NCBI GenBank assembly: GCA_028222435.1
Contig: JAOIST010000001.1
Coordinates: 1-64,000 of the forward strand
Reading direction: 5' to 3'
DNA from: Candidatus Pelagibacter sp.
Lineage (GTDB): Bacteria; Pseudomonadota; Alphaproteobacteria; Pelagibacterales; Pelagibacteraceae
DNA length: 64,000 bases
Part shown: in pieces, positions 1 through 64,000 of the stretch
Numbering within the stretch: the first letter of the stretch is position 1
Layout: each line of letters begins with the position of its first letter
Notes under the pieces: generated by a model
Seen by the model: only the letters and a program-made list of their open reading frames with translations
Told to the model about the DNA's origin: nothing
The model's database searches: none
Made by a program: the position numbers and the translations under genes

Positions 1-432
1 GAAGAAAAAGCTTTTGGAAATTTTCAAAAAATTGGAACAAGAAAGTTTATAGATGTTTTAGAGCCTGCTGAAGAACCAACTAAAGGAAAAGGACTTTACT
101 TTATGGATACTTCATCAGCTGCAGCAGAATGTGTAACTCTTCAAGCAGCCGCAGGATTTAATATTCATTTATTTCCAACTGGACAAGGGAATATTATTGG
201 AAACCCTATCGAGCCAGTAATAAAATTAACTGCAAATCCATTAACCGTAAAAACTATGAAAGAACATATAGATTGTGATGTATCAAAGCTTTTGTCTCGA
301 GAAATGAATATGTCTCAAGCTGGTGATGAATTAATCAAATCAATGTTAAGAGTAGCTAATGGAAGATTAACTTGCGCTGAAGCTTTAGGTCATAGAGAGT
401 TTGTTATGACTAAGCTTTATAGAAGTGCTTAA
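1..432 (+). CDS. UxaA-family lyase/dehydratase, C-terminal part (5' end outside window); possibly sulfolactate sulfo-lyase beta subunit
   Basis: The reading frame is open from base 1, so the start lies upstream of the window and about 143 C-terminal residues are visible. The part seen has the conserved end of the UxaA/altronate dehydratase family: a [14 protein letters not shown] segment, then a C-terminal [14 protein letters not shown] signature. The family includes altronate and galactarate dehydratases and the beta subunit of (2R)-sulfolactate sulfo-lyase (SuyB), which releases sulfite. The next genes encode a TauE-type exporter and AprAB, both tied to sulfite, so SuyB is my preferred inference; the sequence alone does not separate it from a sugar-acid dehydratase. 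The stop overlaps the next start (TAATG). Confidence 0.75.
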
Positions 433-830
433 TGTCTTCTGTTCAAGAAGATTGTATCTTTTGCAAAAAAATTAATTGTAAAATTTTAAAGCAGTTAAAA
501 TATTTCTTTATTATAAGAGATACAGCTTATCCTGTAACAGAACATCACACATTAATTATAACAAACAGGCATGTTTCAGATTTTTTTGAACTTAATAATG
601 AAGAAAATATTGAATTAAATCAAATTTTAAAAGATCAAAAAAAGGAGCTCAAAGTTCTTGATGGCAAAATCACTGGGTTTAATGTTGGCGTTAATGTAGG
701 TAAGGATGCCGGTCAATCAATTATGCATTGTCATATTCATTTAATTCCAAGACGAAAAGGTGATGTCGAAGATCCAAGAGGTGGTGTGAGAGGTGTAATA
801 CCTGAAAGACAAAAATATAGAAAAAAATAA
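432..830 (+). CDS. HIT-family nucleotide hydrolase/transferase
   Basis: 132 aa, the usual size for HIT proteins. The histidine triad is visible as HCHIHLIPR near residue 100, and an N-terminal CxxC (CIFC) of the kind that binds zinc in many HIT proteins is at about residue 9. HIT enzymes cleave dinucleoside polyphosphates, AMP-lysine type phosphoramidates and, in several members, adenosine 5'-phosphosulfate. Its start overlaps the stop of the UxaA-family gene by one base, so the two are translationally coupled. With AprAB, which produces APS, just downstream on the other strand, an APS hydrolase role is possible but is only inference from context. Confidence 0.9.
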   Translation: MSSVQEDCIFCKKINCKILKQLKYFFIIRDTAYPVTEHHTLIITNRHVSDFFELNNEENIELNQILKDQKKELKVLDGKITGFNVGVNVGKDAGQSIMHCHIHLIPRRKGDVEDPRGGVRGVIPERQKYRKK

Positions 831-1925
831 TTATTTTACTGGAAATTTCACTTCTTCATTTGGTTTTTTCTTTCTTAAATCAGATATAATTTTTCTCATC
901 CAAGCAGCTAAAATTCCAAGACCTATGGCTACAATAATTGCAAAAGCTCCGTATAAAAATGGAAACTCATTCGATAATTTAAGTGAAAACTCTGCGTATT
1001 TACTTAGATCAGTTTGAATTACTTTTTCTTTATTAATTAATTGAGATTGTTCTCTGAAAAAAGAGTCATAAGCAATTGCTATAGCAACAGATATTAATAA
1101 TGCTGCAAATAAAGATTTTAATTGATTGGCTTCAAGATATTGTCCTAGTTTTTGGCCTAGCTGCACTCCAACAATAGACCCCAGAATTAATGGAACAACT
1201 AAAAAGAAATCTATTGTGCCGTAATTAAAAGAGTGAAGAACAGTTACTATTGCACTAATAAAAATTGTAACAAATAAAGATGTTCCTGGAATTAATTTAA
1301 CAGGCATTCCAACAATATAAATCATAGCGGGAACCATCAAAAAAGCTCCTCCAATTCCCATCATCGCTGCAACAAATCCAACTATTAAACCGAGTAATAT
1401 TGGTGTCAGTGCACTCTCGTATAACCTTGATTTTTGAAATCTCATTCTCAAAGGTAAACCTTGCAACCAATTATGTTCGTGCAATTTTTTTTTAATAATT
1501 TTTTTTTGAGTAGCAGCTCTTAAAGCTTCAATTAACATAAGAGTTCCTACAATTGCTAAAAGATACATGTAAAGTAGTGAAATAATTACACTTATTTTTC
1601 CTATGCCTTCAAAATATGAAAAAGTAGAAATACCTAACAGCGTTCCCATTACACCGCCTGCTACAATCATTAATCCCATTTTGTAATCCAAAGTATTTTT
1701 AAACCAATGAGTTAAAGAACCAGAAACTGAAGTTGCTAAAATATTATTTACTTCATTTGGAACAGCATAGATTGGAGGAATACCCATAAAAATTAAAAAC
1801 GGCGTCATTAAAAATCCACCTCCAACACCGAATAATCCTGAAAGAATACCTACGAGTAAGCTTAAGAAGAGTAATAAAAAGATATCAATATTAACTTGAA
1901 CAATAGGAAGATAAATCTCAAGCAT
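831..1925 (-). CDS. TauE/SafE family membrane exporter (probable sulfite/sulfonate exporter)
   Basis: 364 aa polytopic membrane protein. The two internally related halves typical of the family are visible: GLFGVGGGFLMTPFLIF near residue 30 and AMMGIGGAFLMVPAMIY near residue 190, each followed by a PGTSL- or ATSVSG-like turn. The family (TauE, SafE, CysZ-like DUF81) moves small anions such as sulfite, sulfoacetate or thiosulfate across the inner membrane. It is the last gene of a minus-strand run starting with the CADD-like gene and including aprM-aprB-aprA, 36 bp after a small unknown gene. Export of surplus sulfite is the natural reading, but the substrate cannot be told from sequence. Confidence 0.85.
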   Translation of the reverse strand: MLEIYLPIVQVNIDIFLLLFLSLLVGILSGLFGVGGGFLMTPFLIFMGIPPIYAVPNEVNNILATSVSGSLTHWFKNTLDYKMGLMIVAGGVMGTLLGISTFSYFEGIGKISVIISLLYMYLLAIVGTLMLIEALRAATQKKIIKKKLHEHNWLQGLPLRMRFQKSRLYESALTPILLGLIVGFVAAMMGIGGAFLMVPAMIYIVGMPVKLIPGTSLFVTIFISAIVTVLHSFNYGTIDFFLVVPLILGSIVGVQLGQKLGQYLEANQLKSLFAALLISVAIAIAYDSFFREQSQLINKEKVIQTDLSKYAEFSLKLSNEFPFLYGAFAIIVAIGLGILAAWMRKIISDLRKKKPNEEVKFPVK

Positions 1926-1961
1926 TATTCTAATTAATCTTGTAATAGTGAGAAGTCAATC

Positions 1962-2312
1962 TTAATAAATCGTTGCGCCAAAAACCTTAACGTTACCATC
2001 CTCAACTCCTAGAACTAATCTTCCTAAAAATTCACCAGGCATAGTCTGACTAGTTTGCTTGTAAAGAACTGTAATAAATTGATTTCTTCTTATTGTTCCC
2101 AAAAATTCCTGTTTTTCTGAAAGACTTGTTAATAATTTGTTATTAGCCCATTGTTTTCCAAGTTCTACTTCATTTGCTCCATAAAGCATTTGTGAGGAGA
2201 AATCTTTTGTAAAAGTTCCGTAGTCTTTAATGTTTGATGATTTAACTAAATTATCCCAGATCGGTTGGGCTATTTCTTTTAATTCTTTGTCAGATTTATT
2301 TAACAGCTCCAT
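1962..2312 (-). CDS. unknown 116-aa protein of the apr gene cluster
   Basis: I do not recognise a family. It is a soluble-looking alpha/beta protein with no signal peptide, no membrane segment and no cysteine. The C-terminal half carries a hydrophobic strand pattern (RNQFITVLYKQT, FLGRLVLGVEDG, KVFGATIY). It lies only 6 bp after aprA on the same strand and before the TauE exporter, so it is very likely co-transcribed with the sulfite-oxidation genes. The ATG at 2312 is the only sensible start. A role as assembly factor or regulator of the Apr complex is speculation. Confidence 0.75.
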   Translation of the reverse strand: MELLNKSDKELKEIAQPIWDNLVKSSNIKDYGTFTKDFSSQMLYGANEVELGKQWANNKLLTSLSEKQEFLGTIRRNQFITVLYKQTSQTMPGEFLGRLVLGVEDGNVKVFGATIY

Positions 2313-2318
2313 TAAACT

Positions 2319-4178
2319 TTATGAAGCTTTCTTTTCCTTTTTTTCATCTACGATATGGTAAACGGGAACTTTTTCCATTGTAAATTTCTTAGTTTTTGGA
2401 TCTCTTCTAGAAACTGTCAAACAATGCCAGTTTTCATCATCAAGTTTTAAATGATCTCCTCTATAATAATATCCTGGCCACCTTGTTTCTTTTCTAAATT
2501 TAGTATGCTCTGTAACGCATTGTGACGTAACTGTTCTGTGTTTTAGTTCCCAAGCTCTCATTAGTTGATGATAATCTTCAGCTCCTACGTTTTCTAAATC
2601 CTCTTCTAACCACTTAAGTAATTCTAAACCTCGGTTAAGCATATTTTCATTAGTCATATAATTAGTTGCGATACCACCTACATATTCATCCATAATTCTT
2701 TGAAGCCTTTGTAGGCCTTGTATTGGAGAAATATAACTTGGAGAAACAGTTCCGCCTGTTATTTCATTTCTTCCAACAGTGTAATTTTCTAATGGTTTAT
2801 AAATAACTTCTTTAAGATCTGTATATTGTTTTTCATTCACTTTAATTCCATCAGCCTTTTTATCCTCTATATATTTACATGCTGCTTTGGCTGCTAATCT
2901 TCCTTCAGTAAATGATCCTGAAGAAAATTTATGTGCACTACCACCAACTGTATCTCCAGCACCAAATAAACCATCTACGGTTAACATTCTGTTGTAACCC
3001 CAAAAATATTCTGGTGGTGATAAGTCTTCTGGTCCGCTAACCCAAGCTCCTGAACAAGTTGCGTGTGAACCCATTACATAAGGTTCAGAAGTTGTCAATT
3101 CTGGATTAGTATATTTTGGATCAATATTCTGTGAAGCCCATACGACTGCTTGGCCGACTGTCATTCCTAAAAAATTTTCCCAACCAACTGTTTCTAAATG
3201 TGGATCTTGAAAAGCTTCTTTGGTAACCATGTGAATTGGTCCCCCACCTGCTTGAACTTCTTGGATAAACGCATGATTACGTAAACATGTTGGTGTTGGA
3301 TGGTGATCAATATACTCTCCAACCATTTCTTTCGTATGATCATACCATTTCTTCTCGTAATTTTCTCCATTAGCATTTTGGGTGTAAGTTTTTAAATGTA
3401 AAAAATAAGCACCAACTGGACCGTAACCATCTTTAAATCTACATAAGACAATTCTATTTTCCATTTGAGTCATTTTTGCACCAACCTGAATTGGTAATGC
3501 ATAAGCTGAACCATTACTCCAAGGCGCATACCAAGTTCTTCCCATTCCCTCTCCAACTGCTCGAGGTTTAAATATATGTGATGCACCACCAGCAGCAACA
3601 ATTACTGCTTTAGCTTTGAAAACATGATAATCGCCGGTTCTCATATTAAAACCAACTGCTCCACCAATTCTATTTTCTTTTTCATCATCCATTAAAAGAT
3701 GAGTAATCATAATTCTGTTGTAAATTTTATCTGCAGATTTTTTAGCTGCTTCTGCAACAATAGGTTTGTAGCTTTCACCATGGATCATGATTTGCCATTT
3801 ACCTTCTCTTAAATATCGTCCTGTCTTTTCATTTTTCATCATCGGTAAACCCCATTCATCGAACATATGAACTGTTGAGTCTACATGACGTGCCATGTCA
3901 TAACCTAAATCTTCTCTAACCATTCCCATTAAATCGTTTCGAGCATATCTGACATGATCTTCGGGTTGATTTTCATCCCATTGCATTCCCATGTAGCAAT
4001 TAATTGCATAAAGACCTTGAGCTACTGCTCCACTTCTATCGATGTTGGCTTTTTCAACACAAACTATTTTTAGGTCTCTTCCCCAATGCCTTGCTTCAAA
4101 AGTGGCCCCCGTTCCGGCCATACCACCGCCGATAATTAGAACATCACTTTCTTCAACGTGAGTTTTTACTTTTGCCAT
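2319..4178 (-). CDS. aprA: adenylylsulfate reductase alpha subunit
   Basis: 619 aa, the expected length for AprA. The N-terminal FAD-binding fold is shown by VLIIGGGMAGTGA at about residue 14, and the flavoprotein continues through the GGSAHKFSSGSFTEGRLAAK segment near residue 420. AprA carries FAD and, with AprB, interconverts sulfite plus AMP and adenosine phosphosulfate in the cytoplasm. The start overlaps the aprB stop by one base (4178). In SAR11 the AprAB pair is thought to oxidise sulfite, since these aerobes do not respire sulfate; that is knowledge of the group rather than something the sequence proves. Confidence 0.95.
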   Translation of the reverse strand: MAKVKTHVEESDVLIIGGGMAGTGATFEARHWGRDLKIVCVEKANIDRSGAVAQGLYAINCYMGMQWDENQPEDHVRYARNDLMGMVREDLGYDMARHVDSTVHMFDEWGLPMMKNEKTGRYLREGKWQIMIHGESYKPIVAEAAKKSADKIYNRIMITHLLMDDEKENRIGGAVGFNMRTGDYHVFKAKAVIVAAGGASHIFKPRAVGEGMGRTWYAPWSNGSAYALPIQVGAKMTQMENRIVLCRFKDGYGPVGAYFLHLKTYTQNANGENYEKKWYDHTKEMVGEYIDHHPTPTCLRNHAFIQEVQAGGGPIHMVTKEAFQDPHLETVGWENFLGMTVGQAVVWASQNIDPKYTNPELTTSEPYVMGSHATCSGAWVSGPEDLSPPEYFWGYNRMLTVDGLFGAGDTVGGSAHKFSSGSFTEGRLAAKAACKYIEDKKADGIKVNEKQYTDLKEVIYKPLENYTVGRNEITGGTVSPSYISPIQGLQRLQRIMDEYVGGIATNYMTNENMLNRGLELLKWLEEDLENVGAEDYHQLMRAWELKHRTVTSQCVTEHTKFRKETRWPGYYYRGDHLKLDDENWHCLTVSRRDPKTKKFTMEKVPVYHIVDEKKEKKAS

Positions 4179-4648
4179 TAGTAGTAGACACCTTTCTTGA
4201 ATGACTCCTTGCTTACTGTTGGAAGGTCTCCGTTAATATTCAAACCTTTAGGTTCTGTGTAAAGTCTCTGTGTAGTTATTTCACCTTGGTTAGGTTTATC
4301 TTCTTCGGCTAACTTTGGAATAAATTTACCCCAAGGTTTAGTTGTAATAGGCGAAACAAAATTTTTTTCTGTACCATTTCTAAACTTTATTCTCCATGAT
4401 ATAGTTCCTTTTTCCTCTTCTCTTCTTACTCTAACGCTATGTCCCATTGGTGCAAAATCAGCATAGCCTCGAACATCTATCGCATGATTAGGGCATGCTT
4501 TTACACATGAATAACATTCCCAGCAAAAGTTTGGTTCAATGTTTTTAGCTCGTCTAATTGTTTCATCAATATGCATTATATCTGATGGACAAATATCTAC
4601 ACAGTGACCACAACCATCACACCTCGTCATATATACAAAAGTTGACAT
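4178..4648 (-). CDS. aprB: adenylylsulfate reductase beta subunit (two [4Fe-4S] clusters)
   Basis: 156 aa. The first 55 residues hold two ferredoxin motifs: CDGCGHCVDICP and, after a long insertion, CWECYSCVKACP, eight cysteines for two [4Fe-4S] clusters. The rest is the AprB-specific tail, which embraces the alpha subunit in known structures. It passes electrons between the AprA flavin and an external partner. Order aprM-aprB-aprA on the minus strand, with a 1-bp overlap into aprA. Confidence 0.95.
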   Translation of the reverse strand: MSTFVYMTRCDGCGHCVDICPSDIMHIDETIRRAKNIEPNFCWECYSCVKACPNHAIDVRGYADFAPMGHSVRVRREEEKGTISWRIKFRNGTEKNFVSPITTKPWGKFIPKLAEEDKPNQGEITTQRLYTEPKGLNINGDLPTVSKESFKKGVYY

Positions 4649-4688
4649 AAATTATTTTTCTCCCTTAAAAATTAATAACATAAATTTT

Positions 4689-5483
4689 CTAATAATGCTT
4701 TGGTTGTTCTCTTTTAATTCCTAGTCCAAATTGTTCTGGAGCGTCAGCTGGTGGTGGCAAATTGTCTCTAGATCCATCGGCTTCCGCTAAATTCTTTTGA
4801 ATCGCTGCACCAGGTTTATAAAACATATGAGCAAATTTTGACCAATAAACACCTCCAAATAAAATTAGGTTTGAAATAACAAATAAAACTAAAAATAAAT
4901 AACTTAGACTATTCATGTTTGAATGTTGTGTGTATGACCATGCTAAACCAAATGTTGCGCAAGCTAATAAAGCCAAGACAAATAAATCTGCTTTAATTAT
5001 TCTGTACCAAGGATATGCTTCTGCAGAAACATCAACTCTTAAAAAAAACCAAAACCAATATCCACCTAAACAAGTTAAGATTGCACCTATGTGCCATAAA
5101 GCTGTTAAAGTTGATGGAGTTTCAATACCCACAGATGAATAAGAAAAAATTAAAATAGCTGAGCAAATCCAAAAAATAATTGTTCCGTACATACCTAAAA
5201 CATGCGCCAATCTTCTTTTGCCCCAACCAAGCTCTGAAGTTGTTGCAATATCATGAGCAATGGTTTTTAAGATAACTGTAGTTCTTTTCCCAGTTGTTAA
5301 TTCAACCTGAGCATTTTTCTTTGCTTTTTTTGCATTTTCAAAAAAATACTTCACATTTTTTTTATGAATAATATCAACTAATACACCTACTAAAGTTAGA
5401 GCTGCCATGGCTAACACAAAACCTTGCATGGCTATTGCTGGAATAATTTCAGCTAATGATGAAAATGGATTGTTTGTTAACAT
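4689..5483 (-). CDS. aprM: AprM-type membrane subunit (putative quinone-linked anchor of Apr)
   Basis: 264 aa with about five to six membrane segments (for example residues 15-38, 100-120, 130-150, 165-185, 195-215) and a proline-rich soluble tail (PPPADAPEQFG). The architecture and position directly before aprBA match AprM, a membrane protein of sulfur oxidisers thought to take electrons from Apr to the quinone pool; it also resembles HdrE/NarI-type cytochrome b subunits. Histidines in or near the helices (HVLG, LWHIG, KFAHMF) could be haem ligands. The gap to aprB is 40 bp. The symbol rests on context and general architecture. Confidence 0.75.
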   Translation of the reverse strand: MLTNNPFSSLAEIIPAIAMQGFVLAMAALTLVGVLVDIIHKKNVKYFFENAKKAKKNAQVELTTGKRTTVILKTIAHDIATTSELGWGKRRLAHVLGMYGTIIFWICSAILIFSYSSVGIETPSTLTALWHIGAILTCLGGYWFWFFLRVDVSAEAYPWYRIIKADLFVLALLACATFGLAWSYTQHSNMNSLSYLFLVLFVISNLILFGGVYWSKFAHMFYKPGAAIQKNLAEADGSRDNLPPPADAPEQFGLGIKREQPKHY

Positions 5484-5544
5484 AATAGTTGAGCTTTTAT
5501 ATATAGACCAAATTTGAAGGTCAAGTTAGAAAGCTATGGTTTTA

Positions 5545-5922
5545 TTAGAGTTTTCCATCCTTTCTCATTTGTTCTCTGATCTTTGTTGCTGAGATCTGTT
5601 GTGTTTTTTCATCTAAAACAATCTCTTCAATTTTATAGCCTACGCCTCTTCCATAACAGATATTAGTTATATTAGGCACTAATGTAACTTGTATTCTATT
5701 TTTATAATCTTTAAGGGCTTCAAATATATTTTTTTTTACAGTTTCAAAATCAAAAGGATTGTCATCTACACCTTTGACATCTCTAACCATTACATTTACT
5801 TGGCCAGTTTTTTTTAATATTTCCTCAAATAATTTTTGATGACCAGCATGCCAAGGTTGCCAACGGCCAAGCATTTGTGCAGTGGGATGCTTGTTGTCCC
5901 ACTTATGATCATCGTTTTTCAT
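5545..5922 (-). CDS. minimal HxGH nucleotidyltransferase, substrate unknown
   Basis: 125 aa. The cytidylyltransferase/adenylyltransferase fold is visible: GRWQPWHAGHQKLFEEIL (residues 19-36) holds the HxGH nucleotide-binding motif and ISATKIREQMRKDG near the C-terminus is the ISSTxIR-like motif. It is shorter than NadD or CoaD and far shorter than ATP sulfurylase, which also uses an HxGH motif. It sits between the CADD-like gene (10 bp upstream) and aprM (61 bp downstream) on the same strand. A reaction using ATP and an anion such as sulfate, phosphate or a phosphonate is possible; the substrate cannot be read from sequence. Confidence 0.8.
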   Translation of the reverse strand: MKNDDHKWDNKHPTAQMLGRWQPWHAGHQKLFEEILKKTGQVNVMVRDVKGVDDNPFDFETVKKNIFEALKDYKNRIQVTLVPNITNICYGRGVGYKIEEIVLDEKTQQISATKIREQMRKDGKL

Positions 5923-5932
5923 TAAAAAAAAC

Positions 5933-6599
5933 TTACGCAGCTACTTGAAGATTGTGTTTAGCTGACATACCGCTTAAAAAATTCCAAAGATATTTTGCTG
6001 TAGACAATGCTGCTTTCTCTGCCTTTGTCTGTTCATCTTTAGATAAACCGTCTAATAATTTTTCACACTCAGCTCTGTGATAAACATCAGCTGATTTATG
6101 AGCTTCAAAGAATTCAAGGCCTTTTTTGGAACTACATCCATAATGTTTTTTCAAACCTTGTATCTTAGTCTCTGCTATTTCAGGGATTTGTCTTTCATAA
6201 GTATATAATGAAGCCAGACCTTCTGCGTATGATGATCTTCCTTGTTTAAAGAAATTATCTATAAGATCTTTAGTAAAACTTTCTTGTTTTGCTTTTTCAA
6301 TTTTTTTCTGGATCTGCACCCATTTCAACTGCGAAATCTTTCCAAAGTTTTGGGTGATCAGCATCTTTGTTTTCTTCATCTTGAAGATTTTCTAAAAGAA
6401 TTTTTCTTTTTTCGATATCTTCACACAATGAATGCGTTGCACTGATATATCTTGGGAACGCTTTTACATGCTGATAATATTGTTCAGCATAATCTTTAAT
6501 AATTTCCCTAGTAAGTTTACCCTCATTCCATGACTTGTAGAAAGGGTGATTTAATAAGTGGTATTGGTCTAATTTTTTATTTAATTCTTTTGAAAACAT
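5933..6599 (-). CDS. CADD/PqqC-like (TenA superfamily) di-iron oxygenase-type protein, broken by one frameshift
   Basis: Two overlapping reading frames make one protein. The first (6599 down to about 6300) has the family start HPFYKSWNEGKLTREIIKDY and ends ADPEKN-stop. The second continues in the +1 frame as KIEKAKQE... to 5933. The switch lies at a run of seven A on the coding strand (plus positions 6301-6307); removing one A restores a 221-aa protein, the normal size. The CADD subfamily is linked to an alternative route to p-aminobenzoate for folate. It is first in the apr run, 10 bp before the HxGH gene. Sequencing error, recent mutation and polymerase slippage are all open. Confidence 0.75.
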
Positions 6600-6658
6600 T
6601 TTGGCTCCTTTTTTTTAAATGAACGTATTAAAAAAAAACAGAAGATTAAACAAAAAAA

Positions 6659-6667
6659 TTATCCACA
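6659..6667 (+). promoter_or_regulatory. perfect DnaA-box-like 9-mer
   Basis: TTATCCACA matches the bacterial DnaA-box consensus exactly. It lies in the 142-bp spacer between the MFS gene (stop at 6742) and the start of the CADD-like gene (6599). A single box in a very AT-rich spacer can arise by chance, so a regulatory role is tentative. Three GANTC sites (CcrM-type methylation) follow between about 6703 and 6730. Confidence 0.3.
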
Positions 6668-6741
6668 ATCTTTAGTTGAGTTGATATTAATGTTCACGTT
6701 TTGATTCGCTTTTGATTCACTTTAAGACTCATAATGCAACC

Positions 6742-7962
6742 TTAGATGGTTTGTTTAGATCTAACTATTGGTTTTTCATCAATAGGTAAATGAACAAGAG
6801 TTGCAAAAACTGATAATGCGATAGCAATATACCAAGCGTAATCGTAACTACCATAAAGATCAAAATAATAACCGCCTAAATACGCTCCCGCAAAAGCACC
6901 GAGTTGATGGCTTAAAAAAACAATTCCAAAAAGCAAACTCAAATATTTTGTTCCAAATATTTGAGCAACTATTCCATTGGTTGGAGGTATTGTTGATAGC
7001 CACAAAATACCAAAAGTGCATCCAAAAAAGATAGCTGTATAAATTGATGGAGGTGAAAAGATAAAGATGCAAATTACTACTGCTCTAAGTGCGTACAAAA
7101 CGCTTAATAATTTTTTCTTGCTATATTTTGTACCTAAATATCCCATGCCTAATGTACCCACAATATTAAATAAACCTATTAAAGATAAAATAATTGTTGC
7201 TGACCAGCCTCCTAAGCCTCTATCTTGCATGTATCCAGGAACATGTGTGCCGACTAAAGTAATTTGAAACCCACATACAAAAAAACCTAAAACTAATAAA
7301 ATATAACCTTTATGTGAGAACGCCTCGGTTAAAGCCTCTGTAAAGTTTTGATTTTTAGTATTCGAGGAGCTGTTGACCTCTATTTTTTTTGGAATAATAA
7401 ATAACGACGCAATTCCTCCAAATAAAATAAAATATAAGAAGTATTTCAAAGTTTGCTCCCATCCAACTGTTCCTAAAGTATACTTTGTAAATAACGGTGC
7501 AACAAAATAACCAATAGAAGCAGCGGCTGTTACGATACCTGTTGCAATCGTCCTTTGTTCATTCGAAAAATGTTTTCCAACTTCTGAAACAGGTACACTC
7601 ATTGCTGTGGCTCCTAAAGCTATACCAACTAAAACTCCAAGACTTATTTGAAAATAAATTCCGGTATTAGGACCAGAATAAAGCATATAAATACCTATGC
7701 CAAAAATAACAAAACCGATAAAAACAGATTTACTACCTCCAAATTTATCTGCAAGTAAACCAAAAATTGGTGCGAACAAACCCCAAAACAACATTTGAAT
7801 TCCTATTGCTAAACCAAATTCAGTTCTTGTTGAATTTAACCCTTCTTCAAAAGCATTAAAAAATAATCCAAATGTTTGTCTCATTCCCATTGAAACTAAA
7901 ATTGCTGCACAAGCAGCTAACATTGTAATTAAAGCAATTCTGTTTGGAATAAATTTTTTCAT
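6742..7962 (-). CDS. MFS transporter (oxalate/formate or monocarboxylate antiporter-like)
   Basis: 406 aa with about twelve hydrophobic helices. The MFS loop 2-3 motif is seen as FGLLADKFGGSKSVFIGF near residue 68, and the second-half counterpart as GYLGTKYSKKKLLSVLYALR. The N-terminus MRQTFGLFFNAFE resembles the OxlT/MCT branch. It starts on the stop codon of the metC-like gene upstream (1-bp overlap at 7962), so the two form a coupled pair. The transported molecule is unknown; a sulfur amino acid or carboxylate would suit the neighbour. Confidence 0.85.
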   Translation of the reverse strand: MKKFIPNRIALITMLAACAAILVSMGMRQTFGLFFNAFEEGLNSTRTEFGLAIGIQMLFWGLFAPIFGLLADKFGGSKSVFIGFVIFGIGIYMLYSGPNTGIYFQISLGVLVGIALGATAMSVPVSEVGKHFSNEQRTIATGIVTAAASIGYFVAPLFTKYTLGTVGWEQTLKYFLYFILFGGIASLFIIPKKIEVNSSSNTKNQNFTEALTEAFSHKGYILLVLGFFVCGFQITLVGTHVPGYMQDRGLGGWSATIILSLIGLFNIVGTLGMGYLGTKYSKKKLLSVLYALRAVVICIFIFSPPSIYTAIFFGCTFGILWLSTIPPTNGIVAQIFGTKYLSLLFGIVFLSHQLGAFAGAYLGGYYFDLYGSYDYAWYIAIALSVFATLVHLPIDEKPIVRSKQTI

Positions 7963-9155
7963 TACTTTATATATCTTAGAGATTTTTTTAAGTCACTGAT
8001 TAAATCTTTGGGATCTTCCAAACCAATGTGTAATCTAACTATATGTTCATCTTTACCAAATCTAAAAAATCTTCTTCCTTGGCTGTATTCATCTTTGCTT
8101 GCCCTTAACTCCTGTAAGATTGCAAGACTTTCAAAACCACCCCAACTATAACCTATACCAAATAGTTCTAATGAATTTACAAATTTAATTACTGAAGATT
8201 TATTTTTAGATTTTATAACAATTGAAAATAATCCTGTAGCACCAGTGTAGTATTTTTTCCAAAGTTTATAATTTTTACTTGATGGTTTATGAGGATAAAG
8301 AATTTCTATAATTTTTTTTTGTTTTTTAAGAAACTGAATTACCTGTATAGTACTTTGATAATGTTGGTTTAATCTTGTATCTAAAGTACGTAAACCACGT
8401 ATAATTAAATATGCCTCATCGGCAGACATTCGATAACCTGATAATTTGTAAAAAAACATTATTTTTTTAAATACTTTTTTATTTACCGCTAATGAACCTC
8501 TCATGGCATCTGAATGACCGGAAAAATATTTAGTTGCAGATGAAAAGGACATATCGAAACCTAGTTCTAAAGGTTTAAGATATAATGGGGTTCCCCAGGT
8601 ATTATCTAATAATGTTAATATTTTCTTTTTTTTTGCTAGTGTAACAATTTTAGAAAGATCTTGAAATTCAAATGTTATACTTCCAGGATTTTCAACTAAA
8701 ATCATTTTTGTTTTTTTTGTAACTTTGTTTTTTAAATCTTCAAAAGAGTCAGGATTATAAAATATTGCGTGAATATTAAATTCTTTTAAAAGTTTTTCTG
8801 AAATCTCTTTAGTTGGCCCATAAACATTATCGGAAACTAGAATTTCATCCCCAGGCCTACACAAGCTCATTAAAGCTAGAGCTATTCCACCAAAACCAGT
8901 GCCTGTTAGAAAAACATGGTAAGCTTTTTCAAGTTCTTTTATAATATTTTCAAGTTCAATTGTTGTAGTGCTTCCATATCTACCGTAGCTATAATGAGTT
9001 ACTTTTTTATGCTGTTTAATCTTTAGTTCGTGCTTGTACAATTCCTGCATAGTATTGAATAGAATTGTTGATGCTCTTGCTACAGGAGGGTTTGCGGATC
9101 TATTAGTGTTATCTTTTGTAGGGTGTTTTAAAAATGTGTTAATAGACTTTTTCAT
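7962..9155 (-). CDS. metC: Cys/Met-metabolism PLP enzyme, probable cystathionine beta-lyase
   Basis: 397 aa, full length for the fold-type I gamma-family. The YSYGRYGSTTTIELE segment (about residue 55), the VLTGTGFGGIAL-like phosphate loop, LLDNTWGTPLYLKPLELG (about 185) and SFSSATKYFSGHSD, whose lysine binds PLP, are all present. The C-terminal GYSWGGFESL is the form typical of cystathionine beta-lyases. The enzyme would cleave cystathionine to homocysteine. It is translationally coupled to the downstream MFS gene. A cystathionine gamma-synthase or sulfhydrylase activity cannot be fully excluded. Confidence 0.8.
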   Translation of the reverse strand: MKKSINTFLKHPTKDNTNRSANPPVARASTILFNTMQELYKHELKIKQHKKVTHYSYGRYGSTTTIELENIIKELEKAYHVFLTGTGFGGIALALMSLCRPGDEILVSDNVYGPTKEISEKLLKEFNIHAIFYNPDSFEDLKNKVTKKTKMILVENPGSITFEFQDLSKIVTLAKKKKILTLLDNTWGTPLYLKPLELGFDMSFSSATKYFSGHSDAMRGSLAVNKKVFKKIMFFYKLSGYRMSADEAYLIIRGLRTLDTRLNQHYQSTIQVIQFLKKQKKIIEILYPHKPSSKNYKLWKKYYTGATGLFSIVIKSKNKSSVIKFVNSLELFGIGYSWGGFESLAILQELRASKDEYSQGRRFFRFGKDEHIVRLHIGLEDPKDLISDLKKSLRYIK

Positions 9156-9221
9156 ATAATAAGTGTAATTGAACTTTATATAATAATTATATAATTAAGA
9201 TATATAAAAGGAGGCAAAAAT

Positions 9222-9305
9222 ATGGGTTATCCAAAAAAGCACCGTGGAAGAAGAAAAATTGGCTCAAAAAAAAGAAGAGCAAGAAAAAGAAATAAGAAAA
9301 AATAA
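9222..9305 (+). CDS. 27-aa extremely basic peptide, ribosomal-protein-like
   Basis: A 27-residue reading frame starts at ATG 9222 behind a perfect Shine-Dalgarno (AAAGGAGG, 9207-9214). More than half of the residues are Lys or Arg (MGYPKKHRGRRKIG at the start, then a lysine/arginine tail), with no acidic residue. Size and composition recall the tiny ribosomal protein bTHX or other rRNA-binding peptides, but I see no definite homology. It precedes a membrane-protein gene by 14 bp. The ribosome site is much stronger than those of its neighbours, which argues for real, abundant translation. Confidence 0.75.
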   Translation: MGYPKKHRGRRKIGSKKRRARKRNKKK

Positions 9306-9319
9306 TCAACAAAATTTTT

Positions 9320-10022
9320 ATGAATGAAATAACTCAAATAAGAAAATTGAGTTTATGGATATTTTTTATTCCATTAATAGCAATAAACCTTTGCTTGGTC
9401 ATCTCACAAAACCCCGAATTTTTAGAAAATACTTTTTTTAGTGTAGATCAAATTGGTAGGTCTGGATTTTCAATACCTTACTTTGATGGAAGTTTGTCAA
9501 TTAGTAGAGCTTCTAGAACCTTCCCACAGTATTTAATTTTTAAACCAGCAATGATTATCACGGCAATAATTCTTTATTATTATTGGGTAAATAATAATAA
9601 TTTAGTTAACAAGTTCAAATCAACAAATATAAATTATAAATTTAAAACTTTTGGAATTCTTTCAGCCGTGTTTCTTGCTATTCATTCTATTTTTCTTGGT
9701 ATAAAATTTGATATTCAAATTTTTAAATTATTGAGAAGAATTGTATTGTTGTTATTCATTATATTTGAAATTATAGCTCAAGGAATACTTGTTTATCATT
9801 TTTTTTAAAATCAAAGAAAAAATTTCAGATTTAATTAATAAAAAAATTCTAACTTTAAAAGCTATTTTAGTTTTAGTTTTAGCAACCATTGCGATACTGA
9901 GCGTACCTATTCTTATTGATAAAGGAAATACGCACTTCAAGCATGCATTGGAGTGGAATTATTTTGTCGGAGTTATATTATTTTATTTTTTTACAAGATT
10001 TCTTTGGAGAAGAACCACATAA
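9320..10022 (+). CDS. multi-pass membrane protein broken by one frameshift, family uncertain
   Basis: A 162-residue frame (9320-9808) runs into a stop just after a run of eight T (9799-9806), and the +1 frame continues to 10022. Removing one T joins them into a 233-aa protein with about five to six membrane helices; the junction would read LVYHFFKIKEKISDL. The first extracytoplasmic segment (VDQIGRSGFSIPYFDGS...ISRASRTFPQ) loosely recalls Frag1/DRAM/Sfk1-type proteins, but I do not claim that family. It follows the basic peptide gene by 14 bp and may be co-transcribed. Error, decay or slippage could explain the break. Confidence 0.6.
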
Positions 10023-10190
10023 ATTTCTAGGCTTTCGCCCAGAAATTTAGTAGTTTTGGCTCGTCGTTTTAGGCGCTACCGCCAAGCCGTCCCGATGGAC
10101 TATTCTAGCGCTACTAGGTCCACCTTTCTGCCCTTTAAGCTTGAACCTCTCGGTTTTTCCCTAAATGGCCAGTTAAGAGTTGCCTCTTAA
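10021..10190 (-). ncRNA. structured small RNA of unknown class (6S-like candidate)
   Basis: This block has much higher G+C than its surroundings and no reading frame. On the minus strand it begins with UUAAGAG-GCAA-CUCUUAA (10190-10173) and ends with AAAUUUCU-GGGC-GAAA-GCC-AGAAAUUU (10048-10021). Both hairpins have GNRA tetraloops only on this strand, and the 3' hairpin gains a G-U wobble where the plus strand has an A-C mismatch. Between them, long-range helices pair 10057-60 with 10168-71, 10068-72 with 10161-65, 10078-81 with 10151-54 and 10083-87 with 10139-43, around an apical hairpin at 10096-10122. The long irregular rod suggests 6S-like RNA; I found no SRP, RNase P or tmRNA signature. 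Confidence 0.6.
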
Positions 10191-10211
10191 TTAGATTAAT
10201 TAAATCATTTT

Positions 10212-10248
10212 AAAAAAAAAATTGGTATCACTTTTAACGTGCAGTGAT
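10212..10248 (-). terminator. rho-independent terminator of mnmA
   Basis: On the minus strand, directly after the mnmA stop, ATCACT (10248-10243) and AGTGAT (10232-10227) form a short stem, and after a 5-nt spacer a run of ten T follows (10221-10212). The stem is weak but the T tract is strong. It would separate mnmA from the RNA block downstream. Confidence 0.5.
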
Positions 10249-11388
10249 TTAAGCTGTTAATTTAGTGGATAAATTTTTATTATAGGTCTTATGTATCCAA
10301 CCACCGCCCAATACTTTATCCCCAAGATCATCTTTAGAGTAAAATACACAAGCTTGACCAGGAGAAATTCCTGTCTCTTTATCTAAAATTTCTACATCAG
10401 CTGAATTATCTAAAAAATTAATTTTAGCTTTTAAAAGCCTTCCTGTAGATCTTACTTTAATATTGATTGTTTCATTAAATTCTTTTTTAGATCCAAGAAT
10501 ATTTAAATCTCTCAATCTAATTTGTTTTACTTCAAGACATTCTTTAGTACCAACAATAATAGTATTTTTATCTGCGTCTATATTTACAACATACAGTGGA
10601 TTGTTGCTTGCTATCTTTATCCCTTTTCTTTGACCTATTGTATAATTTATAATTCCCTCGTGATCTCCTATTTCTCTACCATTAATATCAAGAATTTTTC
10701 CAGACTTAAAAGACTCCGGTCTAAATTTTTTTATAACTGATGCATAATCGCCGTTAGGTACAAAGCAAATATCTTGACTGTCAGGTTTTGTGGCTACATT
10801 TAATTTCAATTTTTCAGCTATTAGTCTTGTTTCGGATTTATCAATTTCTCCCAAAGGAAATCTAAGATAGTCTAATTGTTCTTGGGTAGTGCTAAACAGA
10901 AAATAACTTTGATCTCTATTTTGATCTTTCGCTCTGTACATATTTGCATGGCTATTAACTTTAATTCTTGAAACATAGTGACCAGTTACAAGTGCATCAG
11001 CTTTTAACTCTTTTGCGTATTTAAATAGATCTCTAAATTTTACTGTTTGATTGCATTGTACACATGGAATTGGTGTTTCACCAGCGGCATAACTATCTAT
11101 AAAAGAGTCTATTACTTCAGTTTTAAATTTTTTTTGATAAAATAGAATTTTATGACTGATATTGATATATTCTGAAACTCTTTTAGCGTCCAAAATATCT
11201 TGACCAGCACAGCATTGTCTACCTTCTTTTGATTGTTTAGAATCATCATATAATTTTAATGTTATGCCGGTTACATCATATCCTTCTTGCTTCATAAGTG
11301 CAGCCACAACAGATGAGTCTACTCCGCCAGACATGGCAACGACTACTTTAGTATCTTTTTTTGATTTATTAATTCCTAGAGAATTCAT
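10249..11388 (-). CDS. mnmA: tRNA-specific 2-thiouridylase MnmA
   Basis: 379 aa, full length. The PP-loop [10 protein letters not shown] is at residues 20-29. The two catalytic cysteines lie in PCVQCN (about residue 108) and [16 protein letters not shown] (about 210), and the family segment TGHYVSRI follows the first. MnmA adenylates U34 of Glu, Lys and Gln tRNAs and inserts sulfur delivered by a sulfur relay. Single gene on the minus strand, divergent from the DUF3553-cysQ genes, with a terminator straight after the stop. Confidence 0.97.
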
Positions 11389-11427
11389 TATTTAAGTGTA
11401 TAATCGAAAAAATTGTGATTTTCCATA

Positions 11428-11604
11428 ATGCTTATTGATTTTGAACCAGGGGACTATGTTGTAAATCCTGCTAACAAAAGCTGGGGTATTGGGCAAGTCC
11501 AATCAATTATTGGTAACAAAGTAACCGTAAATTTTGAAAATTACGGAAAAAGAGTAATTAATGTTGAAAATGTAAATCTTGAGAAATTAAACGATGAAAA
11601 CTAG
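11428..11604 (+). CDS. DUF3553 small protein
   Basis: 58 aa: starts LIDFEPGDYVVNPANKSWG, then GQVQSIIGNKVTVNFENYGK. This matches the pattern of DUF3553, a small SH3-like barrel family found as a stand-alone protein and at the end of some UvrD-type helicases. The ATG at 11428 fits the family start. The 3' end overlaps the cysQ start by 11 bp, so translation is probably coupled. Function unknown. Confidence 0.8.
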   Translation: MLIDFEPGDYVVNPANKSWGIGQVQSIIGNKVTVNFENYGKRVINVENVNLEKLNDEN

Positions 11605-12373
11605 CCAGCTAAAATCTATAAGCGAAAATTTAATTGATACTTTTAATGATGCTGGAAAAGTAGCTATTGATCTTTATAAAAAAGGTTTAAAAATAGAAAT
11701 TAAAGAGGATAAATCTCCTGTAAGTAATGGAGACCTTAAAGTAAATGAATTAATAACTAATCAGATCAAAAAACTTACACCAAATGTTCCGATAGTTTCT
11801 GAGGAAACTGTAAATTTGAAGATAAAAAATAAAGCAAAAATATTTTGGTTGATTGATCCTATTGATGGAACCAAAGAATATATTGCTGGTAAAGATGAAT
11901 ACACTCTTAATGCTGCGTTAGTAATTAATACCGTTCCAGTGCTTGGTTTAGTAGGTGTTCCAAAAAAAAATAGACTTTTTTATACGCATGGTCCAGGAGA
12001 AAGTTATTTAATAGAAAACGGAACAACTAAGAAGCTTAATTGTAAAAAGCTGCAACCAAAAGGAAAAGTGGTAGCGCTATCAAGCGTAGTAAAACCCTCA
12101 GATATTATTTTAAATAAATTAAAAAGTTTTAATGTTACTAACATAGTCAAAATGGCAAGCTCTTATAAATTTTGTGTGATAGCAACCGGAGAGTACGATG
12201 TTTATGCAGCTAGAGAAAGGGCAAATGAATGGGATTATGCTGCAGGTCATGCTGTAGCTCAAAATGCCGGTGCAATAATAAAAACACTTGATGAAAAACC
12301 TTTCTTATACGGAAAAGAAGATTATAGAAATCCTAGTTTATTAATAAAAAGGGCAGAAAATTTAGATGGTTAA
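11594..12373 (+). CDS. cysQ: 3'(2'),5'-bisphosphate nucleotidase CysQ
   Basis: 259 aa inositol-monophosphatase-fold enzyme. Metal ligands are visible in IVSEET (about residue 69), WLIDPIDGTKEYI (91-103) and EWDYAAGHAVAQNAGA (about 212). The KEYI ending of the DPIDGT motif is typical of CysQ, which removes the 3' phosphate from PAP and PAPS. It overlaps DUF3553 by 11 bp at its start and a 47-aa membrane-peptide gene by 8 bp at its end. PAP disposal would complement the sulfur genes at the start of the window, though they are not adjacent. Confidence 0.92.
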   Translation: MKTSQLKSISENLIDTFNDAGKVAIDLYKKGLKIEIKEDKSPVSNGDLKVNELITNQIKKLTPNVPIVSEETVNLKIKNKAKIFWLIDPIDGTKEYIAGKDEYTLNAALVINTVPVLGLVGVPKKNRLFYTHGPGESYLIENGTTKKLNCKKLQPKGKVVALSSVVKPSDIILNKLKSFNVTNIVKMASSYKFCVIATGEYDVYAARERANEWDYAAGHAVAQNAGAIIKTLDEKPFLYGKEDYRNPSLLIKRAENLDG

Positions 12374-12509
12374 AACTATTGCAATAATTGTTTTGTCGGT
12401 AACTTTTTTTGGTGTTCTATTTTTTATTTTAGTAAGAAATGCTCTTAAAAGAAAACTGGATATTTTAGTTGAAGAAGAAAAAAAAAGAAAATCAGATAAT
12501 CTTGATTAA
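12366..12509 (+). CDS. 47-aa single-span membrane peptide
   Basis: A short frame begins inside the end of cysQ (ATG 12366, 8-bp overlap) and encodes 47 residues: one hydrophobic helix at about 4-23 (KTIAIIVLSVTFFGVLFFIL) followed by a charged tail rich in Lys and Glu. The arrangement, one helix then a charged coil, is common for small membrane regulators or assembly peptides. I recognise no family. Its last 18 bp overlap the 3' end of recX on the other strand. Confidence 0.6.
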   Translation: MVKTIAIIVLSVTFFGVLFFILVRNALKRKLDILVEEEKKRKSDNLD

Positions 12510-13052
12510 TTTATCAAACTCATTTTTTTCGAAATCTAAAACTCTTTTTGATAATTCAAAACTAAAACCTCCTCTTGCTAAAATACCCATATCCTTTTTA
12601 TAAAATAACTCACGGTTAGTGCCTGGCCTTAAAGGGCCTATTCTTCTTCTTTTACACAATTTTAAGGCTGAAACAAAATCTGGTTCGATCTCATCTTCTT
12701 TAATTTTATCAATACTTTGTTTTATAAATTTATTATCTATTCCTTTGTTCCTTAAGGATTGATTGATTTTGTTTAAAGAATAACCTCTTCTTAAAAACAT
12801 TCTTGCTTTTGAGTCTGAGTACATTTCATCATTTAAAATTTTATTTTTTTCGAGATGTAAGATTATTTCATCAATAATTGATGAGACTTCTTTCTTTGAT
12901 TTTGTTCCTTTTATTTTGGTTAAGTATTTTTTGAGTAAAAATACTTTTAGTTGTTGTTTGGAGGGACTATATTTTTCCAAATACGAATAAGCTAAGTCTC
13001 TAAGATTTGTAGTTAAATCTTCAAAATCACTTTTATTAACTGTGGGATTCAT
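12492..13052 (-). CDS. recX: RecX-family regulatory protein
   Basis: 186 aa, helical, with the RecX repeat pattern: DLAYSYLEKYSPSKQQLKVFL at the N-terminus (about 17-37), SKARMFLRRGYSLNKINQSL in the middle, and ARGGFSFELSKRVLD at the C-terminus. RecX binds RecA filaments and modulates strand exchange. recA is not next to it here. Its 3' end overlaps the small membrane-peptide gene on the opposite strand. Confidence 0.85.
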   Translation of the reverse strand: MNPTVNKSDFEDLTTNLRDLAYSYLEKYSPSKQQLKVFLLKKYLTKIKGTKSKKEVSSIIDEIILHLEKNKILNDEMYSDSKARMFLRRGYSLNKINQSLRNKGIDNKFIKQSIDKIKEDEIEPDFVSALKLCKRRRIGPLRPGTNRELFYKKDMGILARGGFSFELSKRVLDFEKNEFDKLIKII

Positions 13053-13078
13053 TTATCTAATATACTATATTATTTTTA

Positions 13079-13549
13079 ATGATTAATAATTTAATATCTT
13101 TCTTAACTTATGAAAATATTTATTTGATTGCTAACTGGGGTGTTATTCCTTTTTGGCTTTTATTAATTTTTCTTCCTAATCATAAATTAACAAGTTTTTT
13201 CACACAATCTGTAATTGCTCCTCTTCTTTTAGCGATTGGTTATGCTTATCTATCGTATACAATTTACTTAGAAGGAAATCTTTTAGATGGATTTGAATTA
13301 TATAATGGCTTAGATGGTTTATACTCAATGTTTGCTAATGAAGTTCTATTATTAATTTTTTGGCTCCATTTTTTAGCTATCAGTTTGTTTGCTGGTGCCT
13401 GGATTGTGAGAGATAGTAAAAAATATTTTATTCCAAAAGCTATTACGATACCTTCTGTAATTTTAACTTATTTCACTGGCCCAATTGGATTAGTTGTTTA
13501 TTGGTTTATGAGAATATTCTTTGCTAAAAAAGTTAGCTTTGATGATTAA
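13079..13549 (+). CDS. ABA4-like family membrane protein
   Basis: 156 aa with four hydrophobic helices. FELYNGLDGLYSMFANEVLLL followed by WLHFLAISLFAGAWIVRDS is the pattern of the ABA4-like family (DUF4281), related to the plant protein needed for neoxanthin formation. In bacteria the function is unknown; a role in carotenoid or membrane chemistry is guessed from the plant member. The last 8 bp overlap the start of the next gene. Confidence 0.75.
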   Translation: MINNLISFLTYENIYLIANWGVIPFWLLLIFLPNHKLTSFFTQSVIAPLLLAIGYAYLSYTIYLEGNLLDGFELYNGLDGLYSMFANEVLLLIFWLHFLAISLFAGAWIVRDSKKYFIPKAITIPSVILTYFTGPIGLVVYWFMRIFFAKKVSFDD

Positions 13550-14129
13550 ACCTTTTGAATTTTATTTTGATTTTATTAGTCCTTATTCATTTCTTGCTCA
13601 CAAAGAAATAAGAAAAATTGAAAATAAAGAAAATATTAAAGTTAAGTACAATCCTATTCTTTTAGGTGGTTTGCATAATTTACACGGAATCAAAGCTCCC
13701 GCTTTTATACCGGCTAAAGCAAAGCACATGATTAGAGACTGCAAACTTATAGCTGAAAAAAATGATACAAGATTTAAATTTAATACATACTTTCCTATAC
13801 AAAGCTTGAATCTAATGCGAGGTGTTTTGGTGGCTGAAGAAGATAATATAAAAAATTATTACATAGATAGTATTTTCAATACTATCTGGCAAGACGGACT
13901 AAATATGAATGATGAAATTGTGATTCAAAAAGTTTTAAAAAATTTAAATGTTAATCCAAAAACATTTGTTTTAAGATCAGCATCATCTTTAATAAAAGAC
14001 TCTCTTAGAAAAAAAACTTCTGATGCGTATCAAAGAGGTGTATTCGGTGCTCCGACTTTTGTAGTTAATAATAAAATTTTTTGGGGACAAGATAGAATTG
14101 ATTTTGCTTTAAAAGAAGCTAGTAAATAA
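13542..14129 (+). CDS. 2-hydroxychromene-2-carboxylate isomerase-like DsbA-fold protein
   Basis: 195 aa from the ATG at 13542, which starts MIKPFEFYFDFISPYSF; the serine of ISPYSF is the family's catalytic position. The GVFGAPTFVV segment and GQDRIDFAL at the end match the HCCA isomerase/kappa-class GST fold, which uses glutathione. A longer start at 13521 would only add seven residues with no better ribosome site. The ATG lies within the end of the ABA4-like gene (ATGATTAA), so the two are coupled. The substrate in SAR11 is unknown. Confidence 0.85.
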   Translation: MIKPFEFYFDFISPYSFLAHKEIRKIENKENIKVKYNPILLGGLHNLHGIKAPAFIPAKAKHMIRDCKLIAEKNDTRFKFNTYFPIQSLNLMRGVLVAEEDNIKNYYIDSIFNTIWQDGLNMNDEIVIQKVLKNLNVNPKTFVLRSASSLIKDSLRKKTSDAYQRGVFGAPTFVVNNKIFWGQDRIDFALKEASK

Positions 14130-14130
14130 G

Positions 14131-14529
14131 TTATTTTTTTTCCTTTGTAATAATTTTCATTCCGCTTTTTCTTAAAGCATCAAATCCACCTTCTACATGA
14201 GCTACATTTTTAAAACCCATTTCTACTAATGATTTTGTTGCGAGTGCAGATCGCCACCCAAGAGCACAAAACAAAACCATTTTTTTTATCTCTTTAATTT
14301 TGTTTGATTGATAATAAGTACTTTCAGGATCTAGCCAAAATTCAAGCATACCTCTAGGAATATGTTTTGAGTTTTCTATAGTGCCTTCTTTCCAAAGTTC
14401 TCTAATATCTCTTACATCTATTAATGTAATTTCATTGTTGTCTGATAATTTTTTGACTTCAGAAGAAGATAAAGTTTCAATACATTTTTGAGCTTCTTCA
14501 ACAAGTTTTTGAGATGATTTTATGTTCAT
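14131..14529 (-). CDS. rhodanese-domain sulfurtransferase
   Basis: 132 aa single rhodanese domain: ITLIDVRDIRELWKEGTI (about residue 34), HIPRGMLEF, then the active loop CALGWRSALA with the catalytic cysteine at about residue 88 and VEGGFDALRKSG at the end. It would carry persulfide sulfur or move sulfur to thiol or cyanide acceptors. It is convergent with the preceding gene, with a 1-bp gap. Confidence 0.9.
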   Translation of the reverse strand: MNIKSSQKLVEEAQKCIETLSSSEVKKLSDNNEITLIDVRDIRELWKEGTIENSKHIPRGMLEFWLDPESTYYQSNKIKEIKKMVLFCALGWRSALATKSLVEMGFKNVAHVEGGFDALRKSGMKIITKEKK

Positions 14530-14567
14530 GGAACTAGAATATAAACTAATATATATAATTTATCATA

Positions 14568-15581
14568 ATGAAAAAAATTAAAAACGTACAAAAAACCAAT
14601 TTTTTTAAAAAGATTTTTATCAAAATATGTAGATTAATCGGATTTGAAATAATTGACCAATCAAATTTTAGTTCACCTACTTTACAAAAAAATTTAAATG
14701 AAACTTTAAGTATGCAGGGTCAAAAATCTATAACTATCCCACTTGGTCAAATTAACATTAAAAATAAGGTTCGTTCATTAAAGGTAATATTAAGAACTTG
14801 CACCTCTGAATTAATAATGGATCAAAATAAAAAAAGAATATTTGAAAAAGAAAAAAATGAATACACATTTAGAACTCTTAATTCATTGATAAAATCTATG
14901 AGTATAGCTTCTAGCCAATTTAAAAATGTCAAATTTGAAATTTTGGTTACCGACACTAACTCACCTAAAGAAGATATAAATAAGATAAATAATATTTTAG
15001 ATCAGTCAAATATCGAGAGCAGATTTATTTCCATTAATCTAGAAAATTTTAAAGATAAAATAAAATCAGGTTATTCGAATGCAAAGTTTGCAAATATGGC
15101 AAATTTTTATACTTCTTTGATGATTGCAAAAAAAGAGAATGCTGATTTAATTTATTTTGTTGAGGATGATTATATTCATTCCCCAAGTACGATTACCGAA
15201 ATGATTTTTACTTATGAGAAATTTAATACTATTTTCTCAAAAGATTTAATTTTACTTCCATCAGATTATCCATATTTATATTCCAAAGATGAAGAGACGA
15301 AAATTTATCTTGGTGAAAAATACCACTGGCGTCTTGTATCTGAAAGTTTAGTTACTTTTATGACTAGCAAAAATTTAATAGAGAAAAATTATAATAATTT
15401 AGAAAAAATGGGGATTGAATGGATTGATCCTTGGGAAAAACCATTACATCAAATTTACAAAAATAATCCATGTTTATCACCAATGCCCTCTTTAGCTATT
15501 CATTGTGCTAATATTAACTCCGTATTTGGAATCTCACCTTTGGTGGATGTAAAAGAATTGTGGGATAATAGTAAAAACTAG
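14568..15581 (+). CDS. glycosyltransferase-like protein (GT-A fold)
   Basis: 337 aa soluble protein with a basic N-terminus. The VILRTCTSELI strand, then FEILVTDTNSP and DLIYFVEDDYIHSPSTITEM (an EDD triad in the place of a DXD metal motif), suggest a GT-A nucleotide-sugar transferase. I do not recognise a closer family. It stands alone on the plus strand and is followed by a strong terminator hairpin. The acceptor may be a surface glycan, but nothing nearby shows this. Confidence 0.6.
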   Translation: MKKIKNVQKTNFFKKIFIKICRLIGFEIIDQSNFSSPTLQKNLNETLSMQGQKSITIPLGQINIKNKVRSLKVILRTCTSELIMDQNKKRIFEKEKNEYTFRTLNSLIKSMSIASSQFKNVKFEILVTDTNSPKEDINKINNILDQSNIESRFISINLENFKDKIKSGYSNAKFANMANFYTSLMIAKKENADLIYFVEDDYIHSPSTITEMIFTYEKFNTIFSKDLILLPSDYPYLYSKDEETKIYLGEKYHWRLVSESLVTFMTSKNLIEKNYNNLEKMGIEWIDPWEKPLHQIYKNNPCLSPMPSLAIHCANINSVFGISPLVDVKELWDNSKN

Positions 15582-15588
15582 ACTTTTA

Positions 15589-15610
15589 AAGGCCCGATTT
15601 CTCGGGCCTT
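15589..15610. terminator. bidirectional rho-independent terminator
   Basis: AAGGCCCGA (15589-15597), loop TTTC, TCGGGCCTT (15602-15610): a perfect 9-bp GC-rich stem flanked by A and T runs on both sides. It lies between the convergent ends of the glycosyltransferase gene (plus) and the first amtB gene (minus), so it can stop transcription from either side. Confidence 0.85.
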
Positions 15611-15625
15611 AAATATTTCTATTAT

Positions 15626-16915
15626 TTAGTCTCGTATTGAATAAGCTACTACGCCAACTTCAGCTTTATCCGTACCTTGTCTTTCAGCTGCTTTACTTAT
15701 TCTTAATCCCACAGTTGATTTTAAAGAACTAAAAGTTATCCAAGATAGTACAAAACTAAATACGCATACTGAAGTAACGCCCACTAACTGAGTGCCAAAT
15801 GATGTATCTGGATTAGTAAAAGGAACAACTAATGTTCCGAAAATTCCAGCAAACATGTGTACAGGTATAGCTCCTACTACATCATCTAATCCTAAATTTT
15901 CTAACATTTTAGTTCCGTAATACATAATTACAGCTCCAATAGATCCGATGATCATTGCTGTAATAGGTCCTGGAGTTAATGGTTCAGCGGTTATTGCAAC
16001 TAAACCTGCTAAAGCTCCATTTAACATCATAACAATATCAGTTTTTCCACCGATCAATCTTGTCAAAGCTGCTCCTGTAACTGTGCCTGCGGCACCAGCT
16101 AAATGAGTGTTCACTGCAATTTTTGAAATTGCGTTTACATCATCAAAGGTACCCATAGCAAGTTGGCTAAAACCATTAAATCCAAACCAGCCGAACCAAA
16201 GTAAAAAAGTACCTAAAGTCACTAAAGGAATACTTGAGGCTGCAAAAGGTTCCATAGATTTTTTCTCACCTCTTCTTCCAAATCTTCCTTCTCTAGCTCC
16301 AAGGACTATTACTCCAGCTAAAGCAGCAGCACCACCACAAGCATGAACAAGAGTTGATCCTGCAAAATCAGAGAAGCCCGAAGTTGCTAACCAGCCTCCG
16401 CCCCATTGCCACCCCATAGATATAGGGTAGATAATTCCAGCCATGATTGCTGCGAAAATAAAGAAAGGCCATATCTTAATTCTCTCTGCTACCGCTCCTG
16501 AAACGATTGACGCTGTTGCGCAAACGAACATAGTTTGAAAAAACCAATCTGAGTATCCTGAATACCCCGTTTCAGCGTTAGAGTTATCAGTCCAAATTGA
16601 AAATGAACCAACATAACCACCTTCAGGCACGCCATAAGCCAAGTTATAACCTACTAAGAAAAATATAATTGAGCATATAGCGAATTTACCTATATTTTTA
16701 GCGGCAATTGTCGATACACTCTTGGTAGTCACTAAACCACTCTCGAGCATACAGAAGCCAGCCGCCATAAAAGCAACTAGCACTCCGCCTAAATAAAATC
16801 CTAATGAGTTAAAAATATACTGTCCCTCTTGAGACATTGTTGTTTCTGCAAAGCTATTAGTACTTAAAAATAGTGCAGAAATACAACCTAAAAAAATGAA
16901 CGTTTTTTTTTTCAT
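15626..16915 (-). CDS. amtB: ammonium transporter Amt, paralogue 1
   Basis: 429 aa including a signal-like N-terminus (cleavage near SFAETTMS). The Amt pore residues are present: the first pore histidine in STLVHACGGAAALAG and the second in GAIPVHMFAGIFG. FLVGYNLAYGVPEGGYVG and GWQWGGGWLA are family signatures. Amt proteins conduct ammonium across the inner membrane. No glnK lies next to it. The second paralogue lies 150 bp upstream on the same strand, with a hairpin between, and differs at many positions. Confidence 0.95.
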   Translation of the reverse strand: MKKKTFIFLGCISALFLSTNSFAETTMSQEGQYIFNSLGFYLGGVLVAFMAAGFCMLESGLVTTKSVSTIAAKNIGKFAICSIIFFLVGYNLAYGVPEGGYVGSFSIWTDNSNAETGYSGYSDWFFQTMFVCATASIVSGAVAERIKIWPFFIFAAIMAGIIYPISMGWQWGGGWLATSGFSDFAGSTLVHACGGAAALAGVIVLGAREGRFGRRGEKKSMEPFAASSIPLVTLGTFLLWFGWFGFNGFSQLAMGTFDDVNAISKIAVNTHLAGAAGTVTGAALTRLIGGKTDIVMMLNGALAGLVAITAEPLTPGPITAMIIGSIGAVIMYYGTKMLENLGLDDVVGAIPVHMFAGIFGTLVVPFTNPDTSFGTQLVGVTSVCVFSFVLSWITFSSLKSTVGLRISKAAERQGTDKAEVGVVAYSIRD

Positions 16916-17000
16916 GTTTCCCCCTTTTTTTTTGTTCTTAGTATCAAATTTATGAATTTTTAAGCATGATTTAAATGCATACTAGACTTGTTAAAATAAA

Positions 17001-17033
17001 TAAGGCCTGGGCGGGGGAACCAACCAGGCCTTA
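17001..17033 (-). terminator. hairpin between the two amtB genes
   Basis: TAAGGCCTGG (17001-17010) and CCAGGCCTTA (17024-17033) form a perfect 10-bp stem with a 13-nt purine-rich loop containing GGGGG. It follows the stop of the upstream amtB (minus strand) by about 30 bp. It probably ends most of that transcript; partial read-through into the second amtB is possible, so it could also set the ratio between the paralogues. Confidence 0.7.
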
Positions 17034-17065
17034 CAATTTTTCCCAACTATCGAGGGAGGGAATTT

Positions 17066-18358
17066 TTAGTCTCTTATACCGTAAGCTATCACTCCGATTT
17101 CAGCTTTATCAGTTCCAAGTCTTTCAGCTTCTTTACTAATTCTTAGACCGACTGTAGCTTTCATAATTTTGAACACTATAAATGAAACAATAAATACGAA
17201 TACTACTACTGAAATTGTTCCAAGGAATTGAGCTCCAAATGAAACATCTCCATTAGTTAATGGAACAGCTAACGTACCCCATACACCTGCAACTAAGTGT
17301 GCAGGAATAGCTCCAACTACATCATCTATTTTTAGTTTAAATAAAAGTTTAGTTGAGAAGTACATTACTAGTCCACCTATTGCTCCGATAAATATCGCAG
17401 CTAAAGGACTAGGAGTTAATGGTTCAGCTGTAATTGCTACTAATCCAGCAATTGCACCATTAAGCATCATAACTACATCTGTTTTTCCACCAATTAATCT
17501 AGAAATAATTGCAGCAGCTATCACTCCACCACCTGCAGCTAAATTAGTATTAATGTAAATTGTTGCTACAGAGGAAACGTCTTCTAGTGTTCCAGCAGCA
17601 AGTTGTGATCCACCATTAAAACCAAACCAGCCCATCCAAAGTATAAATACCCCTAGAGTTGCTAATGGAATTGATGATGCAGCAAATGGCGCCATAGGCT
17701 TAGCTTCACCCCTACTGCTAAATCTTCCTGATCTTGCTCCAAGCACAATAGCACCCGCTAAAGCGGCAGCACCACCAGCAGCGTGAACTAATGTTGAACC
17801 AGCAAAATCTGAAAACCCTGCAGTTGATAACCAACCACCGCCCCATTGCCAGCCCATTTCAATTGGATAAATTATTCCAGTTAAAATTGCTGCAAATAAG
17901 AAAAATGGCCAAATTTTAATTCTTTCAGCTAATGTGCCTGATACGATTGACATCGTTGTTGCACAAAACACCATTTGGAAAAACCAGTCAGATCCATCAG
18001 AATAACCTGTTTCAAGTTTTGATCCATCGCTCCATGGAGTAAATGTTCCGATATATCCACCTTCTGGAATACCATAAGCTAAATTGTAACCAACCAACCA
18101 GAACATAACTCCAGCGATTGAATAAAGACCTATATTTTTAGCACAGATTGCTGATACGGATTTTGATGTTACAAGACCTGACTCTAACATTGCAAAACCT
18201 GCGGCCATCCACATGACCAAGAAACCTGACATTAAAAATAATAGGGTATTAAATATGTATTGTACTTCTGCAGATACTGTAGTTTCGGCATAACCTAAAC
18301 CAGCAAAGCCAAAATAGATGGCTGTACCTGCTATAAAGTAGCTAATGTATTTTTTCAT
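17066..18358 (-). CDS. amtB: ammonium transporter Amt, paralogue 2
   Basis: 430 aa with a cleavable signal-like start (GLGYAETTVS). The twin pore histidines are in STLVHAAGGAAALAGAI and GAIPAHLVAGVWG. Same family signatures as paralogue 1 but diverged throughout, so an old duplication rather than an assembly artefact. A clear ribosome site (AAGGGAG) precedes the ATG at 18358 and a TTAATTAATTAA element lies 30 nt further upstream, shared with livJ and tctC. Confidence 0.95.
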   Translation of the reverse strand: MKKYISYFIAGTAIYFGFAGLGYAETTVSAEVQYIFNTLLFLMSGFLVMWMAAGFAMLESGLVTSKSVSAICAKNIGLYSIAGVMFWLVGYNLAYGIPEGGYIGTFTPWSDGSKLETGYSDGSDWFFQMVFCATTMSIVSGTLAERIKIWPFFLFAAILTGIIYPIEMGWQWGGGWLSTAGFSDFAGSTLVHAAGGAAALAGAIVLGARSGRFSSRGEAKPMAPFAASSIPLATLGVFILWMGWFGFNGGSQLAAGTLEDVSSVATIYINTNLAAGGGVIAAAIISRLIGGKTDVVMMLNGAIAGLVAITAEPLTPSPLAAIFIGAIGGLVMYFSTKLLFKLKIDDVVGAIPAHLVAGVWGTLAVPLTNGDVSFGAQFLGTISVVVFVFIVSFIVFKIMKATVGLRISKEAERLGTDKAEIGVIAYGIRD

Positions 18359-18388
18359 AAGTTCTCCCTTGTTGGAGGCCTTATAAAA

Positions 18389-18400
18389 TTAATTAATTAA
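18389..18400 (-). promoter_or_regulatory. TTAATTAATTAA leader element of amtB paralogue 2
   Basis: A self-complementary TTAATTAATTAA lies 30 nt upstream of the start codon, before an AAGGGAG ribosome site. The same 12-mer occurs in the leaders of livJ (54614-54625) and tctC (63650-63661). Its role is unknown; in AT-rich DNA it may be a promoter element or a protein-binding site. Confidence 0.3.
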
Positions 18401-18448
18401 AATTAGTATTGATTTGTGTTAATTTGAGCTATGCAGTTTTTGCAAGTA

Positions 18449-18487
18449 TTTTAGCCCTTATTAGAGTTTATCTAATAAGGGCTAAAA
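18449..18487 (-). terminator. strong rho-independent terminator of the HU gene
   Basis: TTTTAGCCCTTATTAGA (18449-18465), loop GTTTA, and TCTAATAAGGGCTAAAA (18471-18487) form a perfect 17-bp stem that starts 3 bp after the HU stop codon. Terminal A/U pairs give a U tract in either direction. It is the longest perfect hairpin I noticed and fits a strongly expressed, well-isolated gene. Confidence 0.85.
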
Positions 18488-18490
18488 AGT

Positions 18491-18766
18491 TTATTTATTA
18501 AACATTTCTTTCAAGCTTTTAGCTGGTAAAAACTTTACTTTTTGAGATGCGGAAATTTGAATTGACTCACCTGTTCTAGGATTTCTTCCTACTCTAGCTT
18601 TTCTCTTTGCTACTTTATAAGTACCAAAACCAGCTATCTTCACAGTATCGTCATTTTTTAAAGCATCTAAAATAATAGTCGTTATTGAATCAAAAGTTCT
18701 CTCAGCATCAGCTTTACTTTGACCCAAAGTAGACGATATTTTTGCTACTAGTTGTTTTTTATTCAT
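18491..18766 (-). CDS. hupB: HU-family nucleoid DNA-binding protein
   Basis: 91 aa. The HU/IHF arm GRNPRTGESIQI is at about residues 56-67, after KIAGFGTYKVAKRKAR, and the N-terminus MNKKQLVAKISSTLGQSKAD is typical. It bends and compacts DNA as a dimer. A good ribosome site (AGGGG) is 6-7 bp before the ATG at 18766 and a very strong terminator follows. HU and IHF subunits are close; the GRNPRTGE form favours HU. Confidence 0.93.
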   Translation of the reverse strand: MNKKQLVAKISSTLGQSKADAERTFDSITTIILDALKNDDTVKIAGFGTYKVAKRKARVGRNPRTGESIQISASQKVKFLPAKSLKEMFNK

Positions 18767-18845
18767 TTATGCCCCTTTTTTAAGTTAATTTCTAATGTGC
18801 AAAAAAAACCAATAAAATCAATGTTTTTTTGTGTTTCACGTAAAT

Positions 18846-18882
18846 ATCAACACTACATATTGTATATTAAATAAGTGTTGAT
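18846..18882. promoter_or_regulatory. inverted repeat in the rseP-HU spacer
   Basis: ATCAACACT (18846-18854) and AGTGTTGAT (18874-18882) form a perfect 9-bp inverted repeat 19 nt apart, about 80 bp before the HU start codon and 31 bp after the rseP stop. With that long loop it is a poor terminator; an operator or promoter-proximal site for HU is more likely. No consensus is recognised. Confidence 0.35.
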
Positions 18883-18912
18883 TTTATTGACTTTTTTGAA
18901 GATTAAAATGGC

Positions 18913-20031
18913 TTAAAATAGGCCTAAATCTCTAAGATCATTAAACGTCGTAAAAAACATTAGAGAAAGCAACAAAAATAACCCGATTCGAAAAAATCCC
19001 TCTTGAGTTTTTTGTGTCAAAGGTCTCCCAAGTATTTTTTCAAATGCATAAAACATTAAATGTCCACCATCTAGCATTGGTATTGGAAAAAGATTAATAA
19101 AACCAAGGCTGATAGAAATATAAGCCATAATACTTAAAAAGGCGACAACTCCAAACTTAGCTACTTGCCCTGTAATTTTAGCAATCTTTATTGGCCCTCC
19201 TAATTGAGATGTGTCACCTGTTCCTTTGAACATTGATATAACGAAATCCCATGAAGCATCAATAACAAACCAGGTCTCTTTAATAGCATAAAACAATGCT
19301 GTAGCAGGGCCAAGTCGTTCTCTTTCTATTTTGTCATTTAGAGGTGCAATTTTTATTCCAATGATTTTTTTATTAATTTTATTACCTAATGAGTCTGAAC
19401 CTTCTACAAATTGAGGTTTTACGTTAATGCTTAATTCGCTTTCATTTCGAATAATTCCTAAATTTATGGTTTCTGATGAGGATGCGTTAATAAAGGCTGA
19501 AACCTCCATCATACTTTTTACTTCTCTGTTATCAATTGACTTAATAATGTCTCCAGATTTAACGCCTGAAATAAATGCTGGGCTATCAGGTTGAACTTCT
19601 TGTATTTGTGCTGGAGTAAAATCTTTTCCAGCAAACATATAAATAAAAGCAAAAATAACTATAGCCAGTAAAAAATTTGCAAAAGGTCCAGCAGCGACAA
19701 TCAATGATCTTTGGTAAATAGGCTTAACTACAAAAAGTTTTTCTCTATCTTCTTTGCTGTATTTTTTTAAAAGTTCTTCCTGTTCTGCTTGACTAAAGAC
19801 ATTTCTATCGCCAAAAAATTTAACATATCCTCCTAAAGGAATTGCGCAGAACTTCCATCTAGTTCCTGATTTATCATTAAAACCAAATAATTCTTTTCCA
19901 AAACCTATAGAAAAATCGGTAACTCCAACACCATATTTTCTTGCAAAATAATAATGTCCATACTCATGAATAAAAACAACTACTGTAAGTAAAATTATAA
20001 ACGGAATAATAAAAGAAATTAGAATTTCCAC
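18913..20031 (-). CDS. rseP: site-2 zinc metalloprotease RseP/MmpA
   Basis: 372 aa. The zinc site HEYGH (HExxH) lies in the first membrane helix at about residues 23-27; CAIPLGGYVKFFGD follows, one PDZ domain covers about residues 125-205 (VQPDSPAFISGVKSGDIIKS), and the third zinc ligand is in FPIPMLDGGHLMF near residue 318. It cleaves membrane-bound anti-sigma factors and signal-peptide remnants. It overlaps the end of the LysR gene by 13 bp. In most alphaproteobacteria rseP sits with dxr and bamA; here it does not. Confidence 0.92.
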   Translation of the reverse strand: MEILISFIIPFIILLTVVVFIHEYGHYYFARKYGVGVTDFSIGFGKELFGFNDKSGTRWKFCAIPLGGYVKFFGDRNVFSQAEQEELLKKYSKEDREKLFVVKPIYQRSLIVAAGPFANFLLAIVIFAFIYMFAGKDFTPAQIQEVQPDSPAFISGVKSGDIIKSIDNREVKSMMEVSAFINASSSETINLGIIRNESELSINVKPQFVEGSDSLGNKINKKIIGIKIAPLNDKIERERLGPATALFYAIKETWFVIDASWDFVISMFKGTGDTSQLGGPIKIAKITGQVAKFGVVAFLSIMAYISISLGFINLFPIPMLDGGHLMFYAFEKILGRPLTQKTQEGFFRIGLFLLLSLMFFTTFNDLRDLGLF

Positions 20032-20909
20032 TCGTTAACCTTTGTAAAAATAAAGTTTCTAAAAGCCATTAACCTTGCATTATTCTTTAAAGATGCTGGA
20101 TAGACGAAATGAGTTTCTGTAGGTTTTCCTGTTTCCTCCGGTAAAACTTTAGTAATATTATTCACATTATGGGCAATATAATCTGGTAAAGCAGCTAAAC
20201 CCACACCGCTTTGCACTGCTAACAATAATCCATAAACGCTGTTTACTTTCATTATTGATTTTCTTTTTTTTCCATCTTTAATGCCGTGCTTTAAAACCCA
20301 GTCAGGATTATAAACTGGAGAAGGTGCTCCTTTTCCATAAGTAATAAACTTGTGTTTGTCTAAATCCTTTAAAGTTTTTGGATATCCATTTTTTTGTAAA
20401 TAATCATTTGAACCATAAATATGATAATTAAAATCTACAAATTTTTTTTGGATTAAATTTAATTGTTTAGGTCTTCTCATTCGAATTGCAACATCAGCTT
20501 CTCTTGTACTTAGATCGAGTTCCTTATCATCAAATATTAATTCAATTTCAATATCTGGGTGCAAATCCATAAATTCTTTGATTCTAGGTGTAAGCCAAGT
20601 GGTGCCAAAGCTTACTACAGTCGTAACTGTAAGTTTTCCATTTAGTTTATCTTTGTGACCGCTTAGATTAGACTCTACATCTTTTAACTTTGAAATAATT
20701 TCATGAGCTGATTTATAAAGATACTCGCCATTCTCGGTTAAAACTAAACCTCTTGCATGCCTTTCAAAAAGTTGAACCTTTAAATCACCTTCTAAGGCTT
20801 GAATTTGGCGACTTATAGCCGATTGGCTCAAGTTTAATATAGTTGAGGCTTTGGTAAAACTAGATGCTTCTGCGACTGTGTGAAATATTTTGAGTTTATC
20901 CCAATCCAT
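20019..20909 (-). CDS. LysR-type transcriptional regulator
   Basis: 296 aa. The N-terminal winged helix-turn-helix is at about residues 3-62 (SSFTKASTILNLSQSAISRQ), followed by a periplasmic-binding-type effector domain (TTVVSFGTTWLTPRIKEF). The start at 20909 has the usual MDWDKLKIFHTVAEA form. It is 19 bp after the AcuI-like gene on the same strand and overlaps rseP by 13 bp. Target and effector are unknown; the adjacent reductase is the obvious candidate. Confidence 0.9.
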   Translation of the reverse strand: MDWDKLKIFHTVAEASSFTKASTILNLSQSAISRQIQALEGDLKVQLFERHARGLVLTENGEYLYKSAHEIISKLKDVESNLSGHKDKLNGKLTVTTVVSFGTTWLTPRIKEFMDLHPDIEIELIFDDKELDLSTREADVAIRMRRPKQLNLIQKKFVDFNYHIYGSNDYLQKNGYPKTLKDLDKHKFITYGKGAPSPVYNPDWVLKHGIKDGKKRKSIMKVNSVYGLLLAVQSGVGLAALPDYIAHNVNNITKVLPEETGKPTETHFVYPASLKNNARLMAFRNFIFTKVNEWKF

Positions 20910-20928
20910 AAATTTGTTTGATTATAAA

Positions 20929-21930
20929 TTATTTATTTGGATTTACTACTGCTCTTCCAAAAAACTCTCCTTTTAAAAGTTTTGGATAAGTATCTAAAAG
21001 CTCAGTAAATGATAACTCTTTTGTAAAGGACTGAACTTTTGAAAAATCTATTAACTTTCTTGCTTCTCCCCAAACGAATTCTCTTCTCTTTAATGAAGAG
21101 CCTGACGAATCAATTCCCCAAAGTTTTACACCTCTTATGATGAATGGCATAACATTAGTATTGATTTTAATTCCTCCTGCATTCCCACAGGCTGCGACTA
21201 CCCCACCAGGTTTAGTTTGAGCAAAAATTTTTGTTAAAGCACTACCACCAACGGTATCAACAACACCATCCCAAACTCCTTTTTCAAGTAGTTTACTTTC
21301 GCCATCAAATTCTTTTCGGTCAATAATATTTTTTGCACCTAGATCTTTTAGATAATCATTTTTATCTTTTTTGCCTGTCACAGCATGCACATCATAGCCC
21401 ATCTTTGATAAAATCATCACAGCTATACTTCCAACGCCTCCTGTAGCACCTGTTACGAGCACGTCTTTCACTTTTTCACCTAACAATAATTCTTCTTTTG
21501 CTTTCACAGCAAAGGAACATAGTAAAGCAGTAAATCCTGCAGTACCTAACATCATTGCTTTATGGGTATCTAAATCTTTTGGAATCTTAATTAGAAAATT
21601 TGAGTCAACTTTAGCATACTGAGAAAAACCACCAAAAAAAGCCTCACCCACTCTAAAACCTGTAAGAATTACTTTGTCATCTTTTGCGAATTTACTATCT
21701 TCGCTTTCAACAACAGTCCCAGCAAAATCTATTCCCGGAACAAAAGGGAATTTACGGACTATTTTACCACCGTCGTTTAATATTAATGCGTCTTTGTAAT
21801 TTAAACTAGAATAATCAACTTTAACCAAAACGTTTCCATCTTTAAGTTGATTTTTCTCTATTTCTTTAATGTCTCTTGTAAATTTTTCGTTTTGATTATC
21901 TATAACAATAGCTTTAAATTTATCAGACAT
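20929..21930 (-). CDS. acuI: YhdH/AcuI-type acrylyl-CoA reductase (MDR superfamily)
   Basis: 333 aa zinc-free medium-chain reductase. Seen are YSSLNYKDALILNDGGK near residue 40, KFPFVPGIDFAGTVVESED, the NADPH fold VLVTGATGGVGSIAV near residue 158, and the family mark WGIDSSG near residue 272. AcuI reduces the toxic intermediate acryloyl-CoA, formed from DMSP or 3-hydroxypropionate, to propionyl-CoA. SAR11 cells degrade DMSP, so this fits. folE is 1 bp upstream on the same strand. A general quinone reductase activity is the alternative. Confidence 0.8.
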   Translation of the reverse strand: MSDKFKAIVIDNQNEKFTRDIKEIEKNQLKDGNVLVKVDYSSLNYKDALILNDGGKIVRKFPFVPGIDFAGTVVESEDSKFAKDDKVILTGFRVGEAFFGGFSQYAKVDSNFLIKIPKDLDTHKAMMLGTAGFTALLCSFAVKAKEELLLGEKVKDVLVTGATGGVGSIAVMILSKMGYDVHAVTGKKDKNDYLKDLGAKNIIDRKEFDGESKLLEKGVWDGVVDTVGGSALTKIFAQTKPGGVVAACGNAGGIKINTNVMPFIIRGVKLWGIDSSGSSLKRREFVWGEARKLIDFSKVQSFTKELSFTELLDTYPKLLKGEFFGRAVVNPNK

Positions 21931-22539
21931 TTATTTTCCGATATAACTTAAATATCTATTTTGAATACTTAAATCATCTTTGAACGAACCTAAAAAAAAG
22001 TTTGTTACAGTTGTTGCTTTTTCTTTTTTAATTCCTCTCATTGTCATGCATTGATGTGCTGCGTCTATTGTAACAGCTACACCTTTTGCCTCCAAAGCGC
22101 TCATTAATGTTTTCGCAATTTGCATAGTTAATCTTTCCTGAGTTTGAAGTCTTTTTGAAAAAATTTCTACTGTTCTGGCCAATTTACTAAGACCAACAAT
22201 TTTTTTATTTGGAATATAAGAAACATGTGCCACTCCAATAATTGGTGCCATGTGATGTTCGCAATGGCTTTCTAATGTTATATTTTTTTCAATAACCATA
22301 TCGTCATACCCCTCTACATCACCAAAAGTTTTTGATAAATCTTCTTCTGCATCTTGATGGTAGCCTTTAAAATATTCCTTAAATGCTTTAACAACTCTTT
22401 TTGGAGTTTCTAACAACCCTTCTCTAGTTGGATCTTCACCAATCCAAGTTAAAATTTTTTTAATCGCTTCTTCTGCCTCTTTGTCGCTAACTTTAGGTTT
22501 ATTGGGGGCTTCTTTATTAATGTCTTTTACTAATTTCAT
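21931..22539 (-). CDS. folE: GTP cyclohydrolase I
   Basis: 202 aa. Zinc and substrate residues are in ESHCEHHMAPIIG (about 88-100) and HQCMTMRGIKK (about 160). It converts GTP to dihydroneopterin triphosphate, the first step of folate synthesis. It is adjacent to acuI (no gap) and divergent from hisI. An extended N-terminus rich in Lys and Asn lies before the catalytic fold. Confidence 0.95.
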   Translation of the reverse strand: MKLVKDINKEAPNKPKVSDKEAEEAIKKILTWIGEDPTREGLLETPKRVVKAFKEYFKGYHQDAEEDLSKTFGDVEGYDDMVIEKNITLESHCEHHMAPIIGVAHVSYIPNKKIVGLSKLARTVEIFSKRLQTQERLTMQIAKTLMSALEAKGVAVTIDAAHQCMTMRGIKKEKATTVTNFFLGSFKDDLSIQNRYLSYIGK

Positions 22540-22581
22540 ATTGTGATGTTTTTACAGGACAAAATTAATTATTGCAAATTG

Positions 22582-22610
22582 CTATTTTGTCTTTTTTTCA
22601 CTATTTTGTC
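22582..22610. repeat. direct repeat CTATTTTGTC in the folE-hisI spacer
   Basis: CTATTTTGTC occurs at 22582-22591 and again at 22601-22610, 19 bp apart; the inverted form GACAAAAT is at 22558-22565. The second copy ends three bases before the hisI ATG. The layout could be an operator for one of the divergent genes, or a small tandem duplication. No known regulator is recognised. Confidence 0.35.
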
Positions 22611-22613
22611 ATC

Positions 22614-23081
22614 ATGTTTAAAAAAAGAGAAAACGTTTTTGAAGTTGAAGAAGGAAAATTTCTTTCTCCCAAATTTGATACAGATGGTCTTATACCTGTT
22701 ACTACTACTGACAGTAATTCAGGAGATCTTTTAATGCATGGCTATATGAATCAAGAAGCTTTGAGAAAGACAATAGAGACAAAAGAAGCTCATTACTGGA
22801 GCAGATCAAAAAAAGCCTTATGGCACAAAGGTAAAACCAGCGGATTTATTCAGAAAGTAATTGATCTAAGAATTGACGACGATCAAGATGCTTTATGGAT
22901 GTCTGTAGATATAGGAAGTGGCGCAAGTTGTCATGTTGGTTACAAGTCGTGTTTTTATAGATCGATACCATTAGGACCTATAAAAAACTCTGAACAAATT
23001 GAACTAAATTTTAAAGAGAAAGAAAAAAAATTCGATCCAGAAAAAATTTATAAAGGTCAACCTAATCCAACAAAATTATAA
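22614..23081 (+). CDS. hisI: phosphoribosyl-AMP cyclohydrolase
   Basis: 155 aa from ATG 22614. LLMHGYMNQEAL, HYWSRSKKALWHKGKTSG and the zinc cysteines in GASCHVGYKSCFYR are all present. The enzyme opens the purine ring in the third step of histidine synthesis. There is no HisE domain fused. Earlier starts at 22572 read through hydrophobic sequence atypical for the family, so I take the later ATG. The next gene begins 2 bp after the stop. Confidence 0.93.
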   Translation: MFKKRENVFEVEEGKFLSPKFDTDGLIPVTTTDSNSGDLLMHGYMNQEALRKTIETKEAHYWSRSKKALWHKGKTSGFIQKVIDLRIDDDQDALWMSVDIGSGASCHVGYKSCFYRSIPLGPIKNSEQIELNFKEKEKKFDPEKIYKGQPNPTKL

Positions 23082-23083
23082 TA

Positions 23084-23692
23084 ATGAAAGTTTTAAGTCC
23101 TTTTGGTCCTAAAATAGCAAAGCTAAAGCTATCTTCTAATTTAATTAAAAAGTTAAATAATGAAGTAGAAAAAATAATTTCCAAAAAAAACCTAGTCAAA
23201 AAATTAGATTATTCTAATAAATTAGTTGGCCAAGTTAAACAAGAATTTCAAATTCCAAAAAGTTTTATTAAGAAAAATTTAGAAAAAATAATATTTAATG
23301 AAGTTAAAAAATATATTTATAAATGTTTAGGAAAAAAAATTTCAAAAATTAATATTAAAAATTTTTGGGTAGTGCGCCAGTTCCATAATGATTACAATCC
23401 TATACATTTCCATGATGGGCATATCTCTGGGGTTGGATATTTAAAAATTCCTAAATTTATTTTAAAAAATAAAAAAAAAATTAAAACTGATGGCTCAATT
23501 GACTTTATCAGCGGTAATAAAATTCTTTTAAGTGACAGTATTTTCAATCATCAACCAAAAGTTGGGGATGTACTGTTATTTCCCCATTATTTAATGCACA
23601 CGGCATACCCTTTCAAATCTGACGGGGAAAGAAGGTCTTTTTCTTTTAACTTAGAAATTGATAAAAAAATTGCCAATGTTTTCTCTAAATGA
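23084..23692 (+). CDS. putative 2-oxoglutarate/Fe(II) oxygenase-fold protein
   Basis: 202 aa. A double-stranded beta-helix is suggested by NPIHFHDGHISGVGYLKIP (about residue 104), a long insertion, GDVLLFPHYLMHTAYPF near 165 and RRSFSFNLEI at the end: iron ligands (HxH/D and a distal His) and an Arg for the co-substrate. This resembles the uncharacterised 2OG-Fe(II) oxygenase group often found in phages and marine bacteria. It sits 2 bp after hisI and overlaps the DUF2237 gene by 4 bp. Substrate unknown. Confidence 0.7.
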   Translation: MKVLSPFGPKIAKLKLSSNLIKKLNNEVEKIISKKNLVKKLDYSNKLVGQVKQEFQIPKSFIKKNLEKIIFNEVKKYIYKCLGKKISKINIKNFWVVRQFHNDYNPIHFHDGHISGVGYLKIPKFILKNKKKIKTDGSIDFISGNKILLSDSIFNHQPKVGDVLLFPHYLMHTAYPFKSDGERRSFSFNLEIDKKIANVFSK

Positions 23693-24066
23693 GTGATCAA
23701 ATTCAAAAAAATGTTTTTGGAGAACCGCTTGAGCCTTGCTCAAACGATCCTGTAACAGGATGGTTTAGAGATGGTTGTTGTAATACAGATAAAAATGATC
23801 GTGGAGTTCACACTGTTTGTGCAAAAGTAACTGATAAATTTTTAATTTGGTCTAAAAAAGTTGGTAATGATTTAATTACCCCTCACCCTGAATTTGGATT
23901 TCCAGGTTTAAAAGATGGCGATAATTGGTGTGTTTGTGCCTCATGGTATGCAAGAGCGATTGAAGAAGATGCTGCTTGTTTTTTGTATTTAAAAAAAACA
24001 AATATAAAAACTTTAGAACTTATACCAATGGAAAAGCTAAAAAAATATGCTGTAGATTTATCTTAG
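23689..24066 (+). CDS. DUF2237 family protein
   Basis: 125 aa. NVFGEPLEPCS...GWFRDGCCNT, then VCAKVTDKFLIWSKKVGNDL, and GDNWCVCASWYARA are the conserved blocks of DUF2237, which has cysteine and histidine residues in fixed positions. Function unknown. It overlaps the preceding gene by 4 bp (ATGA) and its stop overlaps the 3' end of the TPR gene on the other strand. Confidence 0.88.
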   Translation: MSDQIQKNVFGEPLEPCSNDPVTGWFRDGCCNTDKNDRGVHTVCAKVTDKFLIWSKKVGNDLITPHPEFGFPGLKDGDNWCVCASWYARAIEEDAACFLYLKKTNIKTLELIPMEKLKKYAVDLS

Positions 24067-24551
24067 TAGATTTTTGTTCCTCGAGTTTTAATTATTAACT
24101 CAAGTTCTTTATATTCATCACAATTACAGTTTTTTAAAATTTCAAGTCTTTCATTGGCTTTATCAATTCTATTAGTTTGAACGTAAAGTTCACCTAGATA
24201 TTCATTAATTCCATTATGCTTTGGATTAATACTAAGACCTTTTAAATAATAATCTTCTGCAGCTGAAAAGTTTCCAGATTTTCTAGAAGTGTAACCAAGA
24301 TAATTCAAGATATCAGGATTTTTTTTATCTTTTAAGTATGCTTTGTCAAATTTCTTAAATGCTTGAGAGTAAAGTTTTTTTGCTTTTTCTAATTTATCTT
24401 TTTTCTCTAGCTTACCTGCTCTTTCGACTAGCTTAATTCCCTCATCGTACATTGATTGTTCTGAGCTTCCGCTACTGCTACTGTCGCTACCTGCTGCAAA
24501 TGCATTAGTGCTAATCAGAAGCGTTAAAAAAAGTATAATAATTTTTTTCAT
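24063..24551 (-). CDS. secreted TPR-repeat protein
   Basis: 162 aa. A signal peptide (KKIIILFLTLLISTNAFA) is followed by a serine-rich linker and about three TPR units (KAKKLYSQAFKKFDKAYLKD; NPDILNYLGYTSRKSGNFSA; AEDYYLKGLSINPKHNGINE). A periplasmic scaffold or assembly role is usual for such proteins, but no partner is evident. Confidence 0.8.
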   Translation of the reverse strand: MKKIIILFLTLLISTNAFAAGSDSSSSGSSEQSMYDEGIKLVERAGKLEKKDKLEKAKKLYSQAFKKFDKAYLKDKKNPDILNYLGYTSRKSGNFSAAEDYYLKGLSINPKHNGINEYLGELYVQTNRIDKANERLEILKNCNCDEYKELELIIKTRGTKIY

Positions 24552-24582
24552 ATTATATATCTAATAGTCTTTTTTAAAATTG

Positions 24583-25293
24583 TTATGCGACAGATGATCT
24601 TCCACCATCAACTCCTATAATTTGTCCAGTTATCCATGAACTTTCCTCATTTAATAAAAATTTAGCCATAGATGAAGAGTCGTTCCCGTTGCCTATCCTT
24701 TTCAGTGGGTGCATCTTAGCGATACTTTCGGCCATCTTTTCATTTTTAAGCAAGAAATTAGATATTTTTGAATTTGTTAAACTTGGGGCTATACAATTTA
24801 CTCTTATATTTGGGGCGTACTCTGCAGCAAGTGCTAGTGTTAAACCTTCGATTGCTCCTTTTGCGGAAGAAACAATGGCATGATTTGGAAATCCTTGCTT
24901 AACTGCTACTGTCGAAAATAAAACTATCGAACCTTTATTAGATTTCAAATTATCAGCTAAAGATTTTATCGCTTCTGTAGCTGAAACTAGGTTTAAATTA
25001 AATGACTGCATAAAGTCACTTTTTTTAGTAAGTTTTAAAGGTTTAAGATCTATGGATCCAACACAGTAAGCTAAGCCATTTATTTGTTCATCTTTTAAAT
25101 CATTTATTATTTTATCAGAAAAGTTTTCTTCCAATACATCGCAAGTTGTATATGTTGAGTTTAATTCATTAGCTAGTTCGGACAAACTCGCTTCATCTCT
25201 TCCTGCTAAATGCACTTGATCTCCAGACTCAACGAGACTTCTCGCTAACGATGATCCAATTGAACCTGTTGCACCTATAATTACTTTTTTCAT
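24583..25293 (-). CDS. short-chain dehydrogenase-like protein lacking the catalytic tyrosine
   Basis: 236 aa from the ATG at 25293. The NAD(P) site GATGSIGSSLARSL is at residues 7-20, and GSIVLFSTVAV and CIAPSLTNS are SDR landmarks. In the YxxxK catalytic position I read NHAIVSSAKGAIEG: the lysine is kept but the tyrosine place holds valine. It is divergent from the photolyase gene and 31 bp before the TPR gene. It may be a non-classical reductase or a binding protein of the photolyase locus. Confidence 0.8.
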   Translation of the reverse strand: MKKVIIGATGSIGSSLARSLVESGDQVHLAGRDEASLSELANELNSTYTTCDVLEENFSDKIINDLKDEQINGLAYCVGSIDLKPLKLTKKSDFMQSFNLNLVSATEAIKSLADNLKSNKGSIVLFSTVAVKQGFPNHAIVSSAKGAIEGLTLALAAEYAPNIRVNCIAPSLTNSKISNFLLKNEKMAESIAKMHPLKRIGNGNDSSSMAKFLLNEESSWITGQIIGVDGGRSSVA

Positions 25294-25377
25294 ATTTAAA
25301 AATAACACTATTAGCTGTTAATTAAATGCAAATAATGACGCGTGTAATAACTTGTTAAAAGGTGTAATTTGCAACAT

Positions 25378-26856
25378 ATGAAGCTTTTTTTATTGCTTGG
25401 TAATCAGTTATTTTCACCAAAATACTTAAATGATTTTAAAGACCATACCTTTTTTATGGCTGAGGATTATGATTTGTGCACTTACGAAAAACATCACAAA
25501 CTTAAAATTTTGTTATTTTTATCATCGATGAGATCTTTCAGAGACGAGTTGAAGTCCAAAAATTTCAATATAATTTACAAAGATATTAATAAAGATTTTA
25601 AACTATCCTATGAAAAGAAAATAACTAAAACTATTAAAGAAAAGAAAATCAAAGAAATTTCATTTTTTGAAATAGAAGATAAATTTTTTGAAAAAAAAAT
25701 TCTTTATCTTGCAAAGAAGAATTCACTTAAAATTAATCAAATTAAATCTCCAATGTTTTTAATAGATAGAAATGAATTTAAAAACTATCTCTCCAAAAAT
25801 AAGCGGCCATTCATGGCGAATTTTTATAAAATCGTAAGAACTAAAACGAATTTATTAATGAATAAAAATGGTACACCAAGAGGAAATAAATGGAGCTTTG
25901 ATGAAGACAATAGAAAAAAACTTCCTAGTTCAATAAAAATTCCTGAAATATCAAAAGTGAAAGATACGAAAAATACTACTATTTTAAAAAAATTTATAAG
26001 TAATAACTTTAAAGATCATCCAGGAAATACAGACAATTTTTGGTTTCCCTCTACCAGAAAAGATGCAAACAAATGGTTAGATGAATTTATAAAAGAAAGA
26101 ATAAAATTATTTGGTGATTATGAAGATGCTGTAACAGATAAATCCAATACTGTATTTCATAGCGCATTGAGTCCTTTAATTAATTTAGGTCTTTTGACAC
26201 CTGAAGAAATAATTGAAAAACTTAGAAATGTTGAAGGCAAAATTCCTATGAATTCCCTGGAAGGTTATATTAGACAAATTATTGGATGGAGAGAATTCAT
26301 GAGAGGAATTTATCAAAATTTTGATGAACGTTTAGAAAAGACTAATTTTTTTAATCACAAAAGAAAAATGAAAAATAATTGGTATAAGGGAAATACAGGA
26401 TTGCCTCCGTTAGATCATGCTATCTCTAATGCTGTTAATTATGGTTGGTCTCATCATATCGAACGTCTTATGATTTTAGCTAATATTATGAACTTGTGCG
26501 AAATTAATCCTAAACAAGTTTACAAATGGTTCATGGAAATGTTTGTGGACTCTTCTGACTGGGTCATGGCTCCAAATGTATATGGCATGGGTTTATTTAG
26601 TGATGGTGGAATATTTGCTACAAAACCATATATATGTGGTTCGAGTTATTTTTTAAAAATGATGCATTTTAAAAAAGGACCTTGGTGCGATGTGATGGAT
26701 GGACTTTACTGGAGATTTATAGATAAGAATAAAAAGTTTTTCTCAAAAAATCCTAGACTTGCAATGATGGTAAGAATTTCTGAAAAAATGAACCAAGAAA
26801 GAAAATTAAGAATATTAAAAGCTGCAGATAAATTTATTAAGGAGAATACAAACTAA
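25378..26856 (+). CDS. FeS-BCP-type photolyase/cryptochrome lacking the usual Fe-S cysteines
   Basis: 492 aa from ATG 25378. The start MKLFLLLGNQLF and the N-terminal Rossmann-like antenna domain, then GYIRQIIGWREFMRGIYQ (about 295) and FSDGGIFATKPYICGSSY (about 420) are those of the deoxyribodipyrimidine photolyase-related (PhrB, prokaryotic 6-4) group. That group normally has four cluster cysteines, two of them in a YCxxC element before a DACPF segment. Here that loop is missing (KMMHFKKGPWCDVMDGLYW), with one cysteine left, so the cluster is probably absent. It starts a run with the DCC and DUF2256 genes. Confidence 0.85.
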   Translation: MKLFLLLGNQLFSPKYLNDFKDHTFFMAEDYDLCTYEKHHKLKILLFLSSMRSFRDELKSKNFNIIYKDINKDFKLSYEKKITKTIKEKKIKEISFFEIEDKFFEKKILYLAKKNSLKINQIKSPMFLIDRNEFKNYLSKNKRPFMANFYKIVRTKTNLLMNKNGTPRGNKWSFDEDNRKKLPSSIKIPEISKVKDTKNTTILKKFISNNFKDHPGNTDNFWFPSTRKDANKWLDEFIKERIKLFGDYEDAVTDKSNTVFHSALSPLINLGLLTPEEIIEKLRNVEGKIPMNSLEGYIRQIIGWREFMRGIYQNFDERLEKTNFFNHKRKMKNNWYKGNTGLPPLDHAISNAVNYGWSHHIERLMILANIMNLCEINPKQVYKWFMEMFVDSSDWVMAPNVYGMGLFSDGGIFATKPYICGSSYFLKMMHFKKGPWCDVMDGLYWRFIDKNKKFFSKNPRLAMMVRISEKMNQERKLRILKAADKFIKENTN

Positions 26857-27210
26857 ATGAAAAATAAAGTTTTTTTTAATAATTCATGTAATATTTGTAG
26901 AGCTGAGATTAATCATTATAAAAAATATTCTAATAAAGATATTGAATGGGTTGATGTTACAAATAATAAAGAAGCTCAACAAATAACCTCAAAGTCATAC
27001 GAACAACTTCTAAGGAGAATGCACGTTATTCAAGATGGGAATTTAATCGAAGGAGCAGAAGTATTTCTAATTATTTGGAAAAATATTCCTAAATATAATT
27101 TTTTATACAAATTATTTAATAACAAACCTATGTTTTTTTTATTAAAAATCTTTTATGAGATAGCAGCATATTTTTTATTTTTAAAAAATAAACACCTTCT
27201 TAAGAAATGA
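26857..27210 (+). CDS. DCC-family (DUF393) thiol-disulfide oxidoreductase-like protein
   Basis: 117 aa, thioredoxin-like. FFNNSCNICRAEINHYKK gives the family's CxxC at residues 11-14, and RMHVIQDGNLIEGAEVFLII is the second conserved block. The C-terminal half is hydrophobic. It follows the photolyase with no gap and overlaps the DUF2256 start by 4 bp. DCC proteins often sit beside photolyases; the job is unknown. Confidence 0.85.
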   Translation: MKNKVFFNNSCNICRAEINHYKKYSNKDIEWVDVTNNKEAQQITSKSYEQLLRRMHVIQDGNLIEGAEVFLIIWKNIPKYNFLYKLFNNKPMFFLLKIFYEIAAYFLFLKNKHLLKK

Positions 27211-27341
27211 AGAAAAAAGATTTACCTACTAAAATCTGTTCTACTTGTAAACGCTCTTTTACTTGGAGAAAAAAATGGAAACTTAACTGGTCAAGTGTGA
27301 AATATTGTTCAAAAAAATGTTCGGGTAATAAAATTAATTAA
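27207..27341 (+). CDS. DUF2256 zinc-ribbon-like small protein
   Basis: 44 aa starting at ATG 27207: KKKDLPTKICSTCKRSFTW, then RKKWKLNWSSVKYCSKKC. Four cysteines in two CxxC-like pairs (CSTC, CSKKC) and the WRKKW core match DUF2256, a small protein that is commonly fused to or next to cryptochrome/photolyase genes. It overlaps the DCC gene by 4 bp and the 3' end of the second photolyase gene by 8 bp on the opposite strand. Confidence 0.88.
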   Translation: MKKKDLPTKICSTCKRSFTWRKKWKLNWSSVKYCSKKCSGNKIN

Positions 27342-28473
27342 GTTTAAACTGACTTAAAATTTTTGGAATATTTGATTTAAAATTAAAATAACCTTTATTT
27401 GAAAATTGCCAACAATAATTGTCTTCTTCTCTAGTCAAATAGTTTATATTTAAATTATTTTTCTTTATTACTCTTTTCAAGAAAGACATATTTTCTCCAA
27501 TTGACGGATAAACAATATCAAAGTCTTTATCATTGCTTGATAATTCAATAAATTTATTTCCTTCAATAAATTCAATTTTTAAGCCTGAGTTTTGTATTTG
27601 ATTTTTGATTAGATTTTTTTTGTAATCTAATACTTTGCTGCCTAATTTAACCTGTCGTTCGTCATTTGCTAATAAAATACAGTAAACCTTCTTATGGTTA
27701 TCTATATTGAAAAATTGAAAATCTAATTCATTTTCAAAAAAAACTAATTTATCTGATGCTGTTTCGTTATTGCTAATACTTAAAGGTGAAACTTTATAAT
27801 CTCTTTGATCAATAATAGGTTGTGGATTTTCATTTAATTTTAGATCCTTGTACTTATTATTAGTAAATTTATTTATATTCCAATTTTGAGCTATGTAATT
27901 TTTTCCTTTAGTTTGGATGCCGGCTACCCATCTCCAACTCAAAGTATTTGAAGCAGCATCACCATCATACAGTTCTCTTAAAAAAAATTCTGCTCCTTTT
28001 TGCCAAGGTAGTTTTAATGTAAATATCCAAATGCTCGCAAACCACATTCTCGTATGATTATGTAAATAATTATTTTCTTTTAGTTCTTTAACCCAATCGT
28101 TAAAACAATCTATGTTTGTCTCACCATTTATTGCTTTTTCATATTCTTTTGTATTTTCAATGTTTTTTGTATCTTCTACAAAATCAGTCCAAACCTTAGG
28201 TCGTAATTCTAGCCATCCCTTCCAATACACTCTCCAAAATATTTCCTGAATAAATTTTTCTACTTTCTGATACGGGTATTTACTTAATGTTTTTTTTGCT
28301 ACTTCATACTCTGATATTAATCTGTGAGTTATATAGGGCGACAAACAAGAAATATTTTTTCTATTCTGTAGTCCAAAATCAAAATTTCGTTTAGCTGTAT
28401 AATCTGAAATATTATTTTCAATATACCTTTCCATGACATCTAAAGCCTCTTTTCTTGTAGTTACAAAATTCAC
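27334..28473 (-). CDS. photolyase FAD-domain protein with apparently swapped domain order
   Basis: 379 aa. The cryptochrome FAD domain comes first (about residues 20-215): SPYITHRLIS, FIQEIFWRVYWKGWLELRP, HNHTRMWFASIWIF and LYDGDAASNTLSWRWVAGIQ, where the DGDAASN segment contacts the flavin. The remaining 150 residues look like a Rossmann-like domain (KKVYCILLANDERQV ... FDIVYPSIG) such as normally precedes the FAD domain. So the antenna-like part seems to be C-terminal. A start further upstream is excluded by the preceding gene, whose start codon overlaps by 4 bp. Confidence 0.75.
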   Translation of the reverse strand: MNFVTTRKEALDVMERYIENNISDYTAKRNFDFGLQNRKNISCLSPYITHRLISEYEVAKKTLSKYPYQKVEKFIQEIFWRVYWKGWLELRPKVWTDFVEDTKNIENTKEYEKAINGETNIDCFNDWVKELKENNYLHNHTRMWFASIWIFTLKLPWQKGAEFFLRELYDGDAASNTLSWRWVAGIQTKGKNYIAQNWNINKFTNNKYKDLKLNENPQPIIDQRDYKVSPLSISNNETASDKLVFFENELDFQFFNIDNHKKVYCILLANDERQVKLGSKVLDYKKNLIKNQIQNSGLKIEFIEGNKFIELSSNDKDFDIVYPSIGENMSFLKRVIKKNNLNINYLTREEDNYCWQFSNKGYFNFKSNIPKILSQFKLN

Positions 28474-28673
28474 TCTTCATCCTCATCTCTCCAGCCATCC
28501 ATAAAAAGCTTCCAGCAAGCAAAGGTTACACATGGAATACCAACACAAAAACCTAAAAGAATTCCATTTTTTGATCCTAGGTATATCGATCCTACGTGCG
28601 TTGCTCCAATTGGTACTACAGTTAATATAAGTAAAATTATTATAAGTCGGTAAGTGTAAGGAGGCCTTTTCAT
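28470..28673 (-). CDS. 67-aa membrane protein of the photolyase locus
   Basis: 67 aa with two hydrophobic helices (about 9-30 and 36-56) and an acidic tail ending DEDEE. I recognise no family with certainty. It overlaps both neighbours (DUF4864 by 1 bp at 28673, photolyase by 4 bp), so it is part of the msrA-DUF4864-photolyase run. Confidence 0.7.
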   Translation of the reverse strand: MKRPPYTYRLIIILLILTVVPIGATHVGSIYLGSKNGILLGFCVGIPCVTFACWKLFMDGWRDEDEE

Positions 28674-29128
28674 TAAATAGTGTTTCCTTGATCAATGGGA
28701 ATTGAAACAGCTGATGTAAACCAACAATCATTACAATTTTTTTCTGAAGCTTTTTCAACGTGCCATTCATAAAATAATAATTTTTTATCTTTTGCTAAAA
28801 TTTCTATTTTAAAAATATGTTTATTTGGCGTGTTCATTAGTAAATTTATCTTATGAGATGAATGGTTTAATAAAGACCTATATTGATTTCCATAAATCAT
28901 AATTCGGAATCTCGCATACGGACCTGTATTTTTTTTATTTTCTGGATGTGCAAACAACCATGTTTGCATTATTCCGTCGTCTTCTTTATTGTTTTTTTTT
29001 AGAGCTTCTAATTGTATTTTAACAACATCGTACGGTAACAAATTTTCATTAGGGTTTATAATTTCACTATTTAGTTTACTGCTAAAAAAGATAATAAAAA
29101 TAAAAATTAATATTTTTCTTAATTCCAT
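28673..29128 (-). CDS. DUF4864 family exported protein
   Basis: 151 aa from the ATG at 29128 (ELRKILIFIFIIFFSSKLNS is a signal peptide). PYDVVKIQLEALKKNNKEDD, TWLFAHPENKKNTGPYARF and CWFTSAVS match the DUF4864 pattern, a cystatin/NTF2-like exported domain of unknown function. An earlier ATG at 29158 would only add ten residues before the signal peptide. It overlaps the end of msrA by 10 bp. Confidence 0.75.
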   Translation of the reverse strand: MELRKILIFIFIIFFSSKLNSEIINPNENLLPYDVVKIQLEALKKNNKEDDGIMQTWLFAHPENKKNTGPYARFRIMIYGNQYRSLLNHSSHKINLLMNTPNKHIFKIEILAKDKKLLFYEWHVEKASEKNCNDCWFTSAVSIPIDQGNTI

Positions 29129-29688
29129 ATTTTTTCTAATATTTCTTCTCTTTGACAAGATTTTTTATACATTAAATAACGTATAAAATTTTTTTCATAA
29201 TAATCTTGGTGATAAGTTTCTGCAGGGTAAAACTTTTCAAATTTCCAAACTAAGGTAACAATTTTCTTTTTAAATTTATTTTCTACTTGTTTAAAAGAAT
29301 TATTAATTATTTCTTTTTGTGGCTGGTCTTCAAAAAAAACGACTGACCTATAACTTTTACCTTTATCGCAAAATTGACCATTGGCATCGAAAGGATCAAT
29401 ATTTTTCCAATAAATATCCAATAATTTTTCATAGTTAATGATTTTTGAGTTATAGGTTATTTCGATAGTCTCAACGTGTCCTGAATCTGTATAAACAACA
29501 TCGGCATATTTAGGATTTTTTAAATGCCCTCCTGAGTAACCTGAGGTAGTTGAGATTACTCCTTCTACTTGGTCAAAAGACTCTTCCATGCACCAAAAGC
29601 AACCTCCTGCAAAGTAAACTTTTTTTTCTTCTGCATAACTGTAAGAACTCATGAATATTAATGAGACAAATAGTAAAATTTTATTCAT
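29119..29688 (-). CDS. msrA: exported peptide-methionine (S)-S-oxide reductase
   Basis: 189 aa. A signal peptide (KILLFVSLIFMSSYSYA) precedes the enzyme core, whose active site GGCFWCMEESF is at about residues 28-38; TSGYSGG and AETYHQDYY are further family marks. MsrA repairs oxidised methionine; the signal places it in the periplasm. It heads a run with DUF4864 and the second photolyase, which suits a light/oxidation-stress locus. Confidence 0.95.
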   Translation of the reverse strand: MNKILLFVSLIFMSSYSYAEEKKVYFAGGCFWCMEESFDQVEGVISTTSGYSGGHLKNPKYADVVYTDSGHVETIEITYNSKIINYEKLLDIYWKNIDPFDANGQFCDKGKSYRSVVFFEDQPQKEIINNSFKQVENKFKKKIVTLVWKFEKFYPAETYHQDYYEKNFIRYLMYKKSCQREEILEKIWN

Positions 29689-29711
29689 CTAAATATGTTA
29701 TATTATTCATT

Positions 29712-30026
29712 ATGGAAAACGATGACTTTATTGTCGTAGAGGGTATTCACAAAAATCCTAATAATTTTGATACTATTGATGAAGGTACCAAAATAATTCA
29801 TGGACCATTTAAAAAAGAACATGCGGAAAATCTCGCAAAAGGACTAATACAAAAAAATATAGATAATTTTTATCATAGAGCTTGGGTCATTAAGAACGGA
29901 CTAGAGATTGATAATATATGTGAGGAATGTAAAAAAGAAGATGTAAGCGTTAAACAAAATTTAATTATGCATAGCTATAAGATTTGTAATAGTTGTAATT
30001 TAACTAGAAAAATATTTCCTATTTAA
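29712..30026 (+). CDS. unknown 104-aa protein with a C-terminal zinc-ribbon
   Basis: 104 aa from ATG 29712. The N-terminal half has a SPOR- or DUF-like alpha/beta pattern (FIVVEGIHKNPNNFDTIDEG, HGPFKKEHAENLAKGLIQK), and the C-terminus holds two CxxC pairs (ICEECKKE and ICNSCNL) likely to bind one zinc. I recognise no family. It is divergent from msrA and its stop overlaps the Yip1 gene end by 4 bp. Confidence 0.65.
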   Translation: MENDDFIVVEGIHKNPNNFDTIDEGTKIIHGPFKKEHAENLAKGLIQKNIDNFYHRAWVIKNGLEIDNICEECKKEDVSVKQNLIMHSYKICNSCNLTRKIFPI

Positions 30027-30544
30027 ATTCCTTTAAATAAAACAATAACTAAGAATAAAAAGAAAGCTTGAAACAACCAAGAAACAACCACAACTCCAAA
30101 AGCCTTCCAAAGACTATCGTAATCCAAGGCTGCTTTAACTGCAACAACCATACATGCAAGCATCCAAAATGCTGAGCCAATAAATGTTACCGTCATTAAT
30201 TCTGGAGTTATACCAAAAACCCTAATAAGACCTGGAGCGCTAGAAAAACCTATTGTTCTCAAAAGCTCTCCGTGGTTACTTTTAGTTTTTGCCCCACCAA
30301 AAAGTTTTACACCTACAAAATAAATTACATATGCCCAAACATACCAACTCAATAAAGAAAGAGCTGGAGCAACTAGAAAATTAGACGCCCCTAAATGAAT
30401 AGATCCTACTCCAGCAGCTAAGCTGGATAAAACTACAACAGCGCCAGCTTGAAAAGTTGCGCTTTTATCTTTCTCAACTTCTTCAAATAAATCAATATCA
30501 ATCTTTATTGCTCTAAAAATTCTATTTAAAAATAAGTTTATCAT
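30023..30544 (-). CDS. Yip1-domain family membrane protein
   Basis: 173 aa with about five helices; FSSAPGLIRVFG and MVVAVKAALDYDSLWKAFGV are the Yip1-type motifs. Bacterial members are uncharacterised membrane proteins. It is 1 bp after the HisN-like gene on the same strand. Confidence 0.8.
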   Translation of the reverse strand: MINLFLNRIFRAIKIDIDLFEEVEKDKSATFQAGAVVVLSSLAAGVGSIHLGASNFLVAPALSLLSWYVWAYVIYFVGVKLFGGAKTKSNHGELLRTIGFSSAPGLIRVFGITPELMTVTFIGSAFWMLACMVVAVKAALDYDSLWKAFGVVVVSWLFQAFFLFLVIVLFKGI

Positions 30545-30545
30545 T

Positions 30546-31340
30546 TCATTTTTTTGTGAATGGCTTTAATAACTTTAATATCTTGTTATGTAAAACTTTG
30601 TTTGATGTTGCTAAGATATTTCCACCATTTTCCGCTGGTTCATTTTTCCAATTAGTTACAATTGCTCCTGATTTTTTAATAATTGGAATTAAAGGTAATA
30701 TATCATATGGCTTTAGATTAGCCTCGATTACTGCATCGACTCTCCCCTCTGCAAGTAAACAATAATTCAGAGCATCGAATCCTGCCAATCTAAAGGACCA
30801 ACCAAATTTTTTAATTACCTTTCTTTGTTTTTCATAACTTAAAGTTCCATGAAAATTTCCAATTATCTTAATTGTTTTTAAGTTGTTATTATTTGATGAT
30901 TTTAAAATAAATTTTTTCTTATCTTTAAATAAATAGGATTTTTTTTTATCGTTGATATAATATTTATTTAATTCAGGAAAATTAGCTAAACCTACTTTTG
31001 ATCTCTCTTCATAGGATAAACTAATTAAATTAGACCAAGTTGGGGCACCGATTACAAAAGCTCTCGTCCCATCAATTGGATCAATTGACCATTTATAATC
31101 ATTCAGAGTAAATTTATCATTAAACTCTTCACCTATAATTGAATCTTTTGGAAATTTTTTATTAATGAGTGTTCTTATATATTTTTCAAAAGCTTTATCA
31201 AAATTAGTTACAGGGTCAAAATCTTTTTTAGTCTTTGATTTATTGTTAACGATTACTCCTGACTTAGATTTTTTTTTGTAAAATAAGTTCAGCTTGGGTG
31301 GTAAATTTTTAAGAAAATTGAATGGTTTGTTGTAATCCAT
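30546..31340 (-). CDS. hisN: inositol-monophosphatase family phosphatase, probable histidinol-phosphatase
   Basis: 264 aa. IGEEF (about 70), WSIDPIDGTRAFVIGAPTW (about 83-101) and the C-terminal aspartate in GFDALNYCLLAEGRVDAVIE are the metal sites. The GTRAF(V/I)xG form is that of the HisN-type histidinol-phosphate phosphatase, distinct from the CysQ paralogue at 11594. Substrate assignment is by motif only; inositol or other sugar phosphates remain possible. Yip1 gene follows after 1 bp. Confidence 0.8.
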   Translation of the reverse strand: MDYNKPFNFLKNLPPKLNLFYKKKSKSGVIVNNKSKTKKDFDPVTNFDKAFEKYIRTLINKKFPKDSIIGEEFNDKFTLNDYKWSIDPIDGTRAFVIGAPTWSNLISLSYEERSKVGLANFPELNKYYINDKKKSYLFKDKKKFILKSSNNNNLKTIKIIGNFHGTLSYEKQRKVIKKFGWSFRLAGFDALNYCLLAEGRVDAVIEANLKPYDILPLIPIIKKSGAIVTNWKNEPAENGGNILATSNKVLHNKILKLLKPFTKK

Positions 31341-31375
31341 TATGTTTATATAGCTTAATTAGAAAAAAAATATAT

Positions 31376-31846
31376 ATGAAAATTTTAAAAAAAATTGAAC
31401 CTATACTCATTGGTTTTTTTGGTGCAATAATTATTGGTGTTCTTGCGTTTCTTAGCTTTGAAACATCCACAGGTTTTTGGTTAATGTTTTCTTTTGGCTC
31501 AACTGTATTAATTGTATTAGTTTTTTATGAAAGTGAGTTTGCGCAACCTGCTAATATTTTTTTTGGTCACTTATTAGGTATAGTAATAGGCGTATTATTT
31601 AATGAGTTTTTGGGCATTTCTTTTATCACTTTGGGGCTATCCGTTGGTGCCACTATTTCTCTCATGATTTACTTTAAAATAATTCATCCCCCGGCGGCGG
31701 CAAATCCTCTAATTGCTTTATTTGCTGATGTATCTTTAAATTATATAGTTTTTCCAGTTATTGTTGGTTCTGTTTCAATAATAATTTTTTCAGTTTTAAT
31801 AAATAAGTTTCTTTTAAAAAGAAAATATCCAACGCGGTGGTTTTAA
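31376..31846 (+). CDS. HPP-family membrane protein
   Basis: 156 aa from ATG 31376 with four to five helices. The family name motif is present as IIHPPAAANPLIALF (about residue 102), and the first helix pair holds WLMFSFGSTVLIVLVF. HPP proteins are implicated in nitrite uptake in cyanobacteria and plants; here this is only a suggestion. The longer frame from 31322 overlaps the opposite gene and has no ribosome site. Confidence 0.85.
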   Translation: MKILKKIEPILIGFFGAIIIGVLAFLSFETSTGFWLMFSFGSTVLIVLVFYESEFAQPANIFFGHLLGIVIGVLFNEFLGISFITLGLSVGATISLMIYFKIIHPPAAANPLIALFADVSLNYIVFPVIVGSVSIIIFSVLINKFLLKRKYPTRWF

Positions 31847-32304
31847 TTTAATATTAAAATCGAACTATTTAATATAAAGGCATAGCTTGACCATAAAAAA
31901 TATGGGACCATTAAGTAAAAACTAACTTTATCTATTTTTAAATATATCTTCATTAAAATAGTAATAAAAATTAAAATAATTATAAGATTAATTAATGCTA
32001 AGCCGATTAAATGAAATCCAAAAAAAACTATACTCCACGTACTGTTAAATATTAAATGTATGAAATAAATTTTTAACACCCCTTTATTGAAAGAATTTAT
32101 CCAAATTTTCCAAATTGATATTGTCATTAATAAATATAGTGTAGTCCAGACAGGAGCGAATACCCAGCTTGGTGGATTAAAGCTTGGAAGGATAATTTCA
32201 GAATACCAAGGTTCCTTAAATGAAGCCGTGACATAACTTCCAGTCATTGGAGCAATAAAAGTTATTAAAAGTATGATAAAAAATGATAAATATTTATTCT
32301 TCAT
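31843..32304 (-). CDS. tspO: TspO/MBR (translocator protein) family
   Basis: 153 aa, five helices. EIILPSFNPPSWVFAPVWTT (about 36-55) is the diagnostic loop, with the conserved tryptophans and proline pair. TspO binds porphyrins and cholesterol-like ligands and modulates oxidative and light responses in alphaproteobacteria. It is between the HPP and SDR genes; the 3' end overlaps the HPP stop by 4 bp. Confidence 0.9.
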   Translation of the reverse strand: MKNKYLSFFIILLITFIAPMTGSYVTASFKEPWYSEIILPSFNPPSWVFAPVWTTLYLLMTISIWKIWINSFNKGVLKIYFIHLIFNSTWSIVFFGFHLIGLALINLIIILIFITILMKIYLKIDKVSFYLMVPYFLWSSYAFILNSSILILN

Positions 32305-32328
32305 TGAAAAATAAGATATAACTAATTT

Positions 32329-33081
32329 ATGTCAGAAAATCAGAAAAAAATTTGGATAACAGGCGCTAGTAGTGGAATTGGAAGAGCTGTTGCAGAAAAA
32401 TTTGCACAAGAAGGCTGGAAAGTTGCTATTTCTGCCAGAAGAAAAGAAATCTTAGATCAAATTGCAGCAAACAAAAATATAGAGTCTTTTCCTCTCGATG
32501 TAACAGATGAAAAAAGTTGTAAATCAGTATTCGAAGAAATAATTCAAAGATTTAATGGTTTGGATATTTGTTTTTTTTGCAGTGGTACATATGATCCAAA
32601 AAAAGAGCAAGATCTAAACTTAGAACAAAATAAATTTGTAATGAATGTAAATTATTTTGGAACACTAAATTGTGTGAAGACTGTAGAAAAATATTTTAAA
32701 GAAAAAAAAGATGGTCATATTTCAATTGTATCATCTATTGCAGGTTATAGAGGTTTACCTAATTCTAGTGGCTATGGTCCTTCTAAAGCTGCTTTAACAA
32801 ATTTTGCAGAAAGTATTTATTTTGATTTTAAAAAATTTAACGTAAGAGTTTCTGTTGTATCCCCTGGATTTATTAAAACTCCTCTAACTGACAAAAATGA
32901 ATTTCCAATGCCGTTTTTAAGGTCTCCAGAATTTGCTGCTAAACAAGTTTATAAAGGTTTAGTCAAATCAAAATCTTTTGAGATTCATTTTCCAAAACAA
33001 TTAACTTTGACCTTAAAATTTTTGAGAATTTTACCTTATAAATTTTATTTATTTTTAGTTGATAAATTAGTTAAACGCTAA
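32329..33081 (+). CDS. short-chain dehydrogenase/reductase (classical)
   Basis: 250 aa. WITGASSGIGRAVAEKFAQ at the N-terminus binds NAD(P), FCSGTYDP is the NAG-like strand, and SSGYGPSKAALTNFAES has the catalytic YxxxK. C-terminal residues are hydrophobic and basic, which suggests membrane association. It is convergent with the DUF3833-CFA-DUF1365-flavoprotein genes, a combination often found with an SDR, so it may act on a lipid. Confidence 0.88.
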   Translation: MSENQKKIWITGASSGIGRAVAEKFAQEGWKVAISARRKEILDQIAANKNIESFPLDVTDEKSCKSVFEEIIQRFNGLDICFFCSGTYDPKKEQDLNLEQNKFVMNVNYFGTLNCVKTVEKYFKEKKDGHISIVSSIAGYRGLPNSSGYGPSKAALTNFAESIYFDFKKFNVRVSVVSPGFIKTPLTDKNEFPMPFLRSPEFAAKQVYKGLVKSKSFEIHFPKQLTLTLKFLRILPYKFYLFLVDKLVKR

Positions 33082-33605
33082 TCTTTAACAAACATCACCG
33101 TAAGCTCAGCAACTTTAATCCCGAATTTTGTCATCGTTGCTCTATTAATTGCAACTCGTTCATCTTGCATGAAAATCCAATCATCAAAAGTAATTTTTAT
33201 ATTTTTTCCTTTTACTGGAACTAACAATACATATTCAAATTTAAAAGCTGGACCGTACGAATATCCTTTGGCTTTGCCAACCACATCTGCTGCGGTGCCC
33301 TCATAATTATGTTCATCAATTTTATTTATTGTCCACTGACGCGTTTGTTTTTCGCCATCAGTCCAGTTAAAAATTTCGTCTAGAATTAATTGTGATCCAT
33401 TCCATTTACCATTTAAATCGGCTTTAAATTGTCGTGTAACTTTTCCTGATCTATTTTGAAGAACGCCCCATGCTTTTACATTACCAGCAAGGTAATCTTC
33501 AATTATAAGTCTTGGTTTTTGATCTTTAAAATCTGTTGGTTTCATTGTATTGGTGCATCCTGTTAATATTATTAGTATAAAAATTCCAAATAATTTATTC
33601 ATCAC
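33078..33605 (-). CDS. DUF3833 lipoprotein
   Basis: 175 aa with a lipoprotein signal (ILIILTGCTN; lipobox LTGC). The mature part is a beta-rich lipocalin-like domain (FNWTDGEKQTRQWTINKI, WIFMQDERVAINRATMTKFG). DUF3833 is regularly encoded with CFA-type methyltransferase, DUF1365 and amine-oxidase-like genes. It starts on the stop of the cfa gene. Confidence 0.88.
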   Translation of the reverse strand: MMNKLFGIFILIILTGCTNTMKPTDFKDQKPRLIIEDYLAGNVKAWGVLQNRSGKVTRQFKADLNGKWNGSQLILDEIFNWTDGEKQTRQWTINKIDEHNYEGTAADVVGKAKGYSYGPAFKFEYVLLVPVKGKNIKITFDDWIFMQDERVAINRATMTKFGIKVAELTVMFVKD

Positions 33606-34789
33606 TATTGCTTATTCGACATAGAAAATTGAATCAAGTTAATGTTTCTAGATTTAAACCCTGCTTCACAATAAGACAGATAAAACTCCCACATTCTCTT
33701 AAATGTTTCATCAAAACCTAGAGGAGTTATGTTGCCCCAAGCTCTAAAGAAATTTTTTCTCCAGGTAGCTAAGGTTTTTGCGTAATCATCTGGATAAGAA
33801 TTAACTTTTAAAAGACTTAGATTGTTTTTTTTGATTAATGACTTCATAAATTTTAATGAAGGCAAAAAGCCACCAGGGAAAATATATTTTTGAATAAAAT
33901 CTTCACTGAGTCTATACCTATCAAATAAATCATCTCTTATTGTAATTCCTTGTAAAGCTGCTGAACCGTCAGGGGTGAGTGATTTTTTTATTGTCTCAAA
34001 ATACTTATCTAAATATTTTTCACCTACAGCTTCAATCATCTCTATAGAGGCAATTTTATCATATTTACTCCTTAAGTCTCTATAGTCTAAAAACATTACA
34101 TTAACTTTATTATTTAAACCCGATCTATTTATTCTTTTTTGAGTAAACTCAAATTGTTTTTTTGAAATTGTTATACAATCAATTGTTACATTATAATTTT
34201 TTGCCAGATATTCAGAAAAACCTCCCCAACCACATCCAATTTCTAAAACTTTATTTCCATCTTTAACTTCCAATAAATCTATAAGTTTTTGATATTTATT
34301 TTTTTGAGCATCTTCTAAACTATCACTTTTATTTTCATAAACAGCACTTGAGTAAGTAAGAGTTTTATCTAACCACTCGGAAAAGAAACTGTTTCCTAAA
34401 TCATAGTGTTTAGAAATATATTTTAAACTTTTCGCTTTAGTGTTCGAAGCAAAAATTCGCCTTAAAAAAATTTTAATTTTTTGAATTTTAAAACTACCAG
34501 AGAAAGAATGAATTAAATTAATATTTCGTGCCGTAAGTTCTATTAGATTTGTAAGATTAGATGTATAAAATTCTTTATTCATGTGGGCTTCTCCTAATGC
34601 TGAACTGCCGCCAATTACTATATTGAAATATAATTTAGGATTATTAATCTTGATGTCAGCAGAAATTTCGCTTTCAAAATTTCCAAAATGAAAAACTTTC
34701 CCATCATAGTTTACTAACTTTAAGTTTCCATTTTCAATATTTTTTAATTTATTTAAAATAATTTTTTCTGAAATTTTCATTAGACTCAT
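33605..34789 (-). CDS. cyclopropane-fatty-acyl-phospholipid synthase-like methyltransferase
   Basis: 394 aa, standard length. The SAM motif VLEIGCGWGGFSEYLAK is at about residue 180, AVGEKYLDKYFETI and FIQKYIFPGGFLPSLK follow (the latter near the bicarbonate/active-site region), and an N-terminal lipid-binding domain is present. CFA-type enzymes transfer a methylene or methyl to unsaturated acyl chains of membrane lipids; relatives in this gene set make branched or furan-type fatty acids. It is joined to DUF1365 (no gap) and DUF3833 (1-bp overlap). Confidence 0.88.
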   Translation of the reverse strand: MSLMKISEKIILNKLKNIENGNLKLVNYDGKVFHFGNFESEISADIKINNPKLYFNIVIGGSSALGEAHMNKEFYTSNLTNLIELTARNINLIHSFSGSFKIQKIKIFLRRIFASNTKAKSLKYISKHYDLGNSFFSEWLDKTLTYSSAVYENKSDSLEDAQKNKYQKLIDLLEVKDGNKVLEIGCGWGGFSEYLAKNYNVTIDCITISKKQFEFTQKRINRSGLNNKVNVMFLDYRDLRSKYDKIASIEMIEAVGEKYLDKYFETIKKSLTPDGSAALQGITIRDDLFDRYRLSEDFIQKYIFPGGFLPSLKFMKSLIKKNNLSLLKVNSYPDDYAKTLATWRKNFFRAWGNITPLGFDETFKRMWEFYLSYCEAGFKSRNINLIQFSMSNKQ

Positions 34790-35548
34790 TTAATATTCCT
34801 CATAACTTAAATTATTTAAAATTTTGGTATTTCTTTTTCTGTATATTGCCCCTTTTTTCCACAATAAAAATGCTTCAAAATGTATCGAACCAATTATTTT
34901 AATAGTCATTAATGGATATTTAAAAAAATTTATTAAAAGTTGTTTAAAGTTTAGCTTTTTTCGGTTTCCTTCCTGTGTTGCAGTTAGAACTGTGCCTGCG
35001 TCATCTGTTTGCTTAATAATAACAGAAAGTTTTTCTCCTGGGGCTATAAGTTTAAAATTATAGAAAGTGTTCATATCCATGAAAGGTGAAACGTAAAATT
35101 TTTTTTTGCATTTTTGTTCAATTTTTTCACCGTCAATTACTTTAAAAATATAAGTATGCTGCTCGTTAAAAGTATTCTTAACTTCATAAAAAATGGCTTT
35201 AAGATTATTTTCTTGATAACAATAAAAAATACTTAAAGGATTAAATACATAGCCGAAAATTCTTGGATAACAAAGTAATTCAATTTTTGTTATCTCACAA
35301 CTAATTTTAAATTTTTTTAAATTTTCTACAATCCAATCTTTAATCGAACTACCATCACGGAGTCCGTGATCTTTATAATAAAAGCTAAATACATTAAATT
35401 TGTTAATAGAAAAAATGCTTATTTTCTCATCAAGCCTTTCAAGTTCGTCTAAATCTAAAAGCAAAGAAAATGTTTTATATTTGAGCGAGTGTTTTACAGG
35501 TTTAAATCTATGATGAGTGACTAAGCCATTGTAAATACAAGAGTTCAT
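34790..35548 (-). CDS. DUF1365 family protein
   Basis: 252 aa. CIYNGLVTHHRFKPVKHSLK at the start, FGYVFNPLSIFYCYQ, EVKNTFNEQHTYIF and FYVSPFMDMNTFYNF are the conserved blocks. Function unknown, almost always next to an amine-oxidase-like flavoprotein and a CFA-type enzyme, as here. It overlaps the flavoprotein stop by 1 bp. Confidence 0.92.
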   Translation of the reverse strand: MNSCIYNGLVTHHRFKPVKHSLKYKTFSLLLDLDELERLDEKISIFSINKFNVFSFYYKDHGLRDGSSIKDWIVENLKKFKISCEITKIELLCYPRIFGYVFNPLSIFYCYQENNLKAIFYEVKNTFNEQHTYIFKVIDGEKIEQKCKKKFYVSPFMDMNTFYNFKLIAPGEKLSVIIKQTDDAGTVLTATQEGNRKKLNFKQLLINFFKYPLMTIKIIGSIHFEAFLLWKKGAIYRKRNTKILNNLSYEEY

Positions 35549-36774
35549 TAATTTTCAAATTTTTTAAAAAGTTCTTTTGAAGATTTTAAACCATCTTCAT
35601 GAAAACCGTAACCAAAATAACTTCCACAAAACCAGGTTCTTTTTTTTCCTTGAAGTTTATGTAAATCTTTTTGCAAAGCCACATTAGCTTTATTAAAATA
35701 TGGATGTGTAAAATGAATTTTTTTTATTATTTTATTTTTATCGATTGCTTCAACAGGGTTTAATGTTAAAAAATAATTTTTTTCTGAATTAAGATTTTGA
35801 AGTTTATTTAACCAATATGTAACACAAGTATTTTCATTTTTCGAAATTGAATTCCAACTTGACCATGCTGATTTTCTAATAGGCATCAAATTTTCATCCC
35901 TATGTAAATATGCTTCGTTAGATACGTAGGTAAATTTTTTAAGTGTTTCACTTTCTTCTAAAGATGGTTCATCTAATAATTCTAAGCTTTGGTCGGCATG
36001 AGAAGCTAAAATCACATGATCGTAATCCAGGTATTCATTTCCAATTAAAATTCTTACATTATTTTCATTTCTTAAAATTTTACTTACTTTGTAATTTTTA
36101 AACACCTCTCCACTTATTTTTTCTAAAACTTTTTTAACATAAGTTCTACTTCGATTAGACACGGTATACCATTGAGGTCTATTTTTTAATTTAAATAAAC
36201 CATGATTGGTAAAAAAATTTAAAAAAAGTTTTAAAGGCATCTCTTTTGCTTTTTGAAATGGCATAGACCAAATTGCAGCTACCATTGGAATTATATGGTA
36301 CTCGATAAAATATTTAGATAATTTTGAACTCTTTAAATAATCTCCTAAAGTTGTATTACTAGTTTCTGTGTTTACAAGAGAGGGTGCTGTTTTATAAAAA
36401 TTAATTATTTCATTTATCATTTTTAAAAATTTTAAATTTAATAAATTTTTTTTGTTTGCAAATATTGCATTAAAACCACTTCCGCCATACTCCACATTGG
36501 TATCTTTTATGGAAACAGAAAACGACATATTGCTTTTTTCAAAAGGCACGTTTAACTCATTAAAAAATCTTATTAAATTTGGATAAGTTTTTTCATTAAA
36601 AACAATAAAGCCAAGATCAACTGCTATAATCTTATTCTCTTCTTTAATATCATAAGTATAAGAATGGCCTCCGAAATGATCATCTTGTTCAAATAAATCT
36701 ACTTTATGGTTTTTGGAAAAATAATATGATGCAGATAGACCTGAAATTCCTGAACCAATAACTGCTATTTTCAT
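35548..36774 (-). CDS. FAD-dependent amine-oxidase-like oxidoreductase of the CFA/DUF1365 cluster
   Basis: 408 aa. The FAD motif VIGSGISGLSASYYFSK is at residues 4-20 and the second flavin segment GSYFGYGFHEDGLKSSKELF at the C-terminus, the usual pair for the NAD(P)/FAD amine-oxidase fold. It is believed to act on unsaturated lipid or squalene-like substrates in related clusters. It starts only 7 bp after the gcvP stop on the same strand, so it probably shares transcripts with the glycine-cleavage genes. Confidence 0.88.
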   Translation of the reverse strand: MKIAVIGSGISGLSASYYFSKNHKVDLFEQDDHFGGHSYTYDIKEENKIIAVDLGFIVFNEKTYPNLIRFFNELNVPFEKSNMSFSVSIKDTNVEYGGSGFNAIFANKKNLLNLKFLKMINEIINFYKTAPSLVNTETSNTTLGDYLKSSKLSKYFIEYHIIPMVAAIWSMPFQKAKEMPLKLFLNFFTNHGLFKLKNRPQWYTVSNRSRTYVKKVLEKISGEVFKNYKVSKILRNENNVRILIGNEYLDYDHVILASHADQSLELLDEPSLEESETLKKFTYVSNEAYLHRDENLMPIRKSAWSSWNSISKNENTCVTYWLNKLQNLNSEKNYFLTLNPVEAIDKNKIIKKIHFTHPYFNKANVALQKDLHKLQGKKRTWFCGSYFGYGFHEDGLKSSKELFKKFEN

Positions 36775-36781
36775 TTATAAA

Positions 36782-39649
36782 TTATGCAGCTTCTTCTTTA
36801 TACTCGTCCATAGAAGGACATGAACAGACAAGATTTCGATCTCCGTAAACATTATCAACACGAGCGACAGGAGCCCAATATTTGTTATTTTTTACGAATT
36901 CGTTTGGAAAGGCAGCTTCCTCTCTTGAATATTTATGTTTCCACTCATTTGAAGCTGATTCGATATATGTATGTGGCGCGTTTTTAAGAGGGTTATCTAC
37001 TTTGTCAAATTTAGAATTTTCTACTTTGTTTATTTCTTTTTTAATTTTTATTAAAGCATTGCAAAATTTATCTATCTCTTCTAAATTTTCACTTTCAGTT
37101 GGCTCAATCATAATTGTTCCTGCAACTGGCCATGACATTGTAGGCGCGTGATATCCAAAATCAATTAATCTTTTGGCAATATCTTCTTCTGAAATTCCTG
37201 AACTTGCTTTAATTGGTCTTATATCAATAATACACTCATGGGCTACATTTCCATTTTTGCCAGTGTATAACACTTTGTAATCTCTAGATAATTTTTTAGA
37301 GATATAATTAGCATTTAGTATTGAAACTTGAGATGCTTTTTTTAAACCTTCTGCACCCATCATTTTGATATACATCCAAGAGATAGGTAAAATACTTGAA
37401 CTTCCCCAGGGTGCAGCAGATACAGCGCCCATTCCATTTAAGGGCCCTGACTCTTTTATAACTTTGTGAGTTGGTAAAAATTCTGCTAGGTGTTTACCGC
37501 AAGCAATTGGACCCATACCAGGTCCTCCTCCTCCATGTGGAATACAAAATGTTTTATGTAAATTTATATGACAAACATCTGGACCAAATTTTCCCGGTTT
37601 TGCAATACCGACTAAAGCATTTAAATTAGCACCGTCCATATAAACTTGACCTCCTGCTTTATGTATAATACCGCAAATTTCCATAATTTTTTCTTCAAAC
37701 ACACCATGAGTGGATGGATAAGTCACCATTAAAGCCGCTAAATCATTAGCGTATTTTTCAGCTTTATTTTTTAAATCTTCAATATCAACATTTCCATCGT
37801 CATCACAATTAACAACAACAACTTTCATTCCACACATTTGTGCACTTGCAGGATTTGTGCCATGAGCGGAATTGGGTATCAAACATACATTTCGATTTGA
37901 TTGTTTGTTATTTTTATGAAATTTTCTTATTGTCATTAAGCCAGCATACTCGCCTTGAGCTCCAGAATTTGGCTGCAAAGAAACTGCATCAAAACCAGTT
38001 ATTTCTTTAAGGTCATTAATTAAATCATTAAATAATACTTTATAACCTTTCATTTGTTCTGTGGGCACAAAAGGATGAGGGAGTGAAAACTCTTTCCAGG
38101 TAATTGGCATTAATTCAGCTGTTGCATTTAATTTCATTGTACAAGATCCCAACGCAATCATAGATCTGTTTAACGCAATATCGCAATCTTCTAATTTTTT
38201 AAGATATCTCAACATTTCAGTTTCTGAATGATATTTATTAAATACTGGATGAGTTAGATATTTTGAAGCTCTTAAAAGATTTTTTGGTAAATTATTCAAC
38301 TCTACTTTTGTGTTTTGATCTAAAGTTTTCGATATCCCAAATATTTTTAATAAGTTATTTACGTCATCAAGTTTTTTAGCCTCATCAAATGCAACGGATA
38401 ATGTATCTTTATTAACTTTTCTTAAGTTTATTTTTTCTTCATAAGCTTTTTTTAGAATAGTTTCTGTCTTTTCATTTGTTTTAATTGTTACAGTATCAAA
38501 GTAATGATCGCTTAATATTTTTAATCCTCCTTTTTTAATCTCATCTCCAAATAATTTTGCTAAAGATGATGTTCTATTAGCTATTTTTAAAATTCCTGAT
38601 GGACCATGATAGATAGCAAAAGCGGCAGATATTATTGCAAGCAACGCTTGAGCTGTACAAATGTTACTTGTGGCTTTGTCTCTTCTAATATGCTGTTCTC
38701 TCGTTTGTAAAGATAATCGAAAAGCTTTTTTCCCATGTCGATCAACTGACACGCCAATAATTCTTCCAGGCATTGATCTTTTAAATTCTTCTTTTGTTGC
38801 AAAGAAAGCTGCGTGGGGACCACCATAACCCATCGGAATTCCAAATCTTTGCGCGCTTCCTACTGCAATATCTGCTCCTAATTCTGCTGGAGTTTTTAAT
38901 CTTGCTAATGCTAATAAATCGCATACCAAAATTGCTTTACCATTTTTTTTATGAATTTGACTTATACTTTCACTAGGATCTTGAATATCTCCTAATGTTC
39001 CAGGGTAAGCTAAAACTCCACAAACAATATCTTCATTTATCTTACTTAAATCATCTTTTTCATTTCCAATTATAAGTTCTAATCCAAAAGGTTCAGTTCT
39101 GGTTTTTATCAGATCGATAGTTTGTGGATTACATGAATCTGAAACAAATATTTTTTTTGAATTATTTTTATCTAATCTTTGGCTTAATCCAACAGCTTCA
39201 GCTGTTGCTGTTGCTTCATCTAATAATGAGGCATTTGCAATATCCATTCCTGTTAAATCAATAATGAGTTGTTGGAAATTTAAAAGCATTTCTAATCTGC
39301 CTTGTGCTACTTCAGGCTGATAAGGGGTGTATGAAGTATACCACCCTGGATTTTCTAATATATTTCTTAAAATAACATTAGGAGTAAAAGAGTTATAATA
39401 ACCCATTCCTATAAAGTTTCTAAAGATTTCATTCTGTTTGGAAATTGATTTTAATTTTTTTAAAGCATCATTTTCTGATAGTGGCTCATTTATTTTTAAC
39501 TCTTCTTTTAAAAGAATTTTTTCAGGAACTGTATTATCCATCAAATTTTCCAGCGTTTTATAACCTACTGCTTCAAGCATTTTTTTTTGCTCCTTTTCAG
39601 AAGGACCAATATGTCTGTAAATGAATTCTTTAGAGTTATCGTCTATCAT
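36782..39649 (-). CDS. gcvP: glycine dehydrogenase (P-protein), single-chain form
   Basis: 955 aa, the fused form with two homologous halves. The PLP lysine is in CHINLHKTFCIPHGGGGPGM, GSCTMKLNATAELMP opens the second half, and FIGMGYYNSFTPNVILRNI is in the first. It decarboxylates glycine and passes the aminomethyl group to GcvH lipoate. It overlaps gcvH by 1 bp and is followed 7 bp later by the flavoprotein gene. Confidence 0.97.
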   Translation of the reverse strand: MIDDNSKEFIYRHIGPSEKEQKKMLEAVGYKTLENLMDNTVPEKILLKEELKINEPLSENDALKKLKSISKQNEIFRNFIGMGYYNSFTPNVILRNILENPGWYTSYTPYQPEVAQGRLEMLLNFQQLIIDLTGMDIANASLLDEATATAEAVGLSQRLDKNNSKKIFVSDSCNPQTIDLIKTRTEPFGLELIIGNEKDDLSKINEDIVCGVLAYPGTLGDIQDPSESISQIHKKNGKAILVCDLLALARLKTPAELGADIAVGSAQRFGIPMGYGGPHAAFFATKEEFKRSMPGRIIGVSVDRHGKKAFRLSLQTREQHIRRDKATSNICTAQALLAIISAAFAIYHGPSGILKIANRTSSLAKLFGDEIKKGGLKILSDHYFDTVTIKTNEKTETILKKAYEEKINLRKVNKDTLSVAFDEAKKLDDVNNLLKIFGISKTLDQNTKVELNNLPKNLLRASKYLTHPVFNKYHSETEMLRYLKKLEDCDIALNRSMIALGSCTMKLNATAELMPITWKEFSLPHPFVPTEQMKGYKVLFNDLINDLKEITGFDAVSLQPNSGAQGEYAGLMTIRKFHKNNKQSNRNVCLIPNSAHGTNPASAQMCGMKVVVVNCDDDGNVDIEDLKNKAEKYANDLAALMVTYPSTHGVFEEKIMEICGIIHKAGGQVYMDGANLNALVGIAKPGKFGPDVCHINLHKTFCIPHGGGGPGMGPIACGKHLAEFLPTHKVIKESGPLNGMGAVSAAPWGSSSILPISWMYIKMMGAEGLKKASQVSILNANYISKKLSRDYKVLYTGKNGNVAHECIIDIRPIKASSGISEEDIAKRLIDFGYHAPTMSWPVAGTIMIEPTESENLEEIDKFCNALIKIKKEINKVENSKFDKVDNPLKNAPHTYIESASNEWKHKYSREEAAFPNEFVKNNKYWAPVARVDNVYGDRNLVCSCPSMDEYKEEAA

Positions 39650-40029
39650 TAGCTAGGGTTCTCCGCGCAAAATTTATCGTAATCTGCTTTGTTCATTAAT
39701 GTGTCAAGCTCGGATTTATCTTTAACTTTTATTTTAAAAAACCAACTTTCTCCTTCAGGATCAGCATTTACATTACCCGGATCATCAACAATTGATTTGT
39801 TTCCCTCTAAAATTTCACCTGAGATTGGAGAGTAAACATCACTTGCTGCTTTAGTAGACTCAACGACAGCGGCTTGGCCATCCTTCTCTACTGATTTACC
39901 TGGTTCAGGAACTTCAACAAAAACAATATCCCCTAACATTTCAGTAGCATGCTTTGTAATACCTACAGTTGCAGTATCACCATCAAGTGAAAGCCACTCA
40001 TGTTTTTTTGAAAATTTTTTCTCACTCAT
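39649..40029 (-). CDS. gcvH: glycine cleavage system H protein
   Basis: 126 aa. The lipoyl-lysine sits in [18 protein letters not shown] (about residue 60), and [16 protein letters not shown] and [14 protein letters not shown] are typical. Carries the aminomethyl group between GcvP and GcvT. Lies between gcvT (14-bp gap) and gcvP (1-bp overlap). Confidence 0.97.
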
Positions 40030-40043
40030 TATTTGCTCCTTTG

Positions 40044-41138
40044 TTATTTAACATAACTCTTTTTAAAAAATGGAAGTTCAGAAACTTTACCCCCATATTT
40101 CTTTCCTCTTACTTCCAATTGAATTTTTGTACCAACCTCTGCATATTTTGTATTAATATAACCCATTGCAACTGGTGCGTTTACGCTAGGACCAAAAGTT
40201 CCACTAGTTATTAAACCAATCTCTTCTCCGCTTTCAGAAAAAATTTTCGTATTTTCTCTAGCAATCACTCTTCCTTCTGGCAAAATACCAATTCTTTTTT
40301 TTTCACTACCATTTTCAATTAATTTTTTAATTCTATCCCAACCATTAAATCCACCCTCTTCTCTTCTTCTTTTCGCTATCGCCCACTTCAAGTTAGCTTC
40401 AATTGGATTAATTTTTTCATTAAGATCATGACCATATAAACATAGTCCTGCTTCAAGCCTTAATGTGTCTCTAGCTCCCAATCCTACTGCATTTACTTTA
40501 TTTTCTTTTAGTAATGAAATGAGTTTTTCAACTTTAATATTAGGGATAGATATTTCAAAACCATCTTCACCAGTGTATCCTGATCTAGTTATATATAAGT
40601 TTTCATTATTAAACTTAAAATTATCACCGGTCATAAATTTCAAATTTGACACACCAGGTACAATTTTTTCTAAAATCTCAACTGCTTTTGGTCCTTGCAA
40701 TGCTATTAAAGATAAATCATTATTTAAAAAATACTTGTGATCTTTGCTTAAAAATTTCTCAATTTGTTTTACATCATTTTTTTTACATGCTGCATTTAAA
40801 ATAATGCAGAATCCTTTAGAGGTTTTTGTGATAATTAAATCATCTATAATTCCTCCTTCGTTATTTAGTAAGAAAGAATATTTAGAATGATTTAATTTTA
40901 AAGATCTGAGATCTGCTGGAATAATTTTTTCTAAAGCATCGGCTAATGTTTCATCTCCCTCTAAAAAGAACTGCCCCATATGAGAAACATCAAAAAAACC
41001 TGCGTATGATCTTGTTGAAATATGTTCCTTTACAATTCCATCTTTATATTGAATTGGCATTTCATAACCTGCAAAGGAAACAAATTTAGCACCAAGATCT
41101 TTATGATAATTATATAAAGCTGTTTTTTGTACTTCCAT
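40044..41138 (-). CDS. gcvT: aminomethyltransferase (T protein)
   Basis: 364 aa from the ATG at 41138. [19 protein letters not shown] and [12 protein letters not shown] are the folate-site blocks, and [16 protein letters not shown] the central one. I prefer 41138 because AAAAGAG lies 6 nt before it; the ATG at 41153 directly abuts the end of the riboswitch with no spacing for a ribosome site. It transfers the methylene group to tetrahydrofolate. First gene of gcvT-H-P. Confidence 0.94.
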
Positions 41139-41155
41139 AATAACTCTTTTCATGC

Positions 41156-41300
41156 CCCATCTGTCTATGTACCTGAGAGATTTAATCCTTCGGTGAGGCC
41201 AAAAAGCCTGCTTTCCAGAGTTATTACGGTAACGGTCCTTTTGCCTGAGAGTTTCCGGGGTGGTTGCTCCTTCGGCGCTATATTTAAATAGTCTCTCCCG
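41156..41300 (-). promoter_or_regulatory. tandem glycine riboswitch upstream of gcvT
   Basis: On the minus strand two glycine aptamers follow each other. The first contains GGGAGAGAC at the start, CCGAAGGAGCAACC, then ACTCTCAGGCAAAAGGACCG; the second has CTCTGGAAAGC, CACCGAAGGATTAA and TCTCTCAGGTACATAGACAG. These are the conserved cores of the glycine class. The second ends directly before the first possible gcvT start, so it can control translation or elongation. Glycine riboswitches before gcvT are established in Pelagibacter and normally switch expression on. Confidence 0.95.
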
Positions 41301-41310
41301 TTACTAACTC

Positions 41311-41338
41311 ATAATGATTAAAAATAATTGAAAGTCAA
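41311..41338 (-). promoter_or_regulatory. predicted promoter of the gcvT riboswitch transcript
   Basis: On the minus strand TTGACT (41338-41333) is followed after 16 nt by CATTAT (41316-41311), which would start RNA near 41304, just before the first aptamer. The -35 is good and the -10 is four of six. It fits the position expected for the operon promoter. Confidence 0.45.
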
Positions 41339-41369
41339 TAAGATTTGTTTTCAATTATAGATAGTATAA

Positions 41370-42083
41370 TTATTTAGCGCTAAATAGTGTGGTTGGACCT
41401 ATCCTTTTATAAATAATAAAATCATATTTTTTAAGGTATTCTTTAATATTCTCAAAATTCTTACTTGCTGATCCATCAACATTATGTGTTTCAATCGATA
41501 TTAATGTTGGGTCAAGTTTCTTTATCTTAATATCTGTTAAAACCTGAAAATCACTACCTTCTACATCAATATTAATAAAATCTATATTTTTATTCAAATT
41601 ACTTATGCTCATAATCTCATCTATTGATTTAGAATTAATGTCTATTATTTTTGAATTATCAGAATTGGTTTTATTTAATTTTTTATAGAATTTTTCATCT
41701 AAAGTATTAATTGGACTAAATGGATCATCTTGATACATTTTAAAAATTTTTTTTTCATCACTTATTGCAGTACATATATTGATGTCTTTAGGTCTAGCTA
41801 TATTAAACAAATCAATTGAGGTACGATTGATGTCTATATTAATACCATTCCATCCTTTTTTATATAAAAGACAAGTATTACTGTACATAAATGGGTTGAA
41901 ACAACCAATATCTAAATAAATTCCTTTTGTTTTTTTTTTAAAATACTCACTGATAAATAGATCTTCACCCCACTGAGAATATTGGGCTCTATTCTTGTAA
42001 CCCTTGTGTCTTATATAAAGATTATAATATAAATAAATTTTATAAGAAAACTTGGTTTTTAAAAATAATTTTTTTAAAGACAT
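41370..42083 (-). CDS. FkbM-family methyltransferase
   Basis: 237 aa. QWGEDLFISEYF, IYLDIGCFNPFMYSNTCLLY (SAM site, about residue 55), and FINIDVEGSDFQVLTDI near 165 are the FkbM blocks. Family members methylate hydroxyl groups on glycans and natural products, so a surface-polysaccharide role is likely. It is alone, 7 bp after the EamA gene on the same strand. Confidence 0.88.
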   Translation of the reverse strand: MSLKKLFLKTKFSYKIYLYYNLYIRHKGYKNRAQYSQWGEDLFISEYFKKKTKGIYLDIGCFNPFMYSNTCLLYKKGWNGINIDINRTSIDLFNIARPKDINICTAISDEKKIFKMYQDDPFSPINTLDEKFYKKLNKTNSDNSKIIDINSKSIDEIMSISNLNKNIDFINIDVEGSDFQVLTDIKIKKLDPTLISIETHNVDGSASKNFENIKEYLKKYDFIIYKRIGPTTLFSAK

Positions 42084-42090
42084 TAAAAAA

Positions 42091-42954
42091 TTAACTTACA
42101 ACTTTTTTTTTATCTAAACTTTTTAATATAATTGCTAAAATTATTATAGCACCTCCAATTAATACGCTATAGGGGGGTATTTCACTTAAAAACAACCATA
42201 CCCATATAGGCGCAAATAAGGTTTCAGTTAACATTAGAAGTCCAATTGTTGCTGAAGGAGTTGTTCTTGAGCCAATAGTAATACAAATAAAACCAAATGC
42301 TAATTGAGGAACACCAAGAAAAAAACCCATTAGTATGTCATGGCTAGTAAAAGCAAAAGACTCAGATAAAATTAATCCATAAATAATGCTAAAAATTCCC
42401 GAGTAAAAAATTGCGGGAACCATATCCAGATTTTTATTTTTTCTAATTACCATCACTAGAATTGAAAAGTTAATTGGTATTGCTAAAGCAACTATATTGC
42501 CAAAAAAAGAACCTGTTGAAAGTGAGTCGCCAACCATGATTATGATGCCCCCCATCGCTAACAAAATAGAAAAAAAACTTATTAATGAAATTTTTTCTTT
42601 AAGATAAAAATATCCAAAGATTGCAAGAAACATTGTTTGTGTGCTTATTATAAAAACAACATTTGCGACTGTAGTGTTACTCATTGAAACTACAAAAGCA
42701 ATGAAACTTAAAGACATTACTAAACCACCAAGAAGCGCAGGATAGCCTGCGTCTTTAATAATTTTAATTGTATTTTTTTTATATGTAGAAATTAAGAAAA
42801 CCGTTAAAGCAATCATAAAAAAAATAGACCTTAATAATAGAATTTGCCAAACGCTTGCTTCCTCAAAAGATCTAATAATAAAACCACCCCAACTTAAACA
42901 AAATCCCCCAAATAAAAGAAGGATATATCCAGGTATCTTATATAAAAATTGCAT
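42091..42954 (-). CDS. EamA/DMT-family transporter
   Basis: 287 aa, about ten helices in two homologous EamA repeats; GGFCLSWGGFIIRSFEEA starts the first and SATIGLLMLTETLFAPIWVW the second. Exports or imports an unknown metabolite. It follows the MATE gene with no gap. Confidence 0.85.
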   Translation of the reverse strand: MQFLYKIPGYILLLFGGFCLSWGGFIIRSFEEASVWQILLLRSIFFMIALTVFLISTYKKNTIKIIKDAGYPALLGGLVMSLSFIAFVVSMSNTTVANVVFIISTQTMFLAIFGYFYLKEKISLISFFSILLAMGGIIIMVGDSLSTGSFFGNIVALAIPINFSILVMVIRKNKNLDMVPAIFYSGIFSIIYGLILSESFAFTSHDILMGFFLGVPQLAFGFICITIGSRTTPSATIGLLMLTETLFAPIWVWLFLSEIPPYSVLIGGAIIILAIILKSLDKKKVVS

Positions 42955-44280
42955 TTAAAACTTTCTTAAAATTTTATTAAAATAAAACTTTAATGTTAAT
43001 GCTCTAAGTACCATAAAAATCGTCAGAGAAAACCATAAACCATGATTGCCAAAAATATCAGTAAAATAAATTGAGAGAAAAATAAAACCAGCAACTGATA
43101 CAATCATTGCGTTTCTAATTTCTTTTGTTTGAGAAGCACCGATAAAAATTCCATCTAGTTGATAACAAAAAGATGCAATAGGAGGAATAATTAAAATCCA
43201 GATAAAATGTTTATAAGAAATAAATCTTAATATTTCTATATCGGTAATAATATTAATAATATCTTTAAAAAAAATAATATATAAAAAAGAAATTATTAAA
43301 GCTGTAAAAAAACTTACTTGAATAGAATTTTTTACAACTGATAAAAAAGAAATCTTATTTTTTCTACCAACAGTAAACCCAATAATTCCTTCCGTAGAAA
43401 ATGCATAGGCGTCTAAAAAGAATGCAGCTAAAATAATAAACTGCATTAAAATTGTATTAACAGCTAAATAATCCTCACCTAATTTTGAACCAAGATAGGT
43501 AACCCATAAAAAAGAAAAGGTTAAAAATATAGTTCTAATAAAAATATCAAAATTAATATTAAACAACTTTAATAATTTTGATTTAACAATTAGTTTTTCA
43601 AATCTAGGGATTATTTTAAACTTTTTAATTATAAAGCTATAAGTAAACGAAGTAAAAATAATCAAGGTAATATAACTTGCAAATAAAGTTCCCAAAGCTA
43701 CGCCAAAAACATTTAAGTTGTAAGTTAAGACTAATAAAGCGCTAAAAACTATATTCAATATGGATAAGGTTACTATTAATAAGCTTGAAATTTTTGTCTT
43801 TTGAATTCCTAGATAAAAACCTACCAAAATATAAATTGCAAGCTCTGCTGGAACAGAAAAAATTCTAACATTTAAGTAAGTATTAATTAAATTTTGCGTT
43901 TCTAAAGAAGTTTTGAAAGAATTTTGTATCAATATAAATATTAAAGGTTTTAAGATAATAATTGATAAAGCTATGACCATAGCAATAATGAAATTTCTTA
44001 ATAATGTTTTGACAATTTCTCTGTAATCACCTCTTCCATAAGCTTGTGAAACGATACCAACGGTGCCCATTCTAAGAAAGCCAAAGCTCCAAATAACCAT
44101 TGTCATTACCGAGGTTGCAATACTCGTAGCAGCCAAGTATTTTGTCTCTCCGAGGTTGCCCATTAGTCCGGTATCCACCATCCCAACTAATGGAATTGCT
44201 AAATTTGAAAAAAAAACTGGAATGGACAATAAGATAATTTGTTTTTTTGAAAATTTTGTTGAATATTTTGCTAATTTCAT
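42955..44280 (-). CDS. MATE-family efflux transporter
   Basis: 441 aa, twelve helices in two halves. SIPVFFSNLAIPLVGMVDTG with GNLGETKYLAATSIATSV and FFLDAYAFSTEGIIGFTVG are the DinF/MATE signatures. It would export cationic or drug-like compounds with Na+ or H+. It precedes the EamA gene without a gap and is divergent from terC. Confidence 0.9.
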   Translation of the reverse strand: MKLAKYSTKFSKKQIILLSIPVFFSNLAIPLVGMVDTGLMGNLGETKYLAATSIATSVMTMVIWSFGFLRMGTVGIVSQAYGRGDYREIVKTLLRNFIIAMVIALSIIILKPLIFILIQNSFKTSLETQNLINTYLNVRIFSVPAELAIYILVGFYLGIQKTKISSLLIVTLSILNIVFSALLVLTYNLNVFGVALGTLFASYITLIIFTSFTYSFIIKKFKIIPRFEKLIVKSKLLKLFNINFDIFIRTIFLTFSFLWVTYLGSKLGEDYLAVNTILMQFIILAAFFLDAYAFSTEGIIGFTVGRKNKISFLSVVKNSIQVSFFTALIISFLYIIFFKDIINIITDIEILRFISYKHFIWILIIPPIASFCYQLDGIFIGASQTKEIRNAMIVSVAGFIFLSIYFTDIFGNHGLWFSLTIFMVLRALTLKFYFNKILRKF

Positions 44281-44329
44281 TTTTCTTCTTTTAAATGTAT
44301 AATTTAGCTTATATACACCTCTTATTAAA

Positions 44330-44950
44330 ATGTTAGAGCAATTATTTATTACCTTTCAAATATTAATTATTGACGTTGTGATGGCCGCTGATAATGCCAT
44401 CATAATAGGTCTAATTGCTGCAAACTTTGCCCCTGAAAATAGAAGAAAAATTATAGCATGGGGTGTTGCTGCTGCTTTTATTTTTAGAATATTATTTGCA
44501 ACAGGTGCAAATTATATTTTTGAATTTGCTTGGGTTAAAATTTTAGGTGGTTTACTTTTAGTTTGGGTGATTAACAATTTACGTCAAGACTTCTTTGGTC
44601 AAAATAAAGTTAGATCTCCACAATTAAAGTCAAAAGAAACAAAAAGTTTCTCAACAGGTGTTTATCAAGTTTTAATTGCTGATTTAACTTTAAGCTTTGA
44701 TAACGTTTTAGCTGTGGTTGCTGCTTCTAAAGGCAACTTTCATATCATGGTCATAGGTTTGTTGCTGTCGGTCTTCTTAATAGCTACTCTTGCAAGTTAT
44801 TTTGCAGACTTCATTAAAAAACATCAGTGGCTTGGGTATTTAGGCTTATTTGTTATACTTATAATTGCCTTACAATTAATTATTGGTGGTCTAGTTAATT
44901 ACGAAGTTCTGTCAATAAACGAGAAGTATAAATTCCTATTTGCGATATGA
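44330..44950 (+). CDS. TerC-family integral membrane protein
   Basis: 206 aa. MAADNAIIIGLIAANFAP (about residue 16) and TLSFDNVLAVVAASKG near 125 are the two acidic motifs of the TerC/Alx/YkoY family, thought to export Mn2+ or move metals. About six helices. The stop overlaps the next start (ATGATG, 4-bp overlap). Confidence 0.9.
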   Translation: MLEQLFITFQILIIDVVMAADNAIIIGLIAANFAPENRRKIIAWGVAAAFIFRILFATGANYIFEFAWVKILGGLLLVWVINNLRQDFFGQNKVRSPQLKSKETKSFSTGVYQVLIADLTLSFDNVLAVVAASKGNFHIMVIGLLLSVFLIATLASYFADFIKKHQWLGYLGLFVILIIALQLIIGGLVNYEVLSINEKYKFLFAI

Positions 44951-45909
44951 TGGATTTTTGCATTCTAGGGTCAGGAATTGCTGGCTCTACAATAGCAAAT
45001 TTATTATCTAAAAAATATTCAGTTCATATCTTTGATAAAGCTAGAGGTCCAGGCGGACGGTCTTCGAATAAACGATTTAATAAAAATTTAAGTTTTGATC
45101 ACGGGGTTCAATATATCACTCCTAAATCTAAAAAATTTAAACAATTTACCCAAAAACTATTTAAAAAAAAAATCTTGAAAACTTGGGATGGAAATCATTT
45201 GGATTTTACATTTGAAAAAAAACCTTTATCAGTAAAATATATTGGCAAAAAAGCTAACAATGATTTTGTTAAATATAGTTTAAAAGGCATCAAACAATCT
45301 TTTGACTCTGCAATAACCAAAATTCAATATAAAAAAAATTACTGGGAAATTTCTCTTAAGGATAATTCTAACCATCAATTTAGATATTTAATTTTAACCT
45401 GTCCTTTTCCCCAATTAAAAAATATCGCTAAAAAATATTTAGATAAAAAAATACTTAATTTAAAAGTTCAAATGCAGCCTAATATCACTGTGATGGTCGC
45501 TTTTAAAAATCAAAAAGATTTACCTATAAGTTCTATAAAATTTAAAGATGATATTTTAGCTTGGGCAGCCAATGAAAATAGTAAAAAAAGATTTAAATCA
45601 AAAACTAATTTATGGACGCTGCAAGCTTCTTTGAAATGGTCTAAGAAAACTATAAATAAATATAAAAAAAACTCATCGATCTTGAAAGATTTGATTTCAA
45701 GATTTACAAATTTGACAGGTTTTGAAAAAAATAAAATTATATTTAAAAAAATTCATGGATGGAAGTACTCTTACAACTATGAAAAAACTCCCTATTTAAG
45801 TTATTGGAATAAAAAATATAAATTAGGTGCTTGTGGAGACTGGTTTAATGGACCTAAAGTAGAGGATGCTTGGTTAAGTGCTAATGATTTAGTTAAGAAA
45901 ATTAGATAA
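44947..45909 (+). CDS. renalase-like NAD(P)/FAD oxidoreductase
   Basis: 320 aa. FCILGSGIAGSTIANLLSKK, then IFDKARGPGGRSSNKRF, SFDHGVQYIT and GACGDWFNGPKVEDAW match bacterial renalase-type flavoproteins, which oxidise isomeric forms of NAD(P)H or amines. Translationally coupled to terC. Ends exactly where the convergent PrpD gene ends. Confidence 0.82.
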   Translation: MMDFCILGSGIAGSTIANLLSKKYSVHIFDKARGPGGRSSNKRFNKNLSFDHGVQYITPKSKKFKQFTQKLFKKKILKTWDGNHLDFTFEKKPLSVKYIGKKANNDFVKYSLKGIKQSFDSAITKIQYKKNYWEISLKDNSNHQFRYLILTCPFPQLKNIAKKYLDKKILNLKVQMQPNITVMVAFKNQKDLPISSIKFKDDILAWAANENSKKRFKSKTNLWTLQASLKWSKKTINKYKKNSSILKDLISRFTNLTGFEKNKIIFKKIHGWKYSYNYEKTPYLSYWNKKYKLGACGDWFNGPKVEDAWLSANDLVKKIR

Positions 45910-47415
45910 TTAAAAAATACCCTTGCTGGGTTTTGATTTATTTTTAATTTTCGGCATCACTTCAATATTTAAACCCTTGAGATCTTTTGCTTTAAGATTT
46001 TTTAAATTTTGTACTACTTTTAAAAATCTTTCTGACTCTTTCTTAGAGATAATTCCATCGGTTAATGTCTTAAATTTATTAATATATTCTTTTCTAGTAA
46101 AAGGTCTTTTGCCCGCTGGATGAGCATCAGCCACATTTATTTCCTTTGCGATTGTTGAGCCATTTTTCATCTTTATAATTACTTTTCCGCCAAAACACTT
46201 CTTTTTAGGATCTTTTTCATGATATTTTTTTGTCCATTTTTTATTTTCCTTTGTGACTATTGTACGCCAAAGTTTAACTGTGCTTTTTCTTCTAGCTCTT
46301 TGAGGTGTATAAGACTTAACATGGTGCCAAGCACCATCCTCCAAAGCTACCGCAAATATGTACATAATTGAATGATCTAATGTTTCTCTACTGGCATATG
46401 GATCCATTTTTTGAGGATCATTTGCTCCAGTTCCTATAACATAATGCGTATGGTGGCTTGTTTCTATCGTAATTTTATTTATGTCAGAAAAATTTTTAAT
46501 TCTTTTATGTAAACTTCTAGCTAAATCTATTAGCGCTTGTGATTGGTATTCGGCAGAATGTTCTTTTGTATAAGTTTCTAAAATTGCTTTCTTTGGTTCA
46601 TTAACTCTCGGTAGAGGAACTGTATATTTTTTTCCTGGTCCAGATAAAACATAAGCAATTACACTGTCTTCTCCCTCATAAATTGGACTAGGTGCACCTT
46701 CACCTCTCATGCATCTATCGACAGCTTCTATTGCTAATTTTCCTGCATGAGCTGGGGCAAAGGCTTTCCAACTAGAGATCTCTCCTTTTCTGGATTGTCT
46801 TGTAGAAACAGTTATGTGAAGAGCTTGTTGAACAGATTGGTAAATAGTTTCTGTATTTAGTTTTAATAAACTTCCAAGTCCCGCTGCAACACTTGGACCT
46901 AAATGAGCTATATGATCTATTTTATGCTCATGTAAACAAATGCCTTTTACTAAATTAACTTGAACTTCGTAACCAGTTAGAATTCCTTTAATTAAATCCA
47001 TACCGCTGCATCCTTTTTGTTGTGCCACAGCTAAAATAGCTGGAATATTATCTCCTGGATGACTGTAATCTGCTGCTAAAAATGTATCGTGATAATCTAA
47101 TTCTCTTACAGCTGTTCCGTTTGCCCAAGCCGCCCACTCACAATCTACTTTTATATTTGGATTTAAACCAAAAACATTTGCTCCACTTTTTCTTGGATGA
47201 GCTAAAGCCATTTGTCTTGCTGAGGTAACTGGTTTTCTGTTAAAAGATGCGATTGCAACTGAAGCATTATCGATAATTCTGTTAATTACCATCTCAATAG
47301 CATCTTTATTAATTTTTGCTTTATCCGATGCTATCTCTGCTATTTTCCAAGCTAACTGATCTTTTTTTTTTAAATTACTTTTTGATGGATGTACTTTTAC
47401 AGTTATATTTCTCAT
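45910..47415 (-). CDS. prpD: MmgE/PrpD family protein (2-methylcitrate dehydratase-like)
   Basis: 501 aa. [38 protein letters not shown], and [19 protein letters not shown] are the PrpD blocks. The enzyme would dehydrate 2-methylcitrate in propionate use, or hydrate cis-aconitate. It overlaps acnA by 1 bp, so the two probably work in one route, with aconitase as the partner hydratase. No prpC or prpB is seen nearby. Confidence 0.85.
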
Positions 47416-50087
47416 TAATTTAACATGTTTCTTAGTACATACTGAAGGATTCCACCATTCTTGTAGTACTCAACTTCATTTTGAGTATCAATTCTACATA
47501 AAACTTTAATAGTCTTACTTGTTCCATCTTTATATTTTATTTCACAAGATACTTCGTCTCTCGGCTTAACACCTTTGTCAATATTAACGACAGTTATTAA
47601 TTCCTCACCAGTAATATTTAATTTTTTTCTATCGAAACCTTCTTTGAATTGAAGTGGCAAAACACCCATTCCAATTAAATTCGATCTATGAATTCTCTCA
47701 AAGCTCTCAGCAATTACAGCTTTGATGCCTAAAAGTTTTGTGCCTTTTGCTGCCCAATCTCTGGAAGATCCTGTTCCATATTCTTTTCCTGCCATTACAA
47801 CTAAATCATTTCCTCTTTTTTTATATTCAATAGCAGCATCATAAACACTCATAACTTTTCCATCTGGTTGCAGTGTTGTAAAACCACCTTCAGTGCCTGG
47901 AGCCATTTCATTTCTAATTTTTATATTTCCAAATGTACCTCGCATCATTACTTCATGATTTCCTCTTCTTGCTCCATATGAGTTAAAATCTTTTTGTTGC
48001 ACTTGATTTTTCATAAAATAATCTCCTGTTGGACTATCCTTTTTTATATTTCCTGCTGGAGATATATGATCAGTAGTAACGGAGTCAGCTAATAAAAGTA
48101 ATAATCTTGCATCTTTAATGGGTTTAAAACCTTCTGGCTGATCAGGTAAATTGTCAAAAAAAGGAGGTCTTTTGACGTACGTAGAATTATCTTCCCAATT
48201 ATAAATGCTACTATCAACCGTTTTTATTGATCTCCACTCTTTTGGTCCCTCAGAAACATTTGAATAACGATTAATAAACATATCTGCGTTAATTGATTTT
48301 AACATAATGTCTTCAATTTCTTTATTGCTTGGCCAAATATCTTTTAAGAAAACATCTTTGCCCTCTTTGTCTGTTCCTAGGGAATTTTTATACATGTCAA
48401 AGTTCATATTACCTGCCAAAGCGAAAGCGACAACAAGCGGTGGTGAAGCAAGATAATTAGCTTTAACGTCGGGACTTATTCTTCCTTCAAAATTTCTATT
48501 TCCAGAAAGTACAGAAACTGCGTATAAATTTTCTTTATGTATAGCTTCAGAAATATTCGTGTTAAGAGGACCAGAATTTCCAATACACGTTGTACATCCA
48601 TAACCAACTAAATTAAATCCAAGTTCATCTAAATATTTATTTAAACCTGCTTTTTCTAAATAATCTGTAACTACTTTAGATCCTGGAGCTAAAGATGTTT
48701 TTACCCAAGGCTTTATTTTTAAACCTCTCTCAATCGCTTTTTTTGCAAGCAATCCTGCCCCGATCATTACGCTTGGATTAGAAGTGTTTGTACAAGAAGT
48801 GATAGCTGCGATTACTATATCTCCATCACTGATTTTAAAATCTGCTCCAGCAACATCAGCTTGAATAGGGTTGTCTCTCTTTGTGTTTTCTTTATAGACT
48901 TTTGCAAAGCCAGTGGCTGAGTCCGTTAATAAAACTTTATCTTGGGGTCTTTTAGGACCTGATATACTTGGAACTACGGTGCTGATATCTAAAGATAAAG
49001 TATCAGTGAACTCCATGCCTTCACTTGCCCATAGACCTTGTGCTTTTGAATATTTTTCTACAAGTTCAATGGTTTCATTATCTCTGCCTGAAAGTTTTAA
49101 ATATTTTAAAGTTTCACCATCAACAGGAAAGAAGCCACATGTTGCGCCATACTCAGGAGCCATATTTGCTATAGTAGCTCTATCAGCCAGTGTTAGATTT
49201 TTTAAACCGTCACCATAAAATTCTACAAATTTTCCTACTACACCTTTTTTTCTTAACATCTCAACAATTGCCAGTACAAGGTCTGTAGCCGTTAACCCTT
49301 CAAGTAATTTTCCTTTTATTTCTACTCCTACAACTTCAGGAATTAACATTGATATTGGTTGGCCTAACATAGCTGCTTCTGCTTCAATTCCGCCAACTCC
49401 CCATCCTAAAACAGATAGTCCATTAACCATTGTTGTATGACTGTCTGTTCCAACTAAAGTGTCGGGGTAAGCATAAAGATCATCACCACTTTTTGATGAC
49501 CAAACTACTTTAGCTAAATATTCTAAATTTACTTGATGACAAATACCTGTTCCTGGAGGAACAACTCTAAAATTATCAAAAGCTTTTTGACCCCACTTAA
49601 GAAATGCGTATCTCTCTCCATTTCTAGAAAATTCTTTTTCAACGTTTTGATCAAATGATTTGCCAGAGGCATATTTGTCTACCATCACTGAGTGATCAAT
49701 AACTAGGTCTACGGTTGATAGTGGATTAATTTTATTGGGATCTTTATTTTTTTCTTTAACAGCATCTCTCATAGCTGCAAGATCTGCTATGGCTGGTATA
49801 CCTGTGTAATCTTGTAATAAAGTTCTTGCGGGCCTGTAAGCTATTTCAGTGTTAGATTTTTTTGTTTTCAACCATTCTTTAAGTGCTAAAATTTGCTTCT
49901 TATCTACTGTGACATCATCTTCATATCTAAGTAGATTTTCTAATAAAACTTTTAGAGATTTAGGTAATTTTGAAACCCCTTCTAAGCCATTTTTTTCTGC
50001 AGTTTTTAAGTTAAAAAATTTGTAATCTTTGCCTGAGGAATTAAGTGTGTCGAGAGATTGAAATGAATTTTTACTATTAAATTTCAT
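47415..50087 (-). CDS. acnA: aconitate hydratase A
   Basis: 890 aa. Cluster cysteines are in [12 protein letters not shown] (about 436) and [14 protein letters not shown] (about 500); [27 protein letters not shown] and [20 protein letters not shown] are other family blocks. Interconverts citrate and isocitrate and may also serve methylcitrate. LysE gene upstream on the same strand begins 3 bp beyond. Confidence 0.97.
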
Positions 50088-50090
50088 TGG

Positions 50091-50684
50091 CTATACATAG
50101 AACAAAATAACACAAACTATAAGTAAAAAAGACATCGAATAATTAAAATTCTTAATAAATTTTTCACTTGTGGCAAATTTTCTCATATATTTTCCCATTA
50201 AACACCAACCTGTTTGACTACCTACTGCCATTAAAAACCATAGAGTAGTTAAGATAATTGAGTCTCTTAAATAATTATTTTCTGCATCAATAAACAAAGA
50301 TATCGAGGTAAGACCAACAATAATGCTTTTAGGATTTACGAATTGAAAAAAGAATGTGTTTATAAAAGTAACAGGTTTTGGATCTAACTTTTTATCTTTG
50401 GTTTGACCTCCAAAAGAAAGTTTGTAAGCCATATATAAAAGGTAAATTGATCCTAAAAGTTTAATAATTGTTTGAATGAACTGATATTTTTGAAATATTG
50501 ATACAGATCCAAGTTGAAGTAAAATAATTAGAAGTGTCCAACCTAAAATAACCCCTAGCATAGTAGGAATAGCTTTCCTGACACCAAAATTAAAAGCAGT
50601 ATACGATGTCATGATATTGTTGGGTCCAGGTGAGAAAGAAGTAGCGATCCCAAATAAAACCATGGGAACTAATTGTGATAACAT
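50091..50684 (-). CDS. LysE-family exporter
   Basis: 197 aa, about five to six helices. FSPGPNNIMTSYTAFNFG (about residue 17) and FVNPKSIIVGLTSI are the family marks. It probably exports an amino acid or similar metabolite. It follows the cytochrome c' gene by no gap and precedes acnA by 3 bp. Confidence 0.88.
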   Translation of the reverse strand: MLSQLVPMVLFGIATSFSPGPNNIMTSYTAFNFGVRKAIPTMLGVILGWTLLIILLQLGSVSIFQKYQFIQTIIKLLGSIYLLYMAYKLSFGGQTKDKKLDPKPVTFINTFFFQFVNPKSIIVGLTSISLFIDAENNYLRDSIILTTLWFLMAVGSQTGWCLMGKYMRKFATSEKFIKNFNYSMSFLLIVCVILFYV

Positions 50685-51125
50685 TTAATGATCTGCTCTA
50701 AACCTATTATGACAAGCTGAACAGTTGTTCCACATTAACTCTTTTTGAACAGCTCTTAGATCTTCCGCTGTATCAATTGCTTTTGCAAGCTTGATCATAT
50801 CATCGGATGCTTTTTGCATTAAAGCGTTAAACTCATCTTTATTTTCCCAAATGCTTGGAAGAGCTTCTGTTTTAAATCCTTCTTTAGTATTGTCAGGAAA
50901 GTAATCTAATAACTTTTTATAATTATCAGACATTTTTTTCATCAAAGGTTTAGCTTCTTCAATATTTTTTGATTTAAGTAAAATAGAAATTTTTTTTCCA
51001 TTTTGATAATTCTCACTGAACATAGCTTTTCTTCCTTTAATAATTTCTTCTACGCTTTGGTTCGCATAAGAAGAGTTAGAAAAAGTTACTAAGAGAAATA
51101 AAATAAATATTTTTTTAAATTTCAT
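50685..51125 (-). CDS. periplasmic cytochrome c' family protein
   Basis: 146 aa with a signal peptide (FKKIFILFLLVTFSNSSYA) and a four-helix body; the haem site NCSACHNRF is near the C-terminus, as in cytochrome c'/c556 (class II). Such proteins bind NO or carry electrons. Between a LysE gene and a DUF411 gene. Confidence 0.88.
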   Translation of the reverse strand: MKFKKIFILFLLVTFSNSSYANQSVEEIIKGRKAMFSENYQNGKKISILLKSKNIEEAKPLMKKMSDNYKKLLDYFPDNTKEGFKTEALPSIWENKDEFNALMQKASDDMIKLAKAIDTAEDLRAVQKELMWNNCSACHNRFRADH

Positions 51126-51140
51126 AATTGATCTGAATTA

Positions 51141-51626
51141 TTAAATAGTCATAAACACTGAAGATTTTCCATCAACAAGTTGATAAATAACATACGGTTC
51201 TTCTTTTTCTCCTGGCATACCAGGTGTGCCTATAGGCATTCCAGGTAAGGCAATACCATCAATGTCAGGCTGCTCTTTTAACAATTTGTTAATTGCCTCA
51301 AGTGGCACGTGACCTTCTATAAAATATTTGCCTAAAATAGTAGTATGGCAAGACTGCATGTCTAATGGAATGTTGTATTTTTTTTTAACAGTTTGAAGAC
51401 TTCTCATATCTGTTTGTTTAACTGTAAATTTTTCTTCCTCGAGAAATTTAACATAACCATAACAACATCCACATGATGGAGTTTTGAAAACCTCAACATT
51501 GTGTTTTCCAGCTTTGTTTAAAGCTAAAGCATCTTGCTTGTTAGTGACAAAATTAAAAATTAAAAAAAATGATATTGATAAAACTGCTAATGCAGATAAT
51601 CTAGAAACGTTGTTTTTTAAATTCAT
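51141..51626 (-). CDS. DUF411 metal-binding protein
   Basis: 161 aa with an N-terminal hydrophobic anchor or signal. VEVFKTPSCGCCYGYVKFLE carries a CxCC metal motif, and QSCHTTILGKYFIEGHVPLE the second Cys/His block. DUF411 proteins are linked to copper and are often periplasmic. Together with the cytochromes on either side it suggests a copper/redox locus. Confidence 0.9.
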   Translation of the reverse strand: MNLKNNVSRLSALAVLSISFFLIFNFVTNKQDALALNKAGKHNVEVFKTPSCGCCYGYVKFLEEEKFTVKQTDMRSLQTVKKKYNIPLDMQSCHTTILGKYFIEGHVPLEAINKLLKEQPDIDGIALPGMPIGTPGMPGEKEEPYVIYQLVDGKSSVFMTI

Positions 51627-51644
51627 AATATGATATAATTAGAA

Positions 51645-52172
51645 ATGATTTTTAACAGCTCTCTGGGTTACGGTCTACTGGCAAAATTGTTCCACTGGAT
51701 CACATTTATTGCGCTAATAATTCAAATTCCATTTGGTTTTTACCTTGTTGGGCTTGAGTTTTCTGACCGTAGAATAGATCTAGAGAATATCCATATACTA
51801 GCAGGGATAAGTATATTTTATCTTGTTTTACTAAGACTGATTTGGAAATTATTTAACCCTAGCCCAAAATCTGAGCATAATTTTTTTAGAGGTCAAAATT
51901 TTATAGCAAAAACAAATCATTTTTTACTTTATGTAAGTATATTTGCCATAACTATATCGGGAGCACTTAAAAAACTTTATATGGGTGAAAAACTAAATTT
52001 TTTACTTTTCGAGTATGGGTTTGAAAAAGATAATTTTCAATTAGCTGATGCTTATTATGAGGTGCATATCTATGCAAATTATCTACTGATCGCGCTAGTA
52101 ACACTGCATATACTCGCAGTAATTGCTCATCATATCTTATTTAAAGATAAAATAATCAAAAAAATTCTATAA
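51645..52172 (+). CDS. cytochrome b561 family protein
   Basis: 175 aa, four helices. KLFHWITFIALIIQIPFGF holds the first haem His, HILAGISIFYLVLLRLIWK the second, and LITLHILAVIAHHILF the last pair. It is a quinol-type membrane electron carrier. Divergent from DUF411, 18 bp between starts. It may pass electrons to the periplasmic cytochrome c'. Confidence 0.9.
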   Translation: MIFNSSLGYGLLAKLFHWITFIALIIQIPFGFYLVGLEFSDRRIDLENIHILAGISIFYLVLLRLIWKLFNPSPKSEHNFFRGQNFIAKTNHFLLYVSIFAITISGALKKLYMGEKLNFLLFEYGFEKDNFQLADAYYEVHIYANYLLIALVTLHILAVIAHHILFKDKIIKKIL

Positions 52173-52222
52173 CTCTTTAATTTAACATTGACTGTTACGT
52201 ATTAATTTAATTAAATTAGCTT

Positions 52223-52651
52223 ATGCCTGGTAAACTTGTTAGCAGGATGTCAAATAGAGAATGTTTCACGCTCAGTGAAAAGGATACCGTTAAATCTGCA
52301 AGTCAAAAATTTCATGAAAAAAAAATAGGCTGTATGCCTGTAGTCAATGAAAATAAAAAAGTTGTAGGCATGTTATCGGAAAGAGATTTATCAAGATTTA
52401 TTTATGCTGAGAAATTTAACATAACGCTTCCTGTTTCCGAATTGATGTCTAAAAATTTAATCACTTGTGATCTAAACACATCTGTTACTGAGTTAATGAA
52501 TGAAATGACTGAAAAAAAAATACGCCATATTTTAATTATGGATGATCAAAAACTTCTAGGTATAGTTTCTATTGGCGATGTCGTAAAACATCTAATTAAT
52601 AAAATTAAAGAAGAAAATAAAAATCTAAAAGATTATATTAATAGCTATTGA
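52223..52651 (+). CDS. CBS-domain pair protein
   Basis: 142 aa. Two CBS repeats: KIGCMPVVNENKKVVGMLSE (about 35) and KIRHILIMDDQKLLGIVSIG (about 97). Such stand-alone proteins sense adenosine nucleotides and regulate partners. The partner is unknown. Its stop abuts the convergent DUF4396 gene. Confidence 0.9.
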   Translation: MPGKLVSRMSNRECFTLSEKDTVKSASQKFHEKKIGCMPVVNENKKVVGMLSERDLSRFIYAEKFNITLPVSELMSKNLITCDLNTSVTELMNEMTEKKIRHILIMDDQKLLGIVSIGDVVKHLINKIKEENKNLKDYINSY

Positions 52652-53089
52652 TTAATGGCAGGCCTCATTAAATTTTTTTAATCTCCAATAATTATAAGGC
52701 CAGGGTGTTACAAACCCCACCGCTAACATGATAGGTACCACCCACCAATTTAACATTGCTCCACCTGTAAAAAGATAGTCTGTTAAATTCATAGCTGCTT
52801 CCATGCTTATCATCGAGATTAAACTCATACCAACAGCAGTTTTGAATGCATTCTTAAAAGTAAAATTTTGTCTTAAAAGTATGATGGTTTCTAAAATAAT
52901 GCTTGTAATAATTCCATTAATTATTGCTAAAGTCATAATTGCTAGAACAGGAAAAGGAATTTGAGTTAGCTGAAAAAATAATATTGTACCAAAATCACCA
53001 ATTGAACAACCTAACAAACACCATGAAGTATTCTTAGCACTTCTTGACCAAGTATGTTTACATTTCCAATGAAAAGTTTCTAAGCTCAT
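52652..53089 (-). CDS. DUF4396 family membrane protein
   Basis: 145 aa. CKHTWSRSAKNTSWCLLGCS at the start, SMEAAMNLTDYLFTGG and VTPWPYNYWRLKKF at the end are the family pattern, with about four helices and a cysteine/histidine-rich N-terminus. It is often found with heavy-metal genes; here next to DUF411 and cytochromes. It overlaps csaA by 1 bp. Confidence 0.8.
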   Translation of the reverse strand: MSLETFHWKCKHTWSRSAKNTSWCLLGCSIGDFGTILFFQLTQIPFPVLAIMTLAIINGIITSIILETIILLRQNFTFKNAFKTAVGMSLISMISMEAAMNLTDYLFTGGAMLNWWVVPIMLAVGFVTPWPYNYWRLKKFNEACH

Positions 53090-53424
53090 TATGCGATATC
53101 TAAACCGTTATCTGTTTTTTGAGACGGATGCACTAAAACAACCTTACCATCTTTTTCTATTGCTCCAAGTATTAAAACTTCAGAAACAACGCCTGCAATA
53201 TTTTTTGTTGGAAAATTACAAACTCCAATAACTTGTTTTCCTACTAAATTTTCTGCATTATAAAAATGGGTTATTTGAGCTGAAGACTGTTTAATACCAA
53301 TCTCTTTTCCAAAATCTACTTTAACTACCAATGAGGGTTTTCTGGCTTTCTCATTAACCTTTACCTCTAAAACAGTGCCTACTTTAATCTGCACTTTCTT
53401 AAAATCATCGTAAGTTATTTCCAT
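53089..53424 (-). CDS. csaA: CsaA-type tRNA-binding-domain protein
   Basis: 111 aa single tRNA-binding (OB) domain: VQIKVGTVLEVKVNEKARKP, KQSSAQITHFYNAENLVGKQ, and FPTKNIAGVVSEVLILGA. The stand-alone form is CsaA, described as an export chaperone and tRNA binder. It ends 1 bp inside DUF4396 on the same strand. Confidence 0.88.
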   Translation of the reverse strand: MEITYDDFKKVQIKVGTVLEVKVNEKARKPSLVVKVDFGKEIGIKQSSAQITHFYNAENLVGKQVIGVCNFPTKNIAGVVSEVLILGAIEKDGKVVLVHPSQKTDNGLDIA

Positions 53425-53444
53425 AATATTTCCTTTCTATAAAT

Positions 53445-53471
53445 AAAAAAGGGGGCCTAAGCCCCCTTTTT
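53445..53471 (-). terminator. rho-independent terminator after livJ
   Basis: GGGGGC (53451-53456), loop CTAA, GCCCCC (53461-53466), with A runs on the left and TTTTT (53467-53471) on the right, so it works in either direction. It lies between the livJ stop (53493) and the csaA start (53424), both on the minus strand. Confidence 0.9.
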
Positions 53472-53492
53472 AAAATTAGTTAAGCAATTGGA

Positions 53493-54596
53493 TTACAGTT
53501 CTTTGTAATTACCTTTGCTCCACTCATAAAATACGTAACCTGGTAAACTCACATCACCTTTTTTATCAAAGCTTAGTGAACCAATTACAGTATCAAATTT
53601 ACCTTTTCTCATTACTTTAAGAACTTTTGCAGGGTCATTTGATCCAGCTTGCATTGCAGCTTGTTCAAATACTTGCAAAGCAGCGTATGAGTAAAGAACA
53701 TAACCTTCTGGCTCGATACCAGCAGCTTTAAATTCTTTTACAACATCTGCAGCTGCAGGATTGTTTCTTGGATCTGGAGAGAAAGTCATTAATGTACCTT
53801 CACCTGCATCACCAGTAATGTCCCAATACTCAGCTGTAACTAAAGCGTCACCGCTGATTAATTTAGTAGACATACCTTGGTCTCTCATTTGTCTTACGAT
53901 CAAACCACCTTCTGTGTGGTAACCACCAAGATATACTGCATCGATGTTATTAGCTTTTAGTTTTGAAACTAAAGCAGAGTAATCTTTTTCACCTGCTGTA
54001 TAAGCTTCGTACATAGCGTCTTTTAAGCCAGCTTTCTTCATATTTTTTCTAGTCGCATCTGCTAAACCTTTTCCGTAAGCAGTTTTGTCATGAAGGATAG
54101 CTACTTTTTTACCTTTATAATTGGCAGCTAAGAATTTACCAGCAACTTCACCTTGCTGATCATCTCGACCACAAACTCTAAAAGTATATTTTCCACCTTT
54201 GTCAGTAAAAGCTGGGTTTGTTGAAGCTGGTGAAACTTGAATAATTCCTTCTTCATTGTAAACCGCAGAAGCTGGAATTGAAGAACCAGAGCAGAAGTGA
54301 CCTGCAACATAAGCTACACCTTGACCAGCAAATTTGTTAGCCACAGCTACAGCTTGTTTTGGATCACATGCATCGTCTCCGATTTCTAATTTAACTTTCT
54401 CACCATTAATTCCACCTTTTTTATTAACGTGCTTTAACCACATTTCAGCACCAGCTTTTAACTGAGCACCAAAAGAAGCGTACTGACCAGACATAGGTCC
54501 AGCAGAAGCAACAACAACTTCAGCTTTAGCTGATACAGTTGCAAGCATTAATGTTCCGGCAATTAATGAAAGAAGTTTATTGAACATTCTAAACAT
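53493..54596 (-). CDS. livJ: branched-chain amino-acid ABC transporter, substrate-binding protein
   Basis: 367 aa with a signal peptide (cleavage near SAKAEVVVASAG). VVASAGPMSGQYASFGAQLK and DDACDPKQAVAVANKFA open the type I binding fold; YLGGYHTEGGLIVRQMRDQG and YVLYSYAALQVFEQA are further Liv motifs. The start at 54596 has an AGGG ribosome site 7 nt upstream. A TTAATTAATTAA element and a strong terminator flank the gene, suggesting its own high-level transcript besides the liv run. Confidence 0.95.
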   Translation of the reverse strand: MFRMFNKLLSLIAGTLMLATVSAKAEVVVASAGPMSGQYASFGAQLKAGAEMWLKHVNKKGGINGEKVKLEIGDDACDPKQAVAVANKFAGQGVAYVAGHFCSGSSIPASAVYNEEGIIQVSPASTNPAFTDKGGKYTFRVCGRDDQQGEVAGKFLAANYKGKKVAILHDKTAYGKGLADATRKNMKKAGLKDAMYEAYTAGEKDYSALVSKLKANNIDAVYLGGYHTEGGLIVRQMRDQGMSTKLISGDALVTAEYWDITGDAGEGTLMTFSPDPRNNPAAADVVKEFKAAGIEPEGYVLYSYAALQVFEQAAMQAGSNDPAKVLKVMRKGKFDTVIGSLSFDKKGDVSLPGYVFYEWSKGNYKEL

Positions 54597-54613
54597 ATTA
54601 TTTCCCTTTGTTA

Positions 54614-54625
54614 TTAATTAATTAA
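54614..54625 (-). promoter_or_regulatory. TTAATTAATTAA leader element of livJ
   Basis: The 12-mer lies 17 nt before the livJ start. Reading toward the gene, the leader continues as AACAAAGGGAAATAATATG, nearly the same as the tctC leader (ACAGAGGGAAAAAATATG). Function unknown; a shared signal for abundant binding-protein genes is possible. Confidence 0.3.
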
Positions 54626-54674
54626 TTATTGATATTGAACACCTTAAATACAAGGTTGTAAATATTAAAAAAAC

Positions 54675-55394
54675 CTAATTTTTTGCCCCACCCTCAAGGT
54701 AGGCAGCTTGAATATCTTTATTTTTAAGCAACTCTTGTCCTGAACCCTTAATGGTCACTTTGCCGTTAACTAAAACATATGCGCGGTCTGCAAGCTCTAA
54801 TGCTTTTTTTGCATTTTGTTCTACTAAAAATATTGTTACATTTTTTTCTTTATTAATATTTTTAATAGATATGAAAATTTGGTTTACTAGTTTAGGTGCA
54901 ATTCCAAGTGAAGGTTCGTCTAACAACAGAACTTTGGGTTTACCCATTAAAGCTCTACCAATTGCTAGCATTTGTTGTTCTCCTCCAGAAAGAGTACCGC
55001 CTCTTTGTGTTTTCCTGTCACTTAAAACAGGAAATAAATCATAAACGTCTTTGATGTCATTTTCGTAAAATTTTCCTTTTTCATTTGCATGTGCTCCTAA
55101 TCTTAAATTTTCTTCAACCGTTAATCTTGAAAAAATTCTTCTTCCCTCAGGAACTTGGCAAATGCCCATATCAACTATTTTGTGGGGTTCTTTGTTTTCA
55201 ATATTTTCACCATTAAAAACAATATTACCTCTTTTAGCTTTATTAACTCCGCTAATAGTCATTAGTAAAGTTGACTTTCCAGCTCCATTAGAACCAATCA
55301 ATGAAACAATCTCACCTTCATTGACATTAAGATCAACTCCTCTCAAAGCTTGGATCTTGCCATAAAAAGTTTCAACATTAGAAATTTTAAGCAT
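54675..55394 (-). CDS. livF: branched-chain amino-acid ABC transporter ATPase LivF
   Basis: 239 aa. Walker A GSNGAGKSTLL (about residue 34), the LSGGEQQMLAIGRAL signature near 135, and VLLLDEPSLGIAP (Walker B). The SLGIAPKLV loop is typical for LivF. Overlaps livG by 1 bp; livJ follows after 78 bp. Confidence 0.95.
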   Translation of the reverse strand: MLKISNVETFYGKIQALRGVDLNVNEGEIVSLIGSNGAGKSTLLMTISGVNKAKRGNIVFNGENIENKEPHKIVDMGICQVPEGRRIFSRLTVEENLRLGAHANEKGKFYENDIKDVYDLFPVLSDRKTQRGGTLSGGEQQMLAIGRALMGKPKVLLLDEPSLGIAPKLVNQIFISIKNINKEKNVTIFLVEQNAKKALELADRAYVLVNGKVTIKGSGQELLKNKDIQAAYLEGGAKN

Positions 55395-56185
55395 TATTCG
55401 TCTACTCCTAAGTATGCTTCAATTACTTCTTTGCTATTTTTAGTTTGATCAGCCGTTCCCTGAAATATTTTTTTTCCATAATTTAAAACGACCACATGAT
55501 CTGAAATACCCATTACTACGCTCATGTCATGTTCAATTAATAAAATACCAGTTTGTTTTTCTGTTTTAATAAATCTTAATAATTTATTTAGTTCAGCGGA
55601 CTCTTTCGGGTTAAGACCAGCTGCAGGCTCATCTAAACATAATAATCTTGGCTCGATACACATTGCTCTAACAATCTCTAATTTTCTTTGATCTCCATAA
55701 GGAAGGTCTCCAGCATTATCATCTGCCCGATGCGTTAAACCAATAATATCTAACCAATATCTCGCTTTATCAACCGCCAACTGTTCTTTGTCTCTGTAAA
55801 TCTTAAGGTTAAGTAATCCAAATAAAGAATAGCCAGAGGCCACCATTAATTCATTATGCTGGGCAACTAATAAATTCTCAAGCACTGACATTGCTGGGAA
55901 CAATCTGATATTTTGAAAAGTTCTTGCCACCTTTGCAACATAAGCAATTTTAAAGTCTGTATATTTTCTTAAAGAAATTTTACTGTCTTCTTTATGTAAA
56001 AACATCTGACCATTGGTTGGTTTGTAAAAACCTGTTAAGCAATTAAATACAGTCGTTTTTCCAGCTCCATTTGGTCCAATAATAGATGTGATTTGATTAT
56101 TTTTTGCATCAAAACTTAAGTCATCAATTGCCGTTAAACCACCGAACTTCATGGTTAGATTTTCAACTGATAATAAATTACTCAT
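55394..56185 (-). CDS. livG: branched-chain amino-acid ABC transporter ATPase LivG
   Basis: 263 aa. Walker A GPNGAGKTTVFN (about 37); LPYGDQRKLEIVRAM in the place of the ABC signature and LLCLDEPAAGLNPKESAEL mark LivG. The start overlaps the livM stop (4 bp). Confidence 0.95.
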   Translation of the reverse strand: MSNLLSVENLTMKFGGLTAIDDLSFDAKNNQITSIIGPNGAGKTTVFNCLTGFYKPTNGQMFLHKEDSKISLRKYTDFKIAYVAKVARTFQNIRLFPAMSVLENLLVAQHNELMVASGYSLFGLLNLKIYRDKEQLAVDKARYWLDIIGLTHRADDNAGDLPYGDQRKLEIVRAMCIEPRLLCLDEPAAGLNPKESAELNKLLRFIKTEKQTGILLIEHDMSVVMGISDHVVVLNYGKKIFQGTADQTKNSKEVIEAYLGVDE

Positions 56186-57450
56186 TTCTTATCTCCGTGC
56201 ATAAGAATAGTTGGTTTTCTATTTGCTAAAATACCTTTAGGTTTAAACACCATGATAAGAACCATAGCTCCACCAAAAGCTATCATTCGATATTGTTCTA
56301 GATCTCTAAATATTTCAGTAATACCAATTAAAAAAATGGACGCGAGGACTACGCCTGTTTGCGAACCCATGCCACCAAGAACTACAATCGCAACGATGAT
56401 TGCTGACTCTATAAATGTAAAACTTTCTGGACTTACAAAAGCTTGTCTTGTTGCAAAAAATGATCCGGCAAAACCACCAAACATTGCGCCAATAGCAAAA
56501 GCTGTTAATTTAGTATTAGTTGGATTTACACCAAGTGACTTACAAGCAATCTCGTCTTCTCTTAAAGCCTCCCAAGCTCTACCCACTGGTAACTTTCTAA
56601 TCCTTAAAGTGAAATAGTTCGTTATTAAAGCTAATACCAAAATTAAATAATATAAAAATATTATTCGGTGCATCGTTGAATATTCAAGGTTAAAAAATAA
56701 ATGAAAACTTGTTTCGCCTTCATCAGGAGATCTTTTAAAAGGTAGGCCAAAGAAAGATGGACGTGGTATTCCTGTAATCCCATCAGGACCATTTGTTACT
56801 TCGTACCAATTAATTAAAATTATTCTTATGATTTCTCCAAAACCTAAAGTTACAATAGCAAGATAATCTCCCCTTAATCTCAAGACAGGAAAGCCAAGTA
56901 GAATTCCAAAGAAAGCAGCGAACAATCCAGCTAATGGCAAACAAATCCAAAACGACCAACCAAAAGTTGTTGCGATCAAAGCGTATGAATAAGCGCCAAC
57001 CGCATAAAAAGCTACATAACCTAAATCAAGAAGACCTGCTAAACCTACAACAATATTTAAACCCCAGCCTAACATGATGTAGGTTAAAATCATTATTGCT
57101 ACATCCATGAAATAACGATCTGTGAAGGGTAAAAACGGAAAGACTACTGCAAATAATATTCCAGTTATGGCAAAATGTTTTGCCTTGTCTTCGGTAATAG
57201 ATGAAAATTTTGAAGTAAGTTTTGAAAAAAAAGCAAACTCAGTCTTTCTAGCTGAATTTAAATTAATTAAAAATCTTCCAAGTATACAAAGCCCAACTAA
57301 TAAAAAAACAACACCCCATTGAGGAGTGATAAATAACCCTTCTCCTTTAGATGAAGTTCTAAGTCCGACAATTGGTCCAAACAGAGCTAGGGCGATTAAG
57401 CCTGTAAATAAACTGTCTTTCAATGACTGAATGATATCTTTTTTTTCCAT
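56182..57450 (-). CDS. livM: branched-chain amino-acid ABC transporter permease LivM
   Basis: 422 aa, about ten helices. MLGWGLNIVVGLAGLLDLGY, FGEIIRIILINWYEVTNGPD and WEALREDEIACKSLGVNPTN are the LivM blocks. The N-terminal 90 residues are an extra hydrophobic extension present in many marine LivM proteins. Overlaps livH by 1 bp. Confidence 0.95.
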   Translation of the reverse strand: MEKKDIIQSLKDSLFTGLIALALFGPIVGLRTSSKGEGLFITPQWGVVFLLVGLCILGRFLINLNSARKTEFAFFSKLTSKFSSITEDKAKHFAITGILFAVVFPFLPFTDRYFMDVAIMILTYIMLGWGLNIVVGLAGLLDLGYVAFYAVGAYSYALIATTFGWSFWICLPLAGLFAAFFGILLGFPVLRLRGDYLAIVTLGFGEIIRIILINWYEVTNGPDGITGIPRPSFFGLPFKRSPDEGETSFHLFFNLEYSTMHRIIFLYYLILVLALITNYFTLRIRKLPVGRAWEALREDEIACKSLGVNPTNTKLTAFAIGAMFGGFAGSFFATRQAFVSPESFTFIESAIIVAIVVLGGMGSQTGVVLASIFLIGITEIFRDLEQYRMIAFGGAMVLIMVFKPKGILANRKPTILMHGDKK

Positions 57451-58361
57451 TAAACCTTTTCAATATCAGGTTTTCCAAGAAATCCTGTTGGAAAGAAAAT
57501 TAAAACCACAATTAAAACACTGAATGCTGCAACATCTTTGTATTCAATTGATACATAGCCTGACCACATTGTTTCAATTAATCCAATTAGCAATCCTCCA
57601 AGCATTGCACCAGGCAAAGAACCAATTCCACCAAGTACAGCAGCCGTAAAGGCTTTAATTCCGGCTAAGAAACCAATGTAGAAATCGATAACACCGTAAT
57701 AAAGTACAAACATCATTCCAGCAACTGATGCTAATGATGAACCAATAATAAATGTAATTGAAATTGTTCTATCTACGTTAATTCCTAAAAGTGAAGTCAT
57801 TGTTCTATCTTGTTCGCAAGCTCTTTGAGCTCTTCCTAAATCTGTCTTTGTAATTAGATAAGTAAAAATACTCATCAAGATAATTGTTAAAACGACTATG
57901 AAAATTTGAAGGTAACTAACTGTAACAATAAACTCTGAATTTTTAAAAAACTCTAATCCACCACTTATCAAAGGCTGCATTGGTTTTACTCTGGCACCTT
58001 GGGCAACTTGTACGTAATTCTGTAAAACAATTGACATTCCTAAAGCGGAAATAAGTGGAGCTAATCTAAAAGAACCTCTTAAAGGTTTGTAGGCAAGTTT
58101 TTCAACTGTCCAACCATAACACGCCGTAAAAAGCATGGCGATTAATAAAACGAGCAACAAAATTACTGGCAGGGCTATCCCTGTTAATCCAAAAACTATA
58201 AAGGATATTAAAGCAACAAATGCACCGATCATAAAAATATCACCGTGTGCAAAATTAATCATGCCAATAATTCCATAAACCATGGTGTAACCGATAGCGA
58301 TAAGACCGTAGATAGAACCTAAAGTAATTCCATTAACTAGTTGTTGTATAAAATATTCCAT
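57450..58361 (-). CDS. livH: branched-chain amino-acid ABC transporter permease LivH
   Basis: 303 aa with about eight helices. INFAHGDIFMIGAF at about 36, RAQRACEQDRTMTSLLGINV near 180 and AAVLGGIGSLPGAMLGGLL near 240 are diagnostic. First liv gene on the minus strand; the proC-like gene ends 3 bp before it. Confidence 0.95.
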   Translation of the reverse strand: MEYFIQQLVNGITLGSIYGLIAIGYTMVYGIIGMINFAHGDIFMIGAFVALISFIVFGLTGIALPVILLLVLLIAMLFTACYGWTVEKLAYKPLRGSFRLAPLISALGMSIVLQNYVQVAQGARVKPMQPLISGGLEFFKNSEFIVTVSYLQIFIVVLTIILMSIFTYLITKTDLGRAQRACEQDRTMTSLLGINVDRTISITFIIGSSLASVAGMMFVLYYGVIDFYIGFLAGIKAFTAAVLGGIGSLPGAMLGGLLIGLIETMWSGYVSIEYKDVAAFSVLIVVLIFFPTGFLGKPDIEKV

Positions 58362-58364
58362 GAA

Positions 58365-59129
58365 TTATTTGCTTAACCTTTTATTTACATTTTCAAGAGC
58401 TTTGGAGAACTTAGTAAAGAATTTACCTTTTTTCAATTCATTAAGAACCTGCATATTTAACCCTTTTGGTGTCTGAGAGTCCGCTACGAGTTTTTTATAG
58501 CCTTGTGAAGATTTATTTAACGCATCCTGGCTCAAAGCTAAAAATAATTCAGCAACATAAGTATCAGCAAGTTTTTTGTTAATGCCTTTTTTAATTAACC
58601 ATTTAGAGCTTGTGTTAAGTAGTTCGTAGTAGGTTGCCATTAAAGAGGCTGTAGACCAAAACTTATAGCTTAGCTTCTCATTTCTTATTTCTAAAACTTC
58701 GCCCAAATGTTTAAATATATTTTTTGCAAACTTGCTAGGAGGGCAAATAATAATTGGACCTTTCTTTATTTCTATTGGTGGTAAAGGCGTAACTCTAACA
58801 ATATTTTTATTCTTAGTAATTTTTTTAAGTTTATCTAAATTAATTGTAGAAATTAAACTTATAATTTTTTTATGTTTTGCAAAATTTAACTTAGGTAATA
58901 TTTGATTTCCTACTTTTGGTGTAATGCCTAAAAAAACTATTGAAGATTTATTAATAATCTCTTGATTATCATTTAAAACTTTAATTTTACTATATTTTTT
59001 ATTAAGTTTTTTGGCTAGGCTTCTATTCCTTGAAGAGATATAAACTTTCCTAACTTTTAACTTGGATTTAAAAATACCAAATATAATTGATGATGAAATT
59101 TTACCAGTTCCTATAAATCCTAAATTCAT
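58365..59129 (-). CDS. ProC-like pyrroline-5-carboxylate reductase
   Basis: 254 aa. NLGFIGTGKISSSIIFGIF binds NAD(P)H; VRVTPLPPIEIKKGPIIICP and VADSQTPKGLNMQVLNELKK correspond to ProC motifs, but the C-terminal SPGGTT motif is changed to SQTPKG, so it may be an atypical P5C reductase-like enzyme. It precedes livH by 3 bp and may be read into the liv run. Confidence 0.75.
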   Translation of the reverse strand: MNLGFIGTGKISSSIIFGIFKSKLKVRKVYISSRNRSLAKKLNKKYSKIKVLNDNQEIINKSSIVFLGITPKVGNQILPKLNFAKHKKIISLISTINLDKLKKITKNKNIVRVTPLPPIEIKKGPIIICPPSKFAKNIFKHLGEVLEIRNEKLSYKFWSTASLMATYYELLNTSSKWLIKKGINKKLADTYVAELFLALSQDALNKSSQGYKKLVADSQTPKGLNMQVLNELKKGKFFTKFSKALENVNKRLSK

Positions 59130-59131
59130 GA

Positions 59132-60211
59132 ATGATGCAGAATAACCAAGCTATTCCCTTTAATAAAGAAAATTTTGAACAAATCTTCTCATTAAAATTT
59201 CTTTTAGTAATAGTTATTTCGATTCCAAGTGCAATTGTAGCTGATTATTTCAATTTACCTTTAGCCTGGTTTCTGGGTCCAATGGTGGCTACTTCAATTG
59301 GTGCTTTAATGGGTGTTAAAATAAAAATTCCAAGGCTAGTTTTATCTTCAATATTAATTCTGTTAGGCCTTTATATTGGAAATTATATTGATAGGGATCT
59401 TTTTGCTCAAATGGATGAGTGGGCCTTCACCTCTTTTATAATGTTTATTTACATCGTTTTAAGTATTTTTATCGTATCACTTTATTTACAAAAGTTTTCA
59501 AATTATGAGAAAAAAACTTCAATCTTTTCAGCTGCACCGGGTGCTTTAGGCCCGCTAATGATCTTAGCCGAAGATCAAAAAACAGACCTTAGTCATGTAG
59601 CAACTTCACATTTAATTCGACTTATAATAATTGTTACAGTTTTTCCCTTCTTTGTTAATAGTTATTATGGTGTGGAGACTATTGCGGTTATTAGTGAGAG
59701 TTTACCAGATCAAAATAAGTATCATTTAATAAGTCTGATAATTTTTTCAATATTTCTAATTGTTGTTTTTGATAAATTTAGAGTCCCAGCCGCATTACTC
59801 TCGGGCACCTTGGTTGCAAGTGGCTTGTTACAAATTACAGAAATAGCATCATATCAATTTTCACCTAAGATAATTGATTTTTGCCTGTTAATATTAGGTG
59901 CATCAGTTGGATGTAGATTTGCTAATAAAACTTTTGGTGAAATTGGTCGAAATGCATTTCATAGTTTTATTGCTACCTTTATTTTAGTAGTTTTAGGTGT
60001 TGCTGCTGCGTTTGTAGCAGGACTAGTTATTGATAAAAATTTCTTTACCCTACTACTATCTTATTGTCCCGGAGGAATCTACGAGGTAGCTGTGATTGCA
60101 ATTTTCTTTGACCTTGATCCGGAGTTTGTCTCTTTTCATCACATTATCAGATTGTTGATGATTTTATTTATTGTCCCGGTAATACTAAAAATAATTTCTA
60201 AAAAAGCCTAA
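59132..60211 (+). CDS. AbrB-family membrane protein (duplicated domain)
   Basis: 359 aa, about ten helices in two homologous halves: LPLAWFLGPMVATSIGALMG and AALLSGTLVASGLLQI; SAAPGALGPLMILAEDQKTD and LSYCPGGIYEVAVIAIFFDL. The AbrB/YqaJ-type family is annotated as membrane regulators or ammonia-monooxygenase-like; real function unknown. Divergent from proC by 2 bp. Confidence 0.85.
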   Translation: MMQNNQAIPFNKENFEQIFSLKFLLVIVISIPSAIVADYFNLPLAWFLGPMVATSIGALMGVKIKIPRLVLSSILILLGLYIGNYIDRDLFAQMDEWAFTSFIMFIYIVLSIFIVSLYLQKFSNYEKKTSIFSAAPGALGPLMILAEDQKTDLSHVATSHLIRLIIIVTVFPFFVNSYYGVETIAVISESLPDQNKYHLISLIIFSIFLIVVFDKFRVPAALLSGTLVASGLLQITEIASYQFSPKIIDFCLLILGASVGCRFANKTFGEIGRNAFHSFIATFILVVLGVAAAFVAGLVIDKNFFTLLLSYCPGGIYEVAVIAIFFDLDPEFVSFHHIIRLLMILFIVPVILKIISKKA

Positions 60212-60264
60212 TTTAAACTAATCTGTTTTTGACTAATCTGACTTAATAGTAGACATTGTTGTTA

Positions 60265-60651
60265 ATGGCCAATTTAATTGATTTCATAGCAAGACTTCTC
60301 ATTTCTGCTCTTTTTTTAATTTCTGCTTATAATAAGATTTTTAGTATAGATGGCACTATGAGTTGGATGGAAGGATTTGGAATTCCTGGATTATTGTTAT
60401 ATCCAACAATTGCTTTAGAAATTATTTTACCTCTATTTATCATAATCGGATATCAAGCAAGAATAGCAGCGGGACTACTTGCTATTTTTTGTATAGCGAC
60501 TGCATTTATTTTTCATTATGATTTTGTTGATCAAATGCAAACGATAGCTTTTCTTAAAAACTTAGGACTAGCGGGTGGTTTTTTATTTATCATAGCTAAT
60601 GGCACTAAAGAATGGGCTGTTGATAGAGAAAAAAAATACGTAAGATTATAA
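60265..60651 (+). CDS. DoxX-family membrane protein
   Basis: 128 aa, four helices. LIDFIARLLISALFLISAYN and LLAIFCIATAFIFHYDFVDQ match DoxX. The ATG at 60265 is preferred over an upstream TTG. DoxX relatives work in thiosulfate oxidation or redox balance; here isolated. Confidence 0.85.
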   Translation: MANLIDFIARLLISALFLISAYNKIFSIDGTMSWMEGFGIPGLLLYPTIALEIILPLFIIIGYQARIAAGLLAIFCIATAFIFHYDFVDQMQTIAFLKNLGLAGGFLFIIANGTKEWAVDREKKYVRL

Positions 60652-60661
60652 ATTAAAAAAA

Positions 60662-62164
60662 CTATTTTTTTATAGCTTTAAAACTATTATAAATTTGCCA
60701 GCCTACGATTCCTACAACAACTATCATTATACAAAGTGTCAGAGGTCTGTCCCAAAGAAATGCCCATGATCCATCACTTATTAAAAGTGATCTTCTTAAA
60801 TTAACTTCCATTAATCCACCTAGAACAAAAGCAAGAATTAAGGGAGGCATAGGAAAATCATATAAGCGAAGCACTGTTGCTGTTACTGCAATTCCAATCA
60901 TCATATAAATATCGAAATTATTAAAGGACATTAAGTAAACTCCAGTAAGAGAGAAAAATAAAATTAATGGAATTAAAAAAGTTCTTGGTGTTGCTAATAC
61001 TCTTGCAATGTATGGAATTAAAGGAAGATTAAGTATCAAAAGCACAACCATCCCTATGTACATTGACATAATCACAGACCAAAAAATTTCAGGATTAGTT
61101 TGATATAATCTTGGGCCTGGTTGAATACCAAATCCTAACAGAGCTCCAAGCATTACAGCAGTGGTTCCACTTCCTGGAATACCTAAAGTAAGTAGAGGAA
61201 CAAATGAACCAGAACATGCTGCATTGTTTGCGGTTTCTGGAGCAGCTATACCATTAACACTTCCTTTGCCAAATTTTTGTCTTTCTTCATCGCTAACAAA
61301 GTTTCTTTCCATTCCGTAAGCTAAAAAAGAAGCAATTGTTGCACCTGCTCCAGGTAAAACTCCAATGATAAATCCTAAAACAGATGATCTAGGAATTGTA
61401 GCAAGCATTTTTTTTGTTTCAACTTTGTCTAGTTTGATAGAACCTAATTGAGATAATGAGACAGCTTTTGCAGCTTTAGTCGGATCGTTAGCTTTAAAAA
61501 TTATTGTTAAAGCTTCGCTCATTGCAAAAGTAGCCATAACAACTAAAACGAAACTTATTCCATCTGATAGATTCATGTTGTTAAAGGTAAATCTTGTTAT
61601 ATCAGATAGTGAGTCTTGACCGACGCTGGCTAACATTAAACCTAGAACAACCATCATCATTGCTTTTAAAAAATTTCCTTTTGATGAAAATGCAGCAACT
61701 GCAGTTAAACCCAGGATCATTAAACCAAAATAATCTGGTGATCTAAAAGATAAACTGACTAAAGATAAGCTTGGTGCAGCAATTAATAAAAAAATTGCAG
61801 AAATTGTTCCTCCAGCGAAAGAACTGTAAGCGGCAATAGCTAGAGCTTTGCCAGCTTTGCCTTGTTGTGCCATTGGATAACCATCAAATGATGTGGCTAC
61901 CGTTCCTGGAACACCAGGGGCATTAATTAAAATTGAAGAAGTTGATCCACCAAAAACCGCTCCATAATAAACACCAGCCATTAAGATTAATCCTGTTGAA
62001 GGCTCAAACCCATAAGTGATTGGTATCATTAACGCTATCGCCGTCATTGGTCCAAGACCTGGTAGCATTCCGATTATTGTTCCTGAAAAACAACCAATCA
62101 TTACCATCATTAAATTTTTTAATGATAAAGCTGTTTGGAGTCCTATTAGTATTCCTTCAATCAT
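60662..62164 (-). CDS. tctA: tripartite tricarboxylate transporter, large permease TctA
   Basis: 500 aa, about twelve helices. GMLPGLGPMTAIALMIPITY near residue 32 and GVLPGAGATIASFLAYGMER near 270 are the repeated PGxG signatures, and TLGIPGSGTTAVMLGALLGF the third. Moves a carboxylate with protons or Na+. Overlaps tctB by 4 bp. Confidence 0.96.
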   Translation of the reverse strand: MIEGILIGLQTALSLKNLMMVMIGCFSGTIIGMLPGLGPMTAIALMIPITYGFEPSTGLILMAGVYYGAVFGGSTSSILINAPGVPGTVATSFDGYPMAQQGKAGKALAIAAYSSFAGGTISAIFLLIAAPSLSLVSLSFRSPDYFGLMILGLTAVAAFSSKGNFLKAMMMVVLGLMLASVGQDSLSDITRFTFNNMNLSDGISFVLVVMATFAMSEALTIIFKANDPTKAAKAVSLSQLGSIKLDKVETKKMLATIPRSSVLGFIIGVLPGAGATIASFLAYGMERNFVSDEERQKFGKGSVNGIAAPETANNAACSGSFVPLLTLGIPGSGTTAVMLGALLGFGIQPGPRLYQTNPEIFWSVIMSMYIGMVVLLILNLPLIPYIARVLATPRTFLIPLILFFSLTGVYLMSFNNFDIYMMIGIAVTATVLRLYDFPMPPLILAFVLGGLMEVNLRRSLLISDGSWAFLWDRPLTLCIMIVVVGIVGWQIYNSFKAIKK

Positions 62165-62631
62165 CCCATTATTCCTATGTATTTTAAAAAAGGATCACGC
62201 AGATAAATATTTAAAAGACCGTGTAAAAGGTACATAAAAATTGCAACAAAAGGAAAAGATAAAATAAATATCCAAATCCAGTTTCGCTCACCTAAAATAA
62301 TGTAAGAACCAACTAAAAAAATTGAGGTTGAAAGAAAAAATCCAGCTTTTAAGATAGTTATGCCATATAAAATCATTAAAATAACTAAACCTAAAGTCTT
62401 CTTGTAATCTAAAACTTTTAAATCAACGCTTGATGGATTTATTTCTGGTAAAATAACGAAAAGTCCAGAAAAGAATAATCCTGCAAAACCTAAATAAATT
62501 GGGAAGGTTCTGGCATTGAATGCTGCTCCCTCATCGAAAGCAAAAACTTGTATTTGATATGCGGTGTATAAATAAAATCCTGAAAAAATAAAGAAGAGCA
62601 GTGAAATAATTTTTGATGGTGTTATTTTCAC
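62161..62631 (-). CDS. tctB: tripartite tricarboxylate transporter, small permease TctB
   Basis: 156 aa, four helices; FDEGAAFNARTFPIYLGFAG at about 33-52 is the family block. Lies between tctC (23-bp gap) and tctA (4-bp overlap). Confidence 0.9.
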   Translation of the reverse strand: MKITPSKIISLLFFIFSGFYLYTAYQIQVFAFDEGAAFNARTFPIYLGFAGLFFSGLFVILPEINPSSVDLKVLDYKKTLGLVILMILYGITILKAGFFLSTSIFLVGSYIILGERNWIWIFILSFPFVAIFMYLLHGLLNIYLRDPFLKYIGIMG

Positions 62632-62654
62632 TGCTCTCTTTCTAAGTTAATTAA

Positions 62655-63635
62655 CTAGATTACGCCTAGTTCTTTCATTAACTTTGTCATTTCTTTTGTT
62701 TGCTTTTTTAAGAAACTGTCGAATTTACTACCTGGATTGTAAATATTAACCCAAGCATTTCTTTTTCTAACTGTTTCCCATTCAGGAGTGTTTTGAACAT
62801 CACCTAACATTTTAGCGATCTTCTTAACATCTCCACCTGACATACTTTTAGGAGCAAAGAAACCTCTCCAGTTAACAAACTGAACATTGTATCCTTGTTC
62901 TTTTAAAGTAGGAACTTCAGGAGCATCACCCACTCTTTCAGGAGCTGTGATACCAATAATTCTTACTTGGTCTCTAGCACCCATTAATTCACCTAAACCT
63001 GTAGAGATAATTTGAGTCTCTCCAGATAAAAGTCCAGCTAAAGCTTTACCACCAGCATCGTAAGGTACGTACACTACGTTGTTAGGGTTTGCGCCAGCTT
63101 TTTTAAATGCAAGTGCACCAATTAAATGGTCCATGCTTCCTCTTACAGAACCACCAGCCATTTTGATTGACTTAGGATCTGCATTGTAAGCATTCACTAC
63201 ATCTTTAAAGTTTTTATAAGGTGAGTTTTTAGCAACTGCGATTGCACCGTAGTCACCAATTACACCAGCGATTGGTTTAACATCTTTATAAGATAATACA
63301 CCGTTACCTTTAACGTAACCTTTGTGTCTAGTGATTGATCTTAATACTAAAGGTGTTGATTGAACCAATACAGTATTTTCAGGCTTCGAATTGATTATGT
63401 AAGATAGAGCTTTTCCTCCACCACCACCTGACATATTTTCATATGAAGCACTTTTTAACATACCAGCTTTAGTTAAAGCCTCACCAGTTCCTCTAGCAGT
63501 TCCATCCCAACCACCACCAGCACCACCGCCAATTACAAAGTGTAATTTGTCGACAGCAAAACTAGTTGATGAGATTGAAGTTAAAAGAACAGTTGCGAAA
63601 ACTAAGCTAATAAGTTTTTTCATTTTATTAAACAT
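62655..63635 (-). CDS. tctC: tripartite tricarboxylate transporter substrate-binding protein TctC (Bug family)
   Basis: 326 aa with signal peptide (SISSTSFAVDKLHFV). HFVIGGGAGGGWDGTARGTG at the N-terminus, NMSGGGGGKALSYIINSKPE and YVPYDAGGKALAGLLSGETQ are Bug-type motifs. The start at 63635 has an AGGG ribosome site and the shared TTAATTAATTAA leader. Divergent from an IclR regulator, which most likely controls it. Confidence 0.96.
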   Translation of the reverse strand: MFNKMKKLISLVFATVLLTSISSTSFAVDKLHFVIGGGAGGGWDGTARGTGEALTKAGMLKSASYENMSGGGGGKALSYIINSKPENTVLVQSTPLVLRSITRHKGYVKGNGVLSYKDVKPIAGVIGDYGAIAVAKNSPYKNFKDVVNAYNADPKSIKMAGGSVRGSMDHLIGALAFKKAGANPNNVVYVPYDAGGKALAGLLSGETQIISTGLGELMGARDQVRIIGITAPERVGDAPEVPTLKEQGYNVQFVNWRGFFAPKSMSGGDVKKIAKMLGDVQNTPEWETVRKRNAWVNIYNPGSKFDSFLKKQTKEMTKLMKELGVI

Positions 63636-63649
63636 ATTTTTTCCCTCTG

Positions 63650-63661
63650 TTAATTAATTAA
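63650..63661 (-). promoter_or_regulatory. TTAATTAATTAA leader element of tctC
   Basis: The 12-mer lies 14 nt before the tctC start and is followed by ACAGAGGGAAAAAATATG. Same element as before livJ and amtB paralogue 2. Confidence 0.3.
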
Positions 63662-63720
63662 TAAACTTGGTCATTTCATAATAAAAAAATATCATTGTCA
63701 ATTATGTTATATTTATGTAT

Positions 63721-63757
63721 GTTTCGTTCTACGAAACTAAGTTCTAACAGACGAAAC
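63721..63757. promoter_or_regulatory. palindromic operator between tctC and the IclR-family gene
   Basis: GTTTCGT (63721-63727), TCT, ACGAAAC (63731-63737) is a perfect 7-bp palindrome. A second ACGAAAC half-site lies at 63751-63757, exactly 20 bp (two helical turns) further on, with a degenerate left arm GTTCT. The TTTCG/CGAAA pattern matches operators of IclR-family regulators, and the next gene encodes one starting 10 bp away. Confidence 0.8.
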
Positions 63758-63766
63758 TATTGATTT

Positions 63767-64000
63767 ATGAATTTAAGGAAAAATATAGTCGGTGTAGAGT
63801 CAGTTGATAAAGCTTTAATTATTTTAAGTTGTTTTAAAAAAATAAATTATCCAGTTAGTCTTACAGAAATTTCTAAACTAACAAGCAACCATAAAAGTAC
63901 TACATTAAGAATTATTAAATCGTTAGAAAAACATAATTATATTACTAAAGATGTTAATGGAAAATATAGAATAGGTCACTCTATCAGCCAGATAAAAGAT
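63767..64000 (+). CDS. IclR-family transcriptional regulator (3' end outside window)
   Basis: 78 residues are visible from ATG 63767 to the window end. IVGVESVDKALIILSCFKK, VSLTEISKLTSNHKSTTLRI (helix-turn-helix) and LEKHNYITKDVNGKYRIGHS match the IclR winged-helix domain. The C-terminal effector domain is not in the window. Divergent from tctCBA, which is the probable target, with the operator and start only 10 bp apart, so it likely represses itself too. Confidence 0.9.
   Translation, partial: MNLRKNIVGVESVDKALIILSCFKKINYPVSLTEISKLTSNHKSTTLRIIKSLEKHNYITKDVNGKYRIGHSISQIKD

Follow-up and report, generated by a model that had tools for sequence, protein, structure and literature searches.

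IMES-2 (Rfam RF02035) is an RNA described from marine bacteria, and 6S RNA, a free-standing RNA near it in size, folds as one long hairpin that opens into a central bubble, binds RNA polymerase and templates pRNA. The literature that we searched states no function for IMES-2. A search for the name returned only a passing mention, in the available text of the giant squid genome paper, in which IMES-2 is named as possible environmental contamination and marine metagenomes are mentioned (PMC6962438); the available portions of PMC2864571, PMC4809877, PMC3840354, PMC6429828, PMC3023696 and PMC12286853 contain no mention of IMES. The orphan structured bacterial RNAs GOLLD, ROOL and OLE resemble IMES-2 in having kissing-loop contacts, but they are far larger and, in the available text on them, are shown as RNA-only multimers (PMC12286853), whereas IMES-2 is known here from sequence alone. 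The SAR11_0636 element of ‘Cand. Pelagibacter ubique’ has likewise been suggested to be a separately transcribed RNA, but its description as a three-stem junction, in the sections available, sets it apart from IMES-2 (Meyer et al. 2009, PMC2704228).

The locus studied here lies in a 64,000-nt stretch of Candidatus Pelagibacter sp. DNA (the window), and it is virtually certain that the block in question belongs to the IMES-2 family. Comparison of the whole 64-kb window with all 4227 Rfam families at their curated cut-offs gave two matches in total, IMES-2 and a glycine riboswitch (41223–41310, minus strand, 72.9 bits). The IMES-2 match passed the curated cut-off (153.6 bits versus 54.7, E 3.4e-40, cmscan) and spanned model positions 1–141 of 141, its full length; therefore, the block is not the unnamed class that a preliminary description, made from the sequence, had entertained. 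That description was correct in setting aside SRP RNA, RNase P RNA, tmRNA and tRNA, none of which matched at the locus in the Rfam scan or, for tRNA and tmRNA, with ARAGORN. A permissive Rfam scan of 9850–10320 yielded, besides IMES-2, only three matches, all far under their cut-offs (E 5.5 to 8.6). The window copy is a typical IMES-2 member, with the same four hairpins and the same conserved loops as the family model. A predicted contact between loops 3 and 4, together with a conserved element upstream and a hairpin at the 3' end, goes beyond the nested structure line that cmscan prints for RF02035, in which the loop contact is absent; an earlier description of IMES-2 or the Rfam entry may already record some of these features.

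The block differs from its surroundings in composition and in folding. The GC content of 150-base windows at 10000–10199 is 47%, compared to 15–36% in the flanking kilobase on each side, which bears out the earlier description of a GC-enriched block amid about 30% GC. The minus strand of 10018–10200 folds at −64.9 kcal/mol (z −5.7), a value equalled by none of 200 shuffles, while the plus strand of the same block folds at −47.4 kcal/mol (z −2.1), equalled by 7 of 200. The minimum-energy fold of the minus strand is the Rfam consensus, except for extra local pairs within loops 3 and 4. G-U cells far outnumber A-C cells in the aligned relatives (125 versus 5), which assigns the conserved structure to RNA of the minus strand and argues against transcription from the plus strand alone; the argument for this strand had been made from a G-U wobble and from the GNRA loops GCAA and GAAA, and it holds across the relatives, with both loops present in the minus-strand sense (10180–10183 and 10033–10036). 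A third GNRA loop, GAGA, caps hairpin 2. The four long-range helices that had been proposed to nest around an apical stem give way to five hairpins in a row (Table 1): stacked helix segments surround an apical loop in hairpin 2 only (3+2+5+4 pairs), and this hairpin is local, with a length of 45 nt. The RNA likely extends over 10013–10197, with upstream elements reaching 10241.

Table 1. Parts of the IMES-2 gene in the window
Feature	Positions	Strand	Basis or remark
IMES-2 RNA core, four hairpins	10056..10197	-	cmscan, 153.6 bits
Hairpin 1, GCAA tetraloop at 10180–10183	10173..10190	-	compensatory change in 5/7 pairs; fold
Hairpin 2, 4x4 internal loop (GAAA/CAAG), GAGA tetraloop at 10148–10151	10128..10172	-	Rfam consensus, fold, covariation
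AAA linker after hairpin 2, within GCAGAAA	10125..10127	-	alignment A1
Hairpin 3, loop UAGCGCUA (10106–10113)	10094..10124	-	compensatory change in 8/8 stem pairs
Predicted kissing contact, loop-3 side, GCGCUA	10106..10111	-	loop complementarity in relatives
Hairpin 4, loop GUAGCGCC	10058..10088	-	Rfam consensus, covariation
Predicted kissing contact, loop-4 side, UAGCGC	10073..10078	-	loop complementarity in relatives
Terminator-like 3' hairpin of 19 pairs with a GAAA loop; probable 3' end of the RNA	10013..10055	-	alignment, terminator scan
Upstream element CACGTTAAAAGTGATAC, family form CAAY-N5-6-GTGATAC	10225..10241	-	about −45 to −28 from RNA start
Possible −10 region TGATTTAAT	10199..10207	-	partly conserved columns; no sigma-70 consensus match

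Relatives were collected with the Rfam model. IMES-2 was found, under strict filters, in 2 of 385 genomes of a class sample of the Alphaproteobacteria, and in 139 of the 297 genomes of the order to which one of these two carriers belongs, with one match per genome; one of the 139 matches, that in G613, is only partial because the contig ends there. We take the surveyed order to be SAR11, in part since one IMES-2 locus, L091, is from Pelagibacteraceae and since the preliminary description had pointed to SAR11. The remaining 158 of the 297 genomes, whose completeness is not given, had no match, and therefore IMES-2 is not needed by the whole group. Strain HTCC1062 of ‘Cand. P. ubique’ probably lacks it as well, because nothing in the available part of the published table of GC-rich intergenic regions fits IMES-2 (PMC2704228). 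A covariance model of our own, built from relatives (R1), found no diverged IMES-2 outside the order, returning the same 2 of 385 class-sample genomes under the strict filters. Within the order R1 matched 145 of the 297 genomes, and its surplus was dropped, as these matches lie in or across coding frames: they comprise seven places at 18.9–24.8 bits, one of them an additional place in G572 and the others in six genomes not matched before, and of the seven places six lie between rpoA-like and rplQ-like frames and one in another gene, judged by eye. A two-loop pattern scan of genome contigs gave at least 118 stretches; almost all of these came from bacteria that are not related, and one locus, L091, was useful. 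The locus set used below consists of 112 of the 139 loci and L091 (113 loci), or 114 with the window.

Covariation in these relatives argues for the four-hairpin consensus structure. Compensatory changes occur in 28 of the 37 nested pairs in alignment A2, in which 97.9% of cells are paired compared to 85.3% in shuffled and 32–40% in slid controls; A2 comprises 43 model-aligned sequences and is fitted to the structure under test. An independent MAFFT alignment (A1, 37 sequences) agrees, with compensatory changes in 25 of the 37 pairs. A lack of compensatory changes in relatives had been named in the preliminary description as evidence that would count against the RNA, and 28 pairs carry them. 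The GCAGAAA motif is kept even in the most divergent members, L119 and L120.

The relatives also point to a kissing-loop contact between hairpins 3 and 4, which we consider very probable from the pattern of changes. The two loops are complementary in all 43 sequences of the alignment, with at least 5 of 6 pairs in each. In A2, 96.9% of the cells of the predicted contact are paired, versus 93.6% in shuffled and 3–56% in slid controls; eight cells are changed on both sides, a number reached by none of 500 shuffles, and these fall in three pairs (6 of 500), while the count of different pair types does not exceed that of the shuffles (99 of 500), all of which is to be read with the caveat of the covariation tool that kindred sequences can outdo shuffles even without structure. 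On A1, which places L119 and L120 one column out of register, 93.7% of cells are paired. Among the 114 loci, AGCGCU occurs with UAGCGC in 86 and AUCGCU with UAGCGC in 21, with rarer combinations besides: L153 and L164 have AGUACU in both loops, L119 and L120 combine AGCACU with AGUGCU, which are complementary yet not self-complementary, and L151 has AUCGCU with UAGCGA, with L155 and L158 as single odd cases. In an MnmA tree of 21 rows, L153 and L164 are parted by a 100/100 branch and the other 19 rows have AGCGCU; several other forks of the tree are open. Since this branch separates L153 from L164, the coupled loop change arose at least two times, and the coupled changes in the contact as a whole would number at least three.

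The predicted contact is not equally strong in all lineages. It is weaker in one clade of 21 loci (the L154 type), with five pairs including a G-U, or a bulge, and also in L155 and L158, and its pair 92–130 fails in 5 of 43 sequences. A local three-pair stem in loop 4, which would exclude the contact, is possible for 36 of the 43 sequences, with 93.0% of cells paired. When the sequence of the window is folded singly, local pairs in loops 3 and 4 are also preferred. However, this stem is broken in 7 of the 43, all of which retain no fewer than 5 of the 6 pairs of the contact. We predict from this complementarity that the two loops physically touch.

Both ends of the RNA are accompanied by conserved features from which its start and end of transcription would follow. 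One strict pattern for the upstream element matched 106 of the 114 loci, whereas five control offsets gave 0, 0, 2, 0 and 0 matches among the 114, and the eight loci that it missed carry near variants. The CA ten bases 5' of GYGAT is invariant in 36 representatives, GYGAT itself being the anchor and thus invariant by construction. The element has no match to a sigma-70 consensus. Its exact 18-mer occurred 10 times in 20 genomes (15 carriers and 5 non-carriers of IMES-2), seven times at IMES-2, in a search in which the own elements of 8 of the 15 carriers are not exact matches to the query. The three remaining occurrences were considered as a possible regulon and rejected, as they lie inside coding DNA that is phosphate transporter-like; in addition, GTGATA was absent from up to 70 nt upstream of 36 SRP RNA and tmRNA match loci. 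At the other end, the 60 nt that follow the core have folding energies of −17 to −26 kcal/mol in 114 of 114 loci (median −21.7). The hairpin formed there is 19 pairs long in ten aligned sequences of the mnmA context, and the longest T run near it has at least four bases in 92 of the 114 loci and three in 22, including the window. A terminator scan of 9950–10300 reported a single site, 10049–10020 on the minus strand.

Considering this evidence together with the gene contexts below, we propose that IMES-2 would be an independent minus-strand transcription unit of ∼185 nt, transcribed from a promoter of its own that lies shortly after mnmA and terminated at the 3' hairpin that belongs to it. The RNA would fold into five hairpins in a row, and pairing between loops 3 and 4 would give it a compact tertiary fold. 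In this form, pre-folded, it would act in trans without the need of an Hfq-type chaperone, and it would most probably be the RNA component of a ribonucleoprotein. We assign this explanation as a whole (own transcription unit, kissing fold, Hfq-independent action in trans and likely ribonucleoprotein) a probability of about 0.6. The ribonucleoprotein part, taken separately, is tentative: the likeness is drawn because the RNA is predicted to be stand-alone and strongly folded, with a tertiary contact and its own upstream element, and a protein partner is suggested by exclusion alone.

Profile searches covered 20 genomes of the order other than that of the window, 13 with IMES-2 and 7 without. 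Matches to Hfq (PF17209) were found in 0 of the 20, with 5 of 14 controls positive, although a divergent Hfq could escape the profile; CsrA (PF02599) likewise gave 0 of 20 (controls 3 of 14), as did ProQ (controls 1 of 14). These results speak against a CsrA sponge and against an Hfq- or ProQ-dependent small RNA. We also compared the distribution of SRP RNA and tmRNA. SRP RNA was matched in 16 of the 20 genomes at E ≤ 0.001 (13 over the cut-off), namely in 9 of 13 carriers of IMES-2 and 7 of 7 non-carriers, and tmRNA in 19 of the 20 (12 of 13 carriers and 7 of 7 non-carriers), the sole miss being a carrier, G650. Because so many carriers retain tmRNA and SRP RNA, IMES-2 does not generally stand in for one or the other. 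It may be connected with loss or divergence of SRP RNA in some lineages, since the four genomes that lack an SRP RNA match (G410, G430, G464 and G600) are all carriers of IMES-2. As a separate observation, weak second tmRNA matches are present in G600, G574, G410, G420, G430 and G616, most of them 0.6–3.4 kb from the full gene, and resemble what an island insertion at tmRNA might leave.

Regulation of mRNAs by antisense pairing without Hfq, with exposed loops and linkers (GCAGAAA, loops 3 and 4) as seeds, is an unlikely alternative for which there is some basis. A free-standing RNA with conserved unpaired stretches and its own upstream element fits such a regulator, and post-transcriptional control has been proposed for ‘Cand. 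Pelagibacter ubique’, as stated in the available text of PMC2864753. However, the lack of both Hfq and ProQ matches argues against it, as do the many conserved residues that sit in structured or mutually complementary elements and the absence of any T run longer than three after the core in the window and in 13 of the 20 other loci of the mnmA context.

The pairing of loops 3 and 4 could instead be intermolecular, giving dimers or rings made of RNA only, which we regard as rather improbable. The same palindrome is present in both loops in most lineages (GCGC, or GUAC in L153 and L164) and would permit same-loop dimers, hairpins 3 and 4 are just 4–5 nt apart, which fits intermolecular pairing, and RNA-only complexes with intermolecular kissing loops are described for GOLLD, ROOL and OLE in the available text of PMC12286853. 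By contrast, L119, L120 and L151 have lost the palindrome and kept the complementarity of loop 3 with loop 4, and therefore selection does not act on dimers of like loops; covariation as such reads alike for pairing in cis and in trans. The bolder version, that IMES-2 is a small, self-assembling counterpart in miniature of GOLLD, ROOL and OLE, forming dimers or rings of RNA only in streamlined bacteria without detectable Hfq, CsrA or ProQ, is to be considered improbable a shade more firmly.

A diverged 6S RNA, or a 6S-like occupation of RNA polymerase, is very improbable. The suggestion had been made in the preliminary description (‘such as 6S’), and it gains some appeal from the similar length of the two RNAs and from a 6S role that looks vacant: the model RF00013, which is weak in Alphaproteobacteria, had no match at E ≤ 1 in 40 genomes of the order, while it matched 3 of 3 other Alphaproteobacteria at E ≤ 0.001, with 1 of 3 over the cut-off. 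However, 6S was equally undetected in the 20 of these genomes with IMES-2 and in the 20 without, so 6S and IMES-2 are not complementary. Moreover, the Rfam scan of the window gave no RF00013 match, and the covarying fold of IMES-2, with five separate hairpins, is not a single long hairpin with a central bubble. The data thus do not support the earlier suggestion.

The sequence of IMES-2, the upstream element and the 3' hairpin stay together across three gene neighbourhoods, although the adjoining genes differ. Based on short motifs, the upstream neighbour within 500 nt is mnmA in 20 of the 113 loci, integrase-like in 71, nuclease-like in 2 and another gene or none in 20, and the downstream neighbour within 600 nt is MGMT-like in 83, a convergent gene of 233 aa in 18, SRAP in 2 and another gene or none in 10. 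Pfam confirmed one example each of the integrase, MGMT, nuclease and SRAP genes and the MnmA of the window, and also identified a DUF2938 gene. We are confident that IMES-2 is an autonomous gene, and the free-standing, structured minus-strand RNA of the preliminary description thus finds support in the upstream element, the terminator-like hairpin, the covariation and this independence of gene context. In the window, the 233-aa ORF of relatives is split (9320–10022, plus strand) into ORFs of 162 and 77 aa by a frameshift at a T run near 9800, real or an assembly error, and the two pieces matched no Pfam family.

The RNA could in principle be an integrase attachment site or be borne by an island, which we judge highly improbable. 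A phage-integrase-like gene (by its N-terminal motif, one case checked with Pfam) lies divergently upstream in 71 of the 113 loci, glycosyltransferase-type genes, assigned by eye, adjoin IMES-2 in several regions, and L192 (G556) and L209 (G581) have one to three extra genes, acyltransferase-like or methyltransferase-like by eye, directly behind the 3' hairpin, where their DNA diverges from that of G476. However, no integrase adjoins IMES-2 in the loci of the mnmA context, there is one match per genome, and no copy was found in viral contigs (searched with one exact pattern) or in phage records. The only direct repeats, AT-rich and 14–15 nt long, were in 4 of 11 regions, each 12–27 kb in extent and so not covering longer islands, and the two far junctions (L192 and L209) had none longer than 7 nt. 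IMES-2 may nevertheless mark an insertion hotspot in the 71 loci, L125 among them, with the divergent integrase-like gene. An element acting in cis, as the 3' UTR of mnmA or the leader of the gene that follows, which in many lineages is MGMT-like, is the least credible of the readings: IMES-2 does lie close behind mnmA in the window, and the MGMT-like gene downstream is on the same strand in the cases inspected, but mnmA precedes IMES-2 in just 20 of 113 loci, 20 loci have a convergent gene as the following one (18 with the 233-aa gene and 2 with SRAP), the upstream element holds its position with respect to the RNA in each of the three contexts, and the stable hairpin after the core, with its T runs, argues against it.

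An independently transcribed, pre-folded RNA that would act in trans remains our preferred explanation of IMES-2, a known family whose function is unexplained. The comparison of relatives adds a predicted loop contact and an upstream element of its own, which make this RNA testable, and the loop contact in particular is a concrete structural hypothesis that comes with natural compensatory variants for its testing. The genomes of this order that were examined have no detectable Hfq, ProQ or CsrA (0 of 20) or 6S RNA (0 of 40), yet 139 of 297 keep the elaborately folded IMES-2, and few bacterial groups in the sea are as abundant as the one to which this orphan RNA belongs.
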